Part shown: piece after piece, positions 1-39,701 of the stretch
Position numbering within the stretch: the first letter of the stretch is position 1
How the letters are laid out: each line of letters opens with the position of its first letter
The notes under the pieces: model-generated
What the model was told of the DNA's origin: nothing
Databases searched by the model: none
Seen by the model: only the letters and a program-made list of their open reading frames with translations
Assembly (NCBI RefSeq): GCF_003852405.1
Contig: NZ_QAJM01000008.1
Span: 1 to 39,701 of the forward strand
DNA length: 39,701 nucleotides
DNA from: Pseudomonas sp. KBW05
Lineage (GTDB): Bacteria; Pseudomonadota; Gammaproteobacteria; Pseudomonadales; Pseudomonadaceae
Direction of reading: 5' to 3'
Translations under genes and position numbers: made by a program

Positions 1-1
1 C

Positions 2-119
2 GAGGTGCCGAGTGTTGGGACAAGAGCCATTTTGGTTACTTTTGGGGCTCTTTTCCAAAAGTGCCCCGCCGTAAGGGCGGAACCCTAAGCCGCCGTTACC
101 TAAATAACGGATATGTACA
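2..119 (+). repeat. Probable dispersed Pseudomonas intergenic repeat with open tail frame
   Basis: An open frame enters from the window edge and ends with TAA at 86-88; its tail reads ILVTFGALFQKCPAVRAEP. Two small inverted repeats follow: CCGCC/GGCGG (66-70 and 76-80) and CCGTTA/TAACGG (93-98 and 105-110). From memory, near-identical sequence and the same C-terminal peptide recur in many P. fluorescens-group intergenic regions, where they are annotated as ends of spurious hypothetical proteins. I therefore read this as a dispersed repeat rather than the end of a conserved gene. Recurrence cannot be shown from this window. Confidence 0.4.
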
Positions 120-174
120 CCACCACCAGAAACCCAAAACCCACCCCAGTTATATCCATAGCAAAAAACGATAT

Positions 175-186
175 TGGTATATACCA
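175..186. promoter_or_regulatory. Perfect 12-bp palindrome, candidate GntR/UTRA operator
   Basis: TGGTATATACCA is a perfect palindrome 55 bp before the first gene of the run. It resembles operators of UTRA-domain GntR repressors of the PhnF/HutC type (TGGT-N4-ACCA). The last gene of the run (6876-7610) encodes such a regulator, so autoregulation of the operon is the simplest reading. The palindrome overlaps TTGGTA (174-179), a possible poor -35, with CTATAA (198-203) as a possible -10 after an 18-bp spacer. The promoter assignment is inference. Confidence 0.6.
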
Positions 187-240
187 GATCACTCCCCTAT
201 AAATCCCCGACCAAAACAAGCTGTGCTGGAGTAACACGCA

Positions 241-1161
241 ATGGCGTCGGTAAAGGTAATGCTCGAATACTTCCACCCCTGGCCAAACTCGGCCGGCCTA
301 TACCTGGCCCGCGAACGCGGCTGGTATGAGGACCTGGGCCTGGATGTGGAACTGGTCGTCCACGACCCCCACCGCGGCGACACCCTGCAACACCTGCTGA
401 CCGGCGCCGCCGACTTCGGCATCTTCCCCAGCAACCGCCTGCTGGTGCGCCGCAGCCTCGGCCAGCCGCTACAAGGCATCGCCGCCATCAACCACGCCGG
501 CCTGGAATCGATCCAGACCCTCACCGACTCCGGCATCCGCCGCCCCCGCGACCTGGTGGGCAAGCGCCTGGCCCTCAACCCGACGCCACGCGGCCTGGCG
601 ATGGTGCGCCACCTGGTCCGCCACGACGGCGGCGACCCGGACGGCGTAATCCTGGTAGACAGCGGCGTGCGCGAACTGCGTCCCGAGCAACTCGCCGAAG
701 GCATCGCAGACGCCAGTTTCGGCGGCTACTGGGCCTGGGAAGCGCTGATGCACAGCCCCATCGCCGCCGAACGCCGCGTGGTGTTGCCGGTGGACGAGAT
801 CGGCGCACCGGCCTATCACAGCTACCTGCTCGGCACCCATGAACACACCCTGGCGGGCAAGCCCGAAGTGGTGCGCGACTTCCTCGCCGCCACCGCGCGC
901 GGTTATCTGGCCGTGGCACAAGACCCGTCAATCGCCCTCGCCGCCTACGAACACACCACGCCGTATTTCCCGGCTGAATTGTTGAGCGCCTCACTGCATA
1001 AAATCGCCCCGACCTGGCTGTATCAAGGCCGTTGGGGCGAGCAACGCCAGGCGCTGCTGCAACCCTACGCCGAATGGCTGCACAACCACGCGGTGCTCGA
1101 CGACCCACAGGTCTGGCAAGGCGCGACCAGCAACGCCTTCCTGCCCGAGGTGGCGGCATGA
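241..1161 (+). CDS. Leaderless NMT1/THI5-like (SsuA/ThiY fold) binding protein
   Basis: A 306-residue protein of the NMT1/THI5-like periplasmic-binding-protein fold. It opens with a VMLEYFHPWPNSAGLYLARE segment followed by GWYEDLGLDVELV, typical of ThiY/SsuA/TauA-type proteins, then a TGAADFGI segment. Two features are odd. There is no signal peptide: it begins MASVKVMLEYF with no hydrophobic leader. No ABC permease or ATPase of this type lies in the run. It contains no cysteine, so it lacks the CCCFC motif needed by yeast Thi5 for HMP-P synthesis. It may be a cytoplasmic ligand-binding or enzymatic derivative. It is first in the operon, downstream of the palindrome at 175-186, and its TGA overlaps the next ATG (ATGA). 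The fold call is firm; the function is unknown. Thiamine-pyrimidine or similar vitamin precursors are plausible ligands. Confidence 0.8.
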   Translation: MASVKVMLEYFHPWPNSAGLYLARERGWYEDLGLDVELVVHDPHRGDTLQHLLTGAADFGIFPSNRLLVRRSLGQPLQGIAAINHAGLESIQTLTDSGIRRPRDLVGKRLALNPTPRGLAMVRHLVRHDGGDPDGVILVDSGVRELRPEQLAEGIADASFGGYWAWEALMHSPIAAERRVVLPVDEIGAPAYHSYLLGTHEHTLAGKPEVVRDFLAATARGYLAVAQDPSIALAAYEHTTPYFPAELLSASLHKIAPTWLYQGRWGEQRQALLQPYAEWLHNHAVLDDPQVWQGATSNAFLPEVAA

Positions 1162-2261
1162 ACCCACAACGCACCTCCCATGGCCTGGGCGTGGAACCGG
1201 TCGCCGCCGACTGGCCGGCGTTGCACGAAAGCGACATCGAACAGCTGCTGCGCGATTACCCGCAACTGGGGCCACTGCGCAGCCTGCATTGGCACAGCCC
1301 ACGGCCGTTTTCCGCCGCGGGCTTGATCACCACCGGCACGGGCACGCTGTTCGTCAAACGTCATCACCAGCATGTGCGCCAAACCGCGTGGCTGGAAGAA
1401 GAACACCGCCTGATCGCTCACTTGCATCGCCAAGGCGCTCCAGTGGCTGCGGTGGTCTCGAACCAACAAGGTGCTACGGCCACCGTGCAAGGTGAGTGGA
1501 CCTATGAAGTACACCACGTCGCCGAGGGCCTGGACCTGTATCGCGATGCGCTGTCGTGGTCGCCGTTTCAACACACTCAGCACGCCCTCGCCGCCGGCCA
1601 GGCGTTGGCGCGCTTGCATCAAGCGGCTGAACACTACACCGCGCCGCAACGCCAGACCCCGGTGCTGTTGGCCAACGCGCGATTGATCCAGCACGCGGCA
1701 CCGCTGGAAAACATCAACAGCGCCTACCTCGCCGACAAGGACTGGCACGCCCCGCTCAGCCAACTGTTGCTGCCCTGGCACCGCGAGTTGCATCCGTTGT
1801 TGGCCGAGCAACCGCCGCTGTGGACCCACAACGACTGGCACGCCTCCAACCTCTTGTGGAGCGCCGACGGCAGCGTCTCCAGCGTGCTGGATTTCGGCCT
1901 GGCCGACCGCACCTTCGCCCTCTTCGACCTGGCCACCGCCATCGAACGCAACGCCGTGCCCTGGCTCGACCTGGATACCGGTGGCGTGGCCCGCGCCGAT
2001 CTCGACAGCGTCGATGCCCTGCTCGCCGGCTACCACCAGGTCCGCCCGTTGCGCGCCAAAGACCTGCACACCCTCAGCGCCCTGTTGCCCTTGGTGCATG
2101 TGGATTTCGCGCTGTCCGAAGTGGCGTATTTCCACGACATCGTGGGCTCCACCGCCAGCGCCGATGTGGCGTATTACGCCTACCTGCTCGGCCATCTGCG
2201 CTGGTTTGCCGGGGCCGAAGGGCAGCGTCTGCTGAGTCATATCCGGCGTAAAAACGTATGA
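1158..2261 (+). CDS. APH-fold phosphotransferase (ThiK/choline-kinase-like small-molecule kinase)
   Basis: A 367-residue protein of the aminoglycoside phosphotransferase fold. The Brenner motif reads HNDWHASNLL, with catalytic Asp226, and the metal-binding DFG follows at Asp245. The N-lobe has GTGTLFVKRHH at the position of the ATP-binding lysine. I chose the ATG at 1158 because it overlaps the upstream stop (ATGA), implying translational coupling; an in-frame upstream ATG at 1032 lies inside the preceding gene. The family covers antibiotic, choline, homoserine and thiamine kinases (ThiK). The neighbours (phosphatase, PnuC transporter, THI5-like protein) favour phosphorylation of an imported vitamin or nucleoside rather than resistance. 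Substrate is inferred. Confidence 0.82.
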   Translation: MNPQRTSHGLGVEPVAADWPALHESDIEQLLRDYPQLGPLRSLHWHSPRPFSAAGLITTGTGTLFVKRHHQHVRQTAWLEEEHRLIAHLHRQGAPVAAVVSNQQGATATVQGEWTYEVHHVAEGLDLYRDALSWSPFQHTQHALAAGQALARLHQAAEHYTAPQRQTPVLLANARLIQHAAPLENINSAYLADKDWHAPLSQLLLPWHRELHPLLAEQPPLWTHNDWHASNLLWSADGSVSSVLDFGLADRTFALFDLATAIERNAVPWLDLDTGGVARADLDSVDALLAGYHQVRPLRAKDLHTLSALLPLVHVDFALSEVAYFHDIVGSTASADVAYYAYLLGHLRWFAGAEGQRLLSHIRRKNV

Positions 2262-3130
2262 GCATTCTGGTCGACAGCCACTGGCTGCACGCGCGTCTCG
2301 CCGACCCGACGCTGGTGGTGCTGGATGCCACGGTGGTGTTGCCGTCGCCAGCCTTCGACGGCGATTACCGCGTCAGCAGCGGTGAAGAGGGCTGGTTGCA
2401 GGCGCATATCCCCGGCGCGCGACATGCCGATTTATTGACTGAACTGGCCGACACCCAGGCCAGCTTCAGTTTCGCCCTGCCGACGCCAGAAACCCTGGTA
2501 AGCGTGTTGGCCAATCTCGGCGCAGGCCAAGGCAAAACGCTGGTCATCTACGACCGCGCCGATGGCTTCTGGGCTGCGCGCCTGTGGTGGATGCTGCGCA
2601 GCGTGGGCATCGACGCAAGCGTACTCGACGGCGGCTTCAACGCCTGGCGCGCAGCCGGTCTACCCGAACACAACGGCCCCGCCGAACCGATCACACCCGT
2701 GCAACCCTGGGCCATTCACCCACGGCCGAACCTGTGGATCGACCGCCACGGCGTCGAAGCCATCGCCTGCGGCCACGCACCGGGTGTGCTGATCTGCGCC
2801 CTCGGCGCCGCGCTGTTTGAAGGATCTGCCCCCACCCGCTACGCCCGACGCGGACACATCCCCGGCAGCCAGAACCTGCCGGCCCGCCAGCTGTTCGACG
2901 CCCACGGCCGCTACCTGCCCAAGGATGCCCTGGCCCTGGCGATTGGCCCCACGCTGCTGCACAGCGACGGCCCCCTGGTGGTGTATTGCGGCGGCGGTAT
3001 TTCCGCTGCCGCCAACGCCCTGGCCCTGACTCTGTTGGGTCGCCAGGACATCGCGATCTACGACGGCTCCCTACAGGAATGGGCCGCCGACGCACGCTTG
3101 CCAATGACTACCGGAGCAGCTCCGGCCTGA
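2258..3130 (+). CDS. Two-domain rhodanese (thiosulfate/mercaptopyruvate sulfurtransferase family)
   Basis: A 290-residue tandem rhodanese of usual length for SseA-type sulfurtransferases. The N-terminal domain (about 5-135) has an inactive loop with Asp in place of Cys (VIYDRADGFWAARLWWML) followed by the typical VLDGGFNAWRAAGLP. The C-terminal domain (about 150-285) carries the active-site loop CGGGIS with the persulfide-forming Cys244, then IYDGSLQEWAAD. It starts four bases inside the upstream stop (ATGA), so the first three genes are translationally coupled. Family members move sulfane sulfur from thiosulfate or mercaptopyruvate to an acceptor such as cyanide. Its presence here suggests that sulfur transfer or sulfur removal is part of handling the imported compound, but no acceptor can be named. 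Confidence 0.88.
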   Translation: MSILVDSHWLHARLADPTLVVLDATVVLPSPAFDGDYRVSSGEEGWLQAHIPGARHADLLTELADTQASFSFALPTPETLVSVLANLGAGQGKTLVIYDRADGFWAARLWWMLRSVGIDASVLDGGFNAWRAAGLPEHNGPAEPITPVQPWAIHPRPNLWIDRHGVEAIACGHAPGVLICALGAALFEGSAPTRYARRGHIPGSQNLPARQLFDAHGRYLPKDALALAIGPTLLHSDGPLVVYCGGGISAAANALALTLLGRQDIAIYDGSLQEWAADARLPMTTGAAPA

Positions 3131-3209
3131 CGCCATCCCTGGCGAACCCGGCTTTTTCATCACGAACTGGCAACCCGTCCGTTGCGCAGCGCTGGGCGCC
3201 TTTGCGCCC
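3131..3209 (+). other. Two stem-loops in the intercistronic gap before the TonB receptor
   Basis: CGCCA-TCCC-TGGCG (3131-3144) follows the rhodanese stop codon directly. GGGCGC-CTTT-GCGCCC (3194-3209) lies further on. Neither has a U-tract, so they are not canonical terminators. The 127-bp gap is the only sizeable one in the run and stands before the outer-membrane receptor gene. Differential mRNA stability or processing is a reasonable inference. I see no CUGAGA core of a TPP riboswitch. Confidence 0.45.
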
Positions 3210-3257
3210 GATAAAAGCGTACGCCAGCGACGGTCAGACCTTTGGAGCGCTCTCTAC

Positions 3258-5405
3258 ATGGCTACACCTTACCGCCACACCCTGCTCGCCCTGAGCATCG
3301 CCTTCGCCGCCACGGCCGTGCAGGCCCAGGATGCGACCTTGGGCACCGTCACCGTCCTCGGCCAGGAAACCACCGACTACCAGGCGAAAAACGCCACCGT
3401 GGCTGGTTTCGATAACGCGCCGCTGCTGGACACTCCAGCGTCCGTCGCGGTGATTACCGAAGCCCGCTTGAAGGACCAGCAGGCACGCCTACTCAGCGAA
3501 GTGTTGAAGAACGACGCCTCGGTCGGCGACAGCTACGCCCCGGTCGGCTACTACGAAAATTTCGTGATTCGCGGCTTCGCCCTCAACCCTGCGAGCAGCT
3601 ACAAGATCAACGGCCGCACCATTACCGGCGAACAGAACGTCGCCCTGGAAAACAAGCAGCAAGTCGAAGTGCTCAAGGGCCTGGCCGGCTTGCAGAGCGG
3701 CGTCTCCGAGCCCGGCGGGCTGGTCAACTACGTGAGCAAACGCCCGGAGAACGTGCGCTCGGTCACGGTGTCCACCAACGAACAGGGTGAACGCTACCTG
3801 GCCACCGATATCGGCGGCTGGCTCGGTGCCGAACAGCAGGTGGGCGTGCGCATCAACCTGGCCCACGAAGACATCCGCTCCTATGTCGAGCATGCCGACG
3901 GCAAGCGTGACTTCGCCTCGCTGGCGCTGGACTGGAACATCAGCCCCAACGCCCTGCTGCAACTCAACGCCGAGTACCAGGACCGCGAGCAACACTCGGT
4001 GCCGGGCTATCAACTGCTTGGCGGCACCAGTGTGCCGCACCACGTTTCGCCCAAGGACATGCTCGCCTACCAGAGCTGGTCGAACCCGGTGGGCATCCGC
4101 TCGTTGAACCTCGACGGGCTGTTCGAATACCGCTTCAACGACGCCTGGAAAGCCAGCTTCAGCGCATCCCGCAGCCGTGTGGTGATCGACGACTACAGCA
4201 CCTTCGCCTGGGGCTGCTACGGCGCCGCCAGTTGCGCGAATACCGCCGTGCCCAACCACTTCAGCGCCGAGGGTGACTACGATATTTCCGACTACCGCAG
4301 CCCCGACGACACCCGCAGCAACGAGGAAGCCCAGGCCGCCCTCAACGGCCAGTTCGACACGGGCTTTCTCAAGCACGACCTGACCTTCGGCACCACCGCG
4401 TTCCGGCGCTTGGTGGACCGGCGCAAGTCGGTCAACGAATACATCGGCGAAGGCAACATCTACGAACCGACCCCAGTGCTGGAGCCTTATGACGGCCCGC
4501 TCGGCCACACGTATCGCCGCCTCGACAGCCGCCAATATGGCCTGTTCGCCAGCGATCGCATCAGCTTCAACGAGCAATGGCAAACCGTCCTCGGCGGGCG
4601 CCAGGTGCGTCTCGACGAAGAAACCTACAACCAGGCCGGCGCCACCACGCGCCACACCCAGCGCAGCGTGTTCCTGCCCCAAGCAGCGTTGATCTACAAG
4701 CCGCGCCCGGACACGTCGTTGTACGCCAGCTACAGCAAAGGCTTGTCCCTCGGCGGTGAGGCCGCGTGGTTCAGCAGCAACGCCGACGAGGTGCTGCCGC
4801 CGACCACTTCGCGCCAACTGGAAGTGGGGATCAAGCGTGACTTCCAGCGCCTGAGCCTGACCGCCGCGCTGTTCCAGATCACCCAGGACCTGCAATACAA
4901 CCGGCCGAATGACGACGGCACCACCACCTTCGTGCAGCAAGGGAAACAGAAAAATGTCGGCATCGAACTGTCCGCCAACGGTCGCGTGACCTCCGACCTG
5001 CAAGTCTCGGCCAGCGTCGCGGCGATCCGTGCGCGGGTCAGCGGCAGCGGCACCGATGACTATGACGGCCACCAGGCGATCAACGTGCCCAAGCTGCGCG
5101 CCAGCCTGCATGGCGACTACAGCGTCCCCGGCATCCCGGGCCTGGCCTTGCTCGGCGGCGTGCAATACAGCGCGAGCAAATACGCCAACCGTGAAGCCAC
5201 GGTGAAGGTGGATGACTACGCGGTGTTCGATGCGGGCGCGCGCTACACCACCCGGGTCGGCGATTACGCTACTGTGCTGCGCCTGACCGTCGACAACCTG
5301 TTCGACAAACGCTACTGGCGCGATGTGGGTGAATCGGCGGGCGACGGCTACCTGTTCCTGGGTGCGCCGCGCACCGCGCGGTTATCCGCCACCGTCAATT
5401 TTTGA
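3258..5405 (+). CDS. TonB-dependent siderophore-type outer-membrane receptor
   Basis: A 715-residue outer-membrane receptor. The signal peptide is residues 1-23, cleaved after VQA. LGTVTVLG follows as a TonB-box-like segment. The plug domain (about 50-165) has the usual features: a DTPASVAVITEARL opening, FVIRGF, VEVLKGLAGLQSG and PGGLVNYVSKRP. The rest is a beta-barrel ending in the typical terminal Phe (SATVNF). The plug is of the FhuA/FpvA-like TonB-siderophore class. A GGAGCG ribosome-binding site lies about ten bases before the ATG. It sits within a run of vitamin-like genes, 12 bp ahead of a lipoprotein phosphatase gene, and no Fur box is visible. The cargo may therefore be a phosphorylated cofactor rather than a ferric siderophore; this is inference from context. 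Confidence 0.9.
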   Translation: MATPYRHTLLALSIAFAATAVQAQDATLGTVTVLGQETTDYQAKNATVAGFDNAPLLDTPASVAVITEARLKDQQARLLSEVLKNDASVGDSYAPVGYYENFVIRGFALNPASSYKINGRTITGEQNVALENKQQVEVLKGLAGLQSGVSEPGGLVNYVSKRPENVRSVTVSTNEQGERYLATDIGGWLGAEQQVGVRINLAHEDIRSYVEHADGKRDFASLALDWNISPNALLQLNAEYQDREQHSVPGYQLLGGTSVPHHVSPKDMLAYQSWSNPVGIRSLNLDGLFEYRFNDAWKASFSASRSRVVIDDYSTFAWGCYGAASCANTAVPNHFSAEGDYDISDYRSPDDTRSNEEAQAALNGQFDTGFLKHDLTFGTTAFRRLVDRRKSVNEYIGEGNIYEPTPVLEPYDGPLGHTYRRLDSRQYGLFASDRISFNEQWQTVLGGRQVRLDEETYNQAGATTRHTQRSVFLPQAALIYKPRPDTSLYASYSKGLSLGGEAAWFSSNADEVLPPTTSRQLEVGIKRDFQRLSLTAALFQITQDLQYNRPNDDGTTTFVQQGKQKNVGIELSANGRVTSDLQVSASVAAIRARVSGSGTDDYDGHQAINVPKLRASLHGDYSVPGIPGLALLGGVQYSASKYANREATVKVDDYAVFDAGARYTTRVGDYATVLRLTVDNLFDKRYWRDVGESAGDGYLFLGAPRTARLSATVNF

Positions 5406-5417
5406 GGCCTATCGTTC

Positions 5418-6254
5418 ATGCGTAATCTGATGTTTTCCAGTGTGTGCCTGCTCTCCACCGCCCTGATGGGCTGCCAGCAGCAACCGCCCGCCAACGACCA
5501 ACTGGACGCGGTGCTGTGGACCCAGACCTCCATCGAGCACGAGCTGATTTACCGCCAGGTCTTCGCCAGCGCCACCCGCCAGCTGGACGCGGCCCTGGCC
5601 GACCCGACGTGGGACGCCCTGCCCTTGCCGCCGCGCAATCTCAGCGGCCTGCCCCCGGCCGTGGTGGTGGATATCGACGAAACCGTGCTGGACAACGTGC
5701 CGCTGAATGCGCGGGACATCCTCACCAACCAAGTCTATTCCTATGATCGCTGGAACACCTGGGTCGATCAGGCCAAGGCGCAGGCACTGCCGGGCGCTGT
5801 GGAGTTCCTGCAGGCAGCGGACAAGAAAGGCATCACCGTCTACTACATCACCAACCGCGAACACAGCCAGGTCCAGGCCACAGTCAACAACCTGCGCCTG
5901 CGCGGTTTCCCGGTGGCGCACAACGAACAGGTGCTGGCCGCCAGCACCCCGACCGGGCACTGCGAGCAAGCCGGTTACGGCAAGAACTGCCGGCGCCAAT
6001 GGGTCGCCAGCCACGCCCGCGTGCTGATGCTGGCCGGTGACTCCTTCGGCGACTTCGTACAGGCCGAACACAACACCCTGGCCGAGCAACGCAAGGCGGC
6101 CGCGCCGTACCTGGCCTGGCTCGGCCAGCGCTGGTTCCTGCTGCCCAACCCGACCTACGGCAACTGGTACAGCGCGCCCTATGGCGATCAGGAAAAACTG
6201 CCCTTCGAACGCAAGCGCCAACTCAAGCAACAGGCGCTGCACCTGGAAAACTAG
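5418..6254 (+). CDS. Lipoprotein acid phosphatase, e(P4)/class C HAD family
   Basis: A 278-residue HAD-superfamily acid phosphatase of the e(P4) type. A lipoprotein signal peptide ends LMGC with the lipidated Cys19; Met at -2 is less common, but the charged n-region and h-region are clear. The catalytic DxD is VVVDIDETVLDN (Asp85 nucleophile, Asp87). TNRE acts as motif II, and the acidic MLAGDSFGDF closes the metal site. In Haemophilus, e(P4) dephosphorylates NMN to nicotinamide riboside on the outer membrane, feeding PnuC. Here a pnuC homologue starts 16 bp downstream and a TonB receptor ends 12 bp upstream. That supports a periplasmic step which strips phosphate from an imported nucleotide or vitamin phosphate. 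Substrate choice (NMN, TMP/TPP or other) is open. Confidence 0.88.
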   Translation: MRNLMFSSVCLLSTALMGCQQQPPANDQLDAVLWTQTSIEHELIYRQVFASATRQLDAALADPTWDALPLPPRNLSGLPPAVVVDIDETVLDNVPLNARDILTNQVYSYDRWNTWVDQAKAQALPGAVEFLQAADKKGITVYYITNREHSQVQATVNNLRLRGFPVAHNEQVLAASTPTGHCEQAGYGKNCRRQWVASHARVLMLAGDSFGDFVQAEHNTLAEQRKAAAPYLAWLGQRWFLLPNPTYGNWYSAPYGDQEKLPFERKRQLKQQALHLEN

Positions 6255-6270
6255 CTGTTGAGAGAGCCCT

Positions 6271-6837
6271 ATGTCGCCACTGGAAATCGTCGCCGTCTGC
6301 TTCAACATCGCCGGGGTCTGGCTCACCGCACAACGAGTGCGCTGGTGCTGGCCGGTCAGCGTCGTCGCGGTGTTGTTGTATGCCTGGATCTTCTTCGAGG
6401 TGAAGCTGTATTCGGACATGCTCTTGCAACTGGTCTTCGCCGTACTGCAAGGCTATGGCTGGTGGCGTTGGAGCACCGGGCGCGTGGACGCCGGCAAGGT
6501 GCGGGTGGAACGCCTGCCGATGCAGGAGGCGTGGCGGCACTTGCTGGCGGGCTTGATCGGCGCTGTGGCCCTGGGCGCGGTGATGCACCACTTCACCGAC
6601 GCCGCCCTGCCCTGGCTGGACTCGCTGCTCACCGCCTTCAGCCTGGTGGCCAGCCTGTGGGCTGCGCGCAAATACGTGGTCAGCTGGTGGTTGTGGATCG
6701 TGCTGGATGCGGCCTATGTCGGGCTGTTCCTCTACAAGGACCTGCACCTCACCGCCGCCCTGTACGCCGGTTTTGTGCTGCTGGCGGCCTACGGTTTGCG
6801 GGCCTGGCAACGTGACCTGCGCCAGCAGGAAGGGTAG
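6271..6837 (+). CDS. pnuC: PnuC-family vitamin/nucleoside transporter
   Basis: A 188-residue inner-membrane protein with about seven hydrophobic segments across its whole length. It has the PnuC signatures: LLQLVFAVLQGYGWWRW near residues 50-68, and WWLWIVLDAAYVGLFLYKDLHLTAALY near 135-165. PnuC homologues move nicotinamide riboside (PnuC), thiamine (PnuT) or riboflavin (PnuX) by facilitated diffusion, trapped by phosphorylation inside the cell. The operon offers both a periplasmic phosphatase just upstream and a cytoplasmic APH-fold kinase, which fits that trapping logic. The presence of a ThiK-like kinase and a THI5-like protein leans towards thiamine-type cargo. The sequence alone does not separate PnuC from PnuT. 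The gene symbol denotes the family only. Confidence 0.85.
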   Translation: MSPLEIVAVCFNIAGVWLTAQRVRWCWPVSVVAVLLYAWIFFEVKLYSDMLLQLVFAVLQGYGWWRWSTGRVDAGKVRVERLPMQEAWRHLLAGLIGAVALGAVMHHFTDAALPWLDSLLTAFSLVASLWAARKYVVSWWLWIVLDAAYVGLFLYKDLHLTAALYAGFVLLAAYGLRAWQRDLRQQEG

Positions 6838-6875
6838 AGTCACGCCCACGTCATGCCTGCCTACGGAACCCCAGG

Positions 6876-7610
6876 ATGCCTTTCGACCCCATTTCTCCGC
6901 ACTACCAGCGCATCCGCGAACAGATCGCCCACGACATCGCCGCTGGCAGCCCCCAGGCCGACGAGAAATTCCCCTCCGAGCGGGACATGATCGAACGCTT
7001 CGGCTGCACCCGCGTGACCTTGCGCCAGGCCTTGCAGCAACTGGAGGCCGAGGGCCTGGTCTACCGCGAAAACCGCCGGGGCTGGTTCGTCAGCCCGCAG
7101 CGCATCCGCTACGACCCGACGCGCATCAGCGGCTTTATGGACTACGTCAGCGCCCAGGGCCGCACGCCCCGCACCGAATGCCTGCACGCCGAACTGCGCC
7201 CCGCCGGCCCCTGGCTGGCCAAGCGCATGGGTCTGGCCTCGGCGGACGAACCGGTGTTCTTCCTGCAACGCCGCCGCTGGATCGACCGCCGCCCGGTGCT
7301 GCTGGAATTCAACGCCCTGCTCGCCAGCTGGTGCCCCGGCCTGCTGGACGCCGACCTCAACACTTCACTGACCCAACTGCTGCGTGAACGCTTTGCCCGG
7401 GTGCAATCGCGCTGCGAACTGGAGATGCATATCGGCACGGTCAACGAGGAACAGGCGGAGTTGCTGCAACTGTCGCCCGGTTCCACCAGCGTCTACCTGG
7501 AGCGCTTGAACTTCGGCGAAGACAACCAGGCCGTGGAATTCGACCAGGAATTCTGGCGCCCGGATGCGTTGTCGATTGTGATGGAGACGCGGTATCCGGG
7601 CACGCGGTGA
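6876..7610 (+). CDS. GntR-family regulator with UTRA ligand domain
   Basis: A 244-residue HutC/PhnF-type repressor. The winged helix-turn-helix covers residues 8-74, with FPSERDMIERFGCTRVTLRQALQQLE and the wing GLVYRENRRGWFV. The UTRA effector domain follows (about 85-235), with the conserved VFFLQRRRWIDRRPVLLEFN and VYLERLNF strands. It is last in the run, 38 bp after pnuC. Regulators of this class bind TGGT-N4-ACCA palindromes and are released by a small ligand, often a substrate of the operon. The palindrome at 175-186 is the obvious target. The gene ends four bases from the convergent hcp stop, leaving no room for an ordinary terminator. Confidence 0.9.
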   Translation: MPFDPISPHYQRIREQIAHDIAAGSPQADEKFPSERDMIERFGCTRVTLRQALQQLEAEGLVYRENRRGWFVSPQRIRYDPTRISGFMDYVSAQGRTPRTECLHAELRPAGPWLAKRMGLASADEPVFFLQRRRWIDRRPVLLEFNALLASWCPGLLDADLNTSLTQLLRERFARVQSRCELEMHIGTVNEEQAELLQLSPGSTSVYLERLNFGEDNQAVEFDQEFWRPDALSIVMETRYPGTR

Positions 7611-7614
7611 GGTA

Positions 7615-8103
7615 TCAGGCTTTTACGTTCTGCCGGATATTCCAGCCAAACTTCACCGGCCCACCGTCCTTGGCGCCGTCGGCTTTCTGCGGCTGGTAGC
7701 TGACATCGACGGTGGCGAAGTTCAAGGCGATGCGGTCGTAGAGCAGATCATCCTTACTCTCTGCACTAGTGCTGTAGGACACCACCATGACTTCCTTCAA
7801 CGTGATCACCAGATACTCCACCGGACTGGAACCGCCCGCCTTGCGCACCACCAACCGCGCTTCGGGGTAATGTTTGCCGCTGGCGCAGGCCATCATCAGG
7901 TTGGGGCTGGATTTATCCAGCGGTTTGCTCAAGTTCAGGTTGCCGATATCGACCTTGCCCGCACCGCCTCCCGTACCGGAATGCATCGACCCCGTCTGCG
8001 ACAACCCCCACGCCCATTCGGTGATGTCGATCTCATCGCGGTGCGCCTGGTCCCGTGACTCACCTTTGATATCGCCCAGCTTCAAAAACATATCGACGGC
8101 CAT
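7615..8103 (-). CDS. hcp: Hcp, type VI secretion tube protein (Hcp1-like)
   Basis: A 162-residue Hcp. It starts MAVDMFLKLGDIKGES and ends KFGWNIRQNV-KA; from memory of the P. aeruginosa Hcp1 sequence it matches almost residue for residue in blocks such as SPNLMMACASGKHYP and YQPQKADGAKDGGP. Hcp hexamers stack into the secreted tube and also chaperone small effectors in their lumen. No other type VI structural gene is present, so this is an orphan island hcp. It is transcribed away from a duplicated membrane-protein cassette that starts 188 bp upstream, the arrangement expected for an Hcp-delivered effector. A small hairpin (GCGCC/GGCGC near 8130-8145) lies in its leader. Confidence 0.95.
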   Translation of the reverse strand: MAVDMFLKLGDIKGESRDQAHRDEIDITEWAWGLSQTGSMHSGTGGGAGKVDIGNLNLSKPLDKSSPNLMMACASGKHYPEARLVVRKAGGSSPVEYLVITLKEVMVVSYSTSAESKDDLLYDRIALNFATVDVSYQPQKADGAKDGGPVKFGWNIRQNVKA

Positions 8104-8171
8104 GTTGGCTCCCTGTCCTTAGTCAGCGCCGGAAATGGCGCGGGGCGAACTTTTCCTGATCCGACCCGAGG

Positions 8172-8580
8172 GCCACAAGCCGCCACAGCAGGATCGGGAA
8201 GCGCCTGTCGGCAAACACCGAAACTTCCGACATTCATTTGCGCCGCCCCGTCTTTAACCTCTCAACTCCCGGAAAACCCAGGAGTTAAGGAATGACGACC
8301 GCCCTGTTCAAAGATGGATTCCCCTCGGCCCACCGCAGCACGCGCCAACGGATTGAAGGCCGCATTGATCTGCGGCGGCTATTCTCCGCCATCGACGCAG
8401 ACCCTGCGCTGATTGGTGCGGGGGTGGTGTATATCGATGAGGATTTCAATGTGCTGACACTGCGCGAGTTCCAGGCGGTGTGCAGTGTGCAAGTGAAAAA
8501 GGTGGTGTTGCGTGAGGCACCGAGGGCGGTGGGGCCGGTGGAGTTCAAGCGGATGTTGGAGCATGAGCCGCGGGAGTCGA
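8172..8580 (+). repeat. Tandem duplication arm 1: cassette leader plus first ~96 codons
   Basis: This 409-bp segment recurs at 9746-10154 with a constant offset of 1574 bp and no gaps. The 120-bp leader differs at about five positions. The first ~96 codons encode nearly identical peptides with only a few substitutions. Beyond 8580 similarity falls sharply. It covers the whole promoter/leader and conserved N-terminus of the cassette. Confidence 0.9.
8264..8286 (+). promoter_or_regulatory. Leader hairpin sequestering the Shine-Dalgarno (copy 1)
   Basis: AACTCC (8264-8269) can pair with GGAGTT (8281-8286), which contains the ribosome-binding GGAG six bases before the ATG at 8292. Outer U-A, C-G and U-G pairs can extend it past one mismatch. 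The same hairpin is kept at 9838-9860. Several GGA triplets in and beside the hairpin could be Rsm-type sites. Both readings are inference. Confidence 0.4.
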
Positions 8581-9159
8581 ACTTGGTGGCCGAGGCGCTT
8601 ATCACAGCAGTGACATGCGCAGGAGCGATACTGAGTTGGTTCGTCGTTACGAGTGGAGTTACGCTCATGCCGTTTACGGCTGGGACAAGCGTGGTGCTTA
8701 CGTTTGTCGGTAAAGCCGCCATGGCTGCCAGCGTCACCCAATGCTTTATCGGCGTTGGTAGAACAACCGCCGAATGGATTGACCCACAAGCGCTGGACCG
8801 TCTCGACGATGAAGTCTGGTACCAGGCGGCAGTCGCAGTATTGGATGGCATCGCCCTGGCTGGAATAGGGACATCCACCTTGACGACAATCAAAGCAATC
8901 AATGTCAGTACCCGAGCAACGAGCAAAACTCAATAATGAATTGCTCAGAATCAATGACCCGCGACTGACCACAAAGCTACTCAAACTGAAGCAAGCTGCC
9001 GGCACTGCGACCAAACGCATCAGTGCGGCACAGATAAAACGTATCACCGCTACTCACATAGGAGATGCCATAGCAGGAGTATTTGGAGTCACCAGTAGCT
9101 CCTTGTCCGGGAACATCAAGCCACTCGCTATCGGTCTTTATGAGGAGATTCGCCATTGA
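8292..9159 (+). pseudogene. Frameshifted copy 1 of Hcp-linked membrane-active effector candidate
   Basis: Two frames (8292-8936 and 8902-9159) together match the intact paralogue at 9866-10780. The first encodes 214 residues, near-identical to the paralogue over residues 1-98 and diverged but alignable through three hydrophobic segments (about 106-126, 128-153 and 180-203). It then ends in a short off-frame tail. The second resumes at EQRAKLNNELLRINDPRLT, matching QERAKLTNELLRIQDPRLT. Measured to the shared NELL codon, copy 1 is 47 nt shorter, so a net out-of-frame deletion splits the gene. A truncated 214-residue protein keeping all hydrophobic segments could still be made. An in-frame 48-nt loss plus a one-base sequencing error is also possible. 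Confidence 0.75.
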
Positions 9160-9725
9160 AAAAACGGCGAGCACAAAAGATCCTGGAAAAATTGGGCTAC
9201 AGCGATCCCCCCGCGCCTGACTGGAAAACCATGAGCGCAAAAGATTTTTATTATTCAACCTTCTACATCACTGACCCACGACTGCTACGCAAACGCTACA
9301 TGCATGTCATTGGTGGCTGGATGCTTGCGGGGTGTTTTTCAATTGCCATGACCGGCGTTCTGGTTTTGGTCACCTATCTCTCCGGAGCACTCGAAGAAGG
9401 AACCTTGCGCAACTGGTTTTTTTCCGGGCTGACGATCGGCGTGGTGTTCGCTATTGCTCAAATACAAGTGTTGTATGGTCACCCTCATTGGGTCTGGATA
9501 AATGTCGGGATCTACTGCCTGTGCTTTTTGAGCTCACTCCCCGCCATCACGTACAACCCCAACATTTACCTGTATTCCATGGCTCTTCTCAGCCCCCTGA
9601 TCGGCCTACTCATCCTCAACAGCAACCGCTGCCGCGAACTGCGCCACAAGATGGTTGAACTCCGCCACAAGCGCGAGCACATCATCACCACCCTGAAAAA
9701 ACAGGGTAAATGGAAATGGTTGTGA
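9156..9725 (+). CDS. Four-helix membrane protein, candidate immunity protein (copy 1)
   Basis: A 189-residue protein with four predicted membrane helices (about 50-77, 86-107, 111-130 and 138-155) and a basic cytoplasmic tail. The start is TTG at 9156, overlapping the TGA of the upstream frame (TTGA). The paralogue has ATG at the equivalent place (ATGA), and both begin MK-RR, so I accept TTG. The C-terminus RHKREHII-TLKKQGKWKW is almost identical in the two copies, while the N-terminal ~50 residues differ in length and sequence. Position directly after the effector candidate, translational coupling and membrane topology fit an inner-membrane immunity protein. No family is recognised. With the upstream gene broken it may be an orphan immunity gene. 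Confidence 0.7.
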   Translation: MKKRRAQKILEKLGYSDPPAPDWKTMSAKDFYYSTFYITDPRLLRKRYMHVIGGWMLAGCFSIAMTGVLVLVTYLSGALEEGTLRNWFFSGLTIGVVFAIAQIQVLYGHPHWVWINVGIYCLCFLSSLPAITYNPNIYLYSMALLSPLIGLLILNSNRCRELRHKMVELRHKREHIITTLKKQGKWKWL

Positions 9726-9745
9726 GCCAATACTGTAACGGCTGC

Positions 9746-10154
9746 GCCACAAGCCGCCACAGCAGGATCGGGAAGCGCCTGTCGGCAAACACCGAAACTT
9801 CCGACATTCATTTGCGTCACCGCGTCTTTAACCTCTCAACTCCCGAAAAACCCAGGAGTTAAAGAATGACGACCGCCCTGTTCAAAGATGGATTTCCCTC
9901 GGCCCACCGCAACATGCGCCAACGAATTGAAAGCCGCATTGACCTGCGGCGGCTGTTCTCCGCCATCGACACCGACCCTGCGCTGATTGGTGCGGGGGTG
10001 GTGTATATCGATGAGGATTTCAATGTGCTGACACTGCGCGAGTTTCAGGCAGTGTGCAGTGTGCAGGTGAAGAAGGTGGTGTTGCGTGAGGCACCGAGGG
10101 CGGTGGGGCCGGTGGAGTTCAAGCGGATGTTGGAGCATGAGCCGCGGGAGTCGA
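9746..10154 (+). repeat. Tandem duplication arm 2: cassette leader plus first ~96 codons
   Basis: Gapless copy of 8172-8580 at a 1574-bp offset. It starts 20 bp after the copy 1 second gene stops, so the duplication placed an independent leader and start site in front of the second cassette. The hairpin AACTCC/GGAGTT recurs at 9838-9843 and 9855-9860. Confidence 0.9.
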
Positions 10155-10780
10155 GATGGGTGGCGGAGGCGACGAAGACGGCGGTGACCTGCGCTGGGGC
10201 GTTGTTGAGTTGGCATGTCATTTACAGTGGGATCGCGCTGATGCCTTTTACCGCGGGTGCCAGTGTTGTCATCTCATTCGTAGGCACGGCCGCCGTCGTC
10301 GCAGGCTTGTTTCAATGCGCCGTCGGCGCCAATCGAACCCTGAACGAAGTGTGGGACCCACGCAGAAATGACTACTTGGACAGTAACGCTTGGTACGAAG
10401 GGATAATGCTAGCGCTGGACGGTATTTCCTTGCTGGCCGTGGGTACTTCTGCAGTGACCACAATGAAGGTCATCAACTTGTCCAAGAAGGCGACCGGCAA
10501 GCCACTACGGGAAGTACTCCGGGGATTAAGTCGGCAAGAACGCGCCAAGCTCACGAATGAACTGCTCCGGATCCAGGACCCGCGATTGACGCCAAAACTA
10601 CTCAAGCTCAAGCAGGCCGCGGGCGATCTATCCAAACGATTTCCAGCGACACAGATAAAACCCATCACTCACATGCACTTCAAAGATATTGCTGCGGCAG
10701 GGTTGAGCCTTACTAGCAGCACAACATCCGGGAACACGCGGATATTGGCCATCGGTATCTATGAAGAGTTCGCCGAATGA
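9866..10780 (+). CDS. Hcp-linked membrane-active effector candidate (copy 2, intact)
   Basis: A 304-residue protein of no family I recognise. Residues 1-100 are soluble and highly conserved with copy 1; this part could be a delivery or Hcp-docking region. Residues 106-126 and 128-155 form a hydrophobic hairpin rich in Gly/Ala/Ser (ALLSWHVIYSGIALMPFTAG, then SFVGTAAVVAGLFQCAVGA). Residues 179-203 form a third hydrophobic segment. A basic, soluble C-terminal part (205-304) follows. No signal peptide is visible, as expected for a type VI cargo. Context (divergent hcp, four-helix partner coupled by ATGA) suggests a pore-forming or membrane-disrupting toxin, similar in concept to Tse4-type effectors but not shown to be homologous. 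The role is inference. Confidence 0.7.
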   Translation: MTTALFKDGFPSAHRNMRQRIESRIDLRRLFSAIDTDPALIGAGVVYIDEDFNVLTLREFQAVCSVQVKKVVLREAPRAVGPVEFKRMLEHEPRESRWVAEATKTAVTCAGALLSWHVIYSGIALMPFTAGASVVISFVGTAAVVAGLFQCAVGANRTLNEVWDPRRNDYLDSNAWYEGIMLALDGISLLAVGTSAVTTMKVINLSKKATGKPLREVLRGLSRQERAKLTNELLRIQDPRLTPKLLKLKQAAGDLSKRFPATQIKPITHMHFKDIAAAGLSLTSSTTSGNTRILAIGIYEEFAE

Positions 10781-11262
10781 AAAACCGACGTTCGCCCTCT
10801 TTCTTCGTAGATCCCCGCTCAATTTGGGCTCGTCACCGGCTGGCGCTTTTTGGAGGAATTTTAGCCCTGTGCTTTTCAGTCGGCACGGCCAGCACTCTGA
10901 TGAACCTCACCTACTTCGCCGACTCATCTGATGAGTTTGCGACGGGCGCGTTTTTCATTGGCAGCGCAACAACCTGCGCACTATTTGGCATCGCACAGAG
11001 CGCAGTGCTCCATGGTTATCCGCAGTGGGTTTGGCTACAGGCTGGCGTGTTCATGCTCTATTTCCTGGCTGCTTTGCCAACCGCCATTTATAGCCCCGAC
11101 CGCATCCTATTTACCCTGGCCGTTCTGAGCCCATTGGTCGGACTGTTGTTTATAAACAGCAAGCGCCAAAGGGAAATGCGCGGAACGATGCTCGAACTCC
11201 GCCACAAGCGCGAACACATCATCGCCACCCTGAAAAAACAGGGCAAATGGAAATGGTGGTAA
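10777..11262 (+). CDS. Four-helix membrane protein, candidate immunity protein (copy 2)
   Basis: A 161-residue protein with four membrane helices (about 22-46, 55-77, 83-105 and 109-127) and a basic tail ELRHKREHIIATLKKQGKWKW shared with the copy 1 protein. Its ATG overlaps the upstream stop (ATGA). Compared with the 189-residue paralogue it lacks an N-terminal stretch of about 28 residues, and its helices differ more than its tail. This is the pattern expected if the helical part tracks changes in the cognate toxin. GC content drops relative to flanking genes. No named family is recognised; immunity is inferred from context and topology. Confidence 0.7.
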   Translation: MKNRRSPSFFVDPRSIWARHRLALFGGILALCFSVGTASTLMNLTYFADSSDEFATGAFFIGSATTCALFGIAQSAVLHGYPQWVWLQAGVFMLYFLAALPTAIYSPDRILFTLAVLSPLVGLLFINSKRQREMRGTMLELRHKREHIIATLKKQGKWKWW

Positions 11263-11289
11263 ATCTCGCGCTCACGTCGTTGGGAATAC

Positions 11290-12642
11290 TTATGCACCAA
11301 CCGCTCGCAAAGGCTCAGCCACCCGCGCCGCCGTATGCCGATTGACCGGTACCGGCAACCCCAAATGCCCGCGCAAGGTGCTGTGGCTGTATTCACTGCG
11401 GAACAACCCGCGCTCACGCAACAGCGGCAGCACTTGATCGGTAAAGCGCGCAAAGTCATCCGGCGCACCGACGTGGATGTTGAACCCATCCACCGCACCT
11501 TCGACGAACCAACGCTCGATCTCATCGGCGACGGTCTGCGGTGAGCCGACAAAACTGGAGAACGGCTTGGCAAAGCGCAACGCCGCCTGGCGCAAGGTCA
11601 GGCCCTGGTCACGGGCGACTTGCTTGATGTTTTCCGCGTGGCCGCGATAGCCATTGCTGCCCAGATCGCCAAGTTCCGGGAACGGTTCGTCCAGCGGGTA
11701 TTGGCTGAAATCGTGGTAGTTGAACGGCCGCCCCAGTTGCACCAGCGCCTTGTCCAGGTCCAGCTCGCCATTGCGTTCACGGTCGATGGCCTGGGCCTGT
11801 TCGTCGGTGTCGGCAATGATCGGTGAAATGCCCGGCAAGATGGTCACGTGGTCGGGGTTGCGCCCGGCGGTTGCCGTGCGTTGCTTGATGTCGCGGTAGT
11901 AGGCCTGGGCGTCTTCGAAGTTGCCCACGCCGGCAAAAATCCCCTCGGCATAGTTCGCCGCCAGGCTGCGCCCGGATTCGGAAATCCCGGCCTGGAAAAT
12001 CACCGGTTGACCTTGGGCGGAACGGGCGATGTTCAGCGGCCCGGTCACGGCGAAAAACTCGCCCTGGTGATCGAGACGGTGTTGGCGTTGCGGATCGAGG
12101 AACACCTTGCTGGCCTTGTCGCGCACAAAGGCATCGTCTTCATAGGAGTCCCACAAGCCCTGCACCACGTCCAGGTGCTCGGCGGCGCGGCGATAGCGTT
12201 CGGTGTGGTCGATATGCTGCTCGCGGCCAAAGTTGCCGGCGGCGCCTTCCAGGCCGGTGGTGACCAGGTTCCAACCGGCGCGGCCGCCGCTGATATGGTC
12301 CAGGGAGGCGAACTGGCGGGCGACGTTGAAGGGTTCGGTATAGGACGTGGTCAAGGTCGCCACGAGGCCGATTTTCGACGTGGCGCCGGCGATGGCCGAC
12401 AGCAGGGTCAACGGCTCCAGGCGGTTGAGAAAATGCGGCGCCGAATCTGGTGTGATGTAGGGGCTGTCAACAATGAACACCAGGTCGAACTTGGCCGCTT
12501 CGGCCTGCCGGGCCTGGGCGCGGTACCAGTCGATATCCACGCTGGCGTCGCCGGGGATCTGCGGGTGCAACCATTCGTTTTGCGCGGTGCCGACGCCGGT
12601 GAGGATGGCGCCGAACTTGAGTTGCCGGGGTGTCGTGGACAT
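11290..12642 (-). CDS. LLM-class flavin-dependent monooxygenase (NtaA/SnaA/DszA family)
   Basis: A 450-residue FMNH2-dependent monooxygenase of the bacterial luciferase superfamily, NtaA/DszA branch. Recognisable blocks are KFGAILTGVG, EAAKFDLVFIVDS, LEPLTLLSAIAGATSKIGLVAT, ASLDHISGGRAGWNLVTTG and YRRAAEHLDVVQGLWDSYEDDAF. I start at 12642 because GGAGGAG lies seven bases upstream; an upstream in-frame ATG at 12693 would add residues with no homology. Such enzymes use reduced flavin from a separate reductase, which is not in the window, to cleave C-N or C-S bonds in chelators, sulfones or sulfonates. It has its own leader with a 13-bp motif shared with the gene starting at 23548. Substrate is unknown; an organosulfur compound is likely. 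Confidence 0.88.
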   Translation of the reverse strand: MSTTPRQLKFGAILTGVGTAQNEWLHPQIPGDASVDIDWYRAQARQAEAAKFDLVFIVDSPYITPDSAPHFLNRLEPLTLLSAIAGATSKIGLVATLTTSYTEPFNVARQFASLDHISGGRAGWNLVTTGLEGAAGNFGREQHIDHTERYRRAAEHLDVVQGLWDSYEDDAFVRDKASKVFLDPQRQHRLDHQGEFFAVTGPLNIARSAQGQPVIFQAGISESGRSLAANYAEGIFAGVGNFEDAQAYYRDIKQRTATAGRNPDHVTILPGISPIIADTDEQAQAIDRERNGELDLDKALVQLGRPFNYHDFSQYPLDEPFPELGDLGSNGYRGHAENIKQVARDQGLTLRQAALRFAKPFSSFVGSPQTVADEIERWFVEGAVDGFNIHVGAPDDFARFTDQVLPLLRERGLFRSEYSHSTLRGHLGLPVPVNRHTAARVAEPLRAVGA

Positions 12643-12686
12643 GGGGGTTACTCCTCCGTGGATGGCCGTTGAAGCTGACATTAATA

Positions 12687-12730
12687 GCCCCACAGGGGCC
12701 TTGTGAAAGGCTTTATAGGTCTATGCTAAT
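12687..12730 (-). promoter_or_regulatory. LLM gene leader: hairpin and shared 13-bp motif
   Basis: GGTCTATGCTAAT (12718-12730, plus strand) differs at one base from GGTCTAAGCTAAT at 23818-23830 upstream of the TonB receptor gene that starts the same region. It lies 76-88 bp before this gene. On the coding strand the motif reads ATTAGCATAGACC and is followed by TATAAA, a possible -10. A GCCCC-TGT-GGGGC hairpin (12687-12699) follows in the leader. The shared motif suggests one regulator or promoter type; its identity is unknown. Confidence 0.5.
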
Positions 12731-12769
12731 TATTAAAAATACTGATTACTAAAAACCTACAACATTCTT

Positions 12770-13990
12770 TTATTGCATATATAAAGCAACCTGCGCCTTG
12801 GCTTGTGCTGCCTGCACCACACGCAACAGATTTTCGCCCCAGATATTGGCCAGATCCTTTTCGCTGTACCCCGCATCCAGCAAACGCTGGGTGATCTTCG
12901 GCAACTGGCTGACGTCCTCCAGCCCGATCACCCCGCCACCGCCGTCCCAATCGGCACCAATGCCCACATGCTCAGGGCCGACCACCTCGAGGATGTGCAA
13001 CAAGTGCTTCATAAACACATCCAGATCGGGCTTGGGTTGCGGGAAGCGCTGGTTGACCGCTGCGATATCCCCATGCAATGCCTTGACCTGCTCCGGGCTC
13101 AGCCCCGCCAGGTTGCGGTACTGCGCATACAGCGGCGCCAGGGCTTTTTGCCGTTCGGGATTGGGCTTGAGCGGCACCAGGTAATCGCCGTAGCTGTTGA
13201 CCTGCACCACGCCCCCCTTGGCCGCCAGTTGCCGCAGCCGCGCATCGTCGAGGTTGCGCGGGTGGTTATTGACCGCCTTGCTGCTGCTGTGGGACGCAAT
13301 GATCGGCGCAGTGGACGCCGCCAGTACCTGGTCGAATACCGCGTCGGAAGCGTGGGACACATCCAGCAGAATCCCCAGCCGGTTGGCCTGCGTCACCAGT
13401 TCACGGCCTTTGGGACTGAGGCCGTGCCACTTGGGCAATGCGGTCGCCGAATCAGCGATTTCATTGGTGCTGAAATGCACCAGCCCGAGCATGCGCAAGC
13501 CCTGGCGATAGTAGGTCAACAGGCGTTGCGGATCGGCACTGAGGGGGTCAGCGTTTTCCATGCTGATAAAGACCACCCGCTTGCCCGCTCCCGCGATTCT
13601 TCGCGCATCGTCCGGGGTCAGTGCCAGTTCGAAAGTCTGCGGCGAACGCTCTGCCAGATCACGGATGCGCGCCAACATCGCCAGCCCGTAGTTGCTGGCA
13701 CTGGCGCGGCCCTCATCGGTGTCGGGCACCGGCGCGGTGTAGATCACCCAGAAGCCGCCATCGAGACCGCCGTCTTGCATGCGCGGCACATCCACCTGGC
13801 TGCCATCCTCGGCATAGGTGTGGCGGGCGAGGATGTCCCAGCCGGGGCGGGACAATTGCATCGGTGTATCGAGGTGGCTGTCGAGCACCAGCAAACGCTG
13901 ATGCAACGCCAGCGCCTCAGGGCTGACTTCGTCGGCGGCATGGGCAGTCATGGCGACCATGCACAGCGCCAGCAGGTATCGGCTGTTCAT
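12770..13990 (-). CDS. Exported membrane dipeptidase, peptidase family M19
   Basis: A 406-residue zinc dipeptidase of the renal-dipeptidase family. A signal peptide (residues 1-19, cleaved after AHA) targets the periplasm. The metal and active-site landmarks are LDSHLDTP (His39, Asp41), VFISMENADPLS (bridging Glu), MLGLVHFSTNEIADS, LLDVSHASDAVFD and IIASHSSSKAVNNHPRN. The family hydrolyses dipeptides, including D-residue and cysteinyl-glycine or dehydro dipeptides. The gene starts three bases after the TonB receptor gene upstream, so a receptor plus periplasmic dipeptidase form a unit. This fits import of a small peptide and its cleavage before inner-membrane transport by the amino-acid ABC system of the same region. 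Confidence 0.9.
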   Translation of the reverse strand: MNSRYLLALCMVAMTAHAADEVSPEALALHQRLLVLDSHLDTPMQLSRPGWDILARHTYAEDGSQVDVPRMQDGGLDGGFWVIYTAPVPDTDEGRASASNYGLAMLARIRDLAERSPQTFELALTPDDARRIAGAGKRVVFISMENADPLSADPQRLLTYYRQGLRMLGLVHFSTNEIADSATALPKWHGLSPKGRELVTQANRLGILLDVSHASDAVFDQVLAASTAPIIASHSSSKAVNNHPRNLDDARLRQLAAKGGVVQVNSYGDYLVPLKPNPERQKALAPLYAQYRNLAGLSPEQVKALHGDIAAVNQRFPQPKPDLDVFMKHLLHILEVVGPEHVGIGADWDGGGGVIGLEDVSQLPKITQRLLDAGYSEKDLANIWGENLLRVVQAAQAKAQVALYMQ

Positions 13991-13993
13991 CGA

Positions 13994-16288
13994 TCAAAAC
14001 TCCGCACTGAGGGTGGTCTGGAAGGTGCGCGGCGAACCGGGCCGGTAGTAGGCCGGCCCGCTGGCGCTGGTGAGGATGTAGCCGAGGTAGTCCTTGTCGA
14101 AGAGGTTGTCGATGTTGAAGCGCAGCTTGACGCTCTTGAGCGGCCCGTAATGCAAACGCTCGCCGCCAAGGTCGAGGTAGGCGTTGTAGAGCGTGTAGCC
14201 CGGCACCGATTCGGTGTTGGTGAAGTTGCTGTAGCGCGAGCCGATATGCCGCCCGGAAAAATTCAGCACCGCCCACGGCGCCAGCTCGTAGGTGATGCCC
14301 GCCTGCGCCAGCCAGCGCGGGCTGTCGGGGATGTTGTTGTCCTTGAGGGACAGCCCGGCGGCATCGTCCTTGAACTGCGCGATGTTGTAGGTGAGGTTGC
14401 CGTTGAGCACCAGTTTGTCCGCCAGTACCGGCGGCTTCCATTGCCCGCTCAACTCGGTGCCGTAGGCCAGCGCGCGACCGACGTTCTGGTAGTAGGTTTC
14501 GGCGGTGCTGCTGCCGGCCACCGGCGAGGCGAAGGCTTGCAGACGGTTATCGAACTCGGTGCGGTACAGCGCCCAGGCGGCGTTGAACGTCGGACGATTG
14601 AGGCGGTAGCCCACCTCGTAGTTCTTCGAAGTCTCCGCCGCCGGTGCCGGCGCGTTGGGGCTGGCCGCGCGGAACACATCGTCGGCGCCCCGAGGCAGCG
14701 CCATGTTCTCCGAGTAGGAGGCAAACAGCTGGGAGTTGGCCGTCAGGTCATACACCAGCCCGGCCTGGGGCAGGAAGTTGTCGGTCCATGACGTGCTCAG
14801 GCGCGGCTGGCGGTTGGCGATGTAGTCGCCAGCATTGCGATAGCCTTCGATGCGGTAGTCCAGGTCCAGGCGCTTGAAGCCGTATTGCAGGCGCAGGCGG
14901 TCATCGAGCAGGGTCCAGGTGTCTTTGATGTTCAGTTGCAGGGAGTCGCGGGTCGAGGTGAAGTCGCCCTGCTTGTGCACCGGCTCATTGAACAGCGGGC
15001 TGCCATCGGGGCTGCCGTCGCTCAGGTTGTAGCGCGCTTGCAAGCGGTTGAACACATCCTTTTCGGCCCACACCCCGGCTTCGATCGCATGCTGGCCGAC
15101 GTGCCAGGTCAAGCTGCTGCGCCCGCCGTAACGGTGGCCGCTGAGGGATGACAGCCCGTATTGCACACCCCGCGGATCGACCAGGCCGGGCACGTTGGCC
15201 TCGGCGTTATGCAGCGCCAGCGAGGTGCTGTAGGCCTCGGGGGACACGCCGAAACCTTTCTTGGCTTCGTAGTAGACGCTGGTGCTGCTTTCCAACGCAT
15301 CGTTGAGCAGAAAGTTGCCGGTGAGGCTGTACAAGGTGTCGCGCCGCTGGTTGATCGCCTGCTTGTACGACTGGTTGTAATTGGGATTGCTGTAGGGCAC
15401 GCCAGCCACGGTTTCGGGTTGCGGCGGCACTTCCTTGAGGTAAGCAAAATCGCGCCCGGAGCGACCGAACGGATCATTGGCGGTGCCGTGGTATTGGGCC
15501 TGGGTCACATAGGGCGAGTCGTAGTCATAAAAGTCGTTGTGCACCGCGCGAAACAACAGCTCATGCCCCTCGCCGAACTGATAGCGCACTTTGCCTTCCA
15601 GGTGCTCACGGTCGATGGTCCCGGGGCCGCGCCACAGGTCGCCGTCGATCTTCGAGCGGCTGAAATACGCCGACAGCCCCGCATGCTCGCCAGTTTGCAG
15701 CTTGACGAAACTGCGTCGCAGGCTGTCGCTGCCCAGGGTGTATGACGTACTGACCCCGGCGTCCTTGGCCGGGTTCGTGGAGATGTAATCCACGTACGGC
15801 CCCAGCGAGGTATACCCCGGCTGCGACACGTCCCCGGCGCCGGTGGACGCGGTGACGCGTTCGGTGTTTTCGTTATCGACGTAGCGGTAGATCGGGCTGC
15901 CACCAAACTGGTCACTGCGTCCCAGGGGCACACCGTCGATGGAGAAGCCGATCTGTTGCAGGTTGAACGCGCGCACGAACACCGAGTTGCCGAATTCGTA
16001 GAGGCCCAGGGCATCGTTGGACTGCACGTTGAAGCCGGGCAAGGCTTCGAGCATCTTCAAGCCTGAGGTACCGGCGGGCGCCGACTGCAAGGCTTGATGG
16101 GAAATGGTCAGGGTGTTGCTGATCTGGTCAGTGCCAATCGCCAGGTTGGCCTCGGTGACACGCGCGCCGACCACTTCGACTTTGTCCAACTGCGCTTCTT
16201 GCGCCAGCACGCCCTCGACCGTCAGGCCCATCAACAGGAGCCCGCTCAACCATCTCTTGTTCGCCAGTGACTCACGCTGATTGCTCAT
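13994..16288 (-). CDS. TonB-dependent outer-membrane receptor
   Basis: A 764-residue receptor. The N-terminus has a long polar start and then a hydrophobic signal ending VLA (residue 29). DKVEVVGARV is the TonB-box-like segment. The plug carries LKMLEALPGFNVQSN, SVFVRAFNLQQIGFSIDGVPLGR and ERVTASTGAGDVSQPGY. The barrel ends LSAEF with terminal Phe. The plug diverges from classical siderophore receptors: no PGG motif, and an unusual SLGPYVDYIST strand in its place. That would fit a non-iron substrate. It precedes the M19 dipeptidase by three bases and follows a strong stem-loop in the 119-bp gap after the RidA gene. Substrate unknown; peptide-like by context. Confidence 0.88.
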   Translation of the reverse strand: MSNQRESLANKRWLSGLLLMGLTVEGVLAQEAQLDKVEVVGARVTEANLAIGTDQISNTLTISHQALQSAPAGTSGLKMLEALPGFNVQSNDALGLYEFGNSVFVRAFNLQQIGFSIDGVPLGRSDQFGGSPIYRYVDNENTERVTASTGAGDVSQPGYTSLGPYVDYISTNPAKDAGVSTSYTLGSDSLRRSFVKLQTGEHAGLSAYFSRSKIDGDLWRGPGTIDREHLEGKVRYQFGEGHELLFRAVHNDFYDYDSPYVTQAQYHGTANDPFGRSGRDFAYLKEVPPQPETVAGVPYSNPNYNQSYKQAINQRRDTLYSLTGNFLLNDALESSTSVYYEAKKGFGVSPEAYSTSLALHNAEANVPGLVDPRGVQYGLSSLSGHRYGGRSSLTWHVGQHAIEAGVWAEKDVFNRLQARYNLSDGSPDGSPLFNEPVHKQGDFTSTRDSLQLNIKDTWTLLDDRLRLQYGFKRLDLDYRIEGYRNAGDYIANRQPRLSTSWTDNFLPQAGLVYDLTANSQLFASYSENMALPRGADDVFRAASPNAPAPAAETSKNYEVGYRLNRPTFNAAWALYRTEFDNRLQAFASPVAGSSTAETYYQNVGRALAYGTELSGQWKPPVLADKLVLNGNLTYNIAQFKDDAAGLSLKDNNIPDSPRWLAQAGITYELAPWAVLNFSGRHIGSRYSNFTNTESVPGYTLYNAYLDLGGERLHYGPLKSVKLRFNIDNLFDKDYLGYILTSASGPAYYRPGSPRTFQTTLSAEF

Positions 16289-16328
16289 TGCTGTTCCTTG
16301 TCGGTTTCTGTCGGGTGCACGAGCCCGC

Positions 16329-16364
16329 TCCAGGGCGTTCGGCGCGTGGGCGCCGAAGCCTGGA
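16329..16364 (-). other. Strong stem-loop between RidA and TonB-receptor genes
   Basis: TTCGGCGC (16338-16345) pairs perfectly with GCGCCGAA (16350-16357) across a four-base loop. The stem continues through TCCAGG/CCTGGA (16329-16334 and 16359-16364) after a small internal loop. There is no U-tract on the transcribed strand, so a canonical terminator is unlikely. Like the hairpin before the receptor gene at 3258 it stands just before an outer-membrane receptor inside a co-directional run. mRNA stability or segmental decay is inferred. Confidence 0.6.
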
Positions 16365-16407
16365 ATCCTGTCTATGGAGGGGAGGTGTCAGTGAAACGCT
16401 GCGGGGG

Positions 16408-16842
16408 TTACGCCGTTCGGGCGGCGATGGCCTCGACTTCCACCAGTGCACCCGGCAGTGGCAACGCCACCACTTGCAACGCGGTGCGCGCAGGTTTGTT
16501 CGGCTGCTCTGGCGTGCCGAAGAACTGCGTGTATCCGGCCTGCAAACCGGCGAAATCGAGCTTGCCACCGGTCTCTTCGGCGCCCACCAGGAACACCCGC
16601 AGTTGCACGATATCGCCGAGGTCGAGGTCGTGTTGCTGGAGGATCGTGCGGATCTTGTTGAACACCGACACCGTCTGCACTTCGGTGTTGCCATAGGCCG
16701 CCGGCGTACCCGCCGGGGCGTTGGTGTCGTGCAGGTCGGGCAAGGTGCCGCTGACAAAGATCAGGCTGGCGGACGCCGGCACGGTGACGGTTTGCGAGAT
16801 CGGGAAGTTGCCGACGCTGGTGCGTTGAATGCTGTCGCTCAT
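16408..16842 (-). CDS. RidA/YjgF-YER057c-UK114 family imine/enamine deaminase
   Basis: A 144-residue Rid-family protein. The hallmark substrate-carboxylate Arg is in NKPARTALQVVALPLP (Arg119), and the catalytic-region Glu is in LVEVEAIA. FVSGTLPD and VFNKIRTILQQHDLDLGDIVQLRVFL complete the fold. Rid proteins form trimers and hydrolyse 2-imino or enamine products of flavin amine oxidases and PLP enzymes to keto acids and ammonia. The gene lies 11 bp after a flavin amine oxidase gene, which gives a direct job: releasing ammonia from the imine made by that oxidase. The N-terminal half is somewhat diverged, with an APAGTPAAYGN insertion relative to housekeeping RidA, so I treat it as a specialised paralogue. 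Confidence 0.9.
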   Translation of the reverse strand: MSDSIQRTSVGNFPISQTVTVPASASLIFVSGTLPDLHDTNAPAGTPAAYGNTEVQTVSVFNKIRTILQQHDLDLGDIVQLRVFLVGAEETGGKLDFAGLQAGYTQFFGTPEQPNKPARTALQVVALPLPGALVEVEAIAARTA

Positions 16843-16853
16843 GATGATGCTCC

Positions 16854-18437
16854 TTAGGACGCGGCCACTGCCGCAATCTGACGTTGTTGAGTCACCCGTT
16901 CGGCCAGTTGCGCGACCACATGGCGCGCCGAGTTGGCCGCCGATTCCTGCCAGATGCCCACGCCGCTCTGCACCAGGCCGTCACCGGCGAAGTACACGCG
17001 GCCAAAACCGGCTTCGAGCAAGGCGCTGGCATCGGCCGGGAAGTGTTCGCGTTGCAGCCACGGGCCTTCGCTGTAGGGGATCTGTTCCCAGGACACCGCC
17101 AGCGGGTGGCGCAGGTGTTTGGCATAACCCGGATGCAGCAGCTCCACGGCTTCTTTCGAGGTGGCGTACTGCTGGTCCAACGGTTGCGCGCCAAAGCGGT
17201 CAGCGCCGTCGCCGGTCACATAACCGGCCACCAGCAAACCGTCGCGGGTGTTGAGACCGTTGCTCGGGTACCACAGCAGGCGCGCCGGGTGTTCGATCCA
17301 TGACAGGCCGCCGTAGGTGCGGTAGTCGGTCTCCCAGAAGCGCGGCGACTGCCACGCGACTTTGGTCGCCTGGTCGCTGCGGGTGCTGCGCAAGGCGGCC
17401 TTGATCGGGTCGCTGAAGTCAGTATCGAGCTTGGCCAGCAACGGCAGCGGTAGGGTCGAGATCAGGTAGTCGGCGCGCACCACCTGTTCGCGGCCGCTGT
17501 GCTGGTCGTGATACGTCACCGCAACGCCGTCTTCCAGTTGGCGGATCTGCCGCACCTGGGCGCCCAGTTGCACGTGGTCGCGGACCCGGGCGTAAAAGGC
17601 GTCGGTGATGCGGTCCATGCCGCCCACTGGCTGGAACATCGTCGCCGAGAACTCCGGGAACTCAGTGTGCAGCAGCGCGCCCCACAGCTCCGGGTGCAGC
17701 AGTTGATCCAGCGCCAGCGGGCTGCGCGCAGCCGGCAAAGCGCCGGGATGGGCCGGCGATTCCAGGTGCCCCGAACGGATCGTGCCCTCGAACGCCAGCT
17801 CTTGCGAGAGGTCGCCATACACCTGCAAAAACGCCAGCAAGCGCGTGCGTTCTTCGCTGCTCAATACATCATCAAGGGCATCGCGCTGCACGGCCTTGGC
17901 CAGCAGGCCGGACAAGTGCCCGCGCGCGTCGTTGATCGCCTGGCCGACGCTGAACGCCGGCTTGTCGATATCCGGGCGCACCTGGGCGCCATGGCTGCTG
18001 TTGACCAGCACCTCCAGCGGCACCCCCAGTTCGCTGCAATAGTCGAGGATCGTGCGGTGCTGGCTGGGGATGCGCGCCGGACCCGCGTTGAAGTAATGGC
18101 CCTGATCAAAAGCGGCGGTTTGCGTGCGGCCGTCCTTGTAGTCCACGCGGTCGCCATGGCGGATCGTCCAGGTGCGGCCACCCACCCGCTCGCGGGCCTC
18201 CAGCACTTGCACCTCGAAGCCGGCGCGGGTCAGTTCCAGCGCCGTGACCAACCCGGCAATCCCGGCGCCCAGCACCAGCACACGGGTGCCCTGCCCCAGG
18301 CCGTCCTTGAGTTTCAGCGGTTGCGGGCGGCGGTGCGACGAAGGCCCCAGGCCCAACACCGCCAGGGCATCCTTGACCGCCTTCTCACCGCCTACCGCCG
18401 CGATGCTCGACAGCGCTTCACGTCGTGTCAGTCCCAT
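16854..18437 (-). CDS. Flavin monoamine/L-amino-acid oxidase family protein
   Basis: A 527-residue FAD amine oxidase. The Rossmann motif is LVLGAGIAGL (Gly57, Gly59, Gly62), the ribose-binding acid is in VLEARERVGGRTW (Glu80), and the C-terminal FAD motif is RVYFAGDGLVQSGVGIWQESAANSARHV. The N-terminus MGLTRREALSSIAAVGG resembles a weak twin-arginine signal, but the hydrophobic stretch is short, so export is uncertain. The family includes L-amino-acid oxidases and tryptophan monooxygenase: amine to imine with H2O2 from O2. It is coupled to the RidA gene (11 bp) and follows an amino-acid-type binding protein gene (12 bp). The likely role is oxidative deamination of the imported amino-acid-like compound. 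Confidence 0.87.
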   Translation of the reverse strand: MGLTRREALSSIAAVGGEKAVKDALAVLGLGPSSHRRPQPLKLKDGLGQGTRVLVLGAGIAGLVTALELTRAGFEVQVLEARERVGGRTWTIRHGDRVDYKDGRTQTAAFDQGHYFNAGPARIPSQHRTILDYCSELGVPLEVLVNSSHGAQVRPDIDKPAFSVGQAINDARGHLSGLLAKAVQRDALDDVLSSEERTRLLAFLQVYGDLSQELAFEGTIRSGHLESPAHPGALPAARSPLALDQLLHPELWGALLHTEFPEFSATMFQPVGGMDRITDAFYARVRDHVQLGAQVRQIRQLEDGVAVTYHDQHSGREQVVRADYLISTLPLPLLAKLDTDFSDPIKAALRSTRSDQATKVAWQSPRFWETDYRTYGGLSWIEHPARLLWYPSNGLNTRDGLLVAGYVTGDGADRFGAQPLDQQYATSKEAVELLHPGYAKHLRHPLAVSWEQIPYSEGPWLQREHFPADASALLEAGFGRVYFAGDGLVQSGVGIWQESAANSARHVVAQLAERVTQQRQIAAVAAS

Positions 18438-18449
18438 GTTCGCTACTCC

Positions 18450-19373
18450 TTAATCCGGCAGGCCCGGTGGGTTGATCAGCGACTTGTCGACGCGCTCCAC
18501 ATCCAGGCCCCAGCGTTGCAGGACCTGCTCGTATTGGCCGCCGGCAATCGCGCTTTCCAGGGCGGTGTGGATCGGCTTGATCAGGCCGTTGTCCTTGCGC
18601 GTGGTCACGGCGATGTCTGCCTGCAACGGCCAGCCGCCGTTGACGGTGCCGACACGCTTGATGCCGCCGGTGATCGCGGCGGAATAGGCGTACACCGAGT
18701 TCGGCCCGAACAGCGCATCACTGCGCCCGGACTGCACCGCCAGTTGCGCGGCAGCCTGGTCATCGAAGTACTGCAACAGCGCGGGCTTGATCCCGGCCTT
18801 CTCATTCGCCTCGTTCCACGCCAGCAGGACTTTTTCCTGGTTGGTGCCGGAGCCAACGATGATCTTCAGCCCGGCGATGTCCGGCGCCTGTTTGATCTCG
18901 TTGATCTTGCTGGTGCTCTTCACATAGAACCCGAGCACGTCCTGGCGATAGGTGGCGAAGTCAAAGCGTTTCTTGCGCGCTTCGGTCACAGTGACGTTGC
19001 TGATCACCGCGTCGTATTTGCCCGAGCTGACGCCCAGCGGCCAGTCTTCCCAACTGGTCTGCACCACGTTGAGTTGCAGGCCGAGGCTGTCAGCGACCAG
19101 TTGCGCGGTGTCGGCTTCGCTGCCGATGGTGGTCTTGTCGTCATTGGCCAGCAGCGCCAGGGGTGGCCCCGCCACGCCGGACACGGCCACGGTGAACTTG
19201 CCCGGCTGGGCGAACTTGAAGCCTGGCGGGATCTGCGCGATGGCGGCTTCGTTGCGCGGCACATGGATGCGCACGCGGTCGGGGCTGAGGTCCACCTGTT
19301 GCACGGCGAACGCACTTTGCGCAGCACTGACGGCCAGCGCCAGCAGGGCCACACGGGCAGTAGAAATAAACAT
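18450..19373 (-). CDS. Polar amino-acid ABC transporter substrate-binding protein
   Basis: A 307-residue family 3 binding protein. The signal peptide is residues 1-23 (AFA end). Domain blocks are FTVAVSGVAGPPLALLANDD, GSEADTAQLVADSLGLQLNVVQ, WPLGVSSGKYDAVISNVTVTEARKKRFDFATY and LQYFDDQAAAQLAVQSGRSDALF. The arrangement SNVTVTEAR-KRFDF marks the amino-acid/opine-binding class. There is an extra N-terminal stretch of about 30 residues before the first domain compared with minimal family members. The gene follows its ATPase gene by 18 bp and precedes the amine oxidase gene. It captures the substrate delivered to the periplasm for the permease at 20158-21123; the ligand is not identifiable from sequence. 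Confidence 0.9.
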   Translation of the reverse strand: MFISTARVALLALAVSAAQSAFAVQQVDLSPDRVRIHVPRNEAAIAQIPPGFKFAQPGKFTVAVSGVAGPPLALLANDDKTTIGSEADTAQLVADSLGLQLNVVQTSWEDWPLGVSSGKYDAVISNVTVTEARKKRFDFATYRQDVLGFYVKSTSKINEIKQAPDIAGLKIIVGSGTNQEKVLLAWNEANEKAGIKPALLQYFDDQAAAQLAVQSGRSDALFGPNSVYAYSAAITGGIKRVGTVNGGWPLQADIAVTTRKDNGLIKPIHTALESAIAGGQYEQVLQRWGLDVERVDKSLINPPGLPD

Positions 19374-19391
19374 GGGCAGTCACTCCTTGAA

Positions 19392-20165
19392 CTAAAGCAC
19401 CTTGCCGAGAAAGGCCACGGTGCGGGGATGTCGGGGTTGGCGGAAGATCTGTTCAGGCGGGCCTTCTTCGATGAGCTGGCCGTCGCAGAGGAACACCACG
19501 TGGTCGGCCACTTCGCGGGCAAAACCGATTTCGTGGGTGACGATCACCAGGGTCACGCCCAATTGGGTCAGGCCCTTGATCACATCGAGCACTTCGCCCA
19601 CCAGCTCCGGGTCGAGGGCCGAGGTGGGTTCATCGAACAGCAGCACTTTCGGGTCCAGCGCCAGGGCGCGGGCGATGGCCACGCGTTGTTGTTGGCCGCC
19701 GGAGAGCTGGCGTGGATAGGCATCGGCTTTGTCTGAAAGGCCAACCTTGGCCAGCAACTCGGACGCCTTGGCCTGCGCCTCGGCCTTGCTCCAGCGCTTG
19801 TGGGCCAGGGGCGCCTCGGCGATGTTTTCCCAGGCGGTGAGGTGCGGGAACAGGTTGAAGTTCTGGAACACGAAACCGACGTCGATCCGGCGCTTGAGGA
19901 TTTCCCGTTCTTTCAGTTCGTAGAGCAGGTCACCCTTGCGTCGATAGCCGACGTATTCACCGTCGATGGTGATGTGGCCGCTGTCGATCTTTTCCAGGTG
20001 GTTGATGGTGCGCAGCAAGGTGGATTTGCCCGAGCCCGACGGCCCGAGAATCACCGTGACCTTGCCCGGGTCAATGGTCAGGTGGATGTCTTGCAACACC
20101 TGCTGATTGCCAAAGCGCTTGCCCACGCCCTGGATTTGAATGCGACCGGCGCGGGCTTCACTCAT
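19392..20165 (-). CDS. Polar amino-acid ABC transporter ATP-binding protein
   Basis: A 257-residue ATPase of the HisP/GlnQ class. Walker A is GPSGSGKST (residues 41-49), the signature is LSGGQQQR, Walker B is VLLFDEPTSALDPE, and the switch is VTHE. The start at 20165 is preceded by AAGGAG and overlaps the permease gene's last eight bases; an upstream extension to 20240 would add a basic stretch lying inside the permease gene. It energises import through the adjacent permease. An insertion (GYRRKGDLLYELKEREIL) after the first strands is longer than in HisP. The three ABC genes are in the order permease, ATPase, binding protein with tight spacing. Confidence 0.93.
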   Translation of the reverse strand: MSEARAGRIQIQGVGKRFGNQQVLQDIHLTIDPGKVTVILGPSGSGKSTLLRTINHLEKIDSGHITIDGEYVGYRRKGDLLYELKEREILKRRIDVGFVFQNFNLFPHLTAWENIAEAPLAHKRWSKAEAQAKASELLAKVGLSDKADAYPRQLSGGQQQRVAIARALALDPKVLLFDEPTSALDPELVGEVLDVIKGLTQLGVTLVIVTHEIGFAREVADHVVFLCDGQLIEEGPPEQIFRQPRHPRTVAFLGKVL

Positions 20166-21123
20166 GGGATTTCTCCTTGAGCCAGCGGCTGATGCGTTGC
20201 AACGGCGTCGGCGGCAGCACCCGTGCGGTGCCACGGGCAAAGTAGCGCTCGACGTAGTACTGCGCGCTGGTCAGCACGGTGGTGATGATCAGGTACCACA
20301 CGGTCGCCACGATCAGCAGCGGGATCACCGCCTGGGTACGGTTGTAGATGACCTGCACGGTGTAGAACAGCTCGGGCAAGGCCAGCACGTAGACAATGGA
20401 GGTGCCTTTGACCAGGCCGATGATTTCGTTGAAGCCCGACGGCAGAATCGAGCGCAGCGCCTGGGGCAGAATGATGCGGAACACCCGGCGCGAAGCCGGC
20501 AGACCCAGCGCCGCCGCCGCTTCGTGCTGGCCAGCATCCACGCCGATCAGGCCGCCGCGAATGATCTCTGCCGCGTACGCCGCCTGCATCAAGCTCAAGC
20601 CCAGCACGGCCACGGTGAACTGGCTGAGCACATCCACGGTGGACCACTCGGCGAACACCACGCTGGTGAACGGCACGCCGAGCACGATGTGGTCATACAG
20701 ATAAGCGAAGTTGTACAGAATGATCAGCACCAGCAGCGCCGGCATCGAACGGAAAAACCAGATATAGCCCCAGGCCAACGCCGCCAACAGCGGCGAGCCC
20801 GACAGCCGCGCCAACGCCAGCGCCGTGCCGAGGATCATGCTGAATACGGTGCTCAGCAGGGTCAGCAACAGCGTCTGGCCGAGGCCGCGCAGCACCGACG
20901 GCGAGAAGAACCACTGGCCGAACACGCCCCACTCCCAGCGCGGGTTGGTGGCCAGGGAGTGCACGATGCCCAGCAGAACCAGCGCGGCAAAGATCGACCC
21001 GGCCCAGCGCCAGGGGTGTCGCGCGGGGACGACTTGCAAGGTCTTGATGGGGGTGGCGACACGGGCCGGGCGAACCGGGCGCGCCTGTTCAATCAGGTCA
21101 TAGGGTTTGGCGACGATGGGCAT
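20158..21123 (-). CDS. Polar amino-acid ABC transporter permease
   Basis: A 321-residue HisM/GlnP-class permease. It has an unusually long cytoplasmic N-terminus (about 38 residues) before the first helix, then the conserved SVLRGLGQTLLLTLLSTVFSMILG, FRSMPALLVLIILY, and the EAA loop HEAAAALGLPASRRVFRIILPQALRSILP. There are about five membrane helices. It starts 25 bp after the TonB receptor gene, so receptor and inner-membrane importer appear co-transcribed. This is a notable pairing because polar amino-acid importers are normally fed by porins. It suggests a substrate that is scarce or too large for porins. Confidence 0.92.
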   Translation of the reverse strand: MPIVAKPYDLIEQARPVRPARVATPIKTLQVVPARHPWRWAGSIFAALVLLGIVHSLATNPRWEWGVFGQWFFSPSVLRGLGQTLLLTLLSTVFSMILGTALALARLSGSPLLAALAWGYIWFFRSMPALLVLIILYNFAYLYDHIVLGVPFTSVVFAEWSTVDVLSQFTVAVLGLSLMQAAYAAEIIRGGLIGVDAGQHEAAAALGLPASRRVFRIILPQALRSILPSGFNEIIGLVKGTSIVYVLALPELFYTVQVIYNRTQAVIPLLIVATVWYLIITTVLTSAQYYVERYFARGTARVLPPTPLQRISRWLKEKSHE

Positions 21124-21148
21124 GTTCTCTTCCTCGCGGGTTGTGGCC

Positions 21149-23548
21149 TTAAAAGGCGTAAGTCAGCCGGGTGTAGTAATAACCGCCGGTGAAACCGAAG
21201 GGCGAATAGGTGCCGTAGCTGCTGACCATGGTGCTGCTCGGTACACCTTGTTTTTTCGGGTAGACGTCGAACAGGTTCTTCGCGCCAATGGCGACGTTGA
21301 GGTCTTTGGTGAGGTTGTAGCCAAGGTCCAGGTCAGTGATCCATTTGGCCGAGTAGACCCGGTCCAGGCTGCGGTCGGCGGAGACATTGACCTCCTTGTA
21401 GGAGCCGTAGCGGGTCAGGGCCAGGTTGAGGTTGAAGCGGTCGATGCTCCAGTCACCGCCGAGGATCAGCTTGGTGCTCGGTTGCACGCCGGTAATCAGG
21501 TTGCGCGCCTGGCGATCCATCAGGTCATAGGACGTGCCGAGGATCGTCGTGGACTCCTTGTAGTTGAGGATCCTGGTCTGGTTCCAGTTGAACGCGGCGG
21601 TCCACTTCAGCGCGCCGTATTCGCCGAGGTCCTGGCTGTAGTTGCTGACCAGATCGAGGCCCTTGGTGCGGGTGTCGGCACCGTTGATGAAATACTGGCC
21701 GCCGGACGTCGAAGTGATGCCATTGCCTTGCAGCACCTGGGTGATTTCCGGGCCGAGCAAGGTGCCGGTGAGGGTGATGCGGTCGCGCAGGTTGATCACG
21801 TAGGCGTCGGCGGTGAAGCTCAGGCGGTCGGTGGGTGTGAGGGTGAAACCAAGGCTGAAGTTGGTCGAGCGCTCGGGTTTCAACTCCTGGGCGCCGAGGG
21901 CCTGGGCGGCGCCCGACCCCACCGGCAGCACGCCGTAGTTGATCGACTGGTACACGCCGTCCACCACGCCATAGGTGGTGGAACGCGCACTGAACAGACT
22001 GTTGGCCAGGGACGGCGCGCGGAAGCCGTTGCTCACCGTGGCGCGCACGGCGAATTGCGGGGTGAAGTCATACCGGGTGGTCAGCTTGCCGCTGCGCGTG
22101 GCGCCGACGCCTTGGTTGTAGTGCTCGTAACGGAAGGCGGTGCCGACGTACCAGTCCGGTACCGGGTTGAAGCCCACATCCACGTAACTGGCCAGGCTGT
22201 TGCGCGAGGCGGTGGCTTCTTCGTCCGGCGAAATACCGTTGGTGACCTGCGCCCCGCTTGATGCGCAATTGCCCGGCGCCTTGCAGTAGCCGCCGTTGGC
22301 GTAGGACTCATAGTCACCGGCCTGCACCTCATAGGTGTCGCGCCGGTGTTCGAAGCCGTAGCTCAGGTCCAGCGGTTTTTGCAGGCCGATATCAAAGCCG
22401 CGCTTGAAGTCGAGGTTGGTGGTCAGCTCGGTGGAAATCCACGTGCCCGAGGTGAAGTGGTTCGGCGTGGCTTCGCCCAGGGACGGGTTCTGGTTGTGGG
22501 TGGTGCCCTGCTCCGCGTCGTTGCGCCCGTAGGTGGTGGACAAATCCCAGTCCCACTCGCCAAAGGTGCCTTTGCCACCGAAGGCGGCCTGGAAGTCGTC
22601 TTCGTCGATAAACCAGGTCGGCGTGTAGCCGCCCGGGTAGCCATTGGGGCCGGTGGTGATGGTGTTGGTGATGGTCGGCAGGCGGAAGTTCTGGCCCTGC
22701 TCGGCCTTGCGCCGCGAATAGGTGGTGAAGGAATACAGGCTGAAGTTGTCGTCCACCGGAAGTTCGGCGTTGTAGCCCAGGGTCAGCAGGTTGGTCTTCG
22801 GTGTGCCGTAGCCGCCGTACGTCGAACGGCCGGCCTGCTCGTAGGCCTGGGCGTAGGTGTAGCCGTTGGCGCTGGCCTTGTTGTCATCGTTCTGGCTGCG
22901 CGCGTCGAGCGCCAGTTGCACGATGCCGCCGTTGCCGATTTCGAAGCCTTTGTTGAGGCTCTGTTGCACGGTCTGTTTCTTGCCGTCGTAGCCTAGGCCG
23001 GCGTTGGTTACCGAAGTGCCGCTGGTGTCGGCCTTGAGGATCACGTTGATCACCCCGGCGATGGCGTCGGAGCCGTATTGGGCGGCGGCGCCATCGCGCA
23101 GCACTTCCACATGGTCGATGGCGCTGATGGGGATCAGGTCCAGGTCAGCCGGCGCCGCGCCGGTGTTGATGCCGTTGATGTTCAAGGTGGCGCTGGTGTG
23201 GCGGCGCTTGCCGTTGACCAGCACCAGCACTTCGGCGGCGCTCAGGCCCCGCAGGTTGGGGGCTCGGGCAATGCCGCTGGCGTCCCAACCGGTTTTTTCC
23301 GGCAGGGTCAGCGACGGGATCACCGCGCTCAGGGCCTCCATCAAACCGGGCTTGCCGGTGCTCTGCAATTGCTTGGCGCTGACCACATCGATCGGCACCG
23401 GGCTGCTGGTGACGGTGCGCTGCTCGGCGCCACGGTTGCCGGTGACGACGACGGTCGAGAGGGTGCTGTCGTCCTGGGCCTGGGCGGTGTTGGCCAACAT
23501 GGCCAGTGCCAGTACGGCGGTGGGGGTTAACGCTTGCTTCATAGCCAT
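21149..23548 (-). CDS. TonB-dependent outer-membrane receptor, first gene of amino-acid/peptide uptake run
   Basis: A 799-residue receptor with a signal peptide cleaved after AQA (residue 24). A TLSTVVVTGNRG TonB-box region follows. The plug has LMEALSAVIPSLTLPEK, RGLSAAEVLVLVNGKRRHTSATLNING and IDHVEVLRDGAAAQYGSDAIAGVINVILK; the last block is typical of the iron-independent, vitamin/sugar/peptide receptor class rather than siderophore receptors. The barrel ends RLTYAF. MKQ two codons downstream is an alternative start. It heads the six-gene run TonB receptor, ABC permease, ATPase, binding protein, amine oxidase, RidA. Its upstream region holds a long leader, palindromic structures and the 13-bp motif shared with the LLM gene at 11290-12642. 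Confidence 0.9.
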   Translation of the reverse strand: MAMKQALTPTAVLALAMLANTAQAQDDSTLSTVVVTGNRGAEQRTVTSSPVPIDVVSAKQLQSTGKPGLMEALSAVIPSLTLPEKTGWDASGIARAPNLRGLSAAEVLVLVNGKRRHTSATLNINGINTGAAPADLDLIPISAIDHVEVLRDGAAAQYGSDAIAGVINVILKADTSGTSVTNAGLGYDGKKQTVQQSLNKGFEIGNGGIVQLALDARSQNDDNKASANGYTYAQAYEQAGRSTYGGYGTPKTNLLTLGYNAELPVDDNFSLYSFTTYSRRKAEQGQNFRLPTITNTITTGPNGYPGGYTPTWFIDEDDFQAAFGGKGTFGEWDWDLSTTYGRNDAEQGTTHNQNPSLGEATPNHFTSGTWISTELTTNLDFKRGFDIGLQKPLDLSYGFEHRRDTYEVQAGDYESYANGGYCKAPGNCASSGAQVTNGISPDEEATASRNSLASYVDVGFNPVPDWYVGTAFRYEHYNQGVGATRSGKLTTRYDFTPQFAVRATVSNGFRAPSLANSLFSARSTTYGVVDGVYQSINYGVLPVGSGAAQALGAQELKPERSTNFSLGFTLTPTDRLSFTADAYVINLRDRITLTGTLLGPEITQVLQGNGITSTSGGQYFINGADTRTKGLDLVSNYSQDLGEYGALKWTAAFNWNQTRILNYKESTTILGTSYDLMDRQARNLITGVQPSTKLILGGDWSIDRFNLNLALTRYGSYKEVNVSADRSLDRVYSAKWITDLDLGYNLTKDLNVAIGAKNLFDVYPKKQGVPSSTMVSSYGTYSPFGFTGGYYYTRLTYAF

Positions 23549-23899
23549 GCCTGCATATTCAAATCGCGAAGTCGGGCAATCACGCGGTCGTGCGCGGTGC
23601 TCGTTTTTTGGGGGGTGTGGCGGCGATTTGCGGCTAAGGCGCGTGCGGAGTTTGTATCGGCAACATACGTTGAGTTCCCTTCCAACGATTCTGCTGCGGG
23701 CATGATTACCCGGTTATGGGAGCAGAATCTGAATCACGATGGGTACCATCCATGGTCAGGGGTAGGCTGTTGCGATCAAACATAACGGAATGGGTTTTGA
23801 AAATATAATGCTGTTTTGGTCTAAGCTAATATTCTTGGATTTCATTATTTTCTTATGATTTTATTCATATAAATAATGTCTCCATTGTATAAAGATCCA
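23549..23899 (-). promoter_or_regulatory. Long AT-rich upstream region with paired structures and shared motif
   Basis: No gene is convincing here. From the receptor start outward it holds: a nested inverted repeat GATTCTGCT/AGCAGAATC (23687-23695 and 23721-23729) with an inner CGGG/CCCG stem (23697-23700 and 23709-23712); ACCATCCATGGT (23745-23756), an imperfect palindrome; and GGTCTAAGCTAAT (23818-23830), one base different from the motif at 12718-12730. A strongly AT-rich block (about 23795-23890) follows, consistent with a promoter or a CysB/H-NS-like target. If transcription starts near the shared motif, the mRNA leader would be about 250 nt and contain the nested hairpin. Confidence 0.5.
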
Positions 23900-23993
23900 A
23901 ATGTGGGAGCGGGCTTGCTCGCGAATGCGGTGGGTCAGTCGACAAATTCGGTGGCTGGCACGCCGCCTTCGCGAGCAAGCCCGCTCCCACATT
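23900..23993. repeat. REP-type inverted repeat pair (GTGGGAGCGGGCTTGC class)
   Basis: Two 26-bp arms in inverted orientation: AATGTGGGAGCGGGCTTG... (23900-23925) and its exact reverse complement (23968-23993), separated by 42 bp. It lies between the receptor promoter region and the LacI regulator gene end. It is the same element class as 29716-29804 and is a well-known abundant repeat in P. fluorescens-group genomes. It can form a cruciform or RNA stem and act as transcript end for the LacI gene. Confidence 0.9.
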
Positions 23994-24016
23994 GATCGTT
24001 CCCGTATTTGAGGCCC

Positions 24017-25057
24017 TCAGGCACTTTCCCGCGAGATCAGACGGCACTCCAGCAAATTCAAGCGCTGTACCTCCTCTTCCACCGGCAATACTCCCAGACT
24101 TTCCAATACCCGCGTGGCCGCCAACACACCGATTTGCAACGCCGGAGGCTTGATGGTGCTGAGGCTTGGCAGCAGCATGTGCGCGAAGGGGTAATCGCCG
24201 AAACCAAGCACCGCGCAATCTTGCGGAATGTTCAGCCCGGCGCGTTGCCCCGCCAGCAAGCCGCCGGCGGCGAGGTTGTCATTGGCGAAGAAGATCGCGT
24301 CAGGTGGCGCGGGGTGGCTCATCAGTGCGTCCATCGCCTGCTTGCCGGCTTCGAACGGCGCGCAACCTGCATCCGGCGCGAAGATCCAGGGCTGTACGCC
24401 CAGCTCGCTCAAGGTCGCCGCGAACCCATCACCGCGTTCCATTGCGCTGAAATCCCCCGCCGCACTGTTCTGCACGAAAGCGATGCGCCGATAGCCCTGG
24501 CCATGCAGGTAACGCGCGGCCGTGACGCCCACTTCGTAGTGGGAAAATCCGATCTGCAACGGCTCGCGTTCGGGCACGTAGTCCCAGGTTTCCACCACCG
24601 GGATATCGGCGTCGGCGATCATCTTTTCCGTGGCAGCGCTGTGGAATCGGCTGGTCAGCACCAACGCCGCCGGCGACCAGCCGAGAAAGGCGCGCACCGC
24701 ACTTTCTTCCTGCTCGGCACTGAAGTAACTCGATGCCAACAACAGCTGGTACCCGTGCTGGCTGAGGGTGTCGCTGAAGCCCTGGATGGTGTCGGCAAAG
24801 ATCGGCCCGGAGATGTTCGGGATCACCATCGCCACGATCCGCCCGCGTGCCGAGGCCAAGCCGCCAGCCACCAGGTTGGGCACGTAGCCCAGCTCGGCCA
24901 CCACTTGGGCAATGCGCTCGCGACGCTCGGGTGAGACCTGCTCCGGCTGGTTGAAGTAACGCGACACGGTAATCGCCGACACCCCGGCCTGGCGCGCCAC
25001 GGTGTTGAGGGTGACGCGCCCGGCGCCACGACGTTTGCGCGGTTTGTCTTCGCTCAC
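24017..25057 (-). CDS. LacI-family transcriptional regulator (GntR-like subgroup)
   Basis: A 346-residue LacI-type repressor. The helix-turn-helix and hinge cover residues 15-70 (VTLNTVARQAGVSAITVSRYFNQPEQVS, with RIAQVVAELGYVPN-LA). The periplasmic-binding-like effector domain follows, with VAMVIPNISGPIFADTIQGF, a FSHYEVGVTAARYL strand and PDAIFFANDNLAAGGLLAGQRAG. It diverges from the receptor/LLM/SsuA-like operon. The intergenic region holds TGTTAGCGCTAACA, the operator type of the gluconate-like LacI subgroup, so it likely controls both itself and that operon. LacI regulators usually sense sugars or sugar acids; one paired with organosulfur-type genes is unusual, and the effector is unknown. 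Confidence 0.92.
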   Translation of the reverse strand: MSEDKPRKRRGAGRVTLNTVARQAGVSAITVSRYFNQPEQVSPERRERIAQVVAELGYVPNLVAGGLASARGRIVAMVIPNISGPIFADTIQGFSDTLSQHGYQLLLASSYFSAEQEESAVRAFLGWSPAALVLTSRFHSAATEKMIADADIPVVETWDYVPEREPLQIGFSHYEVGVTAARYLHGQGYRRIAFVQNSAAGDFSAMERGDGFAATLSELGVQPWIFAPDAGCAPFEAGKQAMDALMSHPAPPDAIFFANDNLAAGGLLAGQRAGLNIPQDCAVLGFGDYPFAHMLLPSLSTIKPPALQIGVLAATRVLESLGVLPVEEEVQRLNLLECRLISRESA

Positions 25058-25143
25058 GGGGAAATCCTGTTAGAAACCAAAAGGCATATAGGACTAATTT
25101 TTCAGTATTTGACGATCTAAACCAGTCCCACCAATAATGCCGA

Positions 25144-25157
25144 TGTTAGCGCTAACA
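25144..25157. promoter_or_regulatory. Perfect LacI-type palindromic operator 1
   Basis: TGTTAGCGCTAACA is a perfect 14-bp palindrome with the central CG expected for LacI-family operators. It lies 87 bp upstream of the LacI gene and about 107 bp upstream of the divergent receptor gene. Confidence 0.8.
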
Positions 25158-25168
25158 AAGCGCTTTGT
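25155..25168. promoter_or_regulatory. Second palindrome one helical turn from operator 1
   Basis: ACAAAGCGCTTTGT is a second perfect 14-bp palindrome that shares three bases with operator 1. Both have an AGCGCT core, and their centres are 11 bp apart, placing two sites on the same DNA face. A third perfect palindrome, TCGCTCGAGCGA (25176-25187), is centred 20 bp further on. Cooperative or alternative binding by the LacI-family protein is inferred. Confidence 0.55.
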
Positions 25169-25210
25169 CTGCTACTCGCTCGAGCGAATGCCAGAGACGA
25201 ATTCACAGGC

Positions 25211-25232
25211 GTTGCCGTCGCAGAACGGCAAC
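25211..25232 (+). other. Hairpin in leader of receptor gene
   Basis: GTTGCCGT (25211-25218) and ACGGCAAC (25225-25232) form an eight-pair stem with a six-base loop. A run of seven T follows at 25244-25250, eleven bases after the stem. That is too far for a standard terminator but could contribute to attenuation or mRNA protection. It lies 32 bp before the start codon. Confidence 0.4.
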
Positions 25233-25264
25233 GGTTCAGGGCATTTTTTTCGAGCGGGCACAGC

Positions 25265-27445
25265 ATGCACAACTTCCAACGCACAACGTTATTGATCCTG
25301 GCCGGGCTGACTGCCCTGCCCGCCTTTGCGGCGGATGAGCAGGAGCCGACGCTCAAATCGGTGACCGTCACGGCCACCCGCCGTGAAGAATCCCTGCAAA
25401 AAGTCCCGGTGGCGGTCTCTGTGCTCGACGGCGAACAGCTGGAACGCGACAACCGCAACGGCGTCGCCAGCATCGCGCAACAAGTGCCGTCGCTGAACTT
25501 TCGCACCGGCGCCTCCAACAAAGACACCTCTCTGTTCGTGCGCGGCGTCGGCACCATCTCCACCTCCCCCGGCGTGGAGCCGACGGTGGCCACGGTGATC
25601 GACGGTGTGGTCTACGCCCGCCCCGGCCAGGCCACCCTCGACCTGCTCGACCTGGAACGCATCGAAGTGCTGCGCGGCCCGCAAGGCACGCTGTTCGGCA
25701 AGAACGCTTCGGCCGGCGTGCTCAATATCACGAGCAAGGCGCCGACCGCCGAGACCCACGGCTATATCGACCAGTCCTACTACAGCGGCAACGAAAGCCG
25801 CACCCGCTTCGGCATCGGCGGCAGCCTGGTGCCCGATGTGCTCAAGGGTTCGGTCAGCACGCTGTTCGGCAGCTATGACGGCAACGTCGATAACCAGCAC
25901 AATGGCCAAGAGGTCAACGGCTACAACCACAAGGGCATTCGCGGCAAGTTGGAATTCACCCCCAATGAAGACGTGAAGCTGACCCTGATCGCCGACTACA
26001 TGCAGTCCCACGACGACGCGCCCAACGGCGTAGTGAGCAAGTCCCTGACCCCGGCGTTCACCAACGCCCTGAGCCCGGTGCGCGCCTCCAGCGACAACCG
26101 CGACATCAACACCGACACCCGCAGCCATGTCGAAGACACCAACAAAGGCCTGTCGGCCCAGCTCGACTGGAACCTCGGCGACTACATCCTGACCTCGATC
26201 ACCGCCTGGCGCGGCTGGGACAACACCCAGTACCAGGACGGCGACCGCCTCGGCACAGTAACCGCTGCATTCCCCGGCACCGCCGACAAGGGCCAACTGG
26301 CGTTCAACCAGTACTCCCAGGAACTGCGCCTGGCCTCGCCTAAAGGTGAGTTCCTGGAGTATGTCGGCGGCCTGTTCTACATGCACGGCAAGGACGAAGA
26401 AACCTACCAGCGCACCCTCACAACCACCACGCGCACCGACCGTGGCATCGCCGACTACAGCACCACCAACGACAGCTACGCGGTGTTCGGCGAGAGCACG
26501 CTGAACTTCACTTCGCGCTTTCGCGGCATCGCCGGCTTGCGCTACACCCACGATGACCTGAAGTACGATCACCGCCGCGTCTCCACCTCGGCCACCACGG
26601 TCAGTGGGATTCAACCGGCCACGTCCAGTTCCGGCTCGGTGGACGAAGACGGCTGGTCCGGCCGCCTCGGCGTGCAGTACGACATCAGCGATAACGTCAC
26701 CAGCTACCTGACCTACTCGCGCGGCTACAAAGGCCCGGCCTACAACGTGTTCTTCAACATGCAGCCGCGCGACACCGATGCGCTCAAGCCGGAAACCTCC
26801 AACACCTGGGAAGCCGGGATCAAGGCCACCGCCTGGAACAACCGCCTGACCACCAACCTCGCGGTGTTCCACAGCGATTACGACAACTACCAGGCCAACT
26901 TTTTCGACACCGTCGCAGGGCAAGTCGTGACCCGCTTGATCAACGCCGGCAGCGTCAGCAGCGAAGGCGTCGAGCTGGATTACGCCTTGCAGGCCACCCA
27001 GCAACTCAAGCTGTCCGGCGCCCTGGCCTACACCCGCGCACGCATCGACGAATTCGCCTGCCCCGCCGGCGCAGCAGCAACGTGCAACGTAAATGGCAAG
27101 CCGCTGCCGTACAGCCCGGACTGGAAAAGCTACGTACGCGCCGACTACAGCATCCCCCTGGATAACGGCCTGGATATCGAACTGGGCACCGACTACAGCT
27201 GGCAGAGCGAAGTGCAGTACGACATCAGCCAGAACCTCGACACCAAGCAAGGCGCCTACGGCATCTGGAACGCCAGCGTGGCCCTGGCCGACTACAGCAA
27301 CGGCTGGCGCGTCGCCCTGCTGGCGAAGAACCTCGCCGACAAGTCCTACTCGCCGATGCTGGCCAGCGGCGGCAACTACATCTACCGCGCCGTGCCCCGT
27401 GACGATGAACGTTACTTCGGCGTGCAACTGCGCAAGGATTTCTAA
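25265..27445 (+). CDS. TonB-dependent outer-membrane receptor of LacI-controlled operon
   Basis: A 726-residue receptor with a signal peptide cleaved near AFA (residue 22). SVTVTATRREESLQKVPVAVSV is the TonB-box region and plug start. The plug has DTSLFVRGVGT, PTVATVIDGVVYARPGQATLDLLDLERIEVLRGPQGTLFGKNASAGVLNITSKAP. This is the large class common in sphingomonads for aromatic, steroid or carbohydrate compounds rather than ferric siderophores. The barrel ends VQLRKDF. Only one base separates its TAA from the ATG of the LLM monooxygenase gene, so the two are tightly coupled. The Shine-Dalgarno is weak (GAGCGGGCAC). Likely cargo is the organic substrate of the downstream monooxygenase. Confidence 0.9.
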   Translation: MHNFQRTTLLILAGLTALPAFAADEQEPTLKSVTVTATRREESLQKVPVAVSVLDGEQLERDNRNGVASIAQQVPSLNFRTGASNKDTSLFVRGVGTISTSPGVEPTVATVIDGVVYARPGQATLDLLDLERIEVLRGPQGTLFGKNASAGVLNITSKAPTAETHGYIDQSYYSGNESRTRFGIGGSLVPDVLKGSVSTLFGSYDGNVDNQHNGQEVNGYNHKGIRGKLEFTPNEDVKLTLIADYMQSHDDAPNGVVSKSLTPAFTNALSPVRASSDNRDINTDTRSHVEDTNKGLSAQLDWNLGDYILTSITAWRGWDNTQYQDGDRLGTVTAAFPGTADKGQLAFNQYSQELRLASPKGEFLEYVGGLFYMHGKDEETYQRTLTTTTRTDRGIADYSTTNDSYAVFGESTLNFTSRFRGIAGLRYTHDDLKYDHRRVSTSATTVSGIQPATSSSGSVDEDGWSGRLGVQYDISDNVTSYLTYSRGYKGPAYNVFFNMQPRDTDALKPETSNTWEAGIKATAWNNRLTTNLAVFHSDYDNYQANFFDTVAGQVVTRLINAGSVSSEGVELDYALQATQQLKLSGALAYTRARIDEFACPAGAAATCNVNGKPLPYSPDWKSYVRADYSIPLDNGLDIELGTDYSWQSEVQYDISQNLDTKQGAYGIWNASVALADYSNGWRVALLAKNLADKSYSPMLASGGNYIYRAVPRDDERYFGVQLRKDF

Positions 27446-27446
27446 T

Positions 27447-28778
27447 ATGAGCCGTCAACTGAAACTCGGCGCCTTCCTCATGGCCACCGGGCACCACGTC
27501 GCCGCCTGGCGTCATCCCGATGTACCGGCGAATGCCGGGCTGGATTTCGCCCAGTACAAGCACCTGGCGCGGGTCGCCGAAGCGGCCAGGTTCGATGCGC
27601 TGTTCGTGGCGGACAGCGTGGCGGCGGCCACCGGCGAGATCGCCAGCCATATGGCGCGATCGGATCACTTCGAGCCACTGACCTTGCTCTCGGCGTTGAG
27701 TGCAGTGACGGAGCACATCGGCTTGATCGCCACCGCCACCACGACCTACAACGAGCCCTACCATGTGGCGCGCAAGTTCGCCTCGCTGGATCACCTGTCC
27801 GGCGGGCGCGCAGGCTGGAACCTGGTGACCTCGGACGCCGCCGCCGAGGCGCAGAACTTCGGCCGTGATGAGCACCTCGGCCACGGCGAACGCTACAGCC
27901 GCGCCCGTGAGTTTCATCAGGTGGTGACCGGCTTGTGGGACAGCTGGGAGGACGACGCCTTTGTGCGCGACAAGGCCAGCGGCAACTACTACGACCCGGC
28001 GAAGGTGCATGTGCTCGATCACGTGGGCGAACACTTTCGCGTCAAGGGCCCGCTGAACGTCGCGCGCTCGCCTCAGGGCCAGCCGGTGATCGTGCAGGCG
28101 GGCTCGTCCGAAGCCGGTCGCGATCTGGCGGCGCAAACCGCCGAGGTGGTGTTTACCGCGCAGACGTCGCTGGAAAATGCCCAGGGGTTTTATGCCGACC
28201 TCAAGGGCCGTCTTGCGCAGTACGGACGGGAAGCGGACTCGTTGAAAATCATGCCTGGCGTGTTTGTGGTGGTCGGGCAAACCGAGGCTGAGGCGCAGGC
28301 GAAGTTCGAGGCGTTTCAGGATTTGGTTGAGCCCGAAGTCGGCGTCGCGCTGCTTGGGCGCATGCTCGGTAACTTCGACCTGTCCGGCTACCCGCTGGAC
28401 GGGCCGTTGCCAGAGTTGCCACTGACTGACAGCGGCCAGCGCAGCCGTCAGCAGTTGCTCAGTGACTTGGCGCTTCGCGAGAATCTCACGCTGGCCCAAC
28501 TGGGTCGAAAAATTGCCGGTGGCCGCGGGCACTACAGCCTGATCGGCACACCGGAGCAAATCGCCGACGAGCTGCAATGCTGGTTCGAAAACGGCGCCGC
28601 CGACGGCTTCAATATCCTGGTACCGCACCTGCCCGGTGGGCTGGAGGATTTCGCCCAGTGGGTGGTGCCCGAGCTGCAACGGCGTGGCCTGTTCCGTACC
28701 GAATACAGCGGCGCCACCTTGCGTGACAACCTCGGTTTGGCGCGCCCCGAAAACCGCTTTAAAAAGGACCGCCCATGA
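27447..28778 (+). CDS. LLM-class flavin-dependent monooxygenase (NtaA/SnaA/DszA family), second paralogue
   Basis: A 443-residue FMNH2-dependent monooxygenase. Blocks shared with the enzyme at 11290-12642 include EAARFDALFVADS, FEPLTLLSALSAVTEHIGLIAT, ARKFASLDHLSGGRAGWNLVTS, VVTGLWDSWEDDAFVRDKAS and GPLNVARSPQGQPVIVQAGSSEAGRDLAA. I start at ATG 27447 (MSRQLKLGAFL); a longer in-frame start at 27093 lies inside the receptor gene. The next gene overlaps its stop by four bases. The family desulfonates or cleaves xenobiotic-type compounds using reduced flavin from a partner reductase not found here. Receptor plus monooxygenase plus SsuA-like protein suggests capture and cleavage of an organosulfur substrate. 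Confidence 0.9.
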   Translation: MSRQLKLGAFLMATGHHVAAWRHPDVPANAGLDFAQYKHLARVAEAARFDALFVADSVAAATGEIASHMARSDHFEPLTLLSALSAVTEHIGLIATATTTYNEPYHVARKFASLDHLSGGRAGWNLVTSDAAAEAQNFGRDEHLGHGERYSRAREFHQVVTGLWDSWEDDAFVRDKASGNYYDPAKVHVLDHVGEHFRVKGPLNVARSPQGQPVIVQAGSSEAGRDLAAQTAEVVFTAQTSLENAQGFYADLKGRLAQYGREADSLKIMPGVFVVVGQTEAEAQAKFEAFQDLVEPEVGVALLGRMLGNFDLSGYPLDGPLPELPLTDSGQRSRQQLLSDLALRENLTLAQLGRKIAGGRGHYSLIGTPEQIADELQCWFENGAADGFNILVPHLPGGLEDFAQWVVPELQRRGLFRTEYSGATLRDNLGLARPENRFKKDRP

Positions 28779-29707
28779 AGATTCGTGCACTGGTATTGGC
28801 CTTGCTGGCCGTGACCCAAACCGCCCTCGCCGCCGACCCTGCGACCCTGCGCATCGGCTACCAGAAAGGCTCCATTGCCCTGGTGCTGGCCAAGGAACAC
28901 GGCCTGCTGGAAAAGCGCTTCCCACAGACTGACGTGAAGTGGATCGAATTCCCCGCCGGCCCACAGATGCTTGAAGCGTTGAACGTCGGCGCCCTGGACG
29001 TGGGTTCCACCGGCGACATCCCGCCGCTCTTTGCCCAGGCCGCAGGTGCGGACCTGGTCTACATCGGCGCCGAACCGCCCAAGCCCAGCGCCGAAACCAT
29101 CCTGGTGCGCAACGACAGCCCGCTGCACTCAGTGGCGGACCTCAAGGGCAAGAAAGTCGCGTTCCAGAAAGGCTCCAGCTCCCACAACCTGATCCTGCGC
29201 GCACTGAACAAGGCCGGGCTGAGCTACAAGGACATCCAGCCGGTGTACCTGCCACCGGCCGATGCGCGGGCGGCGTTTGAGCGCGGCAGCGTGGATGCCT
29301 GGGCGATCTGGGAACCCTATTCGTCGTTGGCCCTGAGCCAGAGCCCGAGTCATGTGCTGGCTAACGGTGAAGGCTTGGGCTTGTCGGGGCCGGTATACAC
29401 CGCGCGGCGCGAATACGCCAAGGCTAACGGCGCCTTTATCCACGATCTGCTCGGTGAACTCAGCAGCGCTGAAGCGCTGACCCGCAGCCAGCGGGAAGAC
29501 AGCTTGAAGGTGCTAACCGGTTTTATGGGGCTGCCTGCCGAGGTGATTGCGCGGTACATGGACAATCGCCCGCCTTCGCCGATCTTGCCGATTGACGAGA
29601 AGATCATCGCGGCGCAACAGGCGACCGCTGATCTGTTCTACCAAAACCACCTGCTACCCAAAGCCATCGACGTCAACAAGGCCGTGTGGAGATCAGAAGC
29701 CAACTGA
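28775..29707 (+). CDS. SsuA-like ABC transporter substrate-binding protein (aliphatic sulfonate type)
   Basis: A 310-residue binding protein with a signal peptide cleaved at ALA (about residue 19). Typical SsuA blocks are LRIGYQKGSIALVLAKEHGLLEKRF, VKWIEFPAGPQMLEALNVGALDVGSTGDIPP, VADLKGKKVAFQKGSSSHN and VDAWAIWEPYSSLA. SsuA proteins deliver alkanesulfonates to SsuBC. No permease or ATPase of this type is in the window, so it must use a distant SsuBC-like pair or act as a scavenger. Its ATG overlaps the monooxygenase stop (ATGA). It is followed by a REP pair that separates it from the convergent fecE-like gene. Confidence 0.9.
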   Translation: MKIRALVLALLAVTQTALAADPATLRIGYQKGSIALVLAKEHGLLEKRFPQTDVKWIEFPAGPQMLEALNVGALDVGSTGDIPPLFAQAAGADLVYIGAEPPKPSAETILVRNDSPLHSVADLKGKKVAFQKGSSSHNLILRALNKAGLSYKDIQPVYLPPADARAAFERGSVDAWAIWEPYSSLALSQSPSHVLANGEGLGLSGPVYTARREYAKANGAFIHDLLGELSSAEALTRSQREDSLKVLTGFMGLPAEVIARYMDNRPPSPILPIDEKIIAAQQATADLFYQNHLLPKAIDVNKAVWRSEAN

Positions 29708-29715
29708 GATCTAAG

Positions 29716-29804
29716 TGTGGGAGCGGGCTTGCTCGCGAATGCGGGGTGTCAGTCAAAGATGCTTTAACTGATCCACCGCTTTCGCGAGCAAGCCCGCTCC
29801 CACA
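29716..29804. repeat. REP-type inverted repeat pair between convergent operons
   Basis: TGTGGGAGCGGGCTTGCTCG... (29716-29739) and its exact reverse complement (29781-29804), 24-bp arms, 41-bp spacer. It fills most of the 110-bp gap between two convergent transcription units and probably serves both as a bidirectional transcript end. Same class as 23900-23993. Confidence 0.9.
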
Positions 29805-29817
29805 TTTTCTGACCGCG

Positions 29818-30609
29818 TCAGGCTTGAGGGCGGGTGCTTTTTTCGATCAGACACATGGGAGTGCCAGCAATCGGTTCCTGCATCACCTGAACCTGCACAT
29901 CAAACACCTGCCGCATCAGCTCAGCACTGATCACCTCCCCCGGCGCCCCATCGGCCACCAACTTCCCGCCATGCATCACCGCCAAGTGATCAGCATACCG
30001 GCAAGCCTGGTTGATATCGTGCAACACCGTAATCACGGTCTTACCTTCGGCGGCCAACTCCCCCATCAAGTCCAGCAACTCAACCTGATGACTGATATCG
30101 AGGTAGGTGGTCGGCTCATCCAGCAACACCACCGGCGCGTTTTGCGCCAACACCATCGCCAGCCACGCGCGCTGGCGCTGGCCGCCGGACAAATCCGCCA
30201 ACGCGCGATCTGCCAAAACGTCGAGTTCCAGGCGCTGCATAGCCTGGGTCACATGGGACTGATCGTTGCCACTCAGCCGCCCCCACAGCGAGTTGTGCGG
30301 GCTGCGGCCATAGGCAACCAACTGGCGCACGCTGACCCCTTCCGGCACCGGCAGTACTTGCGGCAAAAACGCGATCTGCCGCGCCAATTGACGCGCGGAA
30401 AGGCTGGCGTAGGCCTGGCCATCTAGGGTCAGCTCGCCCTGGGTCGGCTTGAGAATGCGCGCAAACGCCTTGAGCAACGTGGACTTGCCGCAGCCATTGG
30501 GGCCGATCAATGCCGTGACCTTGCCCGCCGGCGGCGTGAACGACAGCCCTTGCACGATGCGCGTGGCGCCGTAACCGATATCGAGCTGGTGTGCCTGCAG
30601 AATACTCAT
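29818..30609 (-). CDS. fecE: Iron(III)-siderophore/dicitrate ABC transporter ATP-binding protein
   Basis: A 263-residue ATPase of the FecE/FepC class. Walker A is GPNGCGKST (residues 36-44), the signature is LSGGQRQRAW, Walker B is VVLLDEPTTYLD, and the switch is HDINQA. It starts at 30609 (MSILQAHQLDIGYG); an upstream extension to 30660 lies in the permease gene. It is the last gene of the fecBCDE-like set, with its start five bases beyond the fecD-like stop (ends overlap-spaced by four bases). It powers iron-chelate import across the inner membrane. FecE is preferred over other siderophore ATPases because the linked binding protein resembles E. coli FecB closely. Confidence 0.88.
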   Translation of the reverse strand: MSILQAHQLDIGYGATRIVQGLSFTPPAGKVTALIGPNGCGKSTLLKAFARILKPTQGELTLDGQAYASLSARQLARQIAFLPQVLPVPEGVSVRQLVAYGRSPHNSLWGRLSGNDQSHVTQAMQRLELDVLADRALADLSGGQRQRAWLAMVLAQNAPVVLLDEPTTYLDISHQVELLDLMGELAAEGKTVITVLHDINQACRYADHLAVMHGGKLVADGAPGEVISAELMRQVFDVQVQVMQEPIAGTPMCLIEKSTRPQA

Positions 30610-30613
30610 GTGA

Positions 30614-31582
30614 TCAGCCCTTGAACCGTGCCAGCAACCAAAGAAAATACGGCGCGCCAATCACCGCCGTGAGCACGCCGGCGGGGATTTCGCTGGGCGC
30701 GATCAAGGTGCGTCCCAGCGTGTCCGCCAGCACCAGCAACAACGCGCCGATCAGCATCGCCGCCGGCAGCAAAAATTGGTGGTGCCCGCCCACCAGCCTG
30801 CGCGCCATATGCGGCGAGACCAGGCCAATAAAACCAATCGGCCCGATCACCCCCACGCCCAGGCTGGTCAGCAGCACGGCGCAGGCCATCGCCAGCCAGC
30901 GCGTGCGGTTCAGCGCGGTACCCAGGCTGTGGGCCGCTTCGTCGCCAAGGGCGATCAGGTTCAGCGGCTTGGCCAGGCACAGGCCCAGCGGGATCAATAC
31001 GAGGAACGGCAACACCAACGCTACATGGTGCCAGTTGCGGCTCCACAGGCTGCCGGTGAGGGCCAGCAGCGCGGTGTTGATATCCAGCGGGTGGGACAGG
31101 ATCAGGAACTCGGTGACGCTGGACAAGGTCACCGCAATCGCCACCCCGGACAGCGCAAAACGCACCCCGGAAAAACTCACCCCGGTGTTGTACAGCGCCA
31201 ACAGCAACGCCCCGCCCGCCCCGCCCAGGCACGCCACCAGCGGCAGCCAGGCAATCGGCAACTGCGGCCAGCTGATGATCGCCACGGTCAGCGCCAGCCC
31301 GGCGCCCTGGGTCACGCCGAGGATTTCCGGCGAGGCCAGCGGGTTGCGGATCACACCCTGCACAATCGCCCCGGCCAGGCCGAAGGCGGCACCGGCAAGG
31401 ATCGCGATGAGGCTGCGCGGCAGGCGGTGGTTCCACACTTCGAAGTCGAGGGCGTCGTGGGCCAACAAGCGCTCCAGCACGACGCCGGGATTGAGCCACA
31501 AGGTGCCGGCGCTGAGGCTGATGAACGTCGCCAGCAGCAACAGGCCGAGCAGCAGCGACAGGCGCAAGGTCGGGCGGATCAT
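30614..31582 (-). CDS. fecD: FecCD-family iron ABC transporter permease
   Basis: A 322-residue permease with about nine or ten helices. FecCD hallmarks are RLPRSLIAILAGAAFGLAGAIVQGVIRNPLASPEILGV, VIGPIGFIGLVSPHMARRLVGG, LVLADTLGRTLIAPSEIPAGVLTAVIGAPYFLWLL. It overlaps the fecC-like gene by four bases (31579-31582). It pairs with that gene as a heterodimeric channel. Position third in binding protein, permease, permease, ATPase order matches E. coli fecBCDE. Confidence 0.88.
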   Translation of the reverse strand: MIRPTLRLSLLLGLLLLATFISLSAGTLWLNPGVVLERLLAHDALDFEVWNHRLPRSLIAILAGAAFGLAGAIVQGVIRNPLASPEILGVTQGAGLALTVAIISWPQLPIAWLPLVACLGGAGGALLLALYNTGVSFSGVRFALSGVAIAVTLSSVTEFLILSHPLDINTALLALTGSLWSRNWHHVALVLPFLVLIPLGLCLAKPLNLIALGDEAAHSLGTALNRTRWLAMACAVLLTSLGVGVIGPIGFIGLVSPHMARRLVGGHHQFLLPAAMLIGALLLVLADTLGRTLIAPSEIPAGVLTAVIGAPYFLWLLARFKG

Positions 31583-32568
31583 AGGGCGCGCCTGGCAAGG
31601 AAGAGGAAGAACGGCGCGCCGATCAACGCGGTGACCACACCCGCCGGGGTTTCCACCGGGAAGGCCACGGCACGGCTGAGCAGGTCGGCGCCGAGCACGA
31701 TCACCGCGCCCAATGCGGCACTCAGCGGAATCAGCCAGCGGTAATCATTGCCGAGGAACTGGCGCAGGATATTCGGCGCGATCAGCCCGACAAAACCAAT
31801 CGGCCCCACCGCGCAGACACTCGCCCCCACCAGCAACAGGCTGGCGACAAACACCTGCAAGCGCAGACTGGCGATGCCCACGCCGAGGGAGCGCGCGGCG
31901 TCTTCGCCGAGGTTGATGAGGTTCAGCCGGGGTGCGCACCACAGCGCCCACAGGCCGCCGATCAAGGTGCACGGCCAGAGCAATTGCACTTGCGCGGCGC
32001 CGACGTTGGCCAGCGAACCGGCCAGCCAGTTGAGCACGCTTTGCGCCTGGGCCTCGACCAGGATCACCGTGAGTCGGGTCAGGGCCGCGCACAACGCCGC
32101 GACGGCCACGCCGGCCAATACCAGGCGACCTTGGGCGGTGGTCGGCGACCAGGCGCCGCCGAGGCTGAACACCGTGACCCAGGCCAACGCGCCGCCCACG
32201 CACGTCATCAACAACGCGCCACCGGCAAACGGCGGTGCGACCAAGCCGGTCGAGAACAACGCCAGGCCCAACGCAGCGCCGGCGGTCACCCCAAACAACG
32301 ACGGCGAGGCCAGGCGATTGCGCGTGATGCCTTGCATCAACGCCCCGGCCAAGCCCAAGCAGGCACCGACCAACGCCGCACACACCGCACGCGGCACGCG
32401 CAGTTGGGCGACGATGTAGGCCATATTGCCGCCGACACTGCCCTGATGGACCAGGCCATTCCAAGCGTCCGTCGCCGTAATCGTGAACGGCGACCAGCTG
32501 TACAGCGAGTACCAGAACAACACGGCGCCCAGCAGCACGATACCCGCCGCCGCGAAACTGCGCTGCAC
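31579..32568 (-). CDS. fecC: FecCD-family iron ABC transporter permease (GTG start)
   Basis: A 329-residue permease. Hallmarks are RVPRAVCAALVGACLGLAGALMQGITRNRLASPSLFGVTAG and AVGPIGFVGLIAPNILRQFLGND, then AVAFPVETPAGVVTALIGAPFFLFL. I place the start at GTG 32568, two bases after the binding-protein stop (TAA ending at 32571), because no in-frame ATG lies near and the longer frame to ATG 32721 would run antisense-like through the fecB-like coding region with an Arg-rich, non-homologous stretch. The first helix then begins a few residues in (FAAAGIVLLGAVLFWYSL). The weak initiation site suggests translational coupling to the binding-protein gene. Confidence 0.87.
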   Translation of the reverse strand: MQRSFAAAGIVLLGAVLFWYSLYSWSPFTITATDAWNGLVHQGSVGGNMAYIVAQLRVPRAVCAALVGACLGLAGALMQGITRNRLASPSLFGVTAGAALGLALFSTGLVAPPFAGGALLMTCVGGALAWVTVFSLGGAWSPTTAQGRLVLAGVAVAALCAALTRLTVILVEAQAQSVLNWLAGSLANVGAAQVQLLWPCTLIGGLWALWCAPRLNLINLGEDAARSLGVGIASLRLQVFVASLLLVGASVCAVGPIGFVGLIAPNILRQFLGNDYRWLIPLSAALGAVIVLGADLLSRAVAFPVETPAGVVTALIGAPFFLFLARRAL

Positions 32569-32570
32569 GC

Positions 32571-33491
32571 TTATTGACTCAATACGGCTTTGCCGCCTTT
32601 GAGAATCGCCAAGGCGTCTTCGGCGATCTGCTCCGAGGCCATTACCCCACGGTTGCGCGCCCAACTGTCGCCGTCCACTTCGGCGACGTGCTGATTGCGT
32701 ACGGCGCCAAGCACTTGCCACAGCGGCTGCTTGCTCCAGCTATCGACGATGCTTGGGCGACGGTAATGGCCCACCAGCAACCAGCCGGGATCGAGGGCCA
32801 GCAGTTGTTCCAGGCTGACGAACTCCGTGGGCGCCGCGTTGGCGCGTACCGACGGCACTTTCAAACCGATGGCTTGCAGCACGCTGCCGGCGTAGGAGTC
32901 CGGGCCGTGCACGGAAAAGCTGTCTTCACGGGCGACGCCAAACAGCACGCTGGCGCCGGCGGGGATTTGTTGTGCGATGGCCTTGAGGTTTTCGCGGTTT
33001 TTTTGGATACGCGCGTCCATCTCTGCGCTCTTGCCCAGCGCCTTGCCGATCAGCTCGGCGGATTTCAGGCTGCCCTGATAATCCTCACCGCGCGACGGCA
33101 ACAGCAGCGTCGGGGCGATGCTCGACAGGTCGCTGTACAACGCCTGGTGGCGGTTGAGGTCGGCAACGATCAAGTCCGGCTTGAGCCGGGCAATTTCCTC
33201 GATGCTCGGCTGCGAGCGCAGGCCCACGGACTTCCACTGGCCGATGGCCTGGCGCACACGGGGCAACACGCGGTTAGCGTCGCCATCATCGGCGGCACCT
33301 ACGGGCGTCACGGCCACGGCGGCGAGGCTGTCGAGAAAGGAGAATTCCAGCACCACCACGCGCTTGGGCGCATCCGGCAGATGCACGGCGTGTTGGCCGT
33401 CATTGAGGTCGATGGGCGCAGCGCTGAGCACGCTTGAAGAAAACGCCAGGAGGCAGGCGGCCAGGATGGGGATGGAGCGCAGCATTCGCAT
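32571..33491 (-). CDS. fecB: FecB-like iron(III) dicitrate/siderophore binding protein
   Basis: A 306-residue class III (helical backbone) binding protein with a Sec signal peptide ending near VLSA (about residue 24). From memory of E. coli FecB it matches in many blocks: RVVVLEFSFLDSLAAV, VGAADDGDANRVLP, LRSQPSIEEIARLKPDLIVAD, SLEQLLALDPGWLLVGHYR and SWARNRGVMASEQIAEDAL. This is the basis for the Fec assignment of the four genes. E. coli FecB binds ferric dicitrate. The ligand here may differ because the nearby receptor is not FecA-like in its barrel. A Fur-like site lies about 85-100 bp upstream. Confidence 0.88.
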   Translation of the reverse strand: MRMLRSIPILAACLLAFSSSVLSAAPIDLNDGQHAVHLPDAPKRVVVLEFSFLDSLAAVAVTPVGAADDGDANRVLPRVRQAIGQWKSVGLRSQPSIEEIARLKPDLIVADLNRHQALYSDLSSIAPTLLLPSRGEDYQGSLKSAELIGKALGKSAEMDARIQKNRENLKAIAQQIPAGASVLFGVAREDSFSVHGPDSYAGSVLQAIGLKVPSVRANAAPTEFVSLEQLLALDPGWLLVGHYRRPSIVDSWSKQPLWQVLGAVRNQHVAEVDGDSWARNRGVMASEQIAEDALAILKGGKAVLSQ

Positions 33492-33575
33492 GAAGAGGAC
33501 CTCGGCGTTGAAACACCCAGGCTAGACAGGCCTGGGAAAACGGCGGGTACTATTCCATATTGGGGCGGTGTGATC

Positions 33576-33594
33576 AAAAAACATTCTCATTGCC
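33576..33594 (-). promoter_or_regulatory. Candidate Fur box upstream of fecB-like gene
   Basis: On the coding strand GGCAATGAGAATGTTTTTT contains AATGAGAAT, matching eight of nine central bases of the Fur consensus AATGATAAT, and about 12 of 19 positions overall. It lies 85-103 bp before the gene. Iron repression of this operon is expected from its function; the site itself is a moderate match. Confidence 0.4.
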
Positions 33595-33616
33595 GCCGCA
33601 AAATGTGTGTGGCTTG

Positions 33617-33703
33617 TGTGGGAGCTGGCTTGCCTGCGATAGCATCACCTCAGTGCATCTGATACACCGAGGTGTCTGCATCGCAGGCAAGCCAGCTCCC
33701 ACA
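33617..33703. repeat. REP-type inverted repeat pair (GTGGGAGCTGGCTTGCCTGC class) with nested stem
   Basis: TGTGGGAGCTGGCTTGCCTG... (33617-33640) and its exact reverse complement (33680-33703), 24-bp arms. The spacer holds a second inverted repeat CACCTC/GAGGTG, so a long cruciform or double hairpin can form. It differs from the two other REP pairs in its head (CTGGCTTGCCTGCGAT), a second known Pseudomonas variant. It lies between the receptor gene end and the fecB-like promoter and may end receptor transcription. Confidence 0.88.
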
Positions 33704-33748
33704 TGGGCCAGTTCCCACCCAAGCCCGCGCCCGCATGTTGATCCGTGT

Positions 33749-36133
33749 TTAGAAATCGACAGTGGCCGACAGCAGGTAGGTGCGTGGTGTTGCCAAAGTC
33801 AGACCCGGCTCGCTGTCATCCGACGCACCAGCCGAACTCCAGTAGCGTTTATCCGCGACGTTTTCCACATTGGCACGCAAGGTCACGTGCTTGTCGTCCA
33901 CCTTGAAGGCATACCGCGCGCCCACGTCGATGCGGTTCCAGGCGTCGATTTCCTTGACGTTGGACTGGTCCAGGTACTGCGAGCTGGAATGGATGCCACG
34001 GCTGGTCAGGGTCACGCCTTCCAGGCCCGGCACGTCCCATTCGGCGCCGAGGTTGACGTTGTACTTGGGCGTGGCCGGGGCGCGGTTGCCGTCCCAGGTG
34101 CCGTTGGTGGTGTCTTTGAGTTTGCTGTCGATGTACATCACGCCGCCGAGCAAACGCACACCCTTGAGCGGTTCGCCGAACACACTCAACTCGGCACCGG
34201 CGTTCTCGCGTTTGCCGTTGGGCCCGAACAGCTTCGTGGTGGCGTTGGTTTCGTAGGCGGGTTGCTTGATGCGGAACACCGCCGCCGTCACGGCGAAGGC
34301 GCCGGCGTCGTACTTGGCGCCGACTTCAACCTGACGGCTGATGAACGGCGGGAAGATTTCGTCGCTGTTGCTTGAGGTGGTCGGCGCGATCTTGCCCTGG
34401 CTCAGGCCTTCCATGTAGTTGGCGTACAGCGACAGCCGGTCGGTGGCCTTGAACAGCAGCCCGCCGGAGGGCGAGAGTTTTTCTTCGTCGTAGGCGGTCT
34501 TGCCTTTGACGCCATTGCTCCAGTCGTCCACCTTGACCCGCTGCCAGCGTGCGCCGAGGGTCAGCAGCAGGCGGTCGTCGAAGAAGCCCAGGGTGTCGGA
34601 CAGGGCCACGCCGCTGAATTTGTTTTCGGTGTAGACCTTGGCGTCCTGGCGCGTGGCAATGGATGGCGTCGGGGTTTGCACCGGGTTGTAGAGGTTGCTC
34701 GACGACTCGCCATAACGCGCGCCGCCGTTGGTGAAGTCCATGTAGAAATAGCTGGCCGCCAGGTTGACCTCATGGCTCACCGGCCCGGTGTGGAACCAGT
34801 TGCGCACGCCGGCCGTGTAGGTGCGCACGTTTTCATCGCGGGTGAAGTCACGGGGCTGCACTTTGAAATCGCCGGCGGCGTTGCTGACGGAGACGGCGTG
34901 ACGCAGGAAGTCGTGGTTGCTTTTACGCGCGCCGACGCCGCCGTAGAGCATCACGTTGTCGCTGAGGTCGTACTCGCCGTTGAAGGTGCCGAAGGTGTCG
35001 TTGGTGCGGGCCTTGCTCCAGGCTTGCGCATAGTTGCGGCGTACGTCGCTGGCCTTCGGCACGGGTGCGGCGGCGGCCACCTGGACACGCTCCTGGGGTG
35101 AATCGGTGTCACGCTCGGTGTGGCCGATGTCGGTGGAAAGGCGCAGGCGTTCGCCGCGAAAGTCCAGGCCGAGCACGGCCATTTCGCGGTCTACGCTCTG
35201 GTGATCCCAGGCGGTATTGCCGGCTTGCTTCACGCCGTTGAAGCGGATGCCGAACTTGTTGTCTTCGCCGAAGCGTCGGCCCACATCCACTGCGCCGCCC
35301 GCTTGGCTTTCCGAGGCCCAGGTGCCGGTGAATGAGGTGATGTCCTTGTCGGTGGCGCGCTTGGGCACCACGTTGATCCCGCCGCCCACGCTGCCACGGG
35401 GCGAGATGCCGTTGATCAACTGGGTCGGGCCTTTGAAGATGTCGACGCGGTCGGCCATTTCCATATCGATAGTGTAGGTCGGCAGCACGCCGTAGAGGCC
35501 GTTGTAGGACACATCACTGTTGAACAGGCTGAAGCCGCGAATGGTGAATTGCTCGTAACGCCCACCGGCCGGGTTGGTGGCGCGGACCGAGGGGTCGCTG
35601 GCGATCAGTTTGCCGAGGGTGCGCGCTTGCTGGTTTTTCACCGCGTCGGCGGTGTAGGTGGTGATGCTGAACGGGGTTTCCATAAAGTCCCGCGTGCCCA
35701 GCATGCCCTGGGCGCCACGGCGTGCCACTTGGCCGCCGGCGTAGGTATCGCCGTCGTACAGGCCGGTGGTGCCGAGAATCGAGGTCGGCGCCAGCTCCAA
35801 CGTGCTGCCGTCCGGCACCGGCACCAGCATGTAGGCGTGCTCGCCCATGGCTTGCAGTTGCAGGCCGGAGCCTTGCAGCAGCCGCGCGAAGCCCTCCTCC
35901 ACGCCATATTCACCGGCCAGGCCGCTGCTGCTGCGGCCGCTGACCAGCGCCGGGTCCACAGACAGGTTGACCCCTGCCAACCCGGCAAACCGGGTCAGCG
36001 CCGCACTCAGGCTGCCGGCCGGCACCTGGTAACTGCGGCGGGCGTCGTCGGCGTAGCTGACGGTGGCGAATAACGGGCTGGCGCTGAGGCTCAGCAGCAG
36101 GCTCAGTTTCAGCAAGGGGCGGACTACAGGCAT
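33749..36133 (-). CDS. TonB-dependent siderophore receptor with N-terminal STN signalling domain
   Basis: A 794-residue receptor. I start at ATG 36133 (MPVVRPLLKLSLLLSLSASP) since this gives a clean signal peptide ending SYA (residue 28); a longer frame to 36208 adds a polar, Arg-rich stretch. Residues 33-85 form an STN (secretin/TonB short) domain: YQVPAGSLSAALTRFAGLAG, VSGRSSSGLAGEYGVEEGFARLL. The plug has TPFSITTYTADAVKNQQARTL, FTIRGFSLFNSDVSYNGLYGVLP, DRVDIFKGPTQLINGISPRGSVGGGINVVPKRA. The barrel ends LLSATVDF. It is of the FhuA/FcuA-like class (catechol or hydroxamate siderophores), not FecA. STN domains normally signal to a FecI/FecR-type sigma/anti-sigma pair; none is in the window. 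Confidence 0.92.
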   Translation of the reverse strand: MPVVRPLLKLSLLLSLSASPLFATVSYADDARRSYQVPAGSLSAALTRFAGLAGVNLSVDPALVSGRSSSGLAGEYGVEEGFARLLQGSGLQLQAMGEHAYMLVPVPDGSTLELAPTSILGTTGLYDGDTYAGGQVARRGAQGMLGTRDFMETPFSITTYTADAVKNQQARTLGKLIASDPSVRATNPAGGRYEQFTIRGFSLFNSDVSYNGLYGVLPTYTIDMEMADRVDIFKGPTQLINGISPRGSVGGGINVVPKRATDKDITSFTGTWASESQAGGAVDVGRRFGEDNKFGIRFNGVKQAGNTAWDHQSVDREMAVLGLDFRGERLRLSTDIGHTERDTDSPQERVQVAAAAPVPKASDVRRNYAQAWSKARTNDTFGTFNGEYDLSDNVMLYGGVGARKSNHDFLRHAVSVSNAAGDFKVQPRDFTRDENVRTYTAGVRNWFHTGPVSHEVNLAASYFYMDFTNGGARYGESSSNLYNPVQTPTPSIATRQDAKVYTENKFSGVALSDTLGFFDDRLLLTLGARWQRVKVDDWSNGVKGKTAYDEEKLSPSGGLLFKATDRLSLYANYMEGLSQGKIAPTTSSNSDEIFPPFISRQVEVGAKYDAGAFAVTAAVFRIKQPAYETNATTKLFGPNGKRENAGAELSVFGEPLKGVRLLGGVMYIDSKLKDTTNGTWDGNRAPATPKYNVNLGAEWDVPGLEGVTLTSRGIHSSSQYLDQSNVKEIDAWNRIDVGARYAFKVDDKHVTLRANVENVADKRYWSSAGASDDSEPGLTLATPRTYLLSATVDF

Positions 36134-36214
36134 TGGCGCAAGCTCTCGATAATGTGTACTTACCTGGAATGACCGCCGACGCGAAAAAAAGGGACAGGTG
36201 ATTTGCATTATTTT

Positions 36215-37135
36215 TCAGCGCCCGCCAAATACCTCGCTGTGTTGCTCGGCCATGGCCAGCAGCGCGTCCACCACCACCCGCACTTTGGGTTGCACATAAC
36301 GGGTGTGTGGCCAGATCACGTGAATCGGCATGGTCGCTCCCGCACAGTCGTCGAGCACCGTGACCAACGCGCCGCTGCGCAGGTGTTCGGCCACCAGCCA
36401 AGTGGGCAATTGGCACAAGCCGGCGCCGTCGAGGGTCGCCTGCAGCATCACTTCACCGTCGCCGAACTCATGGCGCACCCGCACTTCCTGTTCTTCCACC
36501 ACGCCCTTGGCGTTCGTCAGCAGCCAGGTCTTACGCAGCCCGCTGCGCCAGCCAATGATGCAGTCGTGCACCAGCAGGTCGGCCTTGCTCTGCAACGGCG
36601 CGGCCGCTTGTAGATACTGCGGCGCGGCGCAAATCACCAGGCGTTGCTCGCCCAGGCGCCGGGCGACCAGTTCCGGGTCGTCGCGCAGGTCGCCGATGCG
36701 TACCGCGAGGTCGATGCCGTCGTTGACCATGTCCACTTTGCGCTCGCCGAAAGTTATGGTCAGGTCCAGTTGGGCATAACGCCGGGCCAGCGCGATCAAC
36801 ATCGGCGCGATATGCCGGCGGCCGAACGCTGCGGGCAGGTCGATGCGCAAACGCCCCTTGGGCTCGGCGACGCCGCTGAGAAAGCTGCCTTCGACCCCGC
36901 GCAATTCCTCCATGATCCGCAGGCAACTGGCCAGGTACACCTCGCCTTCATGGGTCAGGTTCAACTTGCGCGTGGTGCGGTGCAGCAACTTGATGCCCAG
37001 GCGTTTCTCCAGGCGGCTCACGCTTTTGCCCACGGCCGAGCTGGTCACGCCCAACTGCAAGGCTGCGGCGGTGAAGCTGCCCAGTTGCGCCGCGAGGATA
37101 AATTCGGGGATGCCGTCGAATTGCAGGGTGTCCAT
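36215..37135 (-). CDS. LysR-family transcriptional regulator
   Basis: A 306-residue LysR-type regulator. The winged helix-turn-helix is residues 1-62 (FILAAQLGSFTAAALQLGVTSSAVGKSVSRLEKRLGIKLLHRTTRKLNLTHEG), followed by the RIDLPAAFGRRHIAPML effector domain and the DLAVRIGDL segment typical of the CrgA/DmlR-like subgroup. It diverges from the NTF2-like/Old Yellow Enzyme pair at 37269-38863, which it probably controls. The 133-bp intergenic region holds an inverted repeat with T-N11-A spacing. The gene lies 81 bp upstream of the siderophore receptor on the same strand, but different roles seem likely. Confidence 0.93.
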   Translation of the reverse strand: MDTLQFDGIPEFILAAQLGSFTAAALQLGVTSSAVGKSVSRLEKRLGIKLLHRTTRKLNLTHEGEVYLASCLRIMEELRGVEGSFLSGVAEPKGRLRIDLPAAFGRRHIAPMLIALARRYAQLDLTITFGERKVDMVNDGIDLAVRIGDLRDDPELVARRLGEQRLVICAAPQYLQAAAPLQSKADLLVHDCIIGWRSGLRKTWLLTNAKGVVEEQEVRVRHEFGDGEVMLQATLDGAGLCQLPTWLVAEHLRSGALVTVLDDCAGATMPIHVIWPHTRYVQPKVRVVVDALLAMAEQHSEVFGGR

Positions 37136-37165
37136 GGGCGCCTCTACCTGGGAAAGCCTGGATTC

Positions 37166-37179
37166 TATCCTGACAGGAT
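37166..37179. promoter_or_regulatory. LysR-type operator candidate
   Basis: ATCCTGACAGGAT (37167-37179) is a perfect inverted repeat around a central A. With the T at 37166 and the A at 37178 it satisfies the T-N11-A LysR box. It is 30 bp upstream of the LysR gene and about 90 bp upstream of the divergent NTF2-like gene, the normal place for an autoregulatory site. Confidence 0.55.
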
Positions 37180-37230
37180 CAACTGAGCGTATTTATCGGG
37201 GATTAATCCAACCGCCACGCTGGAATAAGC

Positions 37231-37253
37231 TGGTCATCATTGTTCAATGACCA
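37231..37253. promoter_or_regulatory. Inverted repeat just upstream of NTF2-like gene
   Basis: TGGTCAT (37231-37237) and ATGACCA (37247-37253) are perfect seven-base arms with a nine-base spacer, 16 bp before the start codon. It could be an activator-side LysR site, another operator or a leader hairpin close to the ribosome-binding site. Confidence 0.35.
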
Positions 37254-37268
37254 CCCCAGCGAGGTCCC

Positions 37269-37709
37269 ATGCACGCCGATCTGAACCGTCTCGTCACCCT
37301 GGAAGCCATTCGCACCCTGCGCCTGCGCTACTGCCATCACCTCGACACCCACGACATGGAGGCGCTGGCGCAGTTGTTTACCGAAGACGCGGTATGCCAC
37401 GTCGCCGGAGCCGGCTGGACCGGCCGCGACGCGATCAAGGCCGGGCTGTCCCAGGCCTTTCGCGACTTTGATACGCAGCAGCGCGGCCGTTATCCGTTCC
37501 TGCATGCCGTGTCCAACCACTGGGTCGAGATCCTCGACGAGGACCGCGCGGAAGGCCGTTGCTACCTGACCGACTTCGTCACCCAGCGCCCGACCGGGGA
37601 CAGCCCATTGCTGCTGCTCGGCGTGTACGTCGATGAATACCGCCGCGTGCAGGGCGAGTGGTTGATCAGCAGCACACGCCTGGACGTGGTGTGGCCACAG
37701 GCGTCCTGA
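37269..37709 (+). CDS. NTF2/SnoaL-like fold protein
   Basis: A 146-residue protein of the nuclear transport factor 2-like, SnoaL-like cone fold. It begins LVTLEAIRTLRLRYCHHLDTHDMEALAQLFTEDAVCHV, the usual helix 1-2 and first strand, then GWTGRDAIKAGL and HAVSNHWVEIL. The family covers isomerases, dehydratases, cyclases and dioxygenase subunits acting on ring-like small molecules. The His-Asp pair expected in active members is present in the N-terminal part (YCHHLD). It precedes the Old Yellow Enzyme gene by 26 bp in a two-gene unit divergent from LysR. A two-step conversion of an enone-type compound is possible; the substrate is not known. Confidence 0.82.
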   Translation: MHADLNRLVTLEAIRTLRLRYCHHLDTHDMEALAQLFTEDAVCHVAGAGWTGRDAIKAGLSQAFRDFDTQQRGRYPFLHAVSNHWVEILDEDRAEGRCYLTDFVTQRPTGDSPLLLLGVYVDEYRRVQGEWLISSTRLDVVWPQAS

Positions 37710-37735
37710 ACCTTCATCACTTGCGGAGAATTCCC

Positions 37736-38863
37736 ATGAGCAACCTGTTCCAACCCTACAACCTTGCCGGCACCGTGCTGGCCAACCGCGTGGTGATGGC
37801 GCCGATGACCCGCGCCCGTGCGCTGGACGACATCCCGGATGAACACACGGTGCTGTACTACGCACAACGCGCCAGCGCCGGGTTGATCATCAGCGAAGGG
37901 GCACCGATTTCCCGCGAGGGCTGCGGTTACCTGTTCAACCCTGGGTTGTACAACGATGCGCAAGTCCAAGGCTGGCGCCGGGTCACCGATGCGGTGCATG
38001 CCAAGGGCGGCAAGATTTTTGCGCAGTTGTGGCATGTGGGGCGCGTGTCCCATGTGTCGATCCAGCCGGACGCGGGTGCGCCTGTGTCATCGGTGGCGGT
38101 GCCTGCCGCTCGGTCGAATGCTTATGCGTGGGTCGCTGAAGGCCAGCCGGGGCCGGTGCAGGCCAGTCTGCCGCGAGCCCTTGAGGCCGATGAAGTGCGG
38201 CGCGTGACAGCCGACTTTGTCAGCGCCGCACGCCGCGCGATGGACGCCGGTTTCGACGGCGTCGAATTGCACGGTGCCAATGGCTATTTGTTCGAACAGT
38301 TCCACAACGGCGCGCTGAATACCCGCACCGACGAATACGGTGGTTCCATCGCCAATCGCCAGCGCTTCCTGCTGGAAACCCTTGATGCGTTGGCCGCCGA
38401 GATTGGCAGCGCGCAGGTCGGCGTGCGCCTTTCGCCGTTCGGTCGGCTGTTCGATATGCACCCGTACGCGCAAGAAGCCGAGGCTTGGCTAAGCCTCGCC
38501 GAGGCACTGAATACGCGCAGCCTGGCCTATGTGCATTTGAGCGATCAACTGACGATTGGCGCAGAAGCGATTCCCGCCGGGTTTGCCACGCAATGGCGCC
38601 AGGCCTACCAGGGCACGCTGATCGCGGCGGGCGGTTTCACGCGCGCCCTGGCCGAAGCCGTCTTGGCAAAAGGCGATCTGGACCTGGTGGCATTCGGGCG
38701 ACCCTTCATTGCCAACCCGGACCTGGTGGAGCGCATGCAGCACGACTGGCCGCTGGCCGAAGGTGATCGCGCCACGTTCTACGGCATCGACGGTAACCCG
38801 ACGCGGGGCTACACCGACTATCCGCCCGCCAGCGTTACGCCGGCACCTGCAAGCCAACCTTGA
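37736..38863 (+). CDS. Old Yellow Enzyme family ene-reductase (NemA/XenA-B type)
   Basis: A 375-residue FMN-dependent ene-reductase. The start at 37736 is preceded by GCGGAGAA; an in-frame ATG at 37658 lies in the previous gene. The active site matches the classical OYE class: MAPMTRAR (Thr25), HGANGYLFEQF with His179/Asn182 and Tyr184, NTRTDEYGGSIANRQRF and VAFGRPFIANPDLVERM. These enzymes reduce activated C=C bonds (maleimides, enones, nitro-esters) with NAD(P)H. The last 29 bases overlap the convergent Lrp/AsnC gene end. Regulation by the divergent LysR protein is likely. Confidence 0.93.
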   Translation: MSNLFQPYNLAGTVLANRVVMAPMTRARALDDIPDEHTVLYYAQRASAGLIISEGAPISREGCGYLFNPGLYNDAQVQGWRRVTDAVHAKGGKIFAQLWHVGRVSHVSIQPDAGAPVSSVAVPAARSNAYAWVAEGQPGPVQASLPRALEADEVRRVTADFVSAARRAMDAGFDGVELHGANGYLFEQFHNGALNTRTDEYGGSIANRQRFLLETLDALAAEIGSAQVGVRLSPFGRLFDMHPYAQEAEAWLSLAEALNTRSLAYVHLSDQLTIGAEAIPAGFATQWRQAYQGTLIAAGGFTRALAEAVLAKGDLDLVAFGRPFIANPDLVERMQHDWPLAEGDRATFYGIDGNPTRGYTDYPPASVTPAPASQP

Positions 38864-39314
38864 CCCGATCCAGCGCGACCAGGGTCTTGAACCACTTCAC
38901 ATTGGGGTTCTCGGCAAACAGCTGCCCGGCGAGGTCCTGGTATTCCTGCATGCTCGCCACGTTGAGCACCAGCACGAAATCCGCCTCGCCGGTGACGTAG
39001 TAACACTGCTGCACCTGAGGTACGCAGAAGCTGGCTTTGGTCGCCGCCAGCGCTTCGGCGCTGGTGCGCTCCACGGAAACCTCGGCAATGATGGTGATCG
39101 GCTTGCCGGCTTTGGCCGGGTCGACCACCGCGACATTCGCGATGATCACCCCGCCCTCTTCCAGGCGCTTGATCCGCCGCTGCACCGCGGCGGTGGAGAG
39201 GTTGACCTTTTCGGCCAGGGTACGCAGGGGCACGGCGTTGTCATGCTGGACCAGGGCCAGGATCGACCAGTCGAAACCGTCCAGGTCCAGCGTGGAAGAT
39301 GCGGGTTTGGCCAT
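38835..39314 (-). CDS. Lrp/AsnC-family transcriptional regulator
   Basis: A 159-residue Lrp/AsnC regulator. The helix-turn-helix is residues 12-60 (LDGFDWSILALVQHDNAVPLRTLAEKVNLSTAAVQRRIKRLEEGGVI). The RAM ligand domain is residues 70-150, with IIAEVSVERTSAEALAATKASF, VQQCYYVTGEADFVLVLNVASMQEYQDLAGQLF and VKWFKTLVALDRVK. Lrp/AsnC proteins respond to amino acids and often autoregulate or control adjacent transport or catabolic genes. No obvious target is left in the window; it faces the OYE gene and overlaps its last 29 bases. The upstream region leads into repeats. Confidence 0.93.
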   Translation of the reverse strand: MAKPASSTLDLDGFDWSILALVQHDNAVPLRTLAEKVNLSTAAVQRRIKRLEEGGVIIANVAVVDPAKAGKPITIIAEVSVERTSAEALAATKASFCVPQVQQCYYVTGEADFVLVLNVASMQEYQDLAGQLFAENPNVKWFKTLVALDRVKVGLQVPA

Positions 39315-39480
39315 CGGGGGACGTGCTCGACAGGGTGAGGGGGTTTGTCGAACACCGCCTCGATTTGGAGAGCGGTGACGAGTTGGGCGCCAATACTAGC
39401 CCAAGTGTGCTGTTGTACGGGTGCAAGGCTGGGTGCGATGTTGCCTGGGCTGGCGTCTTCGCAGCGATGCGGCGACCCGA
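39315..39480. other. Gene-free upstream region of Lrp/AsnC gene
   Basis: This is the first part of a 387-bp gene-free stretch that runs to the window edge. It should hold the promoter of the Lrp/AsnC gene. I see no strong palindrome or convincing reading frame in it. The rest is repeat sequence. Confidence 0.4.
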
Positions 39481-39701
39481 CAAGCCAGCTCCCACATTTG
39501 AACGGTGTGCACCTGACACAGCCTGTAAACCCAATCCCATGTGGGAGTTGTCGAGCTTTAGCGAGGCTACGAAGGCGGTGGGTCAGGCAATAGAGGATGT
39601 TGCCTGTGCCGCCGCTTTCGCAGGCAAGCCAGCTCCCACATTTGAACGGTGTACACCTGACACAGCCTGCAAACCCAATCCCCTGTGGGAGTTGTCGAGC
39701 T
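39481..39701. repeat. REP-like 77-bp direct repeats (144-bp period)
   Basis: A 77-bp unit starting CAAGCCAGCTCCCACATTTG occurs at 39481-39557 and again at 39625-39701, reaching the window end; the two copies differ at three positions. Each unit ends with an inverted GTGGGAG arm of its CTCCCAC, so each is a half of the GTGGGAGCTGGCTTG REP class. The spacer holds a GCGAGGC...GCGGTGGGTCAGGC block typical of that class. Tandem arrangement suggests a REP/BIME-like cluster that may continue beyond the window. Confidence 0.8.

Follow-up and report, generated by a model that had tools for sequence, protein, structure and literature searches.

Gene layout at the hcp locus

The window, a stretch of 39,701 nucleotides from Pseudomonas sp. 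KBW05 (contig NZ_QAJM01000008.1, positions 1 to 39,701; the host probably belongs to the P. fluorescens group), carries an hcp gene on the minus strand and, opposite to it, two gene pairs on the plus strand, each preceded by a promoter-like element:

7615..8103, minus strand: hcp (TssD tube protein), orphan; PF05638, 131.2 bits
8225..8261, plus strand: promoter-like element TTCYGACATT-N16-TCTTTACNCTC in front of effector copy A; 1 mismatch to the pattern
8292..8936, plus strand: N-terminal part of effector copy A (broken gene), 214 codons, predicted Ssp4 family; NF053808, 244.8 bits
8902..9159, plus strand: C-terminal remainder of effector copy A, detached and in a different frame from the N-terminal part, 85 codons; NF053808, 71.1 bits
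9156..9725, plus strand: immunity A, 189 aa, putatively Sip4-like; open frame with four hydrophobic segments
9799..9835, plus strand: second promoter-like element, in front of effector copy B; 1 mismatch to the pattern
9866..10780, plus strand: effector copy B, predicted Ssp4 family, intact, 304 aa; NF053808, 351.7 bits
10777..11262, plus strand: immunity B, 161 aa, putatively Sip4-like; 4-nt overlap of its start with the stop of copy B

The two pairs resemble each other well beyond chance, in agreement with the tandem arrangement opposite hcp that the first-pass annotation had described. A 300-nt repeat (8172-8471 versus 9746-10045) showed 95% identity, while the N-terminal parts of effector copies A and B are 74% identical over 212 aa and the two immunity proteins 47% identical over 152 aa. 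A search of the genome for TssK revealed three genes, on contigs C8, C27 and C42, and none on the contig of the window (C68). Since all TssK genes found are located on other contigs, the window hcp is an orphan, as had been claimed, with distance from a type VI secretion system (T6SS) core cluster being judged by TssK only. The encoded Hcp shares 80% identity with the second orphan Hcp of the genome (on C65) and 64% with the Hcp of the T6SS cluster on C8. In total, the genome holds five hcp genes, and both orphan hcp genes adjoin Ssp4-family genes. The window hcp thus lies off any core cluster with effector genes adjoining, which is the arrangement of an orphan Hcp auxiliary module. We consider it about 90% probable that the locus represents such a T6SS module equipped with Ssp4-family pore-forming effectors.

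Hydropathy was assessed with simple, and hence crude, Kyte-Doolittle windows. Copy B exhibited peaks at residues 107-125, 134-152 and 179-197 and a weaker one at 30-48, corresponding to a hairpin plus a third helix; by eye, its N-terminus appeared to be devoid of a signal peptide. The three strong hydrophobic segments of copy A all precede its break. Immunity A showed four peaks and immunity B five overlapping windows amounting to approximately four segments. These profiles support the earlier description of the effector (hairpin and third helix) and of its partners, each with roughly four helices.

Profile matches and the broken effector copy A

Copy B matched NF053808, the NCBIfam model of the Ssp4 family, over its full length (profile 1-280 of 280) with 351.7 bits, exceeding the cut-off of 300. 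The match of copy A is split between the N-terminal part (profile 1-196 of 280) and the C-terminal remainder (profile 207-280), both scoring below 300 bits. The remainder lies in a different frame, owing to the absence of about 47 nt relative to copy B, and an early stop ends the first frame at 8936. While the effector stop and the immunity start of pair B share 4 nt (10777-10780), the start of immunity A (9156) overlaps the stop of the detached fragment, about 220 nt beyond the stop of the 214-codon frame, and coupling to the N-terminal product is therefore lost. Of the proposal that each pair consists of an effector coupled to a membrane partner, the part concerning pair B stood, whereas pair A, with its broken effector, did not conform.

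Copy A is most probably a decayed effector gene whose immunity gene is still open, and immunity A may most simply be leftover armour against a former weapon or against the weapon of neighbours. Could the 214-residue product still be made and act as a shortened effector, or else serve copy B as a partner or decoy? It keeps the three strong hydrophobic segments ahead of the break, and broken or partial effector copies with open immunity genes are recurrent among the loci of relatives. Nevertheless, the product has lost the C-terminal third, which is conserved; break points vary from locus to locus, as decay would give, and coupling to its own immunity gene is gone. We therefore regard a working copy A product as improbable.

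Array evolution and a shared upstream element

Ssp4-family members above the NF053808 cut-off were present in 67 of 200 sampled genomes of the genus, the window's own included. A class-wide sample of 369 genomes, again including that of the window, yielded the family in three, one being the window's own; this number was too small for tracing the Serratia branch. Besides the broken copy A, the genome of the window contains five Ssp4-family frames free of internal stops (copy B, three on C65 and one on C11). Among relatives, hcp(-), effector(+) and immunity(+) form a modular array that is repeated, reordered and decayed. An hcp match adjoined the effector at 18 of 19 close-relative loci (L107 has only a fragment, L104 none), at 1 of the 30 best-scoring loci of the genus (L020-L049, flanks of about 1.5 kb) and at 12 of 40 further chosen loci (L050-L089). 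Placement beside hcp is a trait of some branches of the Ssp4 family. The closest relative of immunity A was found at L061 (72%).

This pattern suggests that the Pseudomonas branch evolves by amplification of whole hcp/effector/immunity units, in which effectors decay and immunity genes often stay. Immunity-gene arrays of the Vibrio cholerae T6SS are similar in that, according to the title of PMC5361080, effector genes were sequentially displaced and diverse immunity genes left. Unlike in those arrays, the remnants studied here stand behind a common promoter-leader stump, and the effector belongs to a family of Hcp-type cargo. The orphan VgrG auxiliary module of P. ogarae F113, as far as its available description goes (PMC10671463), likewise places a T6SS structural gene with associated genes off the structural cluster; there the structural gene is VgrG, whereas here it is Hcp, with a shared upstream element in addition.

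The element TTCYGACATT-N16-TCTTTACNCTC occurred 43 times in the 200 genomes of the genus at up to 2 mismatches, compared to 2 occurrences of a backward control. Thirty-eight of the 43 sites could be assigned to T6SS genes, and these precede Ssp4 effectors, vgrG, lipase/VasX/Tle1 modules and lone Sip4-like immunity genes. The element is limited to one Pseudomonas subgroup, to which the window's genome belongs, and is absent from two of the six Ssp4-family copies of the window's genome. With the shorter motif GACATT-N{13,20}-TCTTTA, the match count in 57 genomes of relatives was close to that of the backward control, and the spacers were scattered. An inverted repeat (TGTCGG...CCGACA) around the element was dropped, as by eye it was conserved just in the window, L090 and L093. 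Sigma-54 promoters carry a -24/-12 motif, which the element does not appear to resemble, and control by sigma-54 was set aside. No description of the element was found in the titles and abstract openings listed by searches of open-licence literature.

Together with a ribosome site and, in many cases, the opening codons (similar to MTSSVL), the bipartite element would form a shared, conserved head of about 95 bp. Genes bearing this head would comprise ssp4, orphan vgrG, lipase, VasX-type and Tle1 modules as well as stand-alone Sip4-like immunity genes. We see an even chance that the head on these dispersed T6SS genes both serves as a shared regulatory switch and is the joint where effector bodies are exchanged or lost, with the downstream immunity gene keeping the promoter. 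In that case, the genes would make up a T6SS auxiliary regulon not reported so far, and the head would provide a sequence tag for new effectors. If it is a promoter, the element would bring T6SS effectors, spikes and immunity genes from scattered loci under common control, and it could help to find effectors devoid of a recognisable domain.

The element also bears on the view that the pairs, unrelated to type VI secretion, form a membrane toxin-antitoxin or bacteriocin system located beside hcp by chance. Many Ssp4-family members do sit away from T6SS genes, according to the available part of PMC12669606 and to the loci surveyed here. Given the homology to a T6SS effector, the adjacency of both orphan hcp genes to family members and an upstream element common to vgrG and other T6SS genes, such a coincidence is very unlikely.

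Assignment to the Ssp4/Sip4 family and proposed action

The genes of the locus are real, and the effector family is already known. As far as the available text of PMC12669606 goes, Ssp4 was described in 2025 as a pore-forming, Hcp-dependent T6SS effector with three predicted transmembrane helices that is toxic from the periplasm only; its pore is cation-selective, and toxicity is neutralised by its partner Sip4, a membrane immunity protein with four transmembrane helices. The same source reports a Pseudomonas branch with hcp neighbours in some cases. By the curated model and by the paper's statement on Pseudomonas homologues, copy B is a predicted Ssp4-family T6SS effector. Like Ssp4/Sip4 of Serratia marcescens Db10, it has no leader, carries three predicted membrane helices with a full-length NF053808 match and is followed by a four-helix membrane immunity gene, in a family of which some members lie near hcp. 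It differs from the Db10 pair in that the hcp/effector/immunity unit of the Pseudomonas branch is repeated and includes decayed copies. For Ssp4, a fold of 13 helices and one sheet is predicted; the AlphaFold model of copy B (21-row alignment as input) lists 13 helices, but is unusable at a mean pLDDT of 37.9. From position, topology and mutual similarity, both immunity proteins were assigned as Sip4-like.

The first-pass annotation had proposed an Hcp-linked effector of the T6SS that targets membranes and is paired with a polytopic immunity protein, which fits the predicted Ssp4/Sip4 identity, and had suggested that the family might be undescribed, which the full-length match and the 2025 publication (PMC12669606) contradict. 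The profile search that it had proposed for both proteins assigned the effector to NF053808, while the immunity proteins gave nothing above cut-off in Pfam, NCBIfam and PADLOC. An undescribed family would agree with Pfam and PADLOC, where neither effector nor immunity protein reached the threshold of any family; with a match above a curated NCBIfam cut-off and Pseudomonas homologues covered, at least in the available part of the paper, this view is refuted unless NF053808 is mis-named, and we give it hardly any credence. Tse4, Ssp6 and BTH_I2691/VasX-like proteins are also membrane-active T6SS effectors with immunity partners, and copy B might resemble such a pore-former class in hydropathy only; this is equally far-fetched, since NF053808 was the sole NCBIfam family above its curated cut-off for copy B, and the pore-former MakA matched with 16.2 bits, far under its cut-off of 320. 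Tse4 as a membrane-active T6SS effector is covered in part by PMC8262886.

Carrying over loading, pore, ion selectivity and protection from Serratia Ssp4/Sip4, we infer the following action. Leaderless effector B would be kept soluble within Hcp rings, possibly of the divergently encoded Hcp, and fired into the periplasm of a neighbour by one of the T6SSs of the cell. There, its hydrophobic hairpin and third helix would insert into the inner membrane and oligomerise to a cation-selective pore, so that the membrane potential may collapse without lysis. Immunity B, as a four-helix inner-membrane protein, would shield the producer and its kin. The finding thereby moves from an unknown toxin to a named, testable family of pore-formers.

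Across pairs of 32 loci, distances among effectors and among immunity proteins showed only a weak correlation, with Spearman coefficients of 0.22, 0.36 and 0.39 for the three effector segments compared. The pairs are non-independent, 8 of the 32 immunity picks had an odd gap or length, and we draw no conclusion from this correlation. The 4-nt overlap between the effector and the gene picked as its neighbour downstream was present for 23 of the 32 effectors examined.

An Ssp4/Sip4-like locus beside an orphan hcp

The gene map confirmed the arrangement described in the first-pass annotation, with hcp diverging from two tandem effector/immunity pairs on the + strand:

7615-8103, - strand: hcp, facing the two effector/immunity pairs
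8292-8936, + strand: copy A, first frame, 214 codons
8902-9159, + strand: copy A, remainder of the gene in another frame
9156-9725, + strand: immunity A, frame open
9866-10780, + strand: copy B, intact, 304 aa
10777-11262, + strand: immunity B, start overlapping the copy B stop by 4 nt

The further claim that both pairs are whole and translationally coupled held for copy B and immunity B, with their 4-nt overlap, but not for copy A, which is a broken gene lacking about 47 nt relative to copy B. The copies share a 300-nt tract of 95% identity spanning the upstream region and the effector N-terminus, and near the 3' ends of the immunity and effector genes the cassettes share further tracts of 172 nt (75%) and 130 nt (74%). 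At the protein level, the N-terminal part of copy A is 74% identical to copy B over 212 residues, and the two immunity proteins share 47% identity across 152 residues. The flanks presumably encode, judging from their translations, acid-phosphatase-like, PnuC-like and GntR-like proteins (5418-7610) and flavin monooxygenase-like, dipeptidase-like and TonB-receptor-like proteins (11290-16288).

Copy B matched the NCBIfam model NF053808 ('Ssp4 family T6SS effector') over the entire profile with 351.7 bits (cut-off 300), while pieces of copy A scored 244.8 and 71.1 bits against the same cut-off. The suggestion of an undescribed effector family was thus not borne out, since the Ssp4 family was described in 2025 (PMC12669606). 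That report presents Ssp4 as a cation-selective, non-lytic pore-former that is carried as Hcp-dependent cargo and is toxic from the periplasm, but not if retained in the cytoplasm; Sip4, a four-helix inner-membrane protein, neutralises it, the family has a large Pseudomonas branch, and some members have Hcp or VgrG neighbours (PMC12669606). Simple hydropathy gave the window proteins the same layout as Ssp4/Sip4, and a corresponding function is predicted for them. Neat as it is, the window locus ranks as an ordinary representative of this family, with one copy broken.

Of 200 genomes from the genus, among them that of the window, 72 had a match to NF053808 and 67 had one above the cut-off; across the class, three of 369 genomes had a match, again including the window's own. 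All 19 close-relative loci came from Pseudomonas records, most of which we take to belong to the P. fluorescens group. Across 32 effectors the N-terminus was the most constant part, mean pairwise identity per 20-residue block being 74-79% over residues 1-100 and 43-71% thereafter.

The window's own genome (6.5 Mb, 69 contigs) holds three TssK genes (contigs C8, C27 and C42) and five hcp genes. Two of the latter, on C65 and in the window, are orphans lying away from the core clusters as marked by TssK, and both adjoin Ssp4-family genes; the genome's other family members number three on C65 and one on C11. Identity between the two orphan Hcps is 80%. The window protein shares 64% identity with the C8-cluster Hcp and 30%, across 53 residues, with the C27 Hcp; no C42 frame gave a match in this comparison. 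The C8 system would thus appear to be the likeliest user of the window module. The second orphan-hcp locus (L016, G000:C65:291500-303000) carries its three Ssp4-family effectors together with immunity genes.

Rearrangement of hcp/effector/immunity units

Locus L055 shows the order broken effector, immunity, hcp, effector, immunity, hcp, effector, immunity, and in another relative (L052 and L098, which are one genome region) the hcp between the cassettes is reduced to a 20-residue stump. We infer that the window carries an L055-type unit that has lost its second hcp. In the near relative L090 the B-like copy stands first, indicating that cassettes have been reordered. Eight loci in which the effector is broken or partial could be judged (the window, L055, L077, L081, L082, L083, L107 and L108), and six of them retain an open immunity-like frame; these loci are chance finds, not a sample. 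A ninth locus, L084, is cut off by the end of its contig and was left outside this count. The immunity frame is truncated in L082 and fused in frame with effector remnants in L108, and the L081 frame has a match in the immunity set (E 5e-10).

A promoter-like element shared with other type VI genes

Alignment of upstream regions revealed a conserved block, and the element shared by these genes is the part of the finding worth following. GACATT-N{14,20}-TCTTTA occurred six times in the 6.5-Mb genome, every spacer being 16 (backward control 3); with CTTCY in front, five sites remained (control 0). Elements were located as follows:

Window 8225-8261, + strand: upstream of copy A
Window 9799-9835, + strand: upstream of copy B
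G000:C65:296582 and C65:298171: before two Ssp4-family genes
G000:C58:6976: before a class-3 lipase gene (PF01764)
G000:C33:112792: before an orphan vgrG with DUF4123 and DUF3304 genes downstream

On C58 (L122:4569-6695) a short leader frame precedes the lipase and a lipoprotein-like gene (lipobox by eye) lies downstream, all behind the element; the C33 module spans L135:3362-7035. Within 500 nt upstream of the C11 Ssp4-family gene and the first on C65, the nearest sequences had 8 and 10 mismatches, and this absence before two family members counts against a shared element. The examined parts of the three main clusters (L018, L136, L137, L138) yielded only two 2-mismatch matches to the short motif, lacking the flanking bases, and no match in a weight-matrix scan.

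In 12 chosen genomes scanned earlier, the short motif with any spacer of 13-20 matched 29 times and its backward control 23 times, scarcely an excess. A spacer of 16 was present in 18 of the 29, and four of these 18 (L174, L178, L183, L193) showed by inspection no T6SS link and lacked the flanking bases. When up to two mismatches were allowed, the longer pattern TTCYGACATT-N16-TCTTTACNCTC was present at 43 sites, spread over 20 of the 200 genus genomes (control 2), a set that contains the genomes in which the element was first noticed and is not an independent sample. By downstream gene, 38 were assigned to T6SS genes: 16 Ssp4-family effectors, 13 vgrG (five by N-terminus likeness, not profile: G037:C54, G037:C66, G101:C4 with a broken frame, G048:C61 and one of G059), five stand-alone Sip4-like immunity genes and four lipase, VasX/BTH_I2691 or DUF3304/Tle1 modules. 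The 16 Ssp4 sites fall in nine genomes, compared with 72 holding a family match; most members thus lack this exact element. A variant, GTCCTACATT-N16-GCTTATGCTCC, gave six sites in three of 100 genomes (control 0), all at Ssp4-family genes by coordinates, the pattern having been derived from one locus in each of those same three genomes.

Five of the 43 sites lie outside the T6SS set, including one in the window's own genome (L230, G000:C11:166121), where a 2-mismatch element is followed by the apparent remains of a vgrG start, recognised by eye, and then by a DUF7079 gene. The downstream frames, inspected by eye, suggest that the sites in G106 and G169 are probably due to chance; no T6SS gene was seen near the G004:C10 site. 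A perfect copy in G139 (L198, G139:C1:1005846), also outside the 38, precedes a frame of 413 codons whose one match, to SH3_3, is weak and which might encode an unrecognised effector.

Shared heads and lone Sip4-like genes

In several pairs of unrelated genes the likeness extends beyond the element, across the ribosome site, and ends after the first codons. Comparison of ten heads (45 pairs, 58 nt after the element) gave the strongest unlike-gene score for lipase and vgrG (L200; z 14.1), followed by Ssp4 (L216) with Sip4-like L205, which bears an effector stump (z 12.8), with lipase (z 11.9) and with vgrG L200 (z 11.5). Over the following 60 nt, z fell to about zero in the strongest unlike-gene pairs. 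The window's own head resembled vgrG more weakly (z 0.9-3.3), and the DUF3304/Tle1 head (L208) had no leader in common with Ssp4 after the element (z -0.7 to 1.4). Likeness further upstream was also seen in some Ssp4-vgrG pairs (z up to 6.1).

At five sites (L204, L205, L215, L220, L229) a lone Sip4-like gene follows the head, its best match to the immunity set being 36-40% (E 2e-19 to 3e-25), with no Ssp4-family match within the 3-5 kb examined. By eye, three of these genes read on from an effector-like start and two are preceded by an effector-like stump. Such genes may have arisen by deletion of the effector, the immunity gene being kept under the effector's promoter. Shortly downstream of the lone gene in L229 lies a frame (1748-3106, - strand) for a 453-aa protein with a weak HrpK/HrpF-type match below the cut-off.
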